From Porogramme epimiltina (taxonomy: Eukaryota > Basidiomycota > Agaricomycetes > Polyporales > Polyporaceae): a stretch of DNA of 64,000 nt. The stretch is from the NCBI GenBank assembly GCA_900155495.1, contig FTLJ01000163.1, forward strand, positions 1-64,000. Direction: 5' to 3'. Below are positions 1 through 64,000 of the stretch, one piece after another; the first letter of the stretch is position 1; every line of letters starts with the position of its first letter. Under the pieces are notes generated by a model that worked only from the letters and a program-made list of their open reading frames with translations, had not been told where the DNA came from and did no database searches. The position numbers and the translations under genes were made by a program.

Positions 1-359
1 CTTGGCTGTCCCTTGAATATAACCCATGGGGAAAGGTTATATAGCCACATTACATTTCACACACGACGAAAGGCATGTTACAGGAAAACTCTTATCTTGT
101 GTGGCCGGTCGAGCCAAAGGCGTGAGAAAAGTAGGATGTCGGTTGCCTGTCACATGCATTTCCTATCGACAAAAATGTTGATATGCCCGCCGTGATGATG
201 CGCCGCTCACTGACAAGCTCAAGCTCAAGAAATGACGCGTCGCGTCACGAACGCGGTGTGACGTGAGGGGGTTACGGTGATCCAGTCACGAGGACTCCTC
301 TCCGACCGATTCGGAGCCCGGGCCTCGGACGGTGTCGCGTTACAGCTCTTGTCCATCTC
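1..359. other. Left-edge intergenic region
   Basis: No convincing coding region is visible; the short open frame near the left end lacks any recognisable domain. Just upstream of the UPF0029 gene there is an ACGCGT box at 235-240 followed by CGCGTCACG, which may be part of that gene's promoter. This is a motif reading only. Confidence 0.4.
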
Positions 360-908
360 ATGCTACTGCAGCCACGCCGACTAGCAACTGCTCACCGGCA
401 CTTTCTCTCGCGTTGTCGCCATGTTGCAACAAGTGCCATTGTCTCCTCTGAATCTATCACCCAACTCAAGTCCACCTTTCAAGCCTACGCCGCGAAGCTT
501 CCGGCAGTTCATGAATCACATATTGCGTCACACATGAAATCGAATGTCCTCCCGCAACTCATCCAACGCATACACGAGACTGAACCACGAACTCGGCGCG
601 CTTCGCACGCCATGTACGCATGGAGGGTGCGCACTAGTCCGCCGTCCTCCGCCGTCTCCTCGACATTCCTATGCGGTTCGTCCAATGGTGGAGAGGCTGG
701 CGCGGGGGAACGCCTCGAAAGGTTGCTGGAGCTGGGCCGCTGCGAAGATTCTGTGGTCATTGTATTCCGATGGTACGGAGGAGTGAAGCTCGGCTCTGAC
801 CGGTGGAGGTGTATCTCCTCTGTTGCGAAGGATGCCCTGGAGCGCGGCGGTTTCCTCCCGGGAGGAAATGCACAAGGCGATGGAAGCAAAAAGAAACGGC
901 GGCGGTGA
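360..908 (+). CDS. UPF0029 / IMPACT N-terminal domain protein, probably mitochondrial
   Basis: Single-exon frame of 182 aa. Residues about 80-165 match the UPF0029 (IMPACT/YIH1 amino-terminal, bacterial YigZ) family: ASHAMYAWRV, then GGEAGAGERLERLLEL, then FRWYGGVKLGSDRW, which corresponds to the family's DDGE...GAG and SRWYGG..LG signatures. The usual DDGE appears here as NGGE and the usual SRWYGG as FRWYGG, so two conserved positions differ. The first ~45 residues are rich in Arg, His, Leu and Ser with almost no acidic residues, like a mitochondrial presequence. The C-terminus is Lys/Arg-rich (KKKRRR). There is no RWD domain as in full-length IMPACT/YIH1, so a Gcn2-regulator role should not be assumed. 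The biochemical function of stand-alone UPF0029 proteins is not settled. Start is the first in-frame ATG. Confidence 0.8.
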   Translation: MLLQPRRLATAHRHFLSRCRHVATSAIVSSESITQLKSTFQAYAAKLPAVHESHIASHMKSNVLPQLIQRIHETEPRTRRASHAMYAWRVRTSPPSSAVSSTFLCGSSNGGEAGAGERLERLLELGRCEDSVVIVFRWYGGVKLGSDRWRCISSVAKDALERGGFLPGGNAQGDGSKKKRRR

Positions 909-1407
909 CCACCTGAACGTACTGGTATGTACAGCTTGTTGTCCACTTTTTGCCAATGCCGACCTGGGACCAGATTTTGTGCTCAGAGTTATCTACTTCT
1001 ATGCGTCTCCGGGAACGGATCACGCCTTTTCAATTTCCAACCTCGCTCATACGCACCTAATTGGCGGTCTCATACGGCCGCGCCCACCCATTCGACGCCG
1101 GTTCGAATGTGACAAGCACTGCACTCCCTGAGGATCCTCCGCTACGGCGTTCCTTGATACGAAGTGCAAGATCCCCGGACCGCCCGGTTTGATGTGCACG
1201 AAAATCTCGCCCGGGCACACGGGGGACGGCTTCAGGTGCACCTCACCGGTTCCTCTTGTTCTAGCGAGAGTCTGACCTGCCGTCCACATCGCCTTCAAAC
1301 TTGCGCTTCAGTATAAATGTGCGCGACGGCGCATGGAAGGAACCTCATTGTGTCTCCCACTTTCCCCTTTCTCCTCAGCGTACACCTTTCATTTTCGTGC
1401 CTTTACG
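909..1407 (+). promoter_or_regulatory. Spacer and promoter of the first S28 peptidase gene (TATA box 1312-1318)
   Basis: No gene is seen here. A consensus TATAAAT lies at 1312-1318, about 90 bp before the ATG at 1408 and followed by a pyrimidine-rich leader, a typical core promoter layout for a strongly expressed fungal gene. Confidence 0.5.
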
Positions 1408-3524
1408 ATGGTGTTCGCAATCGCTTTGCTTTCGGCTCTTCTATTTACTCCCGTTGCTCTTGCTTCCCTATCGGTTGACTACGGCTGGGACCCAGTTCCT
1501 CACATTCCCTATATCGACGAGCCCGATGAGTCGAAGTCGGTTATCCACAAGACTACCCAACAGCAGCTTGCCTCGTATAAGACCACTTATTACTTCGATC
1601 AATTGGTCGACCACAACGACCCGAAGAAGGGCACATTCAAGCAGCGCTACTGGCACAGTTATGAGTTTTATGAACCAGGTATTCCCTTGTCCGCTCCTCC
1701 TTTGAATGTGACGAAAGCTCATGGCGGTGGTTCCAGGTGGCGCAATTATTCTATCCACTCCTGGGGAAGTCGACGCCTCAGGTACGCCCTCGTTTTCTAC
1801 TGCCGCCTTGGCGAAGTTATCCAACAGAAATACCCAGGTTTTACTGCATATCTTACGAACAAGACTATGAACGGCGCCATAGCCCAGGCCATGAACGGAT
1901 CCACAATCGTCCTAGAGCATCGCTTTTTTGGCGAATCGAACCCGTACCCCGACCTCTCCGTGAAGAGCCTTCAGGTGCACACGATTCAGCAGGCGATCAA
2001 CGACTTGGAGTACTTCGCAAAGAATGTCAAGCTCCCGATGCCCAACGGCGACAAGGTTCCCCCAGGGAAAGCTCCATGGATCCTTGTCGGGGGCAGCTAC
2101 TCGGGCGCGCTTACTGCCTACACCATGCACAAGTTCGTCCGCCAAGGCTCGTTGTCATTACCCGACTGACAATCAGCTCCTCGCACAGCAAGCCGGACCT
2201 TTTCCTCGCCGGATATGCCTCGTCGGCTGTAGTCCAGGCCATTGCGTGAGTCTTGGCGTGGTCATAATCGTTTACGTAGCTGATCGCATTCGCAGATCGT
2301 TCTGGGGCTACTTCGAGCTCATTCGCCAGAACATACCCGCCAACTGCTCGGCGGACATCGAAGCGGTGGTCAATCACATCGATTCCGTGCTCGGGACGGG
2401 TGACGAGTCCGCTATCCACGCAATGAAGTCGACCTTCGGACTCCAAGACATCGTTTATGTGGATGATTTCGCCGCAGCGAGTGCGTAATGCCTTCGTATC
2501 TAACGCCCTACGCGCTCACGGAGTGTCCCTCTTAGTGAAATATGTCTTCAATTGGTACCAGAATGACTATAAGACATTCGCACACTTCTGCGAGGCGCTG
2601 GAAGTCGACAACGGTCAGGTTGCTCCCAAGGAGGGGTGGGGTCTCGACCACACGATGAAGGCCTGGGGTAAATACTGGAATGAGACGTTCTATCCTATGG
2701 GTGCGTACCGAACAACTTGCGTAGGGAGATGCATTGACGCTGACGTCGTGCTGCTACAGTTTGCGGCACGCGTAACGCCGAGTGGGTGTTTCTGAGTTGC
2801 GATATTCTTTGCATATGCTCACACTCCCCCGCAGAACATGCTTAGGAGGCTCCCATAACCCACACCTGAGTCATTGGAACAACGTCAAAGCGCCGAACGC
2901 AGGCAGGGCTTGGAAATGGCTCCAGTACGTCACACAGCATGTGGTGGCTTTTCTCTTTGGTCTCATGCGGCCACCCGCAGGTGCAACGAGTTTGGGTTCT
3001 TCTCTGCGGGCGCACCCCAAGACCATCCCAGCCTTGTCTCCCGATTCCTCACTATCGAGCGGTCCGAGGTTGGTTTCGTGTCACCCTAGCCAAACGCACA
3101 TGCTGATGCTACACCTCCCTACAGCGCAGCTGCGACTACGACTTCCCAGGCGCCTTCCACGGCACGAAGCGGAAGAGTATCTTGAACGCGCTCGGCGTGA
3201 ACACCGCCTATGACGGGTGGGCCACGACCACCGAGCGCCTCATCTTCACGAACGGCCTCCGTACGTCCCCGCTCCTTTCCCTACCTTTCGTGTGTGCCGG
3301 CGGCTGATGCAAGGCGGCCCCCAGGTGACCCGTGGCGCGAGGCGACGGTAGGCGCGGATAACGTTAACCAGGCGCCGCAGGCGCTGCAGCACCGCGCGCT
3401 GCACGACGGTGGGCACTGCGCGGACCTCTTTGTCTCACACAGTGATCCGCACATGGAAGCGGTTCAGCAGAGCTCGCTCGAGGCCATGAGGGGCTGGTTC
3501 AAGGCGTGGAAGCCGACTGCGTGA
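1408..3524 (+). CDS. Serine peptidase family S28 (prolyl carboxypeptidase / dipeptidyl peptidase type), copy 1
   Basis: Eleven exons joined at GT-AG sites: 1408-1678, 1737-1781, 1838-2132, 2189-2245, 2296-2480, 2536-2700, 2760-2781, 2835-2924, 2981-3068, 3125-3260, 3325-3524; they total 1554 nt, giving 517 aa with no internal stop. The N-terminus (MVFAIALLSALLFTPVALA) is a signal peptide, so the enzyme is secreted. Family landmarks: YYFDQLVDH and F.QRYW near the start, the GGSYSGAL nucleophile-serine motif, the cysteine-bearing CNEFGFF block, DPW with the probable catalytic Asp, and a C-terminal His in HDGGHCADL. S28 enzymes cleave after proline; in wood-decay fungi they probably help digest extracellular protein. 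It forms a tandem pair with the next gene, with almost the same introns. Starting at 1408 puts the signal peptide at the N-terminus; the upstream in-frame ATG at 1333 would bury it. Confidence 0.93.
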
Positions 3525-5107
3525 GGGGGGTGTAGAGCAGCGATCGGTGGATGAGGGGGGGCATTGGACTGCTGTGCCTGTGCATATTGTAGTGTTCATA
3601 TTTACGGGATATAGGGGTAATGACATTCTATTCTGTAGTCGATCCTCAACGCGCCCGATTTCCGCGCATCCGTCGCCCCTCCTCCTTCCCCGGTCTTGAC
3701 ACCTCTAGCTCCAGCACTCGCCACATCCAGATTCCCCTCCATGGCTTCACCCGCATCCCTGCGATCGATGCGCATCACATTGTCCGGCGCGGGCGCTGCC
3801 GCTCAACGTCAGCCTGACACTGCGCCCAATCAAAGGCGAGTAGCAGGCTGCATTTGCACACCCCAGATTTGCATGCGGACGCCGCCAATCTAGTCTTGCA
3901 CGCGTGGGCGCTGGTGCTGTGGTATTCGATATACATATCCTGGGGAGGCAGCCAAGCCACCGCGCGTGGCTGCTGGGGTGGCGCCTGCATGGCACTCCAG
4001 CGAGCACTGGCAGCGGGTTCGTGCCAGGGTCTGTAAGCTCCTCGACAGCGGCCCCTACGGTCGAGCGTGTGGCTGCTGAACCAGACGTTTCGCTAGCACA
4101 CAAGGCGCAAGGGGACACTGTTTAGCCTTCTACCTCGCGTATATCCCAAAATGGTTTCTGTTATACGAGTGGAGTAACCTAGCACTATACTTCGGGGAAA
4201 GCTATGCGCGCCGGAATGATGGACGCCCCACCGCAGATCCGTGGACCGTAGCACAGGAGGCCCTCGCCACCACGACGCCCGGGCCCAGGGAAAGTGCCGG
4301 TGGCGGCTAGAGCTGGCAAACGTTGATATCAAGTACCGAAAATTAGCATGGGTTTCTTGAGCTTGGAGGAGGACCGACGAGTGAGAGTCTACTTCAACAA
4401 CTTGAAGCGCATGCGCCCACAGCAACTTCAAGGCGGTTGCGTCGGACTTCGGGTGTGCCAAGCCTCTCTCTGCACGATTGATTGGCGAACTTGCTGTGCG
4501 GTCGGCGCCTCGCGCCCATGGCGGCGTGCACGGGCGCTGCTGTTTTCGCCTCCGATCCAGACTTCCGCTGCCGCCACCTTGTACAGCCCGTTGTGCGCTG
4601 GCCGCCGCCCTATTTGCGACCACGGGTGGGAAAATCACCAGTTCTCCTATATGTCTCTACTCTGCGACTTATGTACTGTATGTGGGTGAAAGCGTTAACA
4701 TTCAGTGCCAACAGTGTAGGTATGGCATTTGATATCACTACGCATCTGCCAGAAGCTGCGCTTGTTTCTAACTAGTATTTATCTTGCAGGACACAGTAAA
4801 GCGGCCATCTGTAGTCCGAAGGGCAACGGCGCGGTGTCGCTAGTGTAATTCGATCCGATGCGCTGCATCGCTTGTAGTCGGCGGCGTCGTCGGGGCCTCG
4901 CACAACGGGCCATCGCCTCGCGTCCTCCACCCCTGGCGCACAGGAACGTGCCAAATTCCAATCAATCGACACGACGTACGTATATATCATCCCTCGACGT
5001 GTCTGCTTCGCTCTACCCACTTCCCCTTCCCCTTTCAGCTTTCCTGTTCGGCGCCCCTCCTTTGCGCGCCGACCTTTATTTTTTCACTTTTATTCTTACG
5101 TGCCGCG
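3525..5107. other. Spacer between the S28 pair (TATA-like 4981-4988)
   Basis: About 1.6 kb without a gene I can support. Several frames of 60-180 codons occur, including one of 181 codons on the minus strand at 4093-4638, but none shows a domain, plausible splice structure or coding bias. A TATATATC run at 4981-4988, about 125 bp before the ATG at 5108, with a CT-rich leader, probably serves the downstream S28 gene. Confidence 0.5.
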
Positions 5108-7247
5108 ATGCTGTCGGCGAAGCTACTGCTCCCATGCCTTCTTCTCTTTTCTTCCGTTGTCGCACTCCCGTCCGGCAAGAACACTAACACTAAAGGCAAC
5201 AAGAACACCCAGAGCCGTCGCAAACATGGCATGAAGGAACTGAATGCCGACCCGGACGACAACATTTCTGTTTTCCACACGTCTTCCCAGCAGCAGCTTG
5301 ACTCATACAATCAAGTCTACTACTTCGACCAACTCATTGACCACAATGAACCCAGCAAGGGTACCTTTAAGCAGCGTTATTGGCATAATTGGGAATACTA
5401 CGAGAAGGGTATGTTTCGTTTTGTGATTCGCTCCCGCAATCCCTAACCTCGGCAAACAGGCGGCCCTATCGTCCTCATGACACCCGGAGAGCAGTCAGCA
5501 GATGGCTTCTCGGGCTTCCTCACACCGGCTGCGATCCCGGGAGAGCTCTCCAAGAGGCTGAACGGTTCATCCATTGTCCTGGAACACCGATTCTTCGGGA
5601 AGTCCAACCCCTACAACAACCTCACGGTCGAGTCTCTCCAAGTGCACACTATTCAGCAGGCGATCGACGACCTCGACTACTTCGCGAAGAACGTCAAGCT
5701 TCCCCAGCCCGATGGCGATAGCGTCGCGCCGGGGAAGGCGCCGTGGATCTTCGTCGGTGGCAGCTACCCCGGAGCGCTCGTGAGCTACGCGATGTACAAG
5801 TGCGTGGGCGCATCCTCCCCGCATCAAATTTCCGTACTTATCGTAACTCCCCGTCGCACAACAGCAAGCCGGATCTGTTCTGGGCCGGCTGGTCATCCTC
5901 CGGTGTTGTGCAGTCCATCGCGTGCGTTCGCTCTCCTAAAAATTCCTCTCAGAGTCGTCCTGACGTCTTTCGGCGCCATCTTACAGTGATTTCTGGGGCT
6001 ACTTCGAGATCATCCGCCAGAGCATCCCCCAGAACTGCTCCTCCGATATCGTCTCCGCCATTAACTACATCGACTCCGTGTTCGAGTCCGGGGATGATAA
6101 GGCAATCTGGGCAATTAAGCAAAACTTCGGCCTTGGCGACATTGAATTCGCCGATGACTTCGCTGCTGCGCGTACGTGCTCCCGTTTTCCGGGCTCTCAC
6201 CCTTCCGACGACGCTCATTTGTGTTGTTTCACGTCATCAGTGTTCCAATATGGTGGCCTCTACGACTGGCAGGAGGAGACTGAGCCGGCATTTGCGTTCT
6301 GTGACGTTCTCGAGGTCGATGGCAACAAAGTTGCACCAGCATCCGGCTGGGGTCTCCACCACACGCTCCAGGTCTGGGGAAAGTACTGGAATGAGACGCT
6401 CTTCGAATCAGGTACCGGACTCTGACTTCTCTCTCCGAGTGAGGAAGCTAACGGGAGTGTTGTACAGTTTGCGGCAACTCGACCACTGCCAAGTAAGTTT
6501 TCCAATATACATCGGCGCGAAGTCAACTTGGGCTCATCGTCAATCATAGTGACTGCTTGGGCCAACTGCACAACGCGAACCTCCGGTGGAACGATCCTGC
6601 GCTCGACGATGGTCGGTCCTGGGAGTGGATGGTGTACGCGGTTTTGCACTTTTTGCCTGATTTGAAGCATTCTAACCCCACGAATAGCTGCAACGAGTTC
6701 GGCTTCTTCATGACCGGCGCCCCGATGGACAAGCCTTCGCTCGTCTCCAGGGCCTACGACGTCGCGACGCTCGAGGTACGCTGTGCAGTTGGGCTGTCCT
6801 CACATCCTTCCGGCTGACACATTTTCCTTGCCCAGCGCACTTGCGGATTCCGGTTCCCAGGAGCTTTCAACGGCGTGAGGGGTAGTAGCGTCCTGCACTC
6901 CCTCGGCGTCAACACCGCTTATGGCGGGTGGAACGTCACCACCGAGCGAGTCGTCTTCGTCAACGGCAAGAGTACGTCCCTGTCCCTCACTTTCTCCCCC
7001 CGCCCGTCGCGGATCTAACGCTTTATCTTTCTGTGCAGTCGACCCGTGGCGCGAGACGACGATGGGCGCGGACGGCGCGAACCCGTCCTGGAACTCTGCG
7101 CTGCAGCCGCACCTCATGCACGAGGCGGGGCACGTCGCGGACCTGTACCTCAGCTCCGGCAACACGCCCACGATGAAGAAGGTCCAGCAGGCGGGCATTG
7201 AGGCTGTCGTAGGGTGGATGGCGGAGTGGAAGCCGACGGCCAGCTGA
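5108..7247 (+). CDS. Serine peptidase family S28, copy 2 (tandem paralogue)
   Basis: Ten exons: 5108-5408, 5460-5799, 5865-5921, 5987-6171, 6241-6411, 6468-6492, 6550-6633, 6688-6775, 6836-6971, 7039-7247; total 1596 nt and 531 aa. The signal peptide is MLSAKLLLPCLLLFSSVVALP, followed by a short Lys/Asn/Thr-rich pro-segment. Motifs match copy 1: YYFDQLIDH, TPGEQSADGF, nucleophile GGSYPGAL, CNEFGFFMTGAP, DPWRETTMGAD and the catalytic-His region MHEAGHVADL. Every intron corresponds in position and phase to one in copy 1; exons of 57, 185, 88 and 136 nt have identical length in both. Copy 1 has one additional intron (1782-1837) where this gene is continuous. The pair clearly arose by tandem duplication. 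Predicted secreted prolyl-type aminopeptidase or carboxypeptidase; exact specificity cannot be read from the sequence. Confidence 0.94.
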
Positions 7248-7726
7248 GCGTCCCCTAATGGCAGCTTGCGTCGCGTCGTGCGTTGCTTGTGTATCCACTA
7301 GGACTTTACGCCCGCCTGTGAGGACGTGACAATGCGGACGAGGACTTTATAGGCTATTGTATCTAATTTCGGTAATGGACAACATTAAGTTTTCCTTTTT
7401 GTTCGCAGAGGACGCTGAGTCGCCTCAGCCACTCCCGTGCATCGTCACGCTCGACATCCTGCTTGGGAGAGAAATATGAAGCACGGATAGGTTGATTGGA
7501 AGGTCGGCTCTAGTATCATTAACTAGAAATGTCGTGAGTAGGGGAGGTGTCGCATATGTAGAAGATAAAGTACAAACTGATTCGCTCTAGTCTACACGAC
7601 AAGGATGCCGGGAGTCGCAAGCAATAAGGAGGAATAAAGATGACAAAAGAATCCGAGGAGATGCAAACGACCGTATAAGAGGATCCAGGAGCCCACGAAA
7701 ACCAGCACATACTCTACATCATCAAT
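7248..7726. other. Intergenic region between convergent genes
   Basis: The S28 gene (+) and the RdRP gene (-) converge here. The region presumably holds both 3' ends. I see no separate gene. Confidence 0.4.
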
Positions 7727-8904
7727 CTAAAGTACACTCACGGGAACCCAGCGTAGCGGGCTCCCATCTTTGCGCTCCGTCACGACGACCGCGCATCCGC
7801 GGCACGTGTACTTCCGATGCGTCCCGCTGGCCCATATTTTCCAGTTATGGGCTGCGGCCGTGCTGCAGCGCGGGACGTCCAGTGTCGCTACGGGCACGCC
7901 CGGCTTCGGGTTGTTCGACGCTAGGAGCCAGTCATCTCGCAACGCAGCTGGGGAAGATGTGAGCGTGTCCGCGTACACGCGGCTCTGAGGGGTGGTGGCT
8001 GCTACGACTTCCGAGGGCTTGGGGGAGGCGGCGGCGGCGGCAGATGCGCGGCGTGTGCTACTGGAGGTCTGGCGACGGAGGCTGCCAATGGGGCTTGAAA
8101 CATCCCCACCAGCGTGGGAGGGGAGGCGACGCAGCGTTTGGAAGCCCGCGAGGTCGGATACGCGAGGTAAGGAGATATGAGAACCGGGGCGCGTAGTGGT
8201 GGGCGGGGTTGGGGAAAAAGACTCGTCGGCGCTCTCGTACATTGTCGCAGTGTCGGTGTCGGAAGGAGCTGAGCCCTCGAGAGTGGTGGACAGCGCCTCG
8301 AGGGCATCTCGGGTGAGAGGCTCGTATGTGAGATCAGGGTCTGGAAGGGCCGAGGAGGTGGAAGCTATTCGTCGCTCATTGATGACGACTTTATCGATGA
8401 CCCAGTATCCGCCCGCCTTCTTCTCGTGGACCTCCACGCAACACGCGACGCACAGATATTGCCTCCAGTGACGATTCGCTTGAATGCCCCAATCGTGCTC
8501 TTGGCCGGAGGTGCAGGCGCTAGTGTACTGCGTTGGGGCTCGAGGTTTAGGATGAGATTCCACCGAGACCTTGGGAGGAGGGTCGGGGGAGGGAGCACGT
8601 GCATGTTCTTCAGCACACTGCGATCGTTTTGGAGTGGCCGTAACGATAGGACCGTGACAAGAAGCACGGGATATGCGACGGCATAAGGGTTCTTGGGCGG
8701 GTTTCACCTCCGGCATCGAATCGACGTCCATGGCGGAGTCTGAGTCTGCTTGATCGTCCGCCGGTTCGGTGGGCTCATACCCATCGATCAACGTTGTCTG
8801 CGAGTCCATTCGGCCCAAAGAAGGCACGATGGGTCGAGCCTTCTTGGTTGGTGGAGGGCTGGCTGCCCCGACGAACATGGGTGGTCGATTTCCATTGGTG
8901 CGCC
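7727..8904 (-). other. C-terminal tail exon of the RdRP gene with two CxxC repeats
   Basis: Last exon of the gene above. It is Pro/Ser/Thr-rich and acidic in parts (ADDQADSDSAMDVDSMPE), with two related ~38-residue blocks. Block 1 reads HDWGIQANRHWRQYLCVACC...GGYWV; block 2, at the very C-terminus, reads HNWKIWASGTHRKYTCRGCA...RWVPVSVL. Both share H-[DN]-W, R-[QK]-Y-x-C-x-x-C, V-x-E-(K/R)-K and a closing W-V. Four cysteines in two CxxC knuckles suggest one shared or two small zinc ribbons, but that is inference. No ATG lies near the exon start (the first in-frame Met is ~8 residues in), which supports reading it as part of the RdRP, although a separate gene cannot be excluded. Confidence 0.6.
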
Positions 8905-11900
8905 CTGAAACCTTCGATGAAGCGTATCGGTGGTCCACACAAGAAAACCGCACTCACAAGCCTTCATTTCGTTCAGGTATCGTTCACCGAGCCATGCGAA
9001 CGATGGTTTGTTGTTGAAATAGCCGTAATAATACCTGAGAGTGTGTCGCCTTAGTATATTTAAGTACAGAGCAGAGCCGTCGCATTGAACGAACCACGCC
9101 GATGCTCGTACACGCTCCTCGTTCTGTACTTTCCTATCGCCGCCTATGATGACCCCGAGTGACAAAGATCAATCACAGACCCATCGTATCTGGCAGGAAA
9201 AGACTCCCAACCTCCGAAATAACGATCCTGGAATTCCTGTTTAACTTGGTCTGCGTGGCCCGGAGAGCTATTGTCGAACTTCGACGATGATCCAAAATCA
9301 CCTGTGTAGAGCATTAGAGATATATCATAGGGTATAGCTTACGCTACGCTCACCTGCGTCCTTATCGGCACTGATTGCACGAGAAAGAGCCTGGTTGTAA
9401 CGCTGCATAACGGAGGGAGCTTCGGTAGTGTATTGCGCCCATCGTTGAGGGTCTTCCTTTCGTAGAATCAGGTCCAGATCGCATTTGGTGCCATCCAAAG
9501 GAACAGGTCTCTCATTATCGTTCTGGGGAATCATGTCGCGCAAGTGTTGTATTGGGCTTTGAAAATTGTCCAGGCTGCGGGTCGAGTACTGCTGCTGGAG
9601 TGCCTTGAACTGGCGATCCAGTCTAGTGAAGTCTTCACCCGTTTTCATGATATCCTATACAACCCGCGTTGGTCAATACGGATAGAGTAATCATGATTAT
9701 GAGATGCCTACCAAAGCGGATTCAATCAGCGGAACGAGTCCCAGAGGGTATGGGGCGTTCGCGAGCTGCGGCGTCTGGTCCGCCTGCTTCGTCCATTCGT
9801 TTGACATCATGCCTAGTAAACGGCTGTACTTGAGCTGCATAAACGTCTGCACAGCAGCACCCGGCATGGCAGACATGTCTCGATTCGTTAATGCGTTATT
9901 CCTGGTTGAGGAAGCACGGCTAAGAGGTTTAGCCTCACACGCGGGAATCAAAGACGGGTCCCAGGCAACAAAGTACAGGTCACCGTCAAGATCACCGGAC
10001 GCGATGGTGTCTGGAACGGAATGTTGAGCTTTGGCCGAGAAAACAATGCAATTTCGATGATGTCGCAGTTCTGGCCGATCAACAGCACGCAACTTGCGGA
10101 TATCTGGAGGAAGTCTCAGATGTTGAATAGACGCTCTCTGGATGCAACTCGCCTCCTGGATGATAACACGGGTTCCTGGGAGGGTGATTCAGCGAATGGG
10201 TGCTTTGGTGGAGCAATTTTATACATACCTGCCAACAATGACGTCACGAACAAGGACGCCGCATCGGCTCGGGAGGTTAATGAACACCTCGTTAGGGCCT
10301 AAGATACCGTATTCATCGACTACGCCAAACAAATAGCAGGAGTCAGAGATCCGGAGGGACATCTTCGCCCGCAGGCTCTCATATTGACGCCTCTGGAATC
10401 TTAGCAATGCCTGCCTGACTTGCGGCTCCGAAAGATCATGCTGTGCCAGAAGCATAGAGTATACTGGGGAAGGCGCGGAATGAGTTTGATGTTCTTGAAT
10501 AGGATCGTGCCGACAAGATACTCACAGCTCTGAGCATAGTCGTTATCCGCGGCGGCGTCCAGCTCGCCTTTGACGTACATGAACGCTATCTCTCTGTTGG
10601 TGGTGATGCTGCCGATCAGGTCCAGCTGGTCCTGCACGAGGCGTTCGAACACCGCGATCGGGATCTGCAGCGTCAGAAGCAGCGCTAACAGTTGGACATT
10701 CAGACGCGCTGGAGCCGGAGGAAAGTTGCAGTTGTTCAACTCAAGGCATGTGGGGCCCCCGTCGTATTTGTGCATAGATTGACGGTATGCGATCATAGGC
10801 ATCTCCCTTCGGGCTCTGGAGACATGAGGGCGGCAAACGTTGTCGAATTTCTCATCAGGATATCTGACGAGAAGCCCCTTTATACCCCCTCGACGGATTT
10901 GGAAGACTGAACGTCGCGCGTTAAAACAGACCCCTGAGTGAAGAAACTAAGTTTATTCCTCACCTGTGGTGTCCGGTGGCAAACCGTGACGGGAGCACAC
11001 CTGAGCAGCAAAAGAGTCACGGATCATGCCGCATCCGTCGCTGTGAAGGGACCCATCTGGCGCTGTGAGGTCGGGGATACGGAGAGCGAGTCCGTGTGGA
11101 ACCTAAAGCCTTGCTGTGAGTGCATGGCCACCCCTAAGTGAATGAAAGAAGTACATCAAGTGACTGCACCGTGGAGGAGAAGGACAGCCCAAGACGCGCG
11201 GAATACTTCCCGTATCCGTCCTTCAGGTACACAGAGGGAAGATCTCCAAAGCAAGATAGGATGCGGTCGACAGTCCACTCATTATCTTCGCGGAAGAACA
11301 TGAGCTTCCCCTCCTTGACTTGTGATTCAGTGTAGCCGAGGAAGCGGTATCTACGGAGGAGCCGGACATTAGCACGGCATGCTCCTTATAGGTTCGTGAC
11401 GGTAGACTCACGGGACGCCATCGACGGGAACACCCTCACGGATCCACTGCACTAGACTCTCGCGAAGCTTGTAATCGTTCGCCTTCTTGCTCACAGACAC
11501 CAACAAGAAACGCGTCGAGTCTCCTACGAGACGCGTTGCGCGTGAAGACGGTTGGGGTTGAAGCTTGAATTCTTCGAAGGAGGTTCCGTCGCGAGTAACA
11601 GCAGTATAAATAGTGTCATAATTCTTCGTTATCATGTGCGAGTCGTGGGTAGCTAGCGGGATATATGGATGGTGGTACACCTCGGAGAAGGGAGTGAGGG
11701 GATGAGAGCAAGTCCGAGGGAGGACAAAGGGTGTGCTACGGTACCCAAGATCAACAATGGCTGACATAATGTCTCGAGACTCGCGACAAAGTTGCCACTT
11801 GATAGCATAGTTGTAGCCGTGGGAATACGTTGTGGGGAGCCCCCCATAGCCCCCATATCTTGAAGGCCGTGCTCGTTGTCGTAACTGTGCTCTATCCTGT

Positions 11901-12649
11901 GTTCCTCTCCTACTCTTTTCCTGGGGCCTTCGACAAGAGACCCTCCCCTATCTACCGCTACCCAAGGGCACTCCTCGCCCAGAGATTCACGGGTAAGGAC
12001 GTGGTGCCCTTCCTTTGACGTAGGTTCGTCGCGTGGCCGACTTCTATTGCGAGTTCTTTCACACAGACCTGTGCTCGGCGAATACTGATTTAGCGGGCCT
12101 TGTAGGTCTTTTGCTGGAAGACGCCTGCCCATGCCCGTCCGTTATGCCATAGGTCGCACTGAATAAGAAAGAGGACGTGCTTTGTAAAGGGATCTTCTCG
12201 AGTCTCAGGTTCGCTAGAGCTGACGGAGGGTTTCGGGACGTGGATTTGTTATGAAGGTATATGGTCCCGAGGTATGGGTTAGCTGTGTACTGGCAATGGT
12301 CCGGAGCCATATGACATCCCCATGGTGCCTCGGCCCCTCGTATCCATCGTATGGGTCCTGCTGCGTCTCAATATCTATGGCTCGGCTCAGGCGGAAGGCC
12401 GACCAATGTCACGAGTCTCTACAGGTGGCCTTCCTCTTGTAGCGTTAGCTCGGCGGGTGAAGGGCGAAGGCGACCTGCGCGCGCCGCAAGATGGCAGCCG
12501 CACAGGGGCCGCGAGGAAGTGACCGGCGCTGAGAGAATAGGAAGGTCAGCTGGACTCGGACAAGCCCTTACGTTCACCGCTACGAGCGTCTTGAATGCTG
12601 GCCATTGAGTCTCCACAAACCTTGTCGTCTCACGCAGGAGATTCTCCAA
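7727..12649 (-). CDS. RNA-dependent RNA polymerase (RNA silencing, QDE-1/RdRP family) with a long C-terminal extension
   Basis: Reading the minus strand, exons joined at GT-AG sites give the eukaryotic RdRP core in order: FLLVSVSKK, RFLGYTESQVKEGKLMFF, ARLGLSFSST, SDGCGMIRDSF, FQIRRGIKGLLVRYPDE, R.SMHKYDGG, LFGVVDEYGILGPNEVF, VIVGR, HRNCIVFSAK and the catalytic DLDGD at 9979-9993 (SGDLDGDLYFVAWDPSLIP), then RASAWF and a final SFAWLGERYLNEMKA helix. This polymerase copies single-stranded RNA to double-stranded RNA for Dicer. Sample junctions: introns 8905-8957, 9144-9211, 9302-9353 and ~9655-9712. The 53 bp intron 8905-8957 joins the core in frame to a ~390 aa tail ending at 7727. The core is clear up to about 11860; further upstream I see plausible coding pieces (12080-12310, 12575-12649) but could not fix the first exon, so the 5' end is approximate. 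Confidence 0.82.
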
Positions 12650-13927
12650 TCATGGCCCTCACGGTCCATCTACCTTGTCTAGGGATTTTTGCCAGTGTTA
12701 CGCTCAACAAGCATATAGGTTCCCAGACACCGAAGCGCGAAAGTGATCGGTTACCCCGCTCCCGTCGGCACACCTGGGTCAGCTGCACAACCATGTCGGT
12801 GAGTTGCTCTTGAAGGTTTTTGGGAATGATGATCCCCTGAGCGAAATGCTATACTTAGGTGGAGTAGAACACCTTCTCGAGACAAGACTATCCCTTCCGT
12901 AGCCCTTCGATCACCAGGGTCAACCGCGGACCGTTACGCTCCAACGTTAGTACGCTGCGCATTCTCCAGCCGGCTTACGGTGTTATGTCACTGGGTGCAA
13001 CGAGTGGCTGCGTGCGTCATCGTCTCCCCCTGTTCGAAGCAACCGGGCACCTGGATGAGAACGGCGCCCCACGGTTCTTCCCCGCGAAGCCGTCACAGAA
13101 TGCGGGGTATCAAAGAATTTGGTCGGTTGTTCACACCTCCATGCCTTCCCCACAGTCCCCATTTCGCGCCCTTAGATCTCAATCAAGGTCTATTCAATAG
13201 AGAAAACAAGAGACCAGCTTTCTCGGTCATCTGGCTCGGCCTCATGATCGTCGGGTTGTTTCATTCGCGGCTGGACTCCAACGGGTTACCCCGAACGCGC
13301 TAGCACCTGCTGGCAAGCCCCCGTATGTCTCCACTACGCCTTCACATAGAATGCAGCTCATTTTCCTGACGTGATGTAGCTGACTTATTCGGCAGCCCTT
13401 CTCCTCAAACTCTGGAGGTCAAACACGATCGGCTTGCTCCTCCGTCAATTCGGCGGCGTTCGGACACGCCACAATCCGTTTGTAGTGGCCGTGGGTAGGC
13501 ACGGACGTTAGTACGCCGATAGAACACAGGTCTTCTGCACCCTATCATGGTGGTGTCACTAACGTGGTCTCATGTCCTATGCGACTCACGGACATCCCGT
13601 TCCCCGCTCCGCCAAGTGGACGAAGGTGTTCACAGGAACGGACTATTTGCGTTTCCGTATTACGACTCGGCGGAGGTACGAACTAAACCATCTTAGTACA
13701 TCCGTCCAGGTGACGCTTCTGCTTATGCCTTCGGCCAGCGGGGTGGGAGGGCCCATGACTTCGCGAATGACCTCTTGGGAACCCCAACGGCGGGCGAAAG
13801 ATAACGATGGGCCCTCGAGGGGACATAAAAAGGCCTCGTGAAGAATTGAGGAATCCCATCCTCGCTCGAGGTTCTCATCTCTATTCTTACCACCACTCAC
13901 CTGCTCGCACCTCACCACAGAGTCGTC
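12650..13927. other. Divergent intergenic region RdRP / alcohol oxidase
   Basis: Holds the uncertain 5' part of the RdRP gene and the promoter of the alcohol oxidase gene. An ATAAAAA element at 13825-13831 lies about 100 bp before the oxidase ATG at 13928. Several open frames of 60-107 codons occur but show no domain. Confidence 0.4.
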
Positions 13928-16570
13928 ATGGGTCACCCTGAGGAAGTCGATGTCATAGTTTGCGGGTGCGTTGAAGGTTCTAGCGTATCCATCCTCCCAC
14001 CGCTGGGCTGACTTGGCATGGCCCTGCAGTGGAGGTCCCGCTGGTTGTGTTACCGCTGGACGTCTGGCTTATGCCGACCCCAACCTCAAGGTTATGCTCA
14101 TTGAGGGTACGTCATCTCATGGTCGCTTCGAGCGAGACGTATCTTAGACTCGATTCTCTTCTGTAGGTGGCGCCAACAACCGCGATGACCCTTGGGTATA
14201 CCGGTAGGCGGACTACTGTATAGACTGTCACGCAGAATCGCTCAAACAATCACCAGCCCCGGTATTTACGTCCGCAATATGCAGCGTGACGGGATGTAAG
14301 TATAATGCCATTAGACATGTTTGTTACTCACGAAAACTTCGCAGCAACGACAAGGCTACTTTCTACCTCGATTCCATGAAGTCTTCGCACTTGCGTGGCA
14401 GGCGCTCCATCGTCCCATGCGCCAACATCCTTGGCGGTGGCAGCAGTATCAACTTCCAAATGTACACACGTGCCTCTGCGTCTGACTGGGGTGAGTGCAC
14501 TTCTTTGAGCCGTCTTTACATCGAACCACTGTCGTTAATGGCGTCATTGCACACTGTCAGATGACTTCAAGATGGAGGGCTGGAAGGCTACCGACCTTCT
14601 CCCGCTCATGAAGCGCCTTGAGAACTACCAGAAGCCCGCCAACAACGACACGCACGGCTATGATGGTCCCATCGCTATCAGCAATGGTGGACAGATTACC
14701 CCCGTCGCCCAGGATTTCCTTCGTGCCTCGCACGCTATCGGCGTCCCCTTCAGCGGTATGTTGGTGTCTCTCGGTAGTCGTTGGGAATATATCTGACGAC
14801 TTCCTTAAGATGATATCCAGGACCTCACTACCTCACACGGCGCTGAGATTTGGGCGAAATACATCAACCGCCACACCGGTCGTCGCAGCGACGCAGCAAC
14901 TGGTACGTTGAACCCGCGTTCAGCTGAGCATGTCAATGACGTCATCGTCGTCAGCCTACGTCCACAGCGTCATGGACGTGCAGAGCAACCTCTTCCTGCG
15001 CTGCAACGCGCGCGTCTCTCGCGTCATCTTCGACGGCAACAACACGGCCGTCGGCGTCGCCTACGTCCCGTCGCGCAACCGCGCGAACGGTGCCGAAGTT
15101 CAGGAGACGATCGTGAAGGCACGCAAGATGGTGGTCATTAGCTCGGGGACGCTCGGCACCCCTCAGATCCTGGAGCGCTCTGGCGTCGGCAACGCCGAAA
15201 TGCTCAACAAGCTCGGCATCAAGGTGGTCAGCGACCTCCCCGGCGTCGGCGAGGAGTACCAGGACCACTATACTACCCTCTCCGGTCAGTGCATCGCCGA
15301 ATATCTTACTCGTGGTTTTTGTACACTGACATACGAGCCTAGTCTTCCGTGTCTCAAACGAGACCGTCACCCTCGATGATTTCCTTCGCGGCGACAAGGA
15401 CGTCCAGAAGGAGCTGTTTGCCGAGTGGGAGACGAGCCCCGAGAAGGCGCGCCTCTCGTCGAATGCGATCGACGCTGGCTTCAAGATCCGCCCAACCGAG
15501 GAGGAGCTGAAAGAGATGGGCCCCGAATTCAACGAGCTCTGGGATCGCTACTTCAAGGACAAGCCCGACAAGCCCGTCATGTTCGGCTCCATCGTCGCTG
15601 GCGCGTACGCCGACCACTCGCTCCTGCCCCCCGGCAAGTACATCACCATGTTCCAGTACCTCGAGTACCCGGCGTCACGTGGCAAGGTGGGTTACTTCAG
15701 GCTGGGCATGAGATCCGCGCTGATGGTCTTCTGCAGATCCACATCAAGTCTGCCAATCCTTATGTCGAGCCGTTCTTCGACAGTGGCTTCATGAACAACA
15801 AGGCCGACTTCGCTCCCATCCGGTGGAGCTATAAGAAGACCCGTGAAGTCGCGCGTCGCATGGACGGTACGTCCAGCTCAACAGCCTGCACGCATGGTGC
15901 TATGCTCACTTCATCACTCCATCACAGCTTTCCGCGGTGAGCTCACCTCGCACCACCCTCAATTCCACCCCGACTCTCCCGCTGCGTGCCAAGACATCGA
16001 CATCAAGACGGCGAAGGACCTGCTCCCCAACGCCCTCACCGTCGGCATTCACATGGGCACGTGGCACCGCCCGTCGGAGCCTTACGACGCGTCCAAGGTG
16101 CACGAGGACATCAAGTACACCAAGGAGGACGACGACGCGATCGACAACTGGATCTCGGACCACGTCGAGACTACCTGGCATTCCCTCGGCACGTGCGCGA
16201 TGAAGCCGCGCGAGCAGGGCGGTGTCCTCGACGCTCGCCTTAACGTGTACGGCACGCAGAACCTCAAGTGTGTCGACCTCAGTATCTGCCCGGTACGCGC
16301 CTCTGTTGTCGTCCTCGCGTCGAATCTATACTGACAGAGCAATCTTAGGATAACCTGGGGACGAACACGTATTCCTCTGCGCTGCTCGTTGGTGAGAAGG
16401 GTGCTGACCTCATCGCTGAGGACCTCGGTGAGTGCAATGGCTAACGGCGAAGCCAACGTGAAGCACTGACAGGTCCTCGTTGTACAGGCCTCAAGCTTCG
16501 CTTCCCGCATGCGCCCGTCCCGCACGCCCCGGTTCCGACTGGCAAGCCTGGGACCCAGCTTGTCCGGTGA
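13928..16570 (+). CDS. aox: Alcohol (methanol) oxidase, GMC oxidoreductase, FAD-dependent
   Basis: About a dozen exons; the first, 13928-13965, encodes [13 protein letters not shown] and the second begins at 14030, rebuilding the dinucleotide-binding loop [19 protein letters not shown]...IEGG across the intron. Downstream are [68 protein letters not shown], and the catalytic His/Asn pair in [13 protein letters not shown] and [19 protein letters not shown]. The ~650 aa product closely follows basidiomycete alcohol oxidases, which oxidise methanol to formaldehyde with release of H2O2; in wood-rot fungi methanol comes from lignin demethylation and the peroxide feeds peroxidases or Fenton chemistry. 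There is no N-terminal signal peptide, and the C-terminus ends ...GTQLVR rather than a canonical SKL-type peroxisomal signal. The gene appears intact. Confidence 0.95.
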
Positions 16571-17197
16571 AAGGGTTAATGTCGGATTCGAGGGCAGATA
16601 ATGCATTGTGTACTAGTATATTCCTAACCCCCCACCACTCTTGTCCGAGACATTTCGTCGTCGAGTCTTGAGTCTTGACGTACAGCATTTGAACATGTAT
16701 TTGGCGTAGTCGCCCCTGTATGTACCAATATGAAGATGGGCCTTGATATCACACTGCCCAGTGCTTTCCCTGTCCATGTCAACCCCAATCCCGAAGACAG
16801 CGAGTACTCGGATTTGGAAGTCAACTCGGACACTAAGGAGTGCGATTTTTGCTATGCACTTGCCATGCCGAGCCCATTCCAACGATGACGTCACGCGACT
16901 ACCAGCAGACGCCCGGCGCCACGAACGCGTCGTGTTCCCAAACCGGGTATGTGTGGGTAACTTTGCACGAGATCCCGTTCTCAGCTTCCTCGGCCGTCCG
17001 GAAATGGTGCTCTTTCGCCGCTATGGCTTGAACTCTTCGTCCCCTCTTCCTTCTGGACCTCTCTCTAAACGCCATCCGCCTCCCCTACGACCGTAACGAC
17101 TTTCACGACGACCGTCACGCACCAAGAACGGACATTTGGACGTGACGACGACCTAACTACGGCGGACGGCAGTCGCCCAACAAATCAGCCTTCTGTC
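16571..17197. other. Intergenic region
   Basis: 3' region of the oxidase gene and upstream region of the membrane-protein gene. Short overlapping frames are present, none with a domain. Nothing else is recognised. Confidence 0.4.
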
Positions 17198-19749
17198 ATG
17201 TCCACTCCCCCAGAGGTCCTCGAAGCCATTGAGGCATTCGAGGCTTCTGTTGAACATCCAGCTCTCCCAGAACGTGCAGGCTCGGTCCCATTTCCTTCGT
17301 CTAGCGGAGAAGAGAAACTCAGAGGTGAGTAGTACACACTGTATCTATCCGGGCAAATAAGTCATGGCAGAGTCCAGAATCCCACTCCTCCTCGTCAAAC
17401 CTCACCAGCTCGGACAAGCTATCTGCACTCCCTACGCAATCTTCTCCCGTTCTCGAACGATTGCGCACTCCAGGCCGCGCTGTCAGGCGGAACGTCGACC
17501 CGTCTGGTTCCCTCACTTCCCTCGACTCGGCATCCAACAGCCTACGGCTCCAGGCTCTCCCAGGACCCGTGCGTCTCAGCGAGTCGGATTCCTCACTAGG
17601 GAAGGAGACGCCGAGGCAGAGGAACGAGAGTGAGCGGTCGCTGCCAGCTACCCTTCAACGATACTGTGAGTCTCAAGTTTTTACTGTTGGATGGTCTGGA
17701 GGAGAACAGCTCGGGGACAAAACGAAATTGGTACATGTGCCAAAGCTTCTAGTCGTTCCTCGAGATGAAGGACATTGATATGATAGAAGGAACTGAGGTC
17801 TCTGTCGGTGGAGCAGGACCAAGTTATCCGTAGCTTCTATCCTTCTTTAGGTATAAAGGATCATTTTATCCTCGTTGTATGCACGATACGTTCCGGTTGG
17901 GCATGCTCTTTCAATGTTATGCCGCCTACAGGAGATTGAAACTAATTTGCTTCCTCACAGCTGCGACGGGCCGTGCAGGGTACAGCGATTCCGCGGTAGG
18001 ATCTCCTTCCCTTCGATCACGCGAGAACTCTACAAGAGGACAAGCCGCGAGCCAATCCCCTCCCCCCTCGCGACAAGGCCGGGGGCAGAGTGCCAGCAAT
18101 CGCCCCCCTAGTCACAACCTATCGCCTTCTGTGCACGGGAGGGACGCCTACCAGACACCCCCAAATCGATCACCGGCCCAGTCTCGCGCGGCCTCTCCGC
18201 TTCGAATTTTTCATACACTCGGCTTACATCGCAATCATACCCGCGATGAACCATTCATACCCGTCGACCCATTCAGTTCTCATATCCGCTGGTTTGGGCT
18301 CCGCCGGGAACATTCACCGAATAGGCCATTCGCAGAATTCAAGCCGAACTTGTTTTGCACCCCCCTCCCATTCCCATGTCCCATCGGTCCCCGTAGTCGC
18401 AAAGACGAAGACGAGGATGAAATCACAACCCGTAAGAAACGTCCTCGATGGAGAATGTTTGTGAATGAAGTCACCTTATTCGGCACTTATATCTTTCCCC
18501 GCATGGTGTATCTCTACTTCCTCCTCCACCTCCCTGCTCTCTACTGGCAACGGGTAGCACGTGTCTTTGAGGACGCTGAAGTGAGCAAGCCCGAGATCCA
18601 ACGCCTCATAGACGCCTGCGGCCACTTCAGCCATGATCCATCCATAGATGCCGCCATCGCTAGTGGTTTCGTAGCTAGCCCTACACCGGGACCTCATAGA
18701 GCACTTTCCCCAGGAATCCCCTTTCCCGAGGAATGGACACCTCCCGCCGTGTCCCCATCTCTAGCACGCTTCAAGCTGTCTTGGGAGACATTTGTTGACT
18801 CCCTACTGCGAGAATGGAAGACATTTAACCTCGTGTCCGCCCTTCTTCTCGCGTGAGTACTTCGCGTTCTCGATACCGCTGCTCCGATGCTCAACCTCTT
18901 CTAGGACCATCTTGACGATATTCCAGATAGATGATGCCGCAGACGATCCGTTGACTCGATGGGCGTCTCTTTTCTCACTCGTCTGCGCGATATGGAGCCT
19001 GTCGTATGGATGCGTGTACATTGTGTTCTTCAATAGCATGCGCAGTATGGACAAAGCTTCACGATGGGCTGAGGTACGATATGGCTCCTCCCCAGCTCTG
19101 GAGGTTTTTTTGCTAACGACTTTCTTGATAGGAGGCGCAAAGGACTCGCACGGCGATATTCTGGAACATATGGGTGCTCCTTGCTACTCCCGCTGTCTGG
19201 CTGGCATGGTCCATGATCGCTTTCTGCGTCGCGATCTTGTCGTTCGTGTGGCGGTCAGGTTCAACGGACACCAGCTTCAACCCTCTCACGCCCACCCAAG
19301 CGCTCGGACCCCGTATCGCCATCTCGATTGTCTTCGCATTCGGATTGTTCAACTTTTGGATGGTCATCCGCACGTTTGGCACCTACTCTCACATCAACGT
19401 GCGTCGCGACCGGCGCCGCCGCTTTGGACGCTACACGGAAGACAAAGCTCGAGGACGGCAGCCGGCGAAACGCCATTGGGGGCTCAGTTCGGACGAGGAG
19501 GGGGGAAAGGAAAAGGAGAAGGAAAGGGTGAGGAGACCGGGAAAGATTACCTCAGACTCTGTGGTTGGTCTCGGGTTGACTGGGCTGGGAGCGGAGGGCA
19601 GTAACGCCGCCCTCCGCCAAGGCTCACCGGGGTCAGCGGGGATGATCCTGGAAGACATCGACTTGGAGAAGGGGGACAAAGGCTACTTGGCTGGAGGAAG
19701 AATGGGAGGCCTCGGCAGGCCCTCTCCCAAGTTGTCGCCAAAGTTGTGA
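17198..19749 (+). CDS. Uncharacterised multi-pass membrane protein with Ser/Pro-rich N-terminal half
   Basis: Start at the ATG at 17198 (MSTPPEVLEAIEAFEAS...). The first third is Ser/Pro/Arg-rich and probably disordered; a central basic-acidic stretch (KDEDEDEITTRKKRPRWRM) precedes the membrane part. Hydrophobic segments: LFGTYIFPRMVYLYFLLHLPALY, a segment around NLVSALLLA continuing after an intron with TILTIFQI, WASLFSLVCAIWSLSYGCVY, a segment from IWVLLATPAVWL to AILSFVW, and ISIVFAFGLFNFWMVI, giving 4-5 transmembrane helices. The cytosolic-type tail is charged, with an acidic EDIDLEKGDKG stretch. Introns occur near 18853-18903 and 19075-19131. The 5' exon junctions between 17320 and 17960 are ambiguous, because two frames compete after the first intron. 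I do not recognise the family; it resembles the many fungus-specific conserved membrane proteins. No function is assigned. Confidence 0.6.
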
Positions 19750-22278
19750 AGCGCGCAGGTACGGCTCGCATGGGTATGTTGCAATGGTGAGTGCGGTCCA
19801 TGCAATTTTTATGTTCATACTCCCCCCGCTGACGTATGCCCTGTACGACAGATCCTCGGACGTTTACGCAAGCATGGTCTCGGTGGTTCGGATTGTGTCA
19901 CGGACGGCAATAGCGTTCACATCTCGGTCTCCTCAATATGTTATCGATGACTTGGCATGTTGCAATATTCACGCATCTTACACGGTGGACACCACGAAGA
20001 ATAGTTGACGGTCCCGGGGCTAGAAAAAGCCAAGGCACATGGAAAGGGTCACCCCCTCCATAGAGAGGTGTCGGACTCCGTGCTCCTCTCTTCCGTCAGA
20101 CTTGGCAGATAAAAACAACCCCGCTGCATGTGTAAGCTCGGCTGCAGTGTCTAATTTCCTCGTGTCACGGCTCTCCGTATCCGCTCGCCACTCGAAATGG
20201 CATTAGATGGCGCCACATCATTTCCAGGTGAGTGTTTATCGCGTTAGATGCCTGTTAATGACCTCGATTTTCCTCATATTCACATCCGCATCACACTGCC
20301 CATGCGCAACACGGTGCTTCGTCCGCAGCAGGACCCCCAACGATGACGTGACTCAGGCATACCTGTCTTGTCCTCAGCAAATACTTCCGGACAACGTCAA
20401 GTAATAGGCCGCCGGTCAGGTACTTGCCTGCACAGCCAAGCCCTATAGGCCCCTGTACGTCCTTTCTACACCCTCATTCCATTGCGCGGTCGATTTGGCG
20501 AGGTAGCCGATCGGGGCCCGCGCGAACACTCTGCCACACCGAGGACGAGTGTAGCTGTAACCCCGGTGCACCGATGTGGAAGCCAAGGGGCTTAGCATGT
20601 CATTCAGACATTATGCTCCCTCCGAGGACCCACACCTGCTGAAAGCTAGGATCATAGCCTTGGTATTGGGTGGGGCCTATCCGCTTCCACGGGTTCGGGC
20701 ATCAGCATCCAGCGGCGACGTTTGTGCGCCGCATGCTGTCCCGCGTCCCAGAACAGCTACAACGGGGCCAGTCCGAGGAGAGGCTCCCACTCCCACACCA
20801 CATAGCGCCGGATGTCTCGGAGCGAACCACCTGGTGCGCCCGCCGCTGCGGACCGGGTGCCCAGGTGGCTCGCTTCGACAGGCTTGCTGTGAGTCCGTGT
20901 CTAGTTGCGCGCTGTTATAGACCCAGATGTATCGCCCTCCGTCCTCTCTGGCCGCTCATTCAGACGTGGGGCGCAACTGCTCACACGACTCCTCCCAGCG
21001 CCGTTTGGCGTGCGGCGTCCAATCGAACAGTGGCATGGGAATGCGCAGCGGGTGTTGGTTGGGCTTGGGGCGCCGTGGGATGGGAGAAAATGTCGTCGCG
21101 GATCCGTGCCTGCGGGGCGAGGCAGCTGTCCGCCCACTAGGTACTCCGCCTGAGCGGTTGCAGTGCCTGAACAAATGCGGTCCCGATCAAACCGTTCGCC
21201 CATCCGGACTCGATGGAGGGCCAAGCCACGAGGCTCCTGGAGCACATGCAGTATTGTGGCAGTGCTACAGCGATATCGACGCGATTTGTTTTAGACTATT
21301 TGTCTTTCTAACTTGACCTTTTAGTACCTCCAGAGGCACCTCAGTACCCTCTCGAGACTTAATCCTGCTTCAAAGGCACATCAAACGACACGCTGTCGAG
21401 GTGTCTCGACGTGTCGAATGTAGGCGAACTTGCACGATTGGCGCACCGGGCCCCGTGGGAAGACATCGCTCGCGCTTCCGACACTCCCACCAGGCCAAAG
21501 TCCCACCACCCGCGCGCAGCGGGAACCTTGTACGGTGTTTGAGCAGCCAAGGAGTTGCGTGCTGCACCTGTGCGAACGCACAATCTTGTTTCATGCGGGG
21601 CGCTGCACTGATCCCGAGGCAGACAGAGCTCACATTTCCATTCCGGACGCAATCACGTCCCGGCTCCCATGTGAGCGGTGTTTATTCTATACAATGCGTT
21701 TCGATGCTAAGTCTTTCCCAGAGCCGTGAATGCGGGCTCTCTCCCACCCGTGGCCCCACCAGAACCTCGGTCGACCCGCTACAATGGCATGCTTGATAGG
21801 CATTCGAGGAGGTTTTGTCGAGTCGTTCGTACACATCGCATGCATTTCTGCGTGCTCCCCAGACCAAATTCAAAGTGCTTGGGGCGTTGAGTACGGGCGG
21901 TCGGTAAGGAAGTTTCGCGATCACCTATAATTAGCGATTTAAGCTTCCTCCCACAGAATTGCCAAGAGCGTAGGTTGGAGCTGCGAGACGTTGCTGCGAG
22001 CTCGTCTCCGCCGCGCGCGACCGCAAACGCATTCTCAGTGCCAAGATGATGCCCTCATTCGTCTCCGAGCATTGTTGGCGTGGACGCGACCCCTGTTCGA
22101 ATTTTAGAAGTCAGAGTGTGTCAGGATCTCTCGGCGTTCTCCTTCATCGTATAAAATCGAACTGTGCAGCGCCACCTCTCCCCAGCCTCTCAGCTCGAGC
22201 TTTGTGTCTTCGCCCTTAAAGCCTAACCAGCACTCTCAAGCCTTCAAGCGAACCCGCCATCTTCAACTCGCAGTCAAT
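19750..22278. other. Long intergenic region, 2.5 kb, no recognisable gene
   Basis: Many short frames on both strands overlap one another (for example around 20.6-21.3 kb) but none carries a domain, signal peptide or sensible splice pattern. The final ~130 bp are the promoter of the repeat-protein gene. It could hold a degraded element, a non-coding RNA or nothing functional. Confidence 0.45.
22150..22156 (+). promoter_or_regulatory. TATA box of the repeat-protein gene
   Basis: TATAAAA at 22150-22156, 123 bp upstream of the ATG at 22279, followed by a CT-rich leader; a textbook core promoter that suggests strong, regulated transcription. Confidence 0.6.
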
Positions 22279-24963
22279 ATGCAGTTCAAGAAGAACTTCG
22301 TCCTCTTCGTCCTCGCGGCGGTCGTTTCCTCCGTGACTGCTATCCCCGTAAGCGTGTCCTTGTCCCCGGAAAAGTACCCTCTCACTGACAAGCCTCGCAT
22401 AGCTCCCGGGAACCGACGTTGTCTCCGGTGCAAACGCCCTTGTCGACAAAGTTGGCATCGTCGACTTCCCCGTCCGTGGCCGGAGCCCGGTGACGGTGGA
22501 TCTTGCGGCTCGCCGCCACGGCTCCGGCTCTCGCGGTCGCCGCGAGGTACGTACTTGACTCCTCAGTGAGCTCTGTTCACTCACCTGATGCCCTTCAGCT
22601 TGAGGCCCGCCGTCACGGCTCGGGCTCGCGTGGCCGCGGCGACAGCCACACCCGCCGCGAGGTACGCTGGTTTTCGAAACGTGGCAGGCACCCTGTTAAC
22701 CAGATTCAATCACAGCTCGAGGCTCGTCGCCACGGCTCCGGCTCGCGTGGCCGCGGCGACAGTCACACCCGTCGCGATGTGAGTCCACCCAGGATGTCCG
22801 TTGTTTACAAAATCATTGATTAAAATCCCAGCTGGAGGCCCGCCGCCATGGCTCCGGCTCTCGCGGGCGCGGTGACAGTCGCAACCGCCGCGAGGTGCGT
22901 CTGCTTCGTACCCCCCAAACCTCAGAGACTGACGATATATCCGTAGCTCGAGGCCCGCCGTCACGGCTCCGGCTCGCGTGGCCGCCACAACAGCCACACT
23001 CGCCGTGAGGTACGTAGCCTTTCTAGATACCGCGCACAGACTTTTTACCGTATTGATCACAGCTCGAGGCTCGCCGCCATGGCTCTGGCTCTCGTGGCCG
23101 TGGGGACAGTCATGTTCGCCGCGATGTAAGTTATATCCAGTACTGTCCGACCCTAAGAGCTCATTCAAGCCGTCCGTTCAGCTTGAGGCCCGCCGCCACG
23201 GGTCTGGTTCTCGCGGTCGTCACAACAGCCACACTCGCCGCGATGTACGCTGAAGCCTCAAATTTCAGCGATATATTGAGCTAATGGATTTTGATATAGC
23301 TTGAGGCTCGTCGCCACGGCTCAGGCTCCCGTGGCCGTCGTGAGGTTCGTTCATGGACGCTGCTTCAAAAGGCTCTTGTACTCACATGACCCTCTACAGC
23401 TCGAGGCTCGTCGTCACGGTTCCGGCTCTCGCGGCCGCGGCGACAGCCACACTCGCCGTGACGTACGCTACCACCTATCCTTACCCTCTCCATCTGCTCA
23501 TGGGCCCTAAATATATAGCTCGAAGCTCGCCGTCACGGCTCCGGGTCTCGTGGCCGCCACAACAGCCACACTCGCCGCGACGTAAGTTATGATGAGGTGG
23601 AAGTTCGGCTCCGGCTGACGGAATATCTTCTATATAGCTCGAGGCGCGTCGCCACGGATCTGGCTCTCGCGGTCGCCACAACAGCCACACTAGGCGCGAC
23701 GTGAGTGCTTTCCTGATACCGTGACGGTACGTTGGCTCACGAGGCTCGTCTTCAGCTCGAGGCTCGCCGTCACGGCTCTGGCTCCCGCGGTCGCGGTGAT
23801 AGTCGCAACCGTCGTGAAGTAAGCTCTGTCTTGGTAATACTTAGCCATACGAGGTCCTCATTTCACTATCCAGCTCGAGGCTCGCCGCCACGGCTCAGGC
23901 TCTCGTGGCCGCCGCGATGTATGTCAGATGTCTCCTCCTTGATGACGCTTCAGCTCATTACAATCTTGCTCAGCTGGAGGCCCGCCGACATGGCTCTGGC
24001 TCTCGGGGCCGCCACAATAGCCACACCAGGCGTGAGGTGAGACTCCGCCCTCATCGCGCCAGTAAATCCTTTAACTAATATGTTCAATGCAGCTGGGGGC
24101 GCGTCGCCACGGTTCCGGCTCTCGTGGTCGCGGTGACAGTCGCGGCCGTCGTGATGTACGTGTACCCGGGTTGCCATTACATGACCATGTATCCTCACAA
24201 TATCGTTTTAGCTCGAGGCCCGGCGCCACGGCTCTGGCTCTCGCGGTCGTCACAACAGTCATACTAGGCGCGATGTAGGCTTCCAGGTTTATGATTTATC
24301 TTGCGCAGCAGCTGACATACACACCAGCTCGATGCTCGCCGCCACGGTTCTGGCTCCCGCGGCCGTCGCGACGTGAGTAGCCTTGCCTCTGCGTCGTCTG
24401 AAACCTCGTCTCACTCTAGATGTACAGCTCGAGGCTCGTCGCCATGGATCTGGCTCTCGTGGCCGCCACAACAGCCACACCCGTCGCGATGTAAGCGAAG
24501 CACCCTTACATCTCGAGTCTCCGATGGCTCATTAGGATGATCAGCTCGAGGCTCGCCGTCATGGCTCTGGCTCACGCGGCCGCGGCGACAGCAGGAACCG
24601 TCGCGACGTAAGTTCTAATTTCCGCCCATCATGCTGTTCATTTTCTGACAACTTTACCAGCTTGAGGCACGCCGCCATGGGTCCGGCTCTCGCGGCCGGG
24701 GTGACAGCCGCGGTCGTCGCGATGTAAGCAACCTACACAACTAGCTCGTCGGGCCCCCACGCTCATCCTGTCATGCCAGCTTGAGGCCCGCCGTCACGGC
24801 TCGGGCTCTCGTGGACGTGGCGATAGCCGCGGCCGCCGCGATGTAAGCACACTCCTGAAGCCGTCTCCCTGAACAGCAAAGCTCACGCCGTCCTTTCCAG
24901 CTCGAGGCACGCCGCCACGGCTCGGGCTCGCGGGGTCGCGGTGACAGCCGCAACCGCAAGTGA
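22279..24963 (+). CDS. Secreted Kex2-type repeat precursor, 23 exons, 22 repeats (one exon per repeat)
   Basis: Spliced by hand into 23 exons totalling 493 aa plus stop. Exon 1 (22279-22347) is a signal peptide (MQFKKNFVLFVLAAVVSSVTAIP). Exon 2 (22403-22546) encodes a 33-residue leader (LPGTDVVSGANALVDKVGIV... to ...RSPVTVD) plus repeat 1. Each later exon encodes exactly one repeat: LEARR, core HGSGSRGRGDSHT or a variant, then RR and D or E. Exons are 63 nt (21 aa) or, for repeats 8, 13 and 17, 45 nt (15 aa). All 22 introns are GT-AG, 52-58 nt and phase 0. Arg-Arg pairs bracket every core, so Kex2-like cleavage followed by carboxypeptidase trimming would free up to 22 small basic peptides and a short acidic DLEA/ELEA spacer. 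There are no Cys and no aromatic residues in the repeats. Function unknown; could be signalling, antimicrobial, wall-binding or metal-binding. Confidence 0.9.
22502..24963 (+). repeat. 22-copy exon-intron tandem repeat array (period ~118 bp)
   Basis: Repeat starts: 22502, 22599, 22716, 22832, 22947, 23063, 23182, 23300, 23400, 23519, 23638, 23756, 23874, 23974, 24093, 24212, 24328, 24428, 24545, 24661, 24780, 24901. The unit is one 63 bp exon (45 bp for copies 1, 8, 13, 17) plus one 52-58 bp intron. The exons keep the protein sequence while varying at third positions (Arg as CGC, CGT, CGG, AGG; Ser as TCC, TCT, AGC, AGT). The introns show little obvious similarity to each other apart from splice signals. 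This pattern suggests old duplications under selection for the peptide. Confidence 0.92.
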
Positions 24964-26342
24964 TCAACGAACGCTTGCGGCGCCCCGCGCAAGAAGAAGC
25001 CCCAAACGCGGGCGAGTTCCGTTTCGAACACGACAAAATCGGCCATCTGTACGCTCCTCACGTTCCCGAACGCTCCCGATACGTTTCCGCTTCTCTATGC
25101 TTGTATCCTCTCCCAGTCCGCCTCATCGCCCGCGCACAAAGGGTTGCTCGGGCAACAAAGGTCCTGGTGTATTTAGTGTCTTGCCATGCGGGAATAATGT
25201 TCCGCAAGGGCCTGGCTTGGCTTGGTAACTCGACATACTCCTTGTACTTGTAGTTCGCGATGGTAGTACGAATGTTAACCACCTTTTGGTGCTGACGTTG
25301 GCTCAAACTTTCGTTGACAATGAGTGACTGGGCGTTTCTTGGCAAGTCTAAAATGAAAGGGAGCCAAGGTGTACACCGGGGAGACCTTCACACTCGAATT
25401 CCAACGGGATCGGATTCAAACTGTTGCTAAAGCGCCCATGGAGTGCCTGTCCCCGATCGCTTCCTCGATGTTCCTCCACCGCAATCCTCCACCTCTACAT
25501 ACTCTTCCGCTTCCATCTCATGCATCTCTGTGACCGGCAGTCCTCTAACTGTGCTCCACACACCCTCCGCCCTCCGATGTCCATTCAGGCGTCTCATCAA
25601 TACTTTCAACCTCCCAATATCTCCGGGCGACCGTCGTCCCCACCTCCGCGAAACACTCCTATACAACGTGGTTACCATTACTGTTCTCTGCACTGCAGGT
25701 ATGATTCTCTTGTCATTGTGCTACTACTTGTGTGAGTAGTAGCCAGCTCCGACCATTGCCCCCGCTTCCATCTTCCGTACACTTCCTTCTGCAACTCTGA
25801 AATCTCGTCATCCCCCTCTTTATCCATGTCCTTTGTTACCGACCATGTCTCATCCGAGAGTCATTACGTCCCCAGCACCCATGTAGCACTTACTCTCCGA
25901 CCATCTTCTATCTACCAGTATATTGTTCCTCACTACCTCACACGTGTGTCGACCGGGCTTCTGTGACTAGCACGCGCCAGGTTTACTCCGACTCACTTCT
26001 GCCTCGTATTCTCGTCCTTTACGCATGCCTCACTGTCATAAGATGTGGACATTGTACATAATGAAATTGTTTGCACTGGACCAAGTGTGTATGATGGGGC
26101 TTCGAATTCGCGTCCGTTAACCGTCAAGCACGATACAGTATAAATCATCGACAGGATGCATACCAAGCCCCGAACTCGGCACAGGAGTCGGATTTCGCGC
26201 TTTCGCTTGTCGAACACCCGACGTCGTCGTTGTGATGCTACGTCTATAGGAAGTCCGCACGGCCAGCCTCCAGGTCTCCGTCATCTCAACCATCTCATGG
26301 TACATCCCCCTCGTCTACGGCCAGCGCATCACGCTACCGCGA
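24964..26342. other. Intergenic region
   Basis: 3' region of the repeat gene and upstream region of the DUF6697 gene. A frame at 25443-25739 (+) is Ser/Pro-rich and ends in a hydrophobic stretch (TITVLCTAGMILLSLCYYL), but it lacks an in-frame ATG at its start and I could not attach a 5' exon, so it is not called as a gene. Confidence 0.4.
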
Positions 26343-28237
26343 ATGAAAACCTTGGACACTCCATCAACACCGTCTCTTTCTCAGCACGGTACCCGGGATG
26401 CTCGGAAATCATCGTCCAAACGTACACGCATGTCGCACGGGACGTCAGTGAGTGGCTTCACCATCGATGCACGGGCACGCGGTGCGCTAGTCTTGCCCTT
26501 TTGACAATTCTGCGGCCATAGGGAGGAAAGGACCGCGAGCATGCTATAGAGATAGGGGACTCGGAGGACGAGATGGTGTATGAATCTATTCCACCTTCTC
26601 TCAGAACGCGGGTGAAGAAGGCGTCACGCCTGTCCGAGAAGGTCGATTTGGGGACAATCGAACTCACAGACTCCGAGGATTCGGAACTGCGGCCAACAAA
26701 GCGGTCTAGAATTCGTGGCGGTAGACGTTCAGGTATGTTGGGCATGTGGTTCCGCGCGAGGCGTGGCGGCCCCATGATCATGATGCTGACGCACCTGCCC
26801 AGGCGGATCAGGGGAAACTAATGGCGCAAGTAACATCGTCAAGGAGGAGCTCAAAGCTGAGGATGTCTTAGACGAGATCCCATTGACTCAAATAGGGCGA
26901 GGGCTAACTGTGAGTTTCCTTCGGCTCGAGCATGTTCTACGCTTGTACTCACTCTAGCTTGCGGCGGTGGCAGACCACCAAGGTTGAAGATAATCCCCCG
27001 AAGATCAAAGACGAAGCACAACAAGATGTTTATGACGAACAGCCTTCTGAGGCTCCACAAGAGACAGCTGTTAAGAAAGAAGAAGCGTCTATAAAGGAGG
27101 AGGAAACGACCCTCGCCATGCTCCGGAAAGACGCCATCAATGAACTCGCAAATGTGAGACTCTTCCATCACGTTGAATGAAAAACTTACGTCTTCTCTCT
27201 AGCCCAAGGTGAAGGTGAAGCAAGAGTACCTGCTGAAAGAAGAGGATATCGAGCAGCTCATTCACCCCGACGCGCTCGTCCCGTTCCCCATCACGCTCCC
27301 AGAGGACCAACGGCTCGTCGCCGTCTCCCGCAACCAGCTCTCTGCGAGATTTGGGGGAGGCACGCAGGTGACGTTTCCGCGCCCGCGTGCGGAGCTCGTC
27401 GCAGAGCACGGCAAGGAGGAGTTTATGTGTCTCCGGATGGACTGGAACCCGCAGGCGCCGCCGCGCCCCGGCTGCGGCGGCATCTTCTTTGGGATCACGC
27501 TTTGGTCGAACCAGGGGTGGGACGCGTACGGGGACCACTCGGGCGTGCTGACCGTGCTCGTCCGCCAGGACGCGAACAAATGGCTCTACATGGGCGAGTA
27601 CGAGATGTTCTGCGGCACGCACGTCTCCGCTGCGCAATGGTGCGCGCTCCACAAGACGGTTCGTGACATGTACATGGGGTTTGAACATGGCGCCAGAATG
27701 TGGGCTCACGCAAATATCTAGGTCCGAGATAAGTGGACGTTGGGGATAGGAGACGTGCAGTGGGGCGAGCCGTTCCGCGCCCGCATCCACCTGCGGCGCA
27801 CTCTTGGGCGCGAACCGACCCGCGAAGAGGTCGAGAACGCGAAGGGCGACTTCAAGAATGTCACTCAAGAGCAAATCGCAGCTGACTTCGCCTCGGGCTT
27901 GGAGGTTCGTCGGTCCTTGTATTTCTGTTTCCCGGCGCTCACCTCTTCGGCGTGCTAGTCTATCCGCGCGTGGTCCATGAAGTGTGTCAGGTACGACGAA
28001 GCCTTCCAGTTGGAGCTGGTCAAGCTTGTAAGGGGGGGAGCACCCTCGAAACGTACTGCAAGAGGCTCGAAGCGCGGGAAGAAGGAGCCTGAAGAGGTAC
28101 CGAAAGCGGAACATATTATTGGGAAGGAGAATGGCCTGGAGCAGCCAGAGGGCATTATCACGCGGCGGAAGAGTGTTGGGGGGAACGTCGCAGCCCACAA
28201 GGCGCCTGGCCGTAAGAAAACCAGGTCCCTCAGGTAA
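26343..28237 (+). CDS. DUF6697-domain protein, basidiomycete-specific, probably nuclear
   Basis: Start at ATG 26343 (MKTLDTPSTPSLSQHG...), whose exon ends at about 26450 and splices in phase 0 to GGKDREHAIEIGDSEDEMVYES at 26521. The N-terminal half is charged and Lys/Glu-rich with PTKRSRIRGGRR, a likely nuclear-localisation signal. The C-terminal half is the DUF6697 fold as I know it from basidiomycete proteins: VAVSRNQLSARFGGGTQVTF, FMCLRMDWNPQAPPRPG, GIFFG, KWLYMGEYEMF, WCALHKTVRDKW, RARIHLRRTLGREPTREEV and WSMKCVRYDEAFQLELV. An intron interrupts the domain near 27674-27721 and another near 27903-27958. The end is Lys/Arg-rich (TRRKSVGGN, GRKKTRSLR). The molecular role of DUF6697 is unknown; basic flanks fit chromatin or nucleic-acid contact, which is inference. 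Confidence 0.8.
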
Positions 28238-29017
28238 CATATTTGTTACACTGAACGAGTGCATTTCATACGACTGGTGGTGTGTATAGCACTGGGCAGC
28301 CTCCCCTGGACTAGAGTGTAAGGTGGCCCACAATGCTTATATGTCAAGCAACCCTGCTGGGTCTCTCAACTTATGTGCATTGTGACGGCGGACATTCAAT
28401 TGCCTATTAAACTCATGAGCGGATGCCGTGGCACTGGTTACAATGGTCACGATACTCCTTTACGTACTTCACCAGAGGCGAGTTTACCCTTCTTGGTCTG
28501 CAAGGTTTCGCTACGTCTTACCGTACGTTTTCGTGCTGTAGGCCGCATTCCCATTTTCTATTCAAGTGGCATCCCCTGAATCAACTTGGTGGGACGAACC
28601 AACGCCGATATTGCTCCCGCTCGACGCATTACTCGACGTAGTACACGGTCTTCGCTGAGCTAGGCCGGTGTTACTGGCATCGCGCGGACGGACCAGGAGT
28701 TGGAAACCGGTCAGCACGAAGGAGCAGAAAGGCGGGTGAGTGCTACGCGGCAAAAAGAGAGTTACTGAGAAGAAGGCTGCGATGGAGAGCATCACGGAGC
28801 GAAGGAGGACTCGGTCTACTAAGTAGCATGATCATTGTGTGCACTAACGAATCCACATAAAACAAATACACGGTGCGGGATAGCAGACAAACCAAAGCGT
28901 GCGATAACTAGGGAACCATATTATATGCACTTACGACGGCAGGCCCGAAATCACTCAACGGCGGTCTGTAGCGCGGGTAATCTATTCGTCTCACTAACAT
29001 CGGCGAATTTCCTATGT
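28238..29017. other. Intergenic region between convergent genes
   Basis: 3' ends of the DUF6697 gene (+) and RFC1 (-). No gene is recognised; short frames only. Confidence 0.45.
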
Positions 29018-32000
29018 TCAGCTCTTCTTGGCGCCCTTCGCCTTCGCTGGGGCTGCAGAGGCCTTGCCTTTGCCTTTCTGCTTAGATGGCTTGATGAGGC
29101 TGTCGCGGGACACGTCATCGTCGTCTTCTTCCTTCTCGTCCTCTGCCTCGGGGACTTCGTCGTCGACCTGGTCGTCACATTAGCACATGCAGCGCCCCGG
29201 TTGTTGGTGCTGGGCAGAGGGCACTTACATCGAACGCCTCCTCGAGGTCGGGAGCGGGACCGGCCGCCGCAAGCTTCTTCGGGGCCTTGCCCAACGCCTC
29301 AGCCTTGTGGAAAGCGATAGGGTGGTCGCGCGCGTTGTACTTCTTCGTGAACGACGTCTTCGTCGCCGTGGAGATCTTCTTGAGCACCTGCGTGTCCACA
29401 TTGTCGCCTACGCCGAGCTCCACGATCGTGTCCCAATCTTCGCGCGATAGGAAGTACTCGTCCATGAACTCGATTGTGTCGTCCACCATGCTCTACGAGT
29501 TTGGGATATGAATGAGCGGGCTACGTGAAGCAATAGAAAAGGTGGAGGACGTACTGCGCCCTTCTCCATCAGCGGCTGGACCAGGTGCGGGAAGAGTGAG
29601 GGGATGTATGATTGCCGAATTTCGGACTTATCGCCCGAAACGCGCAGTCGCATCTTCGCCTGCACCTCCGTCAGCTGGCGGCTGAGCTTCGACTGCTTCG
29701 AGTTTTGCCCAAGCCATCTATGGTAGGGTCAAGATCGGAACCACGTACGGGGACGGAAAGGCACCTACTGTGGGAAGCTCATCGCGTTCGGTCCGCCGTA
29801 CCCTGCACCCATGCCGTAGAGGAATGATGCTGGGCGGACCGTAGAGCACACTGCGTGAAGCGGCATAAGAGACCAATATTGGTTCGGGCTGCGCATAACC
29901 AGATTAGTGGATATACAGAGTAACGGGTTTAGGAAATACGGACCCGTGAATGAGACTGTCAACGATGTCGCCGTCCGACAACGATCGAGCAGCCTTATCC
30001 ATGAGGCTGAGGTGCTTTAGGACCTTCTCAGGGCCGTCTGCTTGTCGCGCACGCTGCGGCTGCGTCTTCAAGTAGTTCTCCTACCAACCTCACGCATCAA
30101 ACCTTACGTTCGGAGGTTATCAACAAGTAACGCACCTGCATGAAAAGCGGAACGAAGGATGGGTCGTGGAAGTACATCTCGATCTTGTCGCCGAGAGTTT
30201 CGCGCGATGTCGGTGCGAACATCTGCGGGCCGAGCATCTTGTTGATGACACCAAACGGCGTCATGACGGCGTACTTCTCGTTCATCTTCACCATGGCCTT
30301 GCCTTCATCGAAGTCCATCGTGGTGCTCGAAAGCCGCCATGTCGAGAGCATGTTCAACACCTGTCGGATGTCGGACTGCGCGCCCTCCACAAGCTGGTCC
30401 ACCACATTTGCGGGAATTTTCATCTTCTCTTTGAACGCGATGCTCAGAATACGCGAACGAATAGCAGCAGCCTCGGGCCGCCTGAATGTCAGGTTGAATG
30501 TTGCGTTCAAGAGGGGCTTAAGCTTCTGTGCGCCGCGGTCGTTCGCAATACAAATGATTGGGATCTTGCTCTTCTTGATTAGTGCGGTTAACGCACCGAC
30601 GCCGCCGCGGTCTCCGGCGGACATGCCGTCAACTTCATCCATGATCAAACACGACTTGTCGGTAATCGTGACTCCGGCAGCATTCGTTTTCTGAAGGACA
30701 GCACACCTGTTAATCAGGCGGCGGCTACAATAACGAAAGTAACCCACCTTCCCGCCACCCATCCAGCCATCTAGTGACGTGTTCATGATGTTGGTACTGT
30801 TCTATATGACCGGCACTTCAGTTCGGGACATTCATGCGGGAATGCCGTAGACGTACCTCAACCAGCTTCTTGCTCCGCGCATCACTCGCATTAAGCTCAA
30901 TGGGTGTGAATCCGGCCAGCTTCGCACATAGGTGTGCACTCGTCGTCTTTCCGATACCGGGAGGACCTGTGATCATGACTGCGCGGAACACGTTCATACC
31001 CTCCTTGCCCGGCTTCTTGAAGTCGGACTTGAGACTTGCGTCGAAGGCATTCAACCAACTCTGCAGTTTCTCGATCTGGCCCTTGTTTCCGCAGATTTCT
31101 TTGAGTGTCTGCGGCGCATACCGGTCCGTCCACAACTGGCCACCCGTATCGGGCTTCGCACTAGGGGTGCAAAGGAATGTTTGAGAATGGCAACGAAACA
31201 ATGATACGGTGAACTCACCCTCCAGCAGAGGTGCTGGCTTTGGCGGCCTGCTTCTCCCGCTGCTCCATCTCCTTCGCGTTTTGCCTGATGGCCTCCTGCT
31301 CCTGCTCGAGCTTCTTTCGGGTCTTCTCGTCCAGCTTGCTACTGTCTACCTTGCGCGTCCTAATGAGATCCAAGAAACCATCTTCGTCCAGCGTCTTCAG
31401 CTTGTTTTTCTCGATAGCCTTGAGCTTACTCGGACCAGCGTCCGCGCCAAGGACTACATAAGATGTTTTCGACGATGGTTGTCCGACGACACGACTGGAG
31501 GGAAGTGGGGAATGTTAAATAACATCACAATGGATAATTGAGCCCACACACCCGCCGTAGCGCTTCGCAAGCCCAATCGCCTCGTCGCGGGACAGGCTAC
31601 TCAACTCTCCGGTGAAAACGAATGAGAGACCGAAGAGACAATTGGTATCTTCGGGTATAGGAATATCCTTAGATCCAGGATTAGAAGGACCTGCGCGGCC
31701 TGCCTTCATGGCGTACCAGCTGCGGCAGACAGTCAGCTAGAAGACACCCATATTCTGGCGAAGACGCACTTGGGCTTCTTCGCAGGTTTATCATCCGCCT
31801 TATCGTTCGACTTCACAGCCGCAGCCGGTTTCTTCTCCTCTGCCTTGGGCTTGGCAGCGGCTTTAGCTGGAGTCGACTTGACTGGTGTGGACGTCGTAGG
31901 CGCCCTTTTGGCAGGAGCTTGAGCCTTGGACTTGCCTTTGCCCTGCTTGATCACTTTGCCTTTCTTGATCACCTCTTCATCGTCCTCGTCCATCTCGAAG

Positions 32001-32865
32001 TCGTCGTCGTCATCATCGTCCTCAGACGATGCTATGAAGTCGTCGTCTTTCGCCTTCTTGCGCGAAGACAGCGATGCAGCTGGTTTGCGTGGACTAGGGA
32101 CTTTACGAGGAGATGGCGGTTTACGAGCAGAGGTCGCCGCAGATTTGGACGCTGAGTTACTAGCACTTGGTTTAGAGGACGCCGACATAGCTTGCTTCTT
32201 CTTTGGGGGAGCAGCAGGTTCCTCATCTTCGTCACTGGACTCCACGATCCTTGCTTTGCGTTTGGAAGGCGCCTTCACCAGGACCTCGTCGTCATCATCG
32301 TCTACCTCCATGACTTGCTCGCTCTTCAACTTCTAGTTGCGGAGTCTAAGCTGGGGTTATTTGCGTGGCGTGAGATTACTCACAGAAGGAGCAGCTTTCG
32401 GGGGTGGTTTTGTCGAAGATTGTGCCTTAGCGAGCGGTCTCCTGACCGAAACACCAGTCAGCGGGTTATGTCCCGCGAAGAGTATGGATGGGAGACTCAC
32501 GAAGGTTTCTTCTTCGTACTGTGGGGATGTTTCAGTCGTGTCTGCATAAGAATTAATGAACGACTCACTTGCTCTCCTCATCGTCACCTTCGTTAGGAGC
32601 CTGTTAATGACGCCATCTCAGACGCACCGCAGCTCGAAGACTCACTCAGTTCAATAGCTGCATGCTTTGCCGTAGTAGCTGGAAGACGCTAGAGAGGATG
32701 AGCCTGGCATATGAGTTAATGCACTAATAGGCTTACCGAACTCCTAGCAGGTTGTGGTGTGCTCTGTGAACTCCCCGAGGCAGTTTGGCTACTCCCTTTA
32801 GAGAAGAATCCTCGAATGTCGCCGCCATGTGGTTTTGCGGGAGCCTTGACTTTTCCTGGAGCCAT
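29018..32865 (-). CDS. RFC1: Replication factor C subunit 1 (clamp-loader large subunit)
   Basis: Multi-exon gene on the minus strand starting at ATG 32865 (MAPGKVKAPAKPHGG). GGDIRGFFSKG near the N-terminus matches the PCNA-binding DIRxFF motif found at the start of RFC1. A long Lys/Ser/acidic disordered region follows (about 31740-32335, e.g. VESSDEDEEPAAPPKKKQ). A BRCT domain spans the exons at about 31370-31700 (LFGLSFVFTGELSSLSRDEA, GLAKRYGGCVG). The AAA+ module has Walker A in MITGPPGIGKTTSAHL, ELNASDARSKKLVE, and Walker B in SCLIMDEVDGMSAGDRGG, then the RFC1 collar domain to about 29230. The C-terminal tail is acidic then basic (EEDDDVSRDS...KQKGKGKASAAP). RFC1 with RFC2-5 opens and loads PCNA onto DNA during replication and repair. 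All expected motifs are present. Confidence 0.95.
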
Positions 32866-33151
32866 ATCGATATGTGAGAGAGGCAGAGCAAACGATGAGG
32901 CGACCCAGGGGTGTGGTGGTGGACGTCCAGGGCGACGCGCGACTGTCATGTAGACGCGTCGCGCGACGCGTGACGTCACGACCATGCGCGCGCAATGGCC
33001 CGTGACTTCCGTCACACTGCACCTGAAGAGCCACCACCACTGCTTGCGGCAGCCATCCTCCCCTGGCCCCCATAGTCCAACATAATTCAAACAATTGGCG
33101 ACGTAGTCATTACCTCTTTCCCTCATTGCGATCCTCCGCCTTGATACCACT
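32866..33151. promoter_or_regulatory. Divergent promoter of RFC1 and the 33.2 kb gene: MCB palindrome plus CRE
   Basis: Positions 32954-32971 form a perfect 18 bp palindrome, ACGCGTCGCGCGACGCGT, containing two ACGCGT (MluI cell-cycle box) cores at 32954-32959 and 32966-32971. It is overlapped by TGACGTCA, the palindromic ATF/CREB site, at 32971-32978. The cluster is ~90-115 bp upstream of the RFC1 ATG. In yeasts ACGCGT is bound by the MBF factor and drives G1/S expression of replication genes, which fits RFC1. Confidence 0.6.
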
Positions 33152-35695
33152 ATGTCCCTGCCTAGTACAAGGTGCGTAGGTATCTATGTTGCAGACGGAG
33201 AGGTCTCGTGCAACTCTACCCACGCAGATTCGCGGCCATCTTCGAGACTTTGCCGTTAGACGTACGGGACGCCATAGTAGAGAAGCAACTAATTCCGCTC
33301 CTCGACTCCGCGAGCAAGGGCAAACGTAAGAAGCTATTCGCAAGTGCATCCAAGATGCAACGACGGCACGCAGGTATACCCAATATCAACATCAAGGCCA
33401 AGCAGCGCGAGGTCAACTGGCTCTTGGACGAACTACACCGCGACGCTAAACGCTCTTTCGTCAAAGAGCGCTCCCATAGATCCGAAATCTTGGAGCAAAC
33501 CGTGCAGAGTGTAACGTGTTGGCTCAATGATATATGGAGGCTCGTGTACGAACACAACGTCGACTTTATGCTTGCACACCGATGCCTCATCTTCACTGTG
33601 AACACGTTGGATCAAATTGGACACGGACGTGCGAGGTGAGTATTTCATGGCCATATAGTCCCCCGCCCCCGCTCGCCTTTGCGAACCCTTCCGTTTCGGG
33701 TACCGAGAGTAACGTCGCATGAGTCGTATTACCTTCGCAGTAGGTCTCGCATTCGCGATGAGGAAAGTTTTGGATGACAGGATTACACAATGATCCTCGT
33801 CTCTATTATCTTCCTCGCGCAACCCTGTGGCGGGTATGATAGTAGTGAGCCTGGAGGAGCAGCCTTTTATCATGTATTATCTTTTCTTTTCGACTATGAA
33901 GACGCTTATAATTGCATTGTGCAGCTGTCGCTGTATCTTCATGAATATGTATGTTCCCATCACCCTCAAACAACGATCTGGCAAAGTCGTCAAGACATGG
34001 CACATCGACGGGGCACATAATATCGACGAAGTTCTGCAGTTTATTTGGCGCGATCTCTTCCTCAGCATGCTCGCGTTTGGGAATCAACGGCTCATCAACA
34101 AGATTCCTGATATGCTGGATGACATCGAAGACATTCTGAGCTGGACAGCGCTCGAGAGGCTGATATACGGTGGTCGAAAATGTAGGTCGTCTTTCATTCT
34201 GTGCCTGAGCGCTGCTAATTCAGAGTAGGCCCCCACGACATGGACCATGATGTTGATGATGACCTCGTAGAGGACGATTCGGACTTCAGCGAGGATGATG
34301 ATTACTACACGGACGAAGATAGCGACCTCGATGCGTCAGTCGCTGGCCACGATTCGGTGCCACGTTCTATCCAGAAATCCACCCCTTTACATGCGAAGCA
34401 TTGGACGGACCGCGTGAGCAGCCAGATGTGCCACTTCCGGAAGCACGTCCACGCGGCCATGATGACGGTCTTCAAGGCTACACCATCTCTGGAGCTTTAC
34501 TCTGCCCTTCTCGCGAGCTCAACCGACCCCGAGGCGACTGAGGACGAGCTCATAGGCTTTCTTGAGCGCACTAGCTTGAGCTGCCCTGAGGCGTTCGTCG
34601 CGTCGCTCAATATCCACGTACTCCGGCGCAACACGATGGCGCTCGCACAGCTACTGTCTTCTCATAGCCATCTTCTCCGACCCCGTGACGCCCTTACGTT
34701 CCAATCCGCGGTGTTGACCCTCTCCACGGATGCCTTCCACCAACAGCGCGCGCTCAACTTCATCGAGAAGGAAATGCTCGATTGCGCCCGTGCCACCCGT
34801 GCAGCTCTCGCCCCTTCATTCTCGCGCTTCGATGCCCCGGAGAACTTGACTGAGATGGAGCGAATACTGAAGCTACGCCCTTCAACACCCGGGCGACAAG
34901 ACCGCATTGAACGCTGGGTGGACGCCATCTCGACCCCAGGCGCAAACAATCCGAATCCCGTTGCGCTTGCGGCAATGGTAATGGGTCTGCCTATTGTACC
35001 CGCGCTCGATGGTACCGAGGACGGTGATATGTTCAGCTACCTCGATATCGACCCGAACGACCCGGATATGGAAGATCTGCGGGAAGAGTTTCGCCCTAAG
35101 TTGAAGCAGCGCTTCGAAGGCTGGTCCGATACCGCGATTCAGGTGAAAGGTAGTGCGCCGATGCTTGTCCAGGTGTACAACGAAATAGTGAAATCCATGG
35201 CGTTCCTGCGAGCGAGCGACATGGTCGAAGAAGTGGTCGGCAGGTAAGCCCCTCGCTCCTGCCCATGCACCCTACAACCTGTCTCACGCCTACCCTGGCA
35301 GAATGGCAGACAAACCCAGTAAACAGTACGTCATCGACGCCGTTGATGCGCTCTCCGCATTCGTCAAAGTCCAGCGGAGGAAGATCGCAGCAGCCAAACA
35401 GAAGCGTAACTCCGCTGTGAAACAGGTCCCTATCGCTGGCCCCGCCACTCAGACTACTACAGGGGGGCACTTCAACACGGCAGCAGGGGGTGCACCTGAC
35501 GACAACAACCGGGCGGATACACCTCCACCCCCGTTGGAACCGGTCACCCCAGTTGCGGCGCCAACACCGCTCTTCACGTTCTACACCGGTCACGTTGCAG
35601 GTCCTCCGCAGGCTGGCCCTGCTGCCGGGCCCGCCACTGGACCTCCGGGCCCGCTCTTTGAAAGCGTTCTTGGAGAAATGGAGGACGTAGACTAA
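33152..35695 (+). CDS. Conserved fungal protein of unknown function, helical, with acidic linker
   Basis: The main exons are 33190-33637, about 33925-34179, 34227-35244 and 35303-35695. The first part is helical (RFAAIFETLPLDVRDAIVEK, QREVNWLLDELHRDAKRSF, LMAHRCLIF-like), followed by VVKTWHIDGAHNIDEVLQFI and IPDMLDDIEDILSWTALERL. Then comes a strongly acidic linker (34240-34340: DVDDDLVEDDSDFSEDDDYY...), a long alpha-helical domain (LYSALLASSTDPEATEDELI, ALNFIEKEMLDCARATRAAL) and a Pro/Ala/Gly-rich C-terminus. I do not recognise a family. The putative ATG at 33152 would need an improbable 23 nt intron to reach the open frame, so the true first exon is uncertain, and the 33638-33924 interval may hide another exon. 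It shares its promoter region with RFC1. Confidence 0.6.
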
Positions 35696-36253
35696 GCCGC
35701 CATGCGTGTGTCTTGGTGCGGATTTCGTAGGTGATAGTATGTACGTTCGCCAATCTCTGTACTGGGACGGCATAATCTCGTATCGTGTAACGTTGTACAT
35801 GCATCTATGGTACGTCTATGACTAATAGCATAATGTTATCGGAAGTGCTTCTCTCACGAGTACCACCCTTGTGTGTGCGCATGGTGAAGGAGGAGCTCTC
35901 CAAAAAGTGCTCCCGACTTCTTCAATTATCGGCGCTTGAACGTGAGCCTTAAGTCTACCTCGGGCCATTTGATGTTAGCCCCCGGAACTCCTACAAATCG
36001 CGGACTTTGACGGCTCAACAAATGTTGGGAAACGTAACGTACGTACAGGTCCATAGAGAAACACCATACACGTACATAGGCTATACGCCATGGGACTCAG
36101 GGTTAATGTAACAGGAGAGGCAGAGTACAGGAGTCGAGGACAGTTACACGTCGTACGAACTAATAACGGTGTTCTACAGCGACAGGTACAACACGATCAG
36201 CGCAGACACATTAACCTATACAAGAAGGGTGTCACATCGAAAGCAAGGCTCAT
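35696..36253. other. Intergenic region between convergent genes
   Basis: 3' ends of the unknown gene (+) and the disordered-protein gene (-). Nothing else is seen. Confidence 0.45.
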
Positions 36254-39200
36254 TCACTGAGCCCCGTTGCTCACATGCCCGTTCATCATCACAGGCCCTA
36301 ACGCCTGGCGCAGCAGCAGCTCGACGCGCTCGCGGTCGTCGTTCAGCCGGCGCATCTCGTCCCGCCAGCGCGCCTCCCTCTGCTCGTAGATGTTCGACAG
36401 CGCGCCGAGGCTCCCGAGGGCAGCCTCCAGCGCGCGCCGGAGGTCCATCTCGCCCGGAGTGCCCTCGCCCGGCGAGCCATCCGCGGACGAGGCGGACCCG
36501 GTCGAGAGCCGCTCGGCGATGGACATGCGCTGCGCCTTCCGCGCGGCCCGGCGCTGCGCAGCAAGGTGCGAGAACGCGGTACGCACGCCGGTAAGTGCGG
36601 TTGAGTTCATGAGCGCGGGGTCGCGGCGGATCGCGCGCGAGGTGAGCCCATGGAGCTTGCCGGTGTGCGAGGGTGCCGCGAGGACAAGGAGGGTCGCGTC
36701 CGTCTCGCGGTCAAGCGCTTGGAACTATCGACAGCGTCAGCGCCTGCCCGTAGACAGATGAATGCTGATACTCACGGCTTGGACCAGAGCATCCCAACGC
36801 GTGTCGAAGCGGCGGCGTCGCTTCTGGGGGTTGCTCACGTACGTGGGGTGGAACTCGAGATCGAGCAGGTCCTCCTCCTCGCCGTCCTCCTCTTCGTCGA
36901 CCCACTCGCTGTCGTCCTCGCCGATGGGCGAGACCTCCGTCTCCCACTCCCCGCTGACGCTGCTCTTCTCGTTCAGCGCCGCGTCGTGCGCTGGGAGGAA
37001 CCGATCCACAAAGTGCTCCTCGCCCGCCGTCTCCTCGCCCGATGACGGCTCCGGGCTCGTCTCCCGCGGCTGCGTGCTGTCAACCCGCGGGGGCGGCTTC
37101 ACGCCACGCCGCGGGCGCACCGTCGGCGGCACGCGGAGGTGCCCGTTGGGCTGGCGCCGGATCCCGCGCCCACGCATCATCGGCGGCGGCGGCAGGCTCA
37201 CGGGCTCGTGGCTTGGGCTGGAGCGGATGCTGGCCGCGGCGGCCGCGGTTTGGCCCGTGAGCCCGAGGCCGCCCCCCGCAGGCACGAACGCCCACGGGTT
37301 GTAGCCAGGGCCAGGGAACGGCGTCGACGACGGCGAGAACGCGGACTCTGACGAGGGCGGGGCGAGACCGTTGTTGAGCGCGTAGATTTGCATCTGCAGC
37401 GCGAGCTGCTCGCGGATCACGTCTGGGTTGTTCATGTCGTAGTTCGTCGACGGCGTGGCGATCGGCCCCGAGACAGTTGACCGGCGGATGTGCGTGAATG
37501 GATACGGGTAGGGAGATCCGATCTGGCGCGGCTCGAAGTCGGACGGCATCGCGGAGATGAGGGGAGAAGGCGATGGGGCTGCGGTGTGGCTCTGGGGCGT
37601 AGGGGGGACAGGGGCGCCCGGCCGAGCGCTCGCGGACCGGAGGAACGTCTGGAGGTACGACGAGGTCGGGTCGTCCATCAGGCTCTGCATGTCGTCCGAC
37701 ATGGCGCTCGACTGGTTCCAGCCGTACCCTATCCGTTGGTCGAGGATGCGCCCGAGGCTGTTCGTCCATTGTCGCGGGTCGTACTGGGGTGGGTGCTGGT
37801 GGATCCGGGGAGGTTCCGCCTTAGGCTGTGCCGCAGGCTGGGGAGGGGACTGCGTCGCGCGCTCCCGTTGCCCGTTCTGCGGAGCCTCCTGCAGCACGGC
37901 GCTCCTTAAGCTACCGACCGTCTCGCGCTCGAACATGGTGGGATCAAACGAGCGCATGCCCAGCTGGTCGGTGGAGCCGCCGCGCGCCTTAGGGCGGATC
38001 GTCTTCTGGTTCTCGGCGTACTGGTTCACTTGTGATACATAAACCGCGTCGCGTGGGCGTTCGGGGAGCATCGCGGAAGGCGAGCGAGGTGTGAACCCTG
38101 CTTCAGAGTCTTCGCTGCTCTTGTTTTGCGGGTGTTGTTCGTCATCTTCGTTATTAAGCGTGTCTTCGTCTTCGTCTTCGACGTCGTCGTCGCGATGTTC
38201 GTGGCGCGCATCGTATCGATTCGTAACATGCCCCTCCGGATAGAGGTCAGACGATGGCGTCGGGGAGCCGTGGAGCTGAGGGCCGTACTCCGGCACGTCG
38301 TGATCGTAGTCGTGCCCGGTGTCTTCTTCGGTCTCTTGCAGAGGAAGCGAGCGATCCGGAGGACGTGCACCCATCACCTGGAGGGGAGGCGTGTGCGTGT
38401 TCGCCGCGAGCTTCGACGCCGTAGGGGGTGTGAGGCGCGTCGAGTTCGTCTCCGTCGCCTTCCTCGATGCAGCCGGCACGACGCCTTGGGTCTGGGCCTG
38501 ATAACCTTCCTGTACGTACTGCGAGTAAGTCGCGGTGCGTTCTCCGGGCGACGCCATCGGGGACTGGTACTGCGGCGAGCCACGGTACTCAGGCGTGCGT
38601 ACATGGGACTCTCCGGCAAGCTGCTGCGAGGAGGCGGTGTTCGAGCGCTCGCGGCCCTTCGGGCTCTCGCGCGTTGCCTGCACCTGCCGCTCCTTCTCGC
38701 GCACCTGCCGCTTCGCCACCTGCACAGCCCCGACGCTGCTCCCGTCCGGGTCCTTGGGCGACGCGCGGTCCCCCACACGCACGCGCTCCACCGCCGGGTC
38801 CTTGAGGGAGTCCTGGCGTTTGACGGTGACAGCACTCGAGGCGGCGCCACCAGCGTACGCGACGCCAGCGGTGCCCTCGGGGTGGGAGTTAAAGTGCTCG
38901 AACTCGGCCATGAGCTCCTCGGTCACCGCCCATCGGTCTTCGGGGTTGTGGAACTGGGTGAGAAACGCCGGCGGAGCGCCCCGCGGCACGGGGCGGGGAT
39001 GGTGCGGGTTGGGGAGGGACTGGTTCGCGAGCTGGGAGACGATGGGCGTGCTGTGGGCGTGGGCGAGGGTGGGGGCCTGGGGCGACGTCGGCCTGTCCGT
39101 GATGCGCTCGGACTGCGAGGCGATCTTGCCAGCAGTGGGAGATATCCGCGAAGTTGGTGGCGGCGACCGACGAGACTGGTGGGACGAGTTGGAGGCGGTC

Positions 39201-39942
39201 GGGCTTGGCTGCTGACCCTGAGGGTACATCATCTGACCGTTCTGCGCGAGGATCTGGCCGAGAGAAGGTACTGAAGGCATGGAGTGGGCTTTGATGGTCC
39301 GCTGTTTCTCGCGGAAGGATGGGGACGGAGTCTCCTCTCGGGGAGCGATGTTCTGCATCGGACCTGGGAGGTGGGGGGTTGATAAGCTGGGTGGGAACGG
39401 AGCGAAAGAAAGAAGCCCCGGACAAGAGAAGGTCGTACTGCCTCAAATACGAAGAAATGTTTGATAGCCTAAGTCGTGAAGACGTAACACGCACACAATT
39501 GGCCGTTGCTAGAGCTGCCGATCTGCAGTAGTGCGCACTCGCCACACGATCGATGGATGCCGCTCAGGCTACAATGAAAGACGGCCGAGTGAGAGACCGG
39601 GGGAAGGGACGCCACGCGGAGAACAAAGAGGGACGCGAATAAGAAAAAAAATGACTAACCTTGTTGACTGAGAGGGGACGGGGCTAGTTTGCGGATGCGC
39701 TGGGGGGATAGACTGGGCATAATCTGCGGAGGACTCTGGGAGACCGGAGTCACTGGAAGGAGGGCGGATGAGATGACGCGTCGAAGAGGATAAACGTGCG
39801 AGGGGTTGGAGATCGCACCTTCATAGCTGCCCCTCCATTGTGCGCGCGGTTCCAACGTGGCGGACGAGAGTCCGGGTACAAGGGCGTCGCCTGGCCCACG
39901 ACGAGGCGGAGGGGAGCCGTGTATGGCAGGCGTGGTGGCCAT
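36254..39942 (-). CDS. Large, mostly disordered protein with a conserved C-terminal helical domain
   Basis: Three exons on the minus strand. Exon 1 (start about 39942: MATTPAIHGSPPPRRGPGDA...) ends at about 39660 and splices to GPMQNIAPREETPSPSF. The long second exon to about 36776 is Pro/Ser/Gln/Thr-rich with an acidic patch (DDDVEDEDEDTLNNEDDEQ). The last exon (about 36725 to 36254) follows a clean intron that joins RRRRFDTRWDALVQA to FQALDRETDATLLVLAAPSH. The last ~170 residues form the only ordered-looking part: SRAIRRDPALMNS, FSHLAAQRRAARKAQR, DLRRALEAALGSLGALSNIY, EQREARWRDEMRRLNDDRER and VELLLRQALGPV. I take this as a basidiomycete-conserved domain of unknown function with a coiled-coil end. 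It may act as a scaffold or regulator, but nothing in the sequence decides this. An in-frame Met further upstream (~40032) is an alternative start. Confidence 0.7.
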
Positions 39943-42347
39943 GAGGCATGATAGGCGCACGCCGAAGACTCCGGACCGGTCCCTCATGCGAGCGCGCGGC
40001 CTCTTGCGCTCATGTCCGTCGCGCAGCCCCACGCCGCCTCACCCACCGCGGGCCTTCGCGTGCGCCCAGAAGCCCGCCCGCTGCCTCTCCTCCACGAGTC
40101 CCACGCGCGCCGCCGACACGCTCGACGCGTGCCTTCATGTCGCTCGGCTCCCGCGATTCTGTCGGCTGCGCGCCCCCCCTGCCCGCTCCCATGCTCTTGC
40201 CCATGCCCAAGGCACATTGCGCGCGACGTCGCCCGTTGAGTGCGTGTGCGCCGCCGCCGGCCTGCTTCGTGGCCTTCGCGCGATGCCACAGCGCTGAGCG
40301 ATGACGGGATAACGCCGCCGCGCGGAGGGTGGCCTTCCGATTGCCACGCCCGCGCACCATGCCCGGCGACCCGTTCGCGATAAGTGGACGGCGGCACACT
40401 CCTCCAAGTATCTGCAAAAGTAGATTATTCGCTACCGTCGCCTGTGTACGTATGGCTGTGGGCTCACAATCTTTCGGAGTGGCCACCGCCTGTTTCCCAG
40501 CATGATGCGCTCCGCGCAGCTTGATATATGGAAAGCCGGTCAGCTGCTTAGCTGGTAGGTGGTCCTCCCCGCAAACCTGTGGCTGCCCGGGTAGAGGGGC
40601 GGCTGGGGCGGCGGCGGGGCCGGACGGTTCAGGGATCTTAGAGTCTTGTCGCAGTCGTTACCTGGCTGTCCAGGTAGTGCGCCGCACTCTGCGCATTCCC
40701 TACTAGCTCTCAGATAATGGCTCAGTCAAGCGTCCTCTACTCACATATTCAGTGACAGCCACCCTATCCCCGCTCCTTGAGTCTTGGGTCTTGTTGCAGC
40801 TGAAAGGGGGCGCGAGGCTGGACGAGCTCGCCGTAGGATCTATGACCAAGTGGTGGATGAACTCACTGCATATATGCTATGACTTCGCCGTTGCTGACCA
40901 GGAGATTGGGGTATGACCCCGAATGTGCTGTTGCGCCTCCCCCGCCTCGCCTTTAGGAGTTTTCAGCCACCGGAGGTCGCGGTCCGGAGAGCCACGCGGT
41001 CAGCCCTGCCCTAAACAACCGCGTTAGCGCGCATAGCGTCATGCTCATCAGCGCGTCTCGCTTATATCACTCTTCGCATTTTGCAACACAAGTTCCTAGC
41101 AGTACCGCAGCTTATGTGCATTGCCCTGTTTATTGAGCGAGTGAGCACATCTTTTTACGTCTGGCACTGAAGACTACTTGTATGGTACCGTGTTGAAGGT
41201 GGGAATGCACAACTGAGAACCGCATTAGTATGGTGAGCTACAAAGTGAGCGCAGTTAACCAGGACGGGAAGGAAACGGGCTCAAAACCTCCATCGGCAGC
41301 TGGTGCGTTCACTACTTGTACGCAATATCATCGGTGCTGCAGGTATCCACCCCGATATCACTATGCTCGGGCTTGACGATTTCATCGCCAGCTGGAGGAG
41401 TCCGTCCCGCGCTTGCGGTGCCCGGAGTCACCCTGAACATCTTGGGGAGTATGGGGGTTAAGTTTTTAGTCACATACTGGCTTTTACATGTCAAATGGGC
41501 ATGTCAGCAACGGAGAGTCCGTATGTACCTGTGTATTTCACCCACCTGTGTCTTTCACCCACCTATGTCTTGTTACTGAATGCCTTGTTTTCACCAGGGT
41601 TCCTACTAGTCTACTGACGGTCCGAGCGGTCTGAATGGACGACCGGGAACAGCTGGCGGAGAGCATCGCGGGTTTCGAGTCCGAGTACAGACGGCTCAAA
41701 ATCCTCTCGCCGGGCTCGTACTCCTAGTGGTGTCCTACGTCTGTGACAGTCCAACGCCCGAGGAGCACAAGATCAACAAATCGGCGAAACCATTGCGAGC
41801 GGACGCCGTCGTCGACTACATGCACGCGAAGTGGATTTCCGTATACACGTCCACATTACCGCCCCGGCTCCGAACTGCTAATAAACGCGGCGTAAGCGAA
41901 AGAGACGCTTCAAAGAGTTGGAGCTAAGCTTTGACGATGAAGCAATATACAAATGCCACCAGCAAACGAACAGGTAGCACACCCTAAGGCAAGACGTTCA
42001 TCCGCCACCACCTCGACTCAGACCTTACGACTCTCGTTTCCCCTTGATGGGTTTGTGAACAATCAATTATCCAGTACTTAGCACTTCCTCGCCGCGACGA
42101 CATCCGTTCGACGTTTTATTCTACATTAGGGACTAATCGTGTGTCATTGTCCTAATCGCTGACAATCATCGTGAACTAATACAAAACAGGTTCCAACAAA
42201 TTGATATATCACCGGAGCGAGCGAAAACGGGAGCTAAAGACCTTCGCAGTCGGACGAGGTCAGCGTCAAGCTGCGCAGCGGAGCGCGAAGACCGAAATGG
42301 ACCAACCTTGCTTGCTCCCCGCTCTCCAACGTCAGGGCGCGCGGTTT
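39943..42347. other. Intergenic region, 2.4 kb
   Basis: Long overlapping GC-rich frames at 39984-40486 look like non-coding shadows. From about 40.5 kb, coding potential is poor except for the weak candidate at 41635-41928. A small direct repeat with unit TTTCACCCACCT and its neighbours occurs near 41535-41570. No transposon signature is seen. Confidence 0.45.
41635..41928 (+). CDS. Candidate small gene, two exons, unknown
   Basis: ATG at 41635 begins MDDREQLAESIAGFESEYRR, which after LKILSPG reaches a possible GT donor. Splicing a short (~32 nt) intron joins it in frame to PTPEEHKINKSAKPLRADAV...RLRTANKRGVSERDASKSWS and a stop at 41926-41928. Both halves read like genuine protein (charged, helical first part), but the intron is shorter than others here and there is no known domain. 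It could be a remnant of a larger gene. Confidence 0.25.
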
Positions 42348-42816
42348 TCAGGCCGAAGCTGAGACCGAGGCCGAGACGGACGACGCCGAGGCGGACGCTG
42401 TGGAGTTGGACGTCGCCTCGGGCAGCTCGCTGGTGACGGTGTGCGTCACGGTCCACACCGTGTTCGTCGTGATGGTCGTGATGAACGGCGCCTCTGCGGG
42501 GGCCGCCGTTAATCGCTGCACGCGCGACGGGAACAGGGCGCGGACGGGGACGTACTCTCCATGAAGCTCTCGAGGATCATCGACGCCGTGAACGTGTCGG
42601 TGGTGAGCGCGGTGGTGAGCGACACGTTCGCGACGGTGGTGGGCGTTGCGGAGACGGAAACCGTGCTGTTGTCGGCGCGCCGCTCGTAGGGCTGCGGGGC
42701 GGCGAACGGGGCGTCAGAAGCGTATAGGGTGCAGAAGGGGCGGCGAACTGATCACGCACAAGAGCAAGGGCTGCGGCGGCAACGCTGGCGAGCGAAAGGA
42801 AGAGGTTGAACTGCAT
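42348..42816 (-). CDS. Small secreted Thr/Ser/Ala-rich protein
   Basis: Three exons on the minus strand, too fragmented to show as one frame. Exon 1 from ATG 42816 is the signal peptide MQFNLFLSLASVAAAALAL. After a ~56 bp intron, exon 2 reads PYERRADNSTVSVSATPTTV then ANVSLTTALTTDTFTASMIL and ESFME. After a second intron, exon 3 reads KAPFITTITTNTVWTVTHTV, then TSELPEATSNSTASASASSV and SASVSASA with stop at 42348-42350. The mature ~85 aa protein has no cysteine, is dominated by Thr, Ser, Ala and Val, and has a probable Kex2 site at YERR|AD. The Thr/Ser content suggests heavy O-glycosylation and a cell-wall or surface location, or a GPI-like tail, although no clear C-terminal hydrophobic GPI signal is seen. 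No family recognised. A TATA-like element lies upstream near 42925-42935. Confidence 0.65.
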
Positions 42817-45800
42817 AGTGGAGTGGAGTAGTTGCGGGAGAAGGGGACGGAGAGGAAAGCGAAGTGGGCGGTGGTGAAGTGAAACGGTAAATTGTGGAAG
42901 GAAACGTCTCGGCCCCCTCCAACACTTATACCATCCCTCGGAATTGTGCCTAACCCACGTTTACGACAACGAGGCGGTAACCGACCATCGCTGAGGTGAG
43001 GGGCGATGTCATGGTGCGGCCCACGGGCGACCAATATGGGGTTGTGCAGGCTGCTGACCCAGGCCAGGCGGGGAGGCAATAAGAATTAGCAATCCGAGTG
43101 ACGCAAGGCGCAGCGCACCCTGGGATTTACGCAGCGTCGGTGCGCCTAAAGGGAGAGTACGCGACGTACGCGCGAAGGAAACCGCGGAGGCGCGCGTTAG
43201 TCTCCGCCCGACTGGGGCCTGTGGCGATGGCGCGGCATCCGCTGCCCAATCGGAGGACGCGGTGGGCGCCGGGGGTGGGCTCGCGCGGGGCGCGGACGCT
43301 TCCTGGGGGCGCTGCAGGAGAGACACCGGACGCCCGGAATGGTAGGTGACGCGTTAGCGTCGGGGCCGATCAGAGGACGTCCGCGGGGGAGTTCGCGCGA
43401 CGATCGCTATCTGCTGCGGGCCGTCGCCGTGCAGCGCCCAATCTGAGATTAAACCAGGAACATGCGGAACCAAAGTCGCCTGCTCTGGCTGCTGTTGGCT
43501 GTCCTCCTTCAACCGTTCCTGCGCTGTGCTGGACGCTCGGCCGACCGCGTGGCCGTAGAGACAGGGCGGACCGACGCTGTTATGGAGACTTACTCTTGGC
43601 TTTGTCGGCACATAAGCCTCACGGAAGACCGGTCGGGCCCTCAGGACTTAGGCGGCCGTATTCGCTGCCGGTCGCGGCGACTACATGATCATCAGCGACC
43701 TTGATGCGTTAGTGGACTATTCATTTCGGCTTGCTTTGTGAACATGCCCGGATACGAAGTCAGCATGGTGGCTCGTCAGTGGGACGCAATGAGGCGACGG
43801 TTTCTCAAAACAAGCTTGGTGTCTTTGGCAGTTGAACGTCACTGAAATGACGCCATGGATTCTGACAGGTCGGAGGCAAAAGGTCGAAGGACTGTAGCAA
43901 GATTGAAACTGGGCATCTCAGGCTGTGGTAACGTTAGCGTCTACTTTGCGGCCACAGCATGTGCTCCACGGCGCCGTACAACTTGCGGCTGCGAGTCTCG
44001 CACTGATAGAGTCTGGTCATTTGTGTTCAGTAAGCCGAGAGTAATAGTGTACCTACTAGGTAGTAAACACCCCGCTTAACCCGAGTACAGAACCACTGTT
44101 GACGAGCTGGAAGCCTCCCCGCGGTCCCGGGTCCCGGATTGGCACAAAGGCCTCAGGTCTGGAGAAGCTTCGACCAGCCGCGATGCTGAAAGAGCGGGGC
44201 CGGACCACCTGGCCGCTGCGGTGCCTGAAGCCAGCTGCGGCGGGTCCCCAGTGTCCGGACGCGGAAGGGCGTACGCACTTCTCAACGTTCGAAAAGAAGC
44301 GTTTGAGGCATTTGGGCTATGTACAGGGGCTGCGGGGTTGCTGGGGTAGGCGCGCAGCAATACCCAACGCGCAGATGGGACACAGTCTGATCTTCCACCT
44401 GGCAGCCTTCGGGCCAAGACAATAGTGCTGTGATTCCCTCAAAACGGTGGATCGTGCGTACAGGAGGAGCATCAGGCGGACATCGAGGGCTCGTGAGCTG
44501 GATAGAAGCGACATACTCGATGTAATCACCTCCCGGATCATGCAAGATGACCCTGGATGAAGATCTGGCTTAATTGCCTCAGCATGCTTCAATCATCCTA
44601 CTGCACGCGGAATGGCTTCAACTAAATAGCTTGCAAAAGGTTTGTACGGACGACGCCGATCACGACGGTTAAAGGCGATCACGGCGGAAGCTAACTCTGA
44701 CGTTTACATGAATCACTCCACTATTCGAGTGAGGCAATGGTTGAGTCACAGACATCGGTGTGGGGAGTCTAGTAAGGGGGTAACATAGGCATACTTCCTA
44801 GCATTTTGGTATTTGGCGAGAGAGAAGCAAGGAAAGCACTGCCAGCGCGTAAATCGCGCGGCTGGCCAGCACCGGATGCGGAAGCGAGTGCAAGCGCAGG
44901 TGTGGTAGCACGTGGTCTGGAGGAGCACAGGCGCCTTCCCCATGTGCACGTCCGGGGGTCGCCGGGTGCCGCAGCCGCGTAACATGGGATCGGCAGGCTC
45001 GACGCTCAGCCCGACGGTGTGCGCGTCACCACGCTGGATAATCCTCTCCTCCTCGTCCAGCGCGAGCCCGACGGCGTCGTCGCGCTCGCCTTCCATCTTT
45101 CCGCCTCTGTCTCTATGTCTACGACCGGAAATTTCTTTCGTTACACGCAGTTCACTGCGCAGAGAACCTACAGCGACGCTCTACGTCCGCAGCCAGCATC
45201 GCCCTCTGACGGTGCCGCCGGTATTGCCGTACAGGACCTCAATCCGGTGTTCTGGAGAAGAGTGTGAGTCGGTGCTTCGTTTCCTAGCGGCCCCTCCACT
45301 CACGCCCGGCGGTTTGATGCGCAGCATGAGTTACGTATAGGGACGGTCCACCCTATGGCCCGGACTGCACCTCTAAGAGGCTTAAACACATCTAAGTGTT
45401 TTTACTAAGTGTGGGGCTCGTTCCAGCGTGACGTCGGAGAGGCGCAGTTGGTGATTCGCACCGAATCTCTGTAATCCACCACACAGAAGAATCGTCTTGT
45501 TTCGTCCAGCTCTAGCCAGCGGCCAGACATCGCGGGCGTAGCGTGCTCCCGCGCGCGTCGGGAAGTCCGGGCCATCAAGCGATCACTCCACTCCAAGGCA
45601 ATGCTGTGGTTCCCCGCCGCCAGTGGTTAGCAAGCGCTGCGGTTTCCCGACGGACGCGCGACTTTTGCGACGAAGGAGATCTCCCACCCGATTCCGGTGT
45701 CTCGTCCTTCTCTGCTGCGGGAAATACTGTTTCCGGCATCCGCTCGCGCCTCAGATGCGTAGGCGGACTCTGCGCGCGCCGGCCCGTCTGGCGGGACAGC

Positions 45801-45914
45801 AGGCGTGGATATAAACCCGACGCCCTCCGCCAGACATCCTCACCAACAACATCTACTCCTCTCCTCTTCTCCTGCAAACCTTTTCATCCCCTTCCAACTT
45901 TCTTTTCTTTCGCC
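42817..45914. other. Intergenic region, 3.1 kb; laccase TATA box at 45810-45815
   Basis: No gene can be supported. Several 70-115 codon frames on both strands overlap without domain, signal peptide or splice support. TATAAA at 45810-45815 lies 100 bp upstream of the laccase ATG with a CT-rich leader. Confidence 0.45.
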
Positions 45915-47890
45915 ATGGGCAAGCTTCAGTCTTTCTCCGCCCTAATCGCTCTTAGTCTCTCCTACGTTCCTGTCTTCGCTGCGATCGGTCCCATTGCGGA
46001 CATGACAATCTCTAACGGAGATGTCACTCCTGATGGGTTCACTCGTGCGGCGGTTTTGGTGAACGGGCAGGTCCCCGGTCCGCTCGTCACCGGCAACAAG
46101 GTATGGTTTACTTTAAACACGAAGCGAATATTCGCTTACCTTATGGGGGATGTACAGGGAGACAACTTCCAGCTGAATGTCATCGACAGCCTCACTAATG
46201 AAACCATGCTTACGGCCACCACCGTCGTATGTACCTACTCAATCGTCTTGAGCATTGGATGCTCATCAGTGTGGCGCCTCTTAGCATTGGCACGGATTGT
46301 TCCAAGCCGGCACCAACTGGGCAGATGGCCCCGCGTTCGTCAACCAGTGCCCAATTTCGGCCGACAACTCCTTCCTCTACGACTTCACGGCTACGGACCA
46401 GGCCGGCACGTTCTGGTACCACAGCCACTTGTCGACCCAGTACTGCGACGGCCTCCGCGGCCCGATGGTTATCTACGACCCCGATGACCCGTACCTCGAC
46501 GACTACGACGTCGATGATGGTGAGTCTCAATTACCCTTTTCTGGTCCACATCTTTCTGACGATGAGATCACAGAGAGCACTGTCATTACCCTCATGGACT
46601 GGTACCACACCGCCGCTGCTCTTGGTGCCCGCTTCCCGTGAGTAATCGCTCGCTGCCCGGCCTCGCGGGTTTCACTAAAGCTATCCCAAAGTACTTCGTC
46701 GGACTCGACGCTCATCAACGGCAAGGGCCGCACTACGAGCGACGATGGCGCCGATGCTGAGCTCACGGTCTTCAACGTTACGCAAGGCAGCCGCTACCGC
46801 TTCCGCCTCGTCTCCATGTCTTGCGACCCCAACCACGTCTTCTCCATCGACGGCCACAACATGACCGTCATTGAGGTCGACAGCGTCAACCACGAGCCTG
46901 TTGTCGTCGACTCGATCCAGATCTATGCCGGCCAGCGTTACTCGTTCATCGTACGTCTACATACAGCGCAGTTCGCGAGATGGCGAGAGCTCACAGTGGA
47001 CCGCGCCTACAGCTCAACGCCACCGCCGACATCGACAACTACTGGATCCGCGCCGTCCCCAACACCGGTACTACCTCGACTGACGGCGGTGTCAACTCGG
47101 CCATCCTCCGCTACTCCGGTGCCGCCGAGATCGAGCCCACGACGAACGCGACGACCAGCGTGCTTGCGCTGAACGAGACCGACCTCATCCCGCTCGAGGA
47201 CCTCACCCCGCCCGGCACGGCGGAGTCGGGTGGCGTCGACTACGCGCTCAACCTGGACTTCACCTTCGACGGCACGGACTTCTACATCAACGGCGACACC
47301 TTCACGTCCCCGACTGTCCCTGTTCTGCTCCAGATCCTCAGCGGCTCGCTCACGGCTTCCGAGCTCCTCCCCAACGGCAGCGTCTACACCCTCCCCGCCA
47401 ACTCGTCCATCGAGATCTCGTTCCCCATGAACGCTAACGCGCCCGGCCAGCCCCACCCCTTCCACTTGCACGGTGTAAGCACCCATCTCCTCAACCTCCC
47501 CCTTCGGGCTGTTCGCTGAATGGCTTTTCTTTTGTAGCACAAGTTCTGGGTCGTGCGCAGCGCCGGCAGCGACACCTACAACTACGTCAACCCGCCTCAG
47601 CGCGACGTCGTCTCCACCGGCACGACTGGCGACAACGTCACCATCCGCTTCCAGACCGACAACCCCGGCCCGTGGTTCCTCCACTGCCACATCGACTTCC
47701 ATCTCGAGGCCGGGTTCGCCATCGTTCTTGCTGAGGATACCGCTGATGTGTCGACGTACAACACGCCTTCCAGTAAGTCCCGCTCTCCCCAGCATCCCTT
47801 CGGGGCTCAGACGCTGACCACGCCCGTCACACAGCTGCTTGGGACGACCTGTGCGCGACGTACAACACGACATACAACATCACGTCCTAA
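45915..47890 (+). CDS. lcc: Laccase (multicopper oxidase, EC 1.10.3.2)
   Basis: Eight exons (45915-46100, 46158-46226, 46285-46519, 46574-46637, 46692-46950, 47013-47474, 47538-47772, 47835-47890) total 1566 nt, giving 521 aa. The N-terminus carries a signal peptide ([20 protein letters not shown]...). All four copper loops are intact: [47 protein letters not shown] and [20 protein letters not shown]. Ten residues after the type-1 copper cysteine the axial residue is Phe, as in high-redox polypore laccases. Several N-glycosylation sequons occur (NET, NVT, NAT, NGS, NIT). Laccase couples four one-electron oxidations of phenols to reduction of O2 to water and acts outside the cell in lignin modification, pigment and detoxification. 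The protein closely resembles Trametes/Polyporus-type laccases. Confidence 0.97.
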
Positions 47891-50293
47891 GCGTGACCAT
47901 CGCACACGAAGCACAAGACGCTGGAATTGGAGGGGTCTCTTTACATTGCAGGAATTTTTGGACACGGAATCAATCACGTCCTACTGTACTACTTTTGCAT
48001 CGCTTATTCGTCTCTACACACGCGCTTTCCTTACTACGGATTCTCTCATTGTCACTTCGCGGCAGTAATGAACTAAAATAATCTGTTGGTGCTACTATCT
48101 GCTTTGCGTGCGGTGTGTTGCCTTTGGCTCGAAATTGGGGATGCGTCAAAATACGGTCTTCTGAAAGACAAATAATAGGGGACGTGATCCGAGTGTTTGT
48201 CTAGTGACGTCATGCAATGGACGAGCCCCCAGCTTGATCTCGGCACGCGGTTATCCGAGGGTCGCGGCTCGCGACACGCGCCCCAACACCCTTGCGGGAT
48301 GACAGGCATTACGTACACGACCCTGCCTTCAAGCCACAACCACCTCTCCGCTTGTGCTCTTTCCCGTGCTCCGTGCTCCCCCCCTTTGGCCCTCTGTTCG
48401 GCTCCTTCTTCTGTCCCCACCGGACAAAACACGTCATTCGGCAATGTCTGGGCCTGTCAGCCGTCTACAAAGACACTCAAGGCAAACTGTTTGACGTCAA
48501 ACATGAAGGATCCGTGGAGCCGCTATGGGTGTCGAGAAAGTTCTAATGAAGGCATCGTACTCTGACAAACGGTCGTCTGCAAGCTGGAAATGCTACCCGG
48601 GGGAGGCAACTCGCTGACGCCGGCTGTCATCTTCATTGTGTGTACATTATGCTGGTCTTATTCCATGCCTTCAAGGTTGACGACTACTTCAGGCATGCCG
48701 ACGGGAACCACGACGCCATCCCCTTGTGATAAGATCGCGAAACCAGTGTCAAGACCGCCAACCTACAACTGGGAGAGACGATATGGACGGTTGGGTTGGG
48801 CTTTCGGAACATGTCCTGAGGGTGAGTGTATCCCCGAGAGCGCATCTTCCGACTATCTCTTGAGTCTTCACCCCCATCCCCCTGAACCGAAGCATTTTGT
48901 GTGTGGGGAGGGGGTGCAAAGTCTCACCTCACCCGTTCTATATCCATGTACCTCGTATGAATGAGCATATGCATCACGATATACACATGTTTGAACTTTA
49001 CGAATATGCCGGTTGTCTTTGCTCACCGCGTTCGCTCGCCCACGTCATATTCGTCTGCGCCTCTGCATCCCCCTCGGACCCCCCATGAGCGTGGCTAACG
49101 GCCCACGTTCACTTCAGACGCCTTCGCGGACTCCATACCTCTTCGCGGAGTCCGATGAGATCGTAATCGGGACAACGTGTAGTGATGGGACCGCCAACAG
49201 GACATCAACAACGTGGGTCGCTTACGCGACGGGCATGAATAGACGGTCAATGCTTCACCAGACGCGCCTTCAAAGTCGTCGCAGGATACGCGTATACGTT
49301 GCACAGTACATCCAGCGGTTCTATCGCCAGCTGACGTCGCTACCAGTGGCGGTACGACGGGGACGGAGACCTCTACGCTCAGGCGTTTCCCGTTGCTAAT
49401 CAAGGCCCGTTTGAGTGAGTGAACGGATTGTCTTGTTTGCCAACATTCTCTGACAGGCTGCTTTGGTCGGAAAGATGTACAAGCGCGGACAGATGGCTAA
49501 GCAAGGACAGATGCCACAGCGGTGCCGATGAAGGGGAAGTCTTTGCTGCGGTACCGCAGACGTTTGCCTGACAGGTTCAGGCACGGTGAAGACAATGTCG
49601 AGGACATGGAAAGCTTAATTCTGTTATTGTCCCAAGGAATTGTCGTCAGAGGGGGCCGCTGGTTGTCACCTAAGGGAAGAGCTTGATGGCGCCGTACGAG
49701 TGGATCTACGATTCCTAGGTGAAACCCCCAGACTCTTCACTGTCGGGACGACACTGACTCTCGCGGCCAGCCGTCTATCCTTCTCAATAGTCCGGGTGTC
49801 AGCCCGAGCCAGGTCGAGGCGGCTCGGGCGGGGGGAGACAAATGGGACGGCCCTGGCCCGGGCCTGAACGGGTTGCCCGCACCGAGACGCTCGAGCGGCC
49901 CTCCAAATGCCCAACTCGCACGGAGACGCCCGCCATGTCTCAGCGGCGCATCATAATGGGAGGGCGTCGCTTTGGCCCCCTGAGCCGAATAGCCTCCCCC
50001 AGACATAGGGGCGGCGAGTGGCGCGCCTGCCAAATTAGGTGCGGGGCGGCGACCGACCTCTCCCCCGCCCTGGCTGTGCAGGCCGACTGGCCGTATTTTC
50101 TTTGTCGGCGCACAGGGAGATGTGGCAGATCAAAGCGTCGCTGGCGGCGCACCCGTCCGTGCCGCTGGAATATAAATACGCAGCCAAGATGAGGTGGTTT
50201 CGGTGCTTCTCATTCCCGCCCCCAACCCCCAAGTCCGTTCCCGCTACCGTCGCCTCACCTCACGCTCCCCAAGTTCCTAGCCCTTAATCCGGA
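47891..50293. other. Intergenic region, 2.4 kb
   Basis: No gene is recognised. Short frames of 60-140 codons occur on both strands, with no domain. A GC-rich stretch about 49.8-50.1 kb probably forms the promoter side of the next gene, with a TATAAAT at about 50170. Confidence 0.4.
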
Positions 50294-52240
50294 ATGGATT
50301 TCCAAGCCATTGACGAGGAGTGAGTTGAGCCGGCCATTTTCCTTGTACTCGACTGACCAAGCTCCGCCCTAGTGCCCTTATCAGCTCATTCGTCAAAGAC
50401 GAGTACCAGTACCAGTACGAGTCAGACATCGCGGCAGGACCGTCGCACCACGACTTCGATACTACATTCTCATTACCCGGAGATGGTGCCTTCCCAGAGC
50501 AATATCCGTATGTCATCGTGCACTCGTCCTCTTGACTTGTCATCTCATTCTCTTGCAGGCTGCAGGACGCGGGTATTAATCCGGCGGCAATGGAACAATA
50601 TTACCAGGTGGAGGCGACCACCGACAACACCGTGGTCGATCCGCGGATGCCTTACTGGAACGGCCCTGTTATGGGCAGCGAGGCCCTCCCTCCCCCACAG
50701 ACCATGGTGGGGGGCGCATACTTCGGCGCATTCTCAATGTTGCCCAGCGGGCAACAGCCATACAGTGGCCTCCAGCAGGCCCATCCTACCATGATGGCAC
50801 CGCAAGGGTGGCATCCGGGCGTTGGGTGAGAGCAGCTTCACAGTCTCCGAGATAACATGAGTAACACCGAAACCACAGATCTTACCCTTCGAACCACATG
50901 GTTGTGTATGTCCCCGAAGATGTCGGCACGTACATCACCCCTCAGCCTGAGTAAGTCGCGACACCTGTCAACTGCTGTAGGGCGCAGCTCACGTTCGGCT
51001 CAGGCCCGCGGTGGCGTACGCGCCGTTTCACCACCAGAGGTTGCTCGTGGCTCCTCAGCAACACACTGGATGCGGTCCCTGCGCGCTCTCGTGGAACATG
51101 GCCCTCGCCTACCCGCAAGCCCCCCATGTCCACCAGCCTGTCCAAGCCGTCCAGCCCAGTGCCCTTCAACTCAACGAGGACTTCGGCCCGTGGGCGAACA
51201 CGTACGCACAGGAGCCGCTCGCGAGGCCGCTCAGCGAGCCTCCCTCCGACATGTCCACCCCCTACCTGTCTCCGTCCGACGACGACTTCCCGTACGACGC
51301 GTTCCCGTCCGACTTGTCTTCGACCTGCTCCTCCCCCCTCTGCTCTTTGACCCCCTCGCCGGAGCCCGAGCCCGAGCCGCGTCCGGCCAAGAAGACGCGC
51401 GGCACGGCGAGCAAGGCGAAGCAGAGCAAGCAGAAGAAGGGCAAGGGCAAGAAGGGCAGGGGCAAGGGCACCAAGGCCAAGAAGACGGAGGAGGCTCTCA
51501 AGGCGAAGGCGCTCAAGGCGAAGGAGGACAAGACGCTGGGGAGGGCTATCACGAAGGCCTACAAGGTCCGCCCCTCTTTCGCACGGAAGCCCCTGGGCGA
51601 CGAGGAGTTCGTGGTGCCCGATCCCGGAGACGGGTTTGTGTGGACGACCGACCACGGGCCCGCGAAGCTGTACAACTCCACAAGGCCCCTCCCCAACGGG
51701 GACCAGATATGGGGGCACAACAAGGTTGACAGGGAGAACCTCACCTGGAATGACAAGAAGATCCCTGCGAACATCCCGATGAGGGACTTAGTCGCTTACA
51801 TCTACGCGTTCCTCAGGACCCCCGGAGATGGCCTGTGTCGCTTGAACGGATGCAACCAGCCCTACCATAGCAAGAAAGAGCGGTCCTCGTTTAACCTCTT
51901 CAAGCATCACCTCGACAGCGAGATGCACTTCGGCCTTGTCCTCCAGTGCTTGCGCTGCGGGTATGCGGCGCGCCGGGATCACTGGACCGGCAAGAACCGC
52001 GGCCACACGGAGAACTGCCGTACGGGGTTGCGGAGCCCCAACTTTAAGCGGTGGAACAAGCTGAGCCCGGAGGTGAAGGCGAAGTTCTGGAACGCGAACG
52101 TGGACAGGTACGAGGCGCGCCGCGCGCAGGGTGACATCTTCGTCCACGAGTGGGAGACCGACCTCCCCGAGGGCTTGATCCCCGAGGTCGACAAGGAGGA
52201 GGACTCTGACGCCGACGTCAAGGTGGAGGACGAGGAGTAG
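50294..52240 (+). CDS. Candidate nuclear regulator with C-terminal Cys/His zinc-finger-like region
   Basis: Starts at ATG 50294 (MDFQAIDE), with short exons to about 50950 and one long exon to the stop at 52240. The N-terminal half is Gln/Pro/Tyr-rich and low-complexity, like an activation domain (MEQYYQVEATTDNTVVDPRM; HQPVQAVQPSALQLNEDFGP). It is followed by PSPEPEPEPRPAKKTRG and a long Lys/Gly/Ala tract (about 51385-51540) that would act as a nuclear-localisation or nucleic-acid-binding region. The ordered C-terminal part has CRLNGCNQPYHSKKERSSFN with a following KHHLDSEMHF, then LQCLRCGYAARRDH and GHTENC, an arrangement of Cys and His pairs similar to C2H2-type fingers of fungal regulators. 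The extreme C-terminus is acidic. It is most likely a basidiomycete transcription factor, but DNA binding is inferred only from the Cys/His spacing. Confidence 0.7.
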
Positions 52241-52620
52241 TGAGGTAATACCAGCCGCAGTTTATGAAGGATGTAATATTAGGACTTGGACTCTCTCCCC
52301 TATTCGCCCTGTTCTCTGTACGCCAGTGCCCCCCTTTGTAGATACTGTACTTCTCCGGTCACCACCCTTATGCCCTCTAATGCCCTCCCATTTCACCATA
52401 TACCACCCCTCTCGTAACGGATGTACATATATGCTCTTTTGTACCATAACTTAATGTTGTCGTCCCGCCCGTAATCTATGTGTCGTTTTCTTGGAACGCT
52501 GTCTCGACATCTAGCTGGCAGAACTAAACGTCCAGGTAACACGGGCACTATATTGCAGAGTTGACGGAGACCGCAGTACTACAGGTACAAGCCCCGCACA
52601 GAGTTAGTCACCATACTAAC
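52241..52620. other. Short intergenic region between convergent genes
   Basis: 3' ends of the zinc-finger-like gene (+) and GH79 gene (-). Nothing else is seen. Confidence 0.4.
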
Positions 52621-54367
52621 TCAAAAGTTCAGCAAGACCGCCTCCGTCGAGTGGATGTCGAATCCCTGACTCAGCACCACGGTCTCCGTCACCACACTCC
52701 CCGCCGGCGACACGTCCGCGGTCTCGAAGCTCTGCCCCGCCCACGTCAGGTTCGCCGTGTCGTCCGCATGCTGAATCGCGAGCCGCCGCAGAGTGGCGCT
52801 GCCCGCCATGGTCCCGAAGCCGATGTGCACCGAGGGCCGCGTGCCCGTGCTCGACTGGAGCCACGCGCCGAGGTTGACGAACACCGCGCGCGCGAGCTTG
52901 CCGCCCTCGAACGCGGCGTAGGCCGTGACGTTCGCGTTGTTCACGGAGATCTCCGCAATCTGCGCGGTGCCCGTCTTGCCGATGAGCGTGTTGATGACGA
53001 GCCCGGAGTAGTAGGCGGGTTGGATGTGTGGAGGCGTCGGGGGGTTGACGGCGGAGCCGTCGATGATAGAGCGATTCAGGCTGATGGGTTGGATCTAGTT
53101 GTGGGAGGGTTGAGTGTGAGCACACTATACACGGCGAGCGACTGAGCTAGTACCCACCCAGTTGTATTTATATCCCACTCCTTCGTGGAAGAACGCCTCG
53201 CTGATGCCCAGCGTCGCGGCTTGGAGAGTGTAGTCGATCGCCCACAGAGAAATGCCGGCAGTGTTGCTCACGCCGGGGGCGCCGTGACACGCGATACTGT
53301 TAGTCTCGCTGCATGAGAAACGCCGTCCGTTAGCTCTGAGTACGCCAAGCACAATGACGTCATAGCCTCTCACCCGAGGATGTAAGGCATACCCTGCGTT
53401 TGCGTCGCCGCAATGTCCGCGTTGAAAATCGACAGGTTACCGCGAATCGACGGTTTGTTCATGAACGACACCAGGGGGAAGTTGCCCCCGTTACAGAACG
53501 CGGCCGAGTAGTGGTGCTGTGAAATCCTACGATCGCCGCGTCAGCTTTAGGTTCGCAACCGTTCGGACACGCGTCGACGTACACGGAGATAGCCTTTCCG
53601 GCGGTGCTGTTGAGAATGCCCCGGGAGAAGATCTGGCGCGGCGTGAAACCTTGGTTGGCAAACGCCGCGCCCTGGATAGACACGGGGCCATTGCGTCCAC
53701 TGATCCCGACGGCGGCCACGACCGCGCCCGCGATGTTCTCCCAGTCCGGTACATATTGGTCGACCGTCCAGTTGCTCGGCCGCAGCCCGTTGTTCTTGTA
53801 CAGATCTGCCTCGTTCCCGACCTCGATGCGGTCGAGGATGACGTTCGCGGCCTTGACGGCGGAGGACGCGAATGCTTTCATGATTGATTTCGCCATGTTG
53901 ACTGCATTCGTCGCGTTGTCCGCACCAAAGTTGACACCCCAGACCATGTGTGTGCCCGAGGGGAGGAAGCGCGAGAGGGCATAGTACTCGTCGCCGACGG
54001 TGATCTGCGTCGCCTCGGGGAAGGGCGTGATCGTGTTTGGGGGTGGGAACAAGTCCTCGTTAATGGTAACCGTGGGGGACCAAAAAGAGTGGTCTTCTGA
54101 GTCCGCGCCGACGCGGATCTTGGGCGGGGTGCCGGTGAGGGCAGCGAAGTTGGACAGCGCAGCGTTGGTGAACTCGTTGGGGGAGTCGGTGCCGACCCAG
54201 TCCGGCCAGCGGTCTTGCTCGATGGAAAACGAGACGAGGGTCGACGCGAGATTTTGTGCGCCGGAGGGGGGAGTGAGCGGGACTGTGACGTCCACCGCCG
54301 CGACGGAATGCGCCACGATGGCGACCGCGACGGCGGCGGTGAGGAGTTGCGAAAATGGTCGGGTCAT
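52621..54367 (-). CDS. Glycoside hydrolase family 79 beta-glucuronidase, secreted
   Basis: Minus-strand gene from ATG 54367 to stop 52621-52623 with introns near 53528-53595, 53315-53372 and 53097-53154. The signal peptide is MTRPFSQLLTAAVAVAIVAH. Landmarks: SFSIEQDRWPDWVGTDSPN, GTPPKIRVGADSEDHSFW, acid/base Glu in RIEVGNEADLY, then after an intron HHYSAAFCNGGNFPLVSFMN and, across the next intron, the probable nucleophile in GETNSIACHGAPG. The C-terminal beta domain (YYSGLVINTLIGKTGTAQIA, NANVTAYAAFEGGKLARAVF) is complete, ending ...STEAVLLNF. GH79 enzymes of wood-decay fungi remove glucuronic or 4-O-methyl-glucuronic acid from arabinogalactan or related side chains. All conserved residues I can recognise are present. 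A TATATA at 54425-54430 lies ~58 bp upstream of the ATG. Confidence 0.93.
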
Positions 54368-55760
54368 AGTGACGGGAGAGCCAGGTCAGAGAGGCCAGTA
54401 GGCCAGTTCCAAATGATGGGGCATTATATAGGCGTCGCAGGTGAAGCGGGGAGGGGGAAGCGTGACACAGGTCGAGGGCAGCGGAGTGCTCGGCATGGGA
54501 AGCGAACAAATGCGTGAAGGAGCAGGTGTCCTCCACCGCGCGCCCGCCGTCATTCATTCGTGCGAGGATTACGGTCGAGAATGGAAGGACCCGACTTAGC
54601 CCCTCCTGGCACAACATTCGGTAGGGGCTCAAAATAGCGCCCTCCATGTGTCTTCTTGTGTTGCAGATGGCAGAGAAGGCTGTAAAGGGGACTATACGGG
54701 AGTATCGCAAGCACCTGCGAGGCACAGATGGCAACACTCGTGCCGTTGGGCGGATGAGCTGTCGCGCAAGCATTTGACCGAGGACGTATTGCGGGGGGTG
54801 CACTCATACGGGAGTACAAGTGGAGTTTCTGTCACGGGCATAGCGCCAGCACGACCGGGAGTGAGCGCCACACAAACGCCTGGCTATGGTGCATTGCAAG
54901 AGTGCTCACCCAGCCGCGACTCGGTCATCACAGATTGAGGCTCTGCCCCTCTAGTGGGCTGTACACCCTTCAGACGTCCTCTTTCATTGTGGAAGACACA
55001 ATGTAGACACATACGACCACCTGCACGAGCACGAGCGCGATTTTGTCCACAAAAGGCATCTTCTCTTCTGTTCCTGCGGTCTCTACATCAGAACGTTACC
55101 ATTTTGACCGACTCGGCGGAACGGACATCACCTCATTATTGCCCTGCAGCTCGCCTTCTCTGTCCAAAAACGTGCGGACTTCGGGTCTGGGCAAAAGCTA
55201 ACTATAACTCGGTGCCTAGGGGGTGGACGTTGGCGGTGCCGCGAAGCCATGCGCCTACTGAAACCGATGGGAGCAACTTGAGGAAAATGGCAGCGCGGTG
55301 GGGGCATGCTCAGAGCACGAGGTCTCCGGACGTCGCTGCAGTCCACACACCTGGGTGGGCAGACGGACATGAGACACAGATATCTGGCGAAATACGCATC
55401 TAATAGACGCACCAGCGACAGGTGTCTCGTAATGGGCATCACAGGACTTCACGCAATAACCATGAGGCTTGAGGCGTCCACCTTCGGGGGCGCGACCATG
55501 TTCCAGCCACGGGGGGCATCACTGGTGTCATGGGTTGAATGCAAACAACAGTGGCATGTCATTGAGTATACCGTCAGCCGTGGGGTGCAGTGATAGTGGA
55601 AGGCAAGCTCGATCCGGAGCTCTTTCCCCGCCTAGGATAGTAACGAGCGAGGACGTGACTAGATCACATGACTGTGACTGTGTCACACTCAATATGCTGG
55701 CCCGCCCCGGCAGCAGCCACCTCAACTCAAAGCTCAAGCGGCACCCCCTCATCAACCGCC
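54368..55760. other. Intergenic region
   Basis: Promoter of the GH79 gene on the left (TATATA at 54425-54430) and upstream region of the bL33m gene on the right. Frames of 60-150 codons occur, none with a domain. Confidence 0.45.
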
Positions 55761-56054
55761 ATGGCGGCCAAGTCAAAAGCAAGGTGAGGAACCTCTTATT
55801 TACACACATATACGACATACGCTGACGGAAGCACACAGGACGCTCATTGTCCGTATGATCTCCACCGCCCAGACGGGTTATTTCTATACGACGCAGAGGT
55901 TGCGCCTGGGGCCAAGGTTGGCAGCGGTCAAGTACGACCCTCGAGGTACGTCCTATATGTCATTGGATCCGCTCTGGTGTCTGATATCCCCCTTTGCACT
56001 GCAGTAAAGAGCAGGGTGCTGTTCGTGGAGAGTAAGAAGACGGCCAAGAAATAG
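55761..56054 (+). CDS. MRPL39: Mitochondrial ribosomal protein bL33m
   Basis: Three small exons, 55761-55783, 55839-55945 and 56005-56054, splice to a 59 aa protein beginning MAAKSKARTLIVRMISTAQT, continuing GYFYTTQRLRLGPRLAAVKY and ending DPRVKSRVLFVESKKTAKK. This is the bL33 family signature (KTLIVK..STAGTGFFYTT, KYDP.VKRHVLF.E.K). In fungi bL33m is a component of the mitochondrial large ribosomal subunit; the basic, short product needs no long presequence. Both introns are GT-AG and keep the family sequence intact. No single frame shows it because of the tiny exons, so it is easily missed. Cysteine-free form, as usual for mitochondrial bL33. The symbol follows the yeast name for this protein. 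Confidence 0.92.
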
Positions 56055-56857
56055 ACTTTGCACGTTCTTCACCTCCTCAATTCATCCCATCCCAACTCTT
56101 AACCTGGCGGCCGGTCAACCTTACGCCTTCGCGGAGGATAATGGATATGTCTCGGTCGTGGGAGCAGCCTAGGGCTATTAGCTGTGATAGATAGGCGAGT
56201 TTCCTCGCCATTCCTGCTCTTCGTCGCTCTCGAGCCCTCCGACGCAATACTCCCCTATGCACGTTGTAATGCCGCACTGTACGCATACATGCTCCGGGTT
56301 CCTACCAGAACAGGTCTAGGGCCCGTATTAATATCAATCTCCCCTGCGCCCACCGAGCATTATTCCAACAATGCGATTCGTCACCTTTCCCCCGGGCTGT
56401 ACTCGTATGCCGTATATGATTATTGGAGCAAAACGCACGCGACAGTCAGTAGTTGAGAGGTATATACTAGAAATGACCGAGGAGCCTTTCTGATTACACT
56501 GGACTGGAGCGCAGCCGTATATAATATTTGAGAGACAGGTACAGATGTACAGTATAGATATGTGCACATGCAGTATCTACTACAGACAGTAAAACACGAT
56601 TGCAATGTTGCGAAACTTGGAGCAGGCGATATCATGCTGGGTAATGCAGAACACGGGGCAAGGAAGATTGTATGCGACGGTGGAGGAGAGTTGCAGCACG
56701 GTGGGGGTGGTGAGGGGGACTATGTCGGTCGGCATTGGTATTGGAGGTGACGGGATGGGGAAGGAAGTCGGTTTGGAGGATGATACAGCTCTCGCGGCCC
56801 GCGCAGAACAGAAGCCAATATAACAGCGCTCACCAGGGTTCTCATTTTCTCTCTCCT
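56055..56857. other. Intergenic region between convergent genes
   Basis: 3' ends of bL33m (+) and the SH3 gene (-). Short frames only. Confidence 0.4.
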
Positions 56858-58455
56858 CTAGTCCGCCTCGATGAGCTCGAGGTAGCTCTCAGGCACAAGT
56901 GCGTGGCCGCCGCCCTCCTTCTCCACGACCGCCCAGCCAACGCCGCCGCCACGGCCGACGACGTGCACGACCTGCTCCTCCTCCAGCTTCATCTCCGCCG
57001 TGCCCTCGGGCTCGAACGCGTAGATCGCGCGGTACATTCCCGGCAGGAGCAGCTCCTCATCGCCGCCCTCCGTGTCCTCGTACCCGTCCTCGTCGTCCTC
57101 CTCGCCGCCCTGGTCCGCGAAATTCCGCTCGAAATCGGTCTGCGACGGCCCGCCCTGCTGCTGCTGCTGCTGCCCGGCGTCGCGGTTGAAGTGGCTGCTG
57201 AGCGTGTTCCAGCGGTAGGAGCCCCACGCGTCCGCGCCCTCGGGCTGCTCCTCGTCCTCGTCGTCCTGCGAGGACCCGAACGAGGACGCGGACGCGGCGG
57301 AGAGGGTGGACCAGCGTCTGCGGGGGCGGTTCGGGCGCGGCGCGTCCGGGCCCTTGCCCGCGTGCCGGTCGTCGGTCGGAGGGAACGCGAAGTCGCGGAT
57401 CTTGAACAGCAGGGAGCGGCGCTTGGGCTGCGCGGCGGTTGAAGCCGTAAGCGTTGCCGTAGACGATGACGAGGCCTCGGGCTCGTGTACGACCGACTGA
57501 ATAAGCGAGGACGCTTTCGACTGGCGGCGCGAGCGGGCGTAGGAGGAGTGCCGGGAGAGCGCGGCGGACGCCCGACGGGACACCGCGGGGCTTGGGGGCG
57601 CAGGGCGGGATGAGGTGAGCGAGTCGCGATTGTTGGTGCTCGCCTGTGAGGCCGCGAGGGCGGCCGCGGCCGCATTGAGGGAGACGGGGGCATCTGAATT
57701 GGGCGGGGGGTCGGGGACGGTGATTTGGGTCGTCGGCGTCTTCACCTGGAACACGGAGCCAGGGGTGGGGGTCGTGGGCGAGCCTGCTGTGGCTGTGGAC
57801 ACGGTCAAGGAAGGTTGTGTGGGGGGTAGGGGCGCCGAGGGCGGGACCGGGGATGCGGCGGTGGGGGTGGTTGCGCCGTCGACGAGAGTCATGGCTGGAT
57901 TGGCGAGGTCGGCGCGCTCGGTGTCGTCGCGCTCGCGTGGGGAGAGGAGGGATCGCGAGGACGATGGGCGCGATGCGAATTCGTGTGCGCCGAGGCGGGG
58001 CGGGGGGTAGAACGGGGAGCCTGGGGAGGGGAAAGGAGAGGTAGACGCTCTCTCTACCGGAAGGGCGAGGCGCAAATCTGGAATGCACACAGTCAGTCGG
58101 GGGTGGGTACGGGCGTAGCGGGACAATAAAATAAGCTCGGCCGCCCTCTGAGACGCAGGAGACGCGCACGCACCAGCACTCTCCTGGGTGACAACGGAGG
58201 CCATCGCTCGCTCCGAGGGCGGGTCGCTGCACCGTCGGCGTCGGGGGGTCGGGCTCGGGGGACGCGGGGGCTCGTCGTCGAGGTTGGCAATGAGGAGGGA
58301 TTTCACGAAATACCACGCGTACCCGAAAAAGAGATATGCCCAATTCACACTCCGAAGGGGCGTTTGCTATGGCAATATAGACTCAGAATCAGCATTTACG
58401 CGGCTCCAGGCATGATAAGCACCTTGTCTGTCAAATTCGACCACAAACTGCCCAT
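56858..58455 (-). CDS. SH3-domain protein with N-terminal membrane segment
   Basis: Starts with a tiny exon from ATG 58455 (MGSLWSNLTDK), which after a 52 bp intron joins in frame to QTPLRSVNWAYLFFGYAWYF and VKSLLIANLDDEPPRPP. The hydrophobic stretch is a likely membrane anchor or hairpin. A second intron (about 58078-58170) follows. The middle is Ser/Pro/Thr-rich, with a basic-Ser segment (SRRASAALSRHSSYARSRRQ), a KRRSLLFKIRDFAFPPTDD segment, and an acidic Gln-containing region (SSQDDEDEEQPEGADAWGSY). The last ~60 residues are an SH3 domain (MYRAIYAFEPEGTAEMKLEE, GGGVGWAVVEKEGGGHALVP, ESYLELIEAD) with ALYDFxP-like start and the usual WW/VP..YV pattern reduced to WA/VPESYL. Similar fungal SH3 proteins are cell-polarity or stress-signalling adaptors (Nbp2/Skb5-like), but this assignment is only by resemblance. 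The start ATG was chosen because the frame of exon 2 has a stop upstream. Confidence 0.78.
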
Positions 58456-60217
58456 GCCGCCGCCGACGTTGTCCACGATGTGCTTCGCTCGTTTGGCGGT
58501 CCTCGGCTGGTGCGGCTCTGCGGGGAGAAGACGACCCCTTCCAGCCTCCTCGGTCGTGTTTTCAACCTCGCGCACGCCCAGCCTCGTCGCCCCCACGGGG
58601 TTGTCGTGAGGACCGCCAGCGCGTGGCAGCCGTTGCGGTCAACGGGATCCACGCCTGCCTCGCCCCTGCAGCGGTCAGACGTCCACTGGAACGCGTTGCT
58701 CAGTATGTTGTCGCCGACGTCTATCAATCCACTCGTACCTATTCAATTCAACGCGTTACACCTATTCTGGTCACAGCCTGTGCAAGCGGCGGAGGCTGTG
58801 GACGACGCCGAGTAGATTCCTGTCGTCTCTCCCATCGGGGGCCGGAGCTGGGCAGTGGGCGGGCGAGGAGAGAGCAGAGTGAGGCAGGGCATCGAGCGTA
58901 CGTGCTTGTCGTAGACTGTCAGTCCTCTCCGACAGTTTTGATGCGTTGCTACGTCCTCCAGAACCCCTTGCGTCGCACCCTTGTTCTTTCAAATGTATGA
59001 CGTATGAAATACCGCGCAGGATATGCGGTCGAATAGCAGTCGGTGCGCGGCGGGCCACGGTCGCTCACGCGACATGTATTCACCGCCAATACCGGACAGC
59101 GGCACCACGACTACAACTGAGTGGCTACTATGTCCAAGGGCCGTGCAGACGTATATTCCAGCAATTGCACCCAATACTTCATCCGTACTCTCCCCGTCCA
59201 GCCATGAGGCCGCCTCCGTGTGAGGCTGGCCTGGAATGGGCATTCCATCTACGGCGATCTCGACTGGATTTGTCGTTGTGCCCGGGTCGACGAGGCACGG
59301 TACCAGCTGACCCATTGGTATCACCGGCGGCTTGTGAGTCGCTCCTCCGCCTACTGTTGATCCTTCTAAACCGCGCCCCCAGGTTGAATCTGAAGCGCAC
59401 GGTATCTGGTCTTCTTGCTTGGCAAGTCGGCATGTCCTCCGGCACTAACTGCATGCTGACTTGCGGCCTTGTAGCACATGCTCCCCGATGCCGATGAGCT
59501 CCCTCCCCGACAATTCTCGATAAGATACACCCTCTAGACTTTCTAAACAAGGTATGCACCACCCCTCTGCATGTGCTGTCGGCGAAGGAGGTTTGCTGAA
59601 TCACGGCATTTAGAAGCGGGCACAATTCACGCCAAGAGCTGTGCCAAGATGAACTTCGCTGAAGTCCTGAAGATTCCACTCACTTGGAGCTGCCCTCTGT
59701 CTTCCTATCTTGTCTCTCAGGGTGTCGCTATTTGTGGGGTATGGTATTTAAAGCTCTACCCAAAAGCCTACCGCTCATTATTATCGGCCGATTAGACGGA
59801 ACGGGACCACTGGATTGCTGTGCACGTCGCCGCCGAAGAGTGAAAATCGGTTATGCACAACTTTTGGTTCGACGCGTCTACGGTGCCCACATCTATCCTG
59901 ATGATGTCAGAAGGTACCAGATTTCGGAACACCACATGAGAGGTAGGTTTATCTCTCCACCGAGTATCCTTGGCCCTCTCTGACACATTGCAGCTTCGAA
60001 CATGTGTTCGACCTACCACCACCGGAGGAATTGAATCTACTCGCGAAACGTACCTGCGTGGTTCTGATCTAGCCCATAGAGCACATGGATCCTCGGTCAT
60101 GTTCGCTCTTGGCAACTTGGGCAAACAGGTATATAACCTCCTGAAAAACAACACACATCTCTCAGACTCTCGCCCAGCAGTCTTCCGACGGCTCAGTCTA
60201 CAGTTGACCCACCGGCC
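58456..60217. other. Intergenic region; M35 TATA box near 60130-60137
   Basis: Upstream of both the SH3 gene (-) and the M35 gene (+). A 166-codon minus-strand frame at 59179-59679 and smaller ones show no domain. TATATAAC at 60130-60137 is 81 bp before the M35 ATG. Confidence 0.45.
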
Positions 60218-61705
60218 ATGTTCTCTCTCGCCTTCGTTACGCTCGGACTCTCCGCCGCCCTCTCGTTCGCCACGCCGGCTAAGCGTGCCCCTGCCCTGGA
60301 GGTGTCCCTCACCGGTAAGAGACCTTGTCGCACCCCTATGACGGACACACACTCACTCGTGAGGCCCGTCAGCCCCTACGGAGGTCGCTTCCATCGGCGA
60401 CATCAAGGTCACGGCCGCCGTTACTAACACCGGCTCCGAGGCACTCAAGATCCTCAAGTACGGCACCATCCTCGACGGCGACCTCCCCACCCGCTCCTTC
60501 ACAATCTCCAAGGACGGTGTTGAGGCGGACTTTACTGGCATCAAGCTCCAGGTCGACTTCACGCAGGCCGACGAGTCTGCCTTCGTCGTGATCCCCGCCG
60601 GGGAGACCGTCATCGTCGACCATGAGGGTGAGCCTTCCCCGTTTTTCTTCTCAGCGAAGTTAGAGGCGTTAACAAACGTCGACACGATGTAGTCGCCCCC
60701 CTCTACAACTTCGAGGCGCTCGGCACGGGCGCGTTCGACTTCGAGCCGGTGACGACGTTCCAGGTGATCGAGGCGGACGCGCGCCCGAACGCGTACAAGG
60801 TCTCCGCGGGCAAGTTCAAGGTTAACGTCAAGAGCGACGTCGCGAAACGTGAGGTCAACGTGCTCGACAAGCGCAGCCGCGTCTCGTGCTCGAGCTCCAC
60901 CCAGTCGAGCTTCATCTCGTCCAGGTGCGCCTTAACGTGTATGCTGATGTCGGCGGCAACCCGTACTGATATTCATCCTCACGCAGCTACACCGAGGGGA
61001 AGAGCCTTGCTTCCATTGCGTCGAGCTACATCGCCAGCAATGGCGCCGACTCGCTCTTCCGCTCCTACTTCGGCTCTAGCTCCGTATGTGCTACTTCACC
61101 TGTGCAAGATGTAAATCTGACTTCTCGTCTGAATTCCAGACCACTACCGTCCGGAATGTCTTCAACGTAGGGTCATCCATCCTCTTAAATTGTTCCCGGG
61201 TGTTCATTGCATCCTTTCGTAGAACGTCGCGAACGAGAACTCGAGCAGCCGCACGCTCAGCTGCACCGACCCCTACGGCGCCTGCACGAGCGGCGTGATT
61301 GCCTACACCGTCATCGCGACCACTAACATCTAGTGCGTCTCCTCCTTTCCATAGCTCACCCTCTTCGCTCACCTGCGTATTTCCCCCCAGCTACTGCTCG
61401 ATCTTCTACAACGAGGTCGCGTCCTCGCGCCTCTGCAGCGGCACGACCGTCGCCAGCCGCAACATCCGCGGCGGTACCACCCTCCACGAGCTCACCCACG
61501 CCACCTCGAGCACGACTGATGTTGGCTACGGCTGTTCGTACGACATGAGCCTCGGCTCCTCGTCGCCCTCGTCCGCCATCCGCAATGCGGACAACTACAA
61601 CGTGCGTAGGCCTCAGTTGAACATACTGCTAGACCTGTGGTACTGACACTCGGTTTCGTGGCGTAGTGCTTCGCCACCCAGGTCTACCAGAACACCCAGT
61701 GCTAA
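60218..61705 (+). CDS. Deuterolysin-type metalloendopeptidase, family M35 (aspzincin), secreted
   Basis: Multi-exon gene (about eight exons). The signal peptide MFSLAFVTLGLSAALSFATP is followed by an immunoglobulin-like propeptide (SIGDIKVTAAVTNTGSEALK, IPAGETVIVDHE, VTTFQVIEADARPNAYKVSA). The propeptide ends at a Kex2-type KR site (VLDKR|SRVS). The mature catalytic domain starts SCSSSTQSSF and contains SYTEGKSLASIASSYI, SSRTLSCTDPYGACTSGV, YYCSIFYNEV and the zinc site HELTHATSSTTDVGYGC, i.e. HExxH plus GxxDxxYG with the third Asp ligand that defines aspzincins. The C-terminus is NADNYNCFATQVYQNTQC with cysteines that would form disulfides. Family members of basidiomycetes are often peptidyl-Lys metalloendopeptidases; which specificity this one has cannot be told here. 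All introns I checked keep frame. Intact. Confidence 0.92.
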
Positions 61706-61900
61706 AGGGTCGGAACGGTACTTTCACGGATAGAAGTCGTACATCGGTCATCGCCCCTTCCGGAATTATGTCTTCATGAACGATCGGCGCGTCCGATCAC
61801 GCTTGATGTTGTACTCTGTTGAAGAAAATACATCTGTTGTAACAATACGTCTATGGCCCGCTCTCCACCTCAGCTTGCTCTTGGTATACTCGACTTCTCT

Positions 61901-63204
61901 CTAGCCTTCAATTCCCGATTGCCCCTCTGCGCCGAAGTAGGTTGGAAGGATGTAGCTGAGCTTCTGTCTATCCTCGTCCTTCTGCTTCTCCGAGCGGGGC
62001 ATGATCGAGAACTTCATCGAACCGATCTCCTCCGTCAGAAGCTCGCCATCAGCCGCCGCGGCGTTAAGCTCCTCAAGGATCGTCTCCGCGACGACCTTCG
62101 AGAGCTTCGTGTTGGCGTGCAGCGTCTTGAACACCTCCGCCGCCGTCACGGGCGACTCGTTCTCGCGCCACGAGTCGTAGTCCGTCACCGTCGCGACAAG
62201 CGCGTACCTGCCCGACCCCAGTAAGCCTATGCCCGCCAGAATGAGGGCGCTCAAGGGACCCACCCAAGCTCGGCCTCGCGGGCGAGCTTCGCCTCAGGGA
62301 GCACGCTCATGTTGATGATGTCGCCGCCCCACATGCGGTACATCTTGCTCTCCGCGCGCGTTGAGAACTGCGGGCCCTCCATGCACACGATGCACTTGTC
62401 CGCGTGCATCTTGGGCGCGTACCCGCGCGCGGCGCGCTCCTCCTCCGCGCGGCCCTTGAGCACCGCGTCGACGCGGCCCTCGAGCCAGCGCACGAGGCGG
62501 AGCGCGAACGGGTCGCCGAACGCGGCGTGCGCGACGATGCTCGTGCCCTCGAAGAAGCTCGCGGGGCGCACGCCCTTGGTGCGGTCGATGATCTGCGTCG
62601 GGAGCACGAAGTCGCCTGGGGCGAGCTCCTCACGGAGTGAGCCGACCGCGGAGAACGCGAGCACGGCGCGCACGCCGAGCGACTTGAGCGCGGCGATGTT
62701 GGCCTGCGCGGGGACGACGGAGGGCGCGATCGTGTGTCCGACGCCGTGCCGCGCGAGGAAGGCGACCTTGGTGCCCGAGGGAAGGGCGCAGATGGCGATC
62801 GGGGAGCTAGGGAAGCCCCAGGGCTGAGGTTGAAGATGATGTAAATATCTGCTTCAGTTCGAGGATTGAGTAGTCCCCCACCGTCTCTGGGTTCACATGC
62901 TTGCTGAAATAGGACATCAGTGTGTGGATGCTGGAGTTGTTTACGAGAAGACTTACATGAACGTCAAGTTGTCCAACTGGTACAACCCGCTCCCCCCGAT
63001 AACACCAACGACAACTGAAAGAGACGGGTATAAGCATAAGTTTTACCATGATGATGATGAAGCTGTGTAAAGCAAAGCCAACGGCCAAGAAAGATGGCCC
63101 TCATGGCATCGTATAATGCGACCTCAACAACTCGCTGGAGGCGTATAAACGACGAATATTGGTTGACCCCGACACTCACCGTTCTCGCTACCTTCAGAGG
63201 ACAT
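61901..63204 (-). CDS. MEU1: S-methyl-5'-thioadenosine phosphorylase
   Basis: Minus strand, start ATG 63204 (MSSEGSEN), which after a ~165 bp intron continues [19 protein letters not shown]. The exons then read SKHVNPET / [17 protein letters not shown] (intron at about 62818-62886), [80 protein letters not shown] and [21 protein letters not shown] further intron near 62215-62266 joins ELGW to [20 protein letters not shown] and the C-terminal EGQSGIEG. These are the phosphate- and nucleoside-binding motifs of PNP/MTAP family 2. The enzyme phosphorolyses methylthioadenosine, a polyamine-synthesis by-product, to adenine and methylthioribose-1-phosphate in the methionine salvage pathway. Symbol follows the yeast name. 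The long first intron may hold an unrecognised small exon. Confidence 0.92.
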
Positions 63205-63801
63205 ATTTCCCAGTAGTCGCCGTTTGGTATGAATGTGGCACACAAAAGAGGGGCGATGGATGACGATCTGGCGGGAGACCGGGAGCCTGACGATGGAGGG
63301 TTGATATGATTTTCGCCAATTTTGTAGGCGCCCGACCAGACGACCCATATATAGACAATGACGACGCTGCAATAAGCTCTTCCCTCCCGTAAAGATGTTG
63401 TTCCGTTATCTTCGCGTCGTTACTACGTGTTGAGAATAGTGCTCCAAGTGCCAGAAGTTCGGTATCATGCGGTTTGCCTGTGACTTGCACATAGCCGAGA
63501 CGCGCTAACGTGATTTTCAGTTGAGAAGACGCGTCCCCCTGATGACGTCATGGGTAGCCCGGCACCGATGTGGCCTTCAGCTCGACTTCCTGCCGAAGTG
63601 GTAAACGTGTGAGGGTAAGGCTAACGTCTCGCACTTTTTTAAAGTGTGAAAACATCGATGGTCGATATATAGATATCATAACACTACAGATGCACTTCGT
63701 ACAGACGCATTCCCATTCAACTTTACTGCAACCTTTGTCAAAGTGGGACACAGGTCCTTAACACGGTGTGCGAACGCCTCAACGTCCCAACGCCTAGCCG
63801 T
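63205..63801. other. Intergenic region
   Basis: Upstream of MTAP on the left and of the right-edge gene on the right. Nothing recognised. Confidence 0.4.
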
Positions 63802-64000
63802 ATGCAACGAAGCCGGGGAGTGGCTGCCACGTCCGCGGGGGTGGGTGACATCCACAAGGAACTTGTGTACATCGAGCCGAAGAGCAAACTCCTTGAGGGG
63901 ATGGACTTCAACGATCTCGCATACAGTGTCCTGGATTCCAAGCGTGGTGCTTCTTCTGAGCCTTGGAAATGTACGATAAGTGAAGAAAGCTACTCACCAT
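63802..64000 (+). CDS. 5' or internal exon of a gene cut by the right edge
   Basis: ATG at 63802 opens a frame MQRSRGVAATSAGVGDIHKE, LVYIEPKSKLLEGMDFNDLA, YSVLDSKRGASSEPWK, after which GTACGATAAG at about 63971 is a good donor. The composition (IEPKSKLLEGMDFNDLAYSV) is like a real soluble protein, and other frames here look poor. Only ~57 residues are visible, so no family can be named. It may also be an internal exon rather than the first. Confidence 0.4.
   Translation, partial: MQRSRGVAATSAGVGDIHKELVYIEPKSKLLEGMDFNDLAYSVLDSKRGASSEPWKCTISEESYSP

What the first reader, a model, noticed from the sequence alone, without database searches (positions are those of the whole stretch)
22279..24963. 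A secreted precursor with 22 RR-bracketed peptide repeats, one exon per repeat
Signal peptide plus 22 near-identical units whose cores (HGSGSRGRGDSHT and variants) are bracketed by Arg-Arg. This is the plan of Kex2-processed repeat precursors such as fungal mating factors, but the cores are unlike the ones I know: no Cys, no aromatics, strongly basic, His/Gly/Ser/Arg only. The predicted set of up to 22 short peptides in one gene, with a leader of 33 residues, could be a new family of signalling, antimicrobial, wall-binding or metal-binding peptides.
Basis: partly seen in the sequence, partly recalled or inferred. Interest (0 to 1): 0.95.

Follow-up and report, generated by a model that had tools for sequence, protein, structure and literature searches.

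The report
Hidden mushroom peptide precursor, exon-per-repeat
A fungus, likely of the mushroom class, carries a gene of 22 near-identical units, nearly all predicted to lie on small exons of their own, that are likely secreted and cut apart into short basic peptides; related sequences occur in five orders of mushroom-forming fungi, where all seven public gene models that were tested appear to slip out of frame inside the repeats.

Summary
Window 22279-24963 reads as 23 exons and 22 GT-AG introns (52-58 nt, all phase 0), giving a 493-residue precursor: signal peptide, 38-residue pro-segment, 22 units. It is a real gene: in the 11 residues shared by all 22 units no first or second codon position differs, while third positions differ in 52% of comparisons and introns are nearly unalignable. 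The units are old and kept by selection, not recently copied. Two partial, decaying copies elsewhere in the genome align to it through exons and introns. I file it as a Kex2-processed repeat protein (KEP), a class named in 2019, in a family I did not find in held papers; relatives occur in five orders of Agaricomycetes. One exon per unit is seen in many relatives but not all (9 of 14 testable ORFs). In all 7 named models tested (of 16) the frame appears lost inside the array, yet 7 of 16 keep leader and three or more units, so surveys may hold some. Cleavage at Arg-Arg is predicted; the genome holds a kexin. Function is unknown; an extracellular signal is my best guess.

The parts
22150..22155 (+). 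TATAAA box, 129 nt before the ATG (possible core promoter)
   Evidence: sequence; function inferred
22279..22347 (+). exon 1: signal peptide MQFKKNFVLFVLAAVVSSVTA plus IP
   Evidence: conserved leader in relatives; no signal-peptide program was available, judged by eye
22403..22546 (+). exon 2: pro-segment (with VRGRSP motif) and unit 1 (short core HGSGSRG)
   Evidence: RGRSP in 6 of 16 named and 8 of 24 unnamed relatives
22599..23244 (+). exons 3-8, units 2-7, 63 nt each, with introns between
23300..23344 (+). exon 9, unit 8, short 45-nt unit (core HGSGSRG)
23400..23818 (+). exons 10-13, units 9-12, with introns between
23874..23918 (+). exon 14, unit 13, short unit
23974..24274 (+). exons 15-17, units 14-16, with introns between
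24328..24372 (+). exon 18, unit 17, short unit
24428..24842 (+). exons 19-22, units 18-21, with introns between
24901..24963 (+). exon 23, unit 22, ends NRK-stop
   Evidence: similar RK ends in P0007 and P0018

Best explanation
This gene encodes, through 23 predicted exons, a 493-residue repeat precursor that is predicted to enter the secretory pathway and to be cut by kexin after its Arg-Arg pairs, likely releasing up to 22 short basic peptides that begin with His-Gly and likely act outside the cell as a conserved fungal signal. Shown by sequence: the reading frame, splice-site pattern, 22 units, purifying selection on the units, relatives in five orders of Agaricomycetes, and a kexin in the same genome. 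Inferred from established KEP biology: signal-peptide removal, kexin cuts after RR, trimming of the leftover RR by Kex1, release of acidic D/E-LEA tetrapeptides as spacers. Guess: that the HG-peptides are a self or neighbour signal rather than a toxin or a wall component. Also inferred: because nearly every unit sits on its own 3n, phase-0 exon between diverged introns, the array would resist recombination and slippage, and skipping an exon would change peptide dose only, not the frame.
For: Gene structure. Codon-position test: 0.0 / 0.0 / 0.519 differences over 22 copies of ARRHGSGSRGR; introns nearly at shuffled similarity. Copies on C701 and C536 align to the gene through exons and introns at 79-86% in four main blocks, so the array order is older than these copies; their first- and second-position changes are 0.04-0.21. 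Relatives with the same leader and units. In 100 distinct HG units of window and 35 database proteins, the residue before HG is R in 98; the pair is RR in 84 and PR in 12; PR mostly marks the first matched unit (12 of 20 examined), RR the later ones (71 of 73). Kexin: a catalytic fragment in the own genome matches yeast kexin 1ot5 at E 2e-56, with a P-domain in the same 3.2-kb locus. RR cleavage of an agaricomycete KEP is shown in print in a yeast host, and KEP peptides were found in mushrooms (PMC9769878, Results parts 1-2 of 3 read). In 24 unnamed ORFs of relatives, Q precedes the unit start in 20 of 23 and V follows its end in 26 of 27, the mark of CAG| and |GT phase-0 junctions.
Against: No transcript or peptide was seen. 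RR is, from recall, a weaker kexin site than KR. A free HG end is not proven. C-side RR is not kept in all relatives (e.g. P0015, P0025), so the peptide's C-end varies. Six KEP knockouts in Coprinopsis had no phenotype and synthetic peptides no antibacterial effect (PMC9769878), so an important signal role is not the default. Copies on C701 and C536 look broken, so extra copies were dispensable. The HG residues were part of the search expression and cannot count as conserved on that basis; units without HG (first unit of P0010 and P0016) were missed by it. One exon per unit is not universal: 5 of 14 unnamed ORFs with two or more units (P0009, P0010, P0013, P0015, P0025) show no intron mark between them. 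The 24 ORFs include near-identical ones, so the counts are not independent.
Confidence: 0.68

Rival explanations
1. The protein is secreted but stays whole or is only partly cut: an Arg/Gly/Ser-rich, strongly basic repeat protein that binds acidic wall or matrix polymers.
For: After the signal peptide the precursor has pI 12.0 and net charge about +85; repeats need not be released to act; no peptide data.
Against: R directly before HG in 98 of 100 distinct units, with P as the main substitute at the position before it, and acidic D/E-LEA spacers, fit a cleavage site better than a plain basic polymer. Kexin is present.
Confidence: 0.17
2. The released peptides bind copper or another metal through a free N-terminal histidine (and further His in some cores), as a secreted chelator.
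For: A His at the predicted new N-terminus in all 22 units of the window; HGSGSRGRHNSHT has three His.
Against: In relatives the match pattern fixed the His; inner His are missing in Cubamyces cores; the first unit of P0010 has Q in that place; no metal-related Pfam domain in 20 flanking ORFs (20 of the 200 ORFs of at least 110 residues listed).
Confidence: 0.08
3. The GRGDS stretch mimics the animal integrin ligand and disturbs adhesion of cells of grazing animals.
For: GRGDS lies in 11 of 22 cores; RGDS occurs in 10 of 16 named relatives as annotated.
Against: GRGDS as an integrin ligand is recalled. RGDS is missing in 6 of 16 named relatives as annotated, among them Steccherinum, Psilocybe and Mycena, and in 11 of 22 units here, so it is not what the family keeps.
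Confidence: 0.04
4. A ustiloxin-type RiPP precursor whose cores are cyclised by UstYa-like (DUF3328) proteins.
For: Same precursor plan; the genome has 20 UstYa matches.
Against: None of the 20 lies on contig C133, and the cores have no Tyr, Trp, Phe or Cys.
Confidence: 0.03

Closest known systems
KEX2-processed repeat proteins (KEPs) of fungi and Agaricomycetes (PMC9769878, PMC6339444, PMC7329392; abstracts and named sections read)
   Same: Signal peptide, short repeats between dibasic sites, linear cores predicted, occurrence in several basidiomycetes.
   Different: Cores here consist of His, Gly, Ser, Arg with Asp, Asn, Thr or Val, without the C-terminal Trp or the Tyr-rich profiles those texts describe; mostly one exon per unit, a feature not mentioned in the two survey texts (0 occurrences of intron or exon) nor, by the word exon, in PMC9769878 (intron 1, exon 0).
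Ascomycete alpha-pheromone precursors (MF-alpha)
   Same: Repeated peptides with leader, kexin sites and acidic spacer residues (recalled).
   Different: No WxW-type core; no X-Ala/X-Pro Ste13 track directly before the core; the spacer here is cut off by a second RR. Comparison from recall and PMC7329392 section 6.
Dikaritins / ustiloxin-type RiPPs
   Same: KEP plan.
   Different: No UstYa on the contig, no aromatic core residue.
Human polyubiquitin gene UBC (PMC10809524; passages and start of abstract seen)
   Same: Tandem polyprotein gene in which splice boundaries coincide with unit boundaries.
   Different: UBC uses dual-purpose splice sites and variable inclusion; here each boundary is a separate 52-58 nt intron. 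Ubiquitin arrays undergo concerted evolution (a title in its reference list); here the units are not homogenised.

Membership tests
KEX2-processed repeat protein (KEP) | N-terminal signal peptide | tested here: met
   Basic n-region, hydrophobic stretch FVLFVLAAVV, V-T-A cleavage motif, conserved leader in relatives; judged by eye, no predictor available
KEX2-processed repeat protein (KEP) | 3 or more repeats of at least 8 residues between dibasic sites (Umemura criterion) | tested here: met
   17 cores of 13 residues between RR pairs
KEX2-processed repeat protein (KEP) | Kexin present in the organism | tested here: met
   Catalytic fragment E 2e-56 to yeast kexin and one P-domain match on C599; the tail ORF had no PDB match
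KEX2-processed repeat protein (KEP) | Peptides actually released by kexin | not testable with these tools
   Needs peptidomics
Alpha-pheromone precursor | MF_alpha Pfam domain / Trp-containing pheromone core | tested here: not met
   First 212 of 493 residues: no Pfam family at E up to 1; no Trp in the whole protein
Dikaritin (ustiloxin-type RiPP) | UstYa (DUF3328) gene near the precursor | tested here: not met
   0 of 20 genome matches on C133
Dikaritin (ustiloxin-type RiPP) | Aromatic core residue for ring closure (recalled) | tested here: not met
   No Tyr, Trp or Phe in the cores

The most novel reading that the evidence does not exclude
An ancient peptide-hormone family of mushroom-forming fungi, marked by a free His-Gly end, that proteome surveys largely missed because its array is split by introns into one exon per peptide; the introns act as insulation that freezes a 22-fold array against homogenisation and makes peptide dose tunable by exon skipping.
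Probability: 0.25. Interest if true: 0.8.

Novelty: new variant of a known kind. Interest (0 to 1): 0.55.

Why it matters
KEP catalogues were built from annotated proteomes. If gene models often lose the frame in arrays of 45-63 nt exons, members of a conserved peptide family can stay invisible although their genes are sequenced. The gene also offers a case of a tandem precursor that is old, under selection unit by unit and not homogenised, unlike polyubiquitin, so the idea that introns insulate repeats becomes testable by comparing intron-split and intron-less members of this same family.

Tried and rejected
Rejected: chance repeat or non-coding array (codon-position test); recent amplification (introns nearly at shuffled similarity: mean score -3.4 against -4.6 for shuffles, best pair 7.5 against a shuffled maximum of 5.5, so slightly above shuffles, which shared splice signals may explain); cyclised RiPP; known RNA family (none in the window at gathering scores); Pfam family (first 212 residues); membership of Umemura's widespread type G-1 (listed for Trametes, Lentinus and others), which that text calls high in Tyr.

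Led nowhere: Pfam on 20 ORFs of the window (20 of 200 listed) gave RFC1-like lid and S28 peptidase above cut-off, and SH3 and PBP1_TM below it; no partner gene. Weak own-genome matches on C81 and C519 (E 0.19 and 3.3) showed no unit on reading. A first frame-slip test against the window's own shifted frames (100 shuffles each) exceeded its shuffles for P0001, P0002, P0003, P0012, P0026, P0033 and P0035 in at least one frame, and failed for P0005, P0006, P0019 and P0021. A codon-compatibility test replaced it: of 13 stretches, all 7 from named models beat all 200 shuffles; of 6 from unnamed ORFs one did (P0026), the others were reached by 4, 11, 39, 48 and 61 of 200 shuffles. Stretches of P0019, P0022 and P0023 were chosen by eye; the other 9 of 16 named models were not tested. 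The leader rule mis-scored P0004 (no family leader on reading) and P0017 (has it); on reading, 11 of 16 named models keep the leader, and 7 of 16 keep leader plus three or more in-frame units (unit counts), which a survey could catch. That last point made me lower the novel case from 0.30 to 0.25 and interest from 0.56 to 0.55. Each protein search scored only about 7990 candidates, so the list of relatives is not complete, and rows of A1 or A2 among the hits match by construction. Paper searches for the cores or for exon-per-repeat KEPs found nothing fitting; supplementary tables could not be read, so a listing there is not excluded.

Full report
What is there. Positions 22279-24963 read as 23 exons separated by 22 introns of 52-58 nt, all GT-AG, all phase 0; 20 of 22 introns are not multiples of three, whereas every exon is. 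The spliced product has 493 residues: signal peptide (about 21), pro-segment of 38, then 22 units ARR-HGSGSRG-(RGDSHT / RHNSHT / RGDSRN / RGDSRG / RGDSHV or nothing)-RR-[DE]-L-E-A, the last ending NRK. Counts: 11 units with RGDS, 7 with RHNS, 4 short. From exon 3 on, each 63- or 45-nt exon is exactly one unit, the boundary lying in the spacer between D/E and LEA.

Is it real. Over all pairs of the 22 copies of ARRHGSGSRGR, codon positions 1 and 2 differ in 0% and position 3 in 51.9%; distance does not fall for neighbouring units. Over the 18 full-length units the figures are 9.5%, 9.5% and 50.3%, the replacements lying mostly in the variable second half. The introns align to each other barely better than shuffles. 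So the units have long been separate and are under strong selection for their protein sequence. Arg codons in exons 2-23 are CGC or CGT in 93% against 55% in nine other long ORFs of the window that are themselves unverified, which, with a TATAAA at 22150, suggests high expression (inference).

Copies in the genome. A protein search of the own genome listed 31 matches; besides the window, clusters lie on C701 and C536, with two chance-level matches on C81 and C519. The clusters copy the gene's middle and 3' part, 79-86% identical including introns in four main blocks; the leader was matched only in the window. First- and second-position changes in the four blocks are 0.038/0.084, 0.214/0.119, 0.124/0.100 and 0.121/0.133, third-position changes 0.121, 0.143, 0.169 and 0.233, intron changes 0.162, 0.156, 0.189 and 0.197; two blocks have exon indels of 7 and 12 columns. 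So the coding change is below the intron change in three of the four blocks, which is what one constrained and one free lineage would give, but far above the zero seen in the shared core of the live units. I read the copies as decaying and 5'-truncated. They show that the unit order here predates those duplications. The C701 copy is parted by about 6.7 kb that holds a hAT-like transposase ORF (label recalled).

Relatives. Three protein searches gave 40 proteins, 16 of them named, from Cubamyces, Trametes, Lentinus, Steccherinum, Sanghuangporus, Sphaerobolus, Ramaria, Psilocybe, Gymnopilus, Mycena, Lentinula and Paramarasmius. Orders were looked up for six species: Polyporales, Hymenochaetales, Agaricales, Geastrales, Gomphales. 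E-values where the hit was not in the query alignment: Lentinus 1e-53, Sanghuangporus 5e-11, Psilocybe 1e-9, Sphaerobolus P0016 4e-7, Mycena 7e-6, Lentinula 1e-4, Paramarasmius 3e-4, Ramaria 1e-20 and 1e-5. Hits with E above 0.001 are short unnamed ORFs, bar P0030 (Sphaerobolus); their membership rests on the unit sequence. Shared: a leader like MxFKKNFxxFVxAAVLSxxxAIP, a pro-segment motif RGRSP in 6 of 16 named (5 of the 6 Polyporales) and 8 of 24 unnamed, and units opening RR-HG, or often PR-HG for the first. Cores vary: HGDSKERGRSHD in Steccherinum, HGDSHG in Psilocybe, HGSGSRGRSGSRS in Cubamyces.

Exon per unit in relatives. In 24 unnamed ORFs, mostly on contigs under 5 kb, Q stands before the unit start in 20 of 23 cases and V after its end in 26 of 27, against 2.4% Q and 8.1% V in those ORFs. 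Q and V are what unspliced CAG| and |GT junctions in phase 0 give. Of the 14 such ORFs with two or more units, 9 have this intron mark between units and 5 have none (P0009, P0010, P0013, P0015, P0025), so some relatives, or some parts of their arrays, put two or three units on one exon. Named gene models suffer: in all 7 tested of 16, hidden out-of-frame [RK]RHG[SD] codons exceed all 200 shuffles. P0021 keeps one unit in frame and P0003 two, below the three repeats that the Umemura survey demanded; but 7 of 16 models keep leader and three or more units (unit counts, leader on reading) and may be in its tables. Results of the weaker tests are in Tried and rejected.

How it likely works. Kexin acts in the Golgi on dibasic sites, and agaricomycete KEPs with RR sites are cut and secreted (PMC9769878, Results parts 1-2 and Discussion read). 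The genome has a kexin; that paper speaks of three kex2 genes in agaricomycetes, while my search, which matches genes exon by exon, found one P-domain. Predicted products: HGSGSRG-type 13- and 7-mers after Kex1 trimming, and DLEA/ELEA spacers. PR in place of RR is a tolerated kexin site from recall (killer toxin). Function is not shown; a family kept across five orders argues for a general role, and a signal is my choice over wall binding or metal binding.

Place among the known. It meets the sequence criteria of a KEP, and fails those of alpha-pheromones and dikaritins (membership table). The architecture resembles polyubiquitin UBC (PMC10809524, passages only) in aligning splice and cleavage boundaries, but works by ordinary introns. 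No held paper contains the strings HGSGSRG, RRHGDS, HGDSHGR, HGDSGERG or HGDSRGR; supplements were out of reach.

Noticed in passing
L017 (G000:C701:41500-51400), about 43.1-49.7 kb of C701: A hAT-like transposase ORF (recalled signature) lies between the two halves of the broken copy of the gene.
   Followed up: partly
L018 (G000:C536), about 24.07 kb of C536: A reverse-transcriptase-like frame lies close to the more decayed copy; label by eye only.
   Followed up: no
window 1276-2166 +: Part of a serine carboxypeptidase S28 gene (Pfam).
   Followed up: no
window 30100-30801 -: RFC1-like AAA lid domain, so probably the large replication factor C subunit gene.
   Followed up: no
own genome, contigs C326, C226, C316, C223, C293, C403 and others: 20 UstYa (DUF3328) matches, several in pairs on one contig, suggesting dikaritin-type clusters elsewhere in this genome.
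   Followed up: no
P0029, P0031, P0032, P0034: Unnamed relatives with a further unit type LEARRHGSGSRDRRST, with an intron mark between units.
   Followed up: partly
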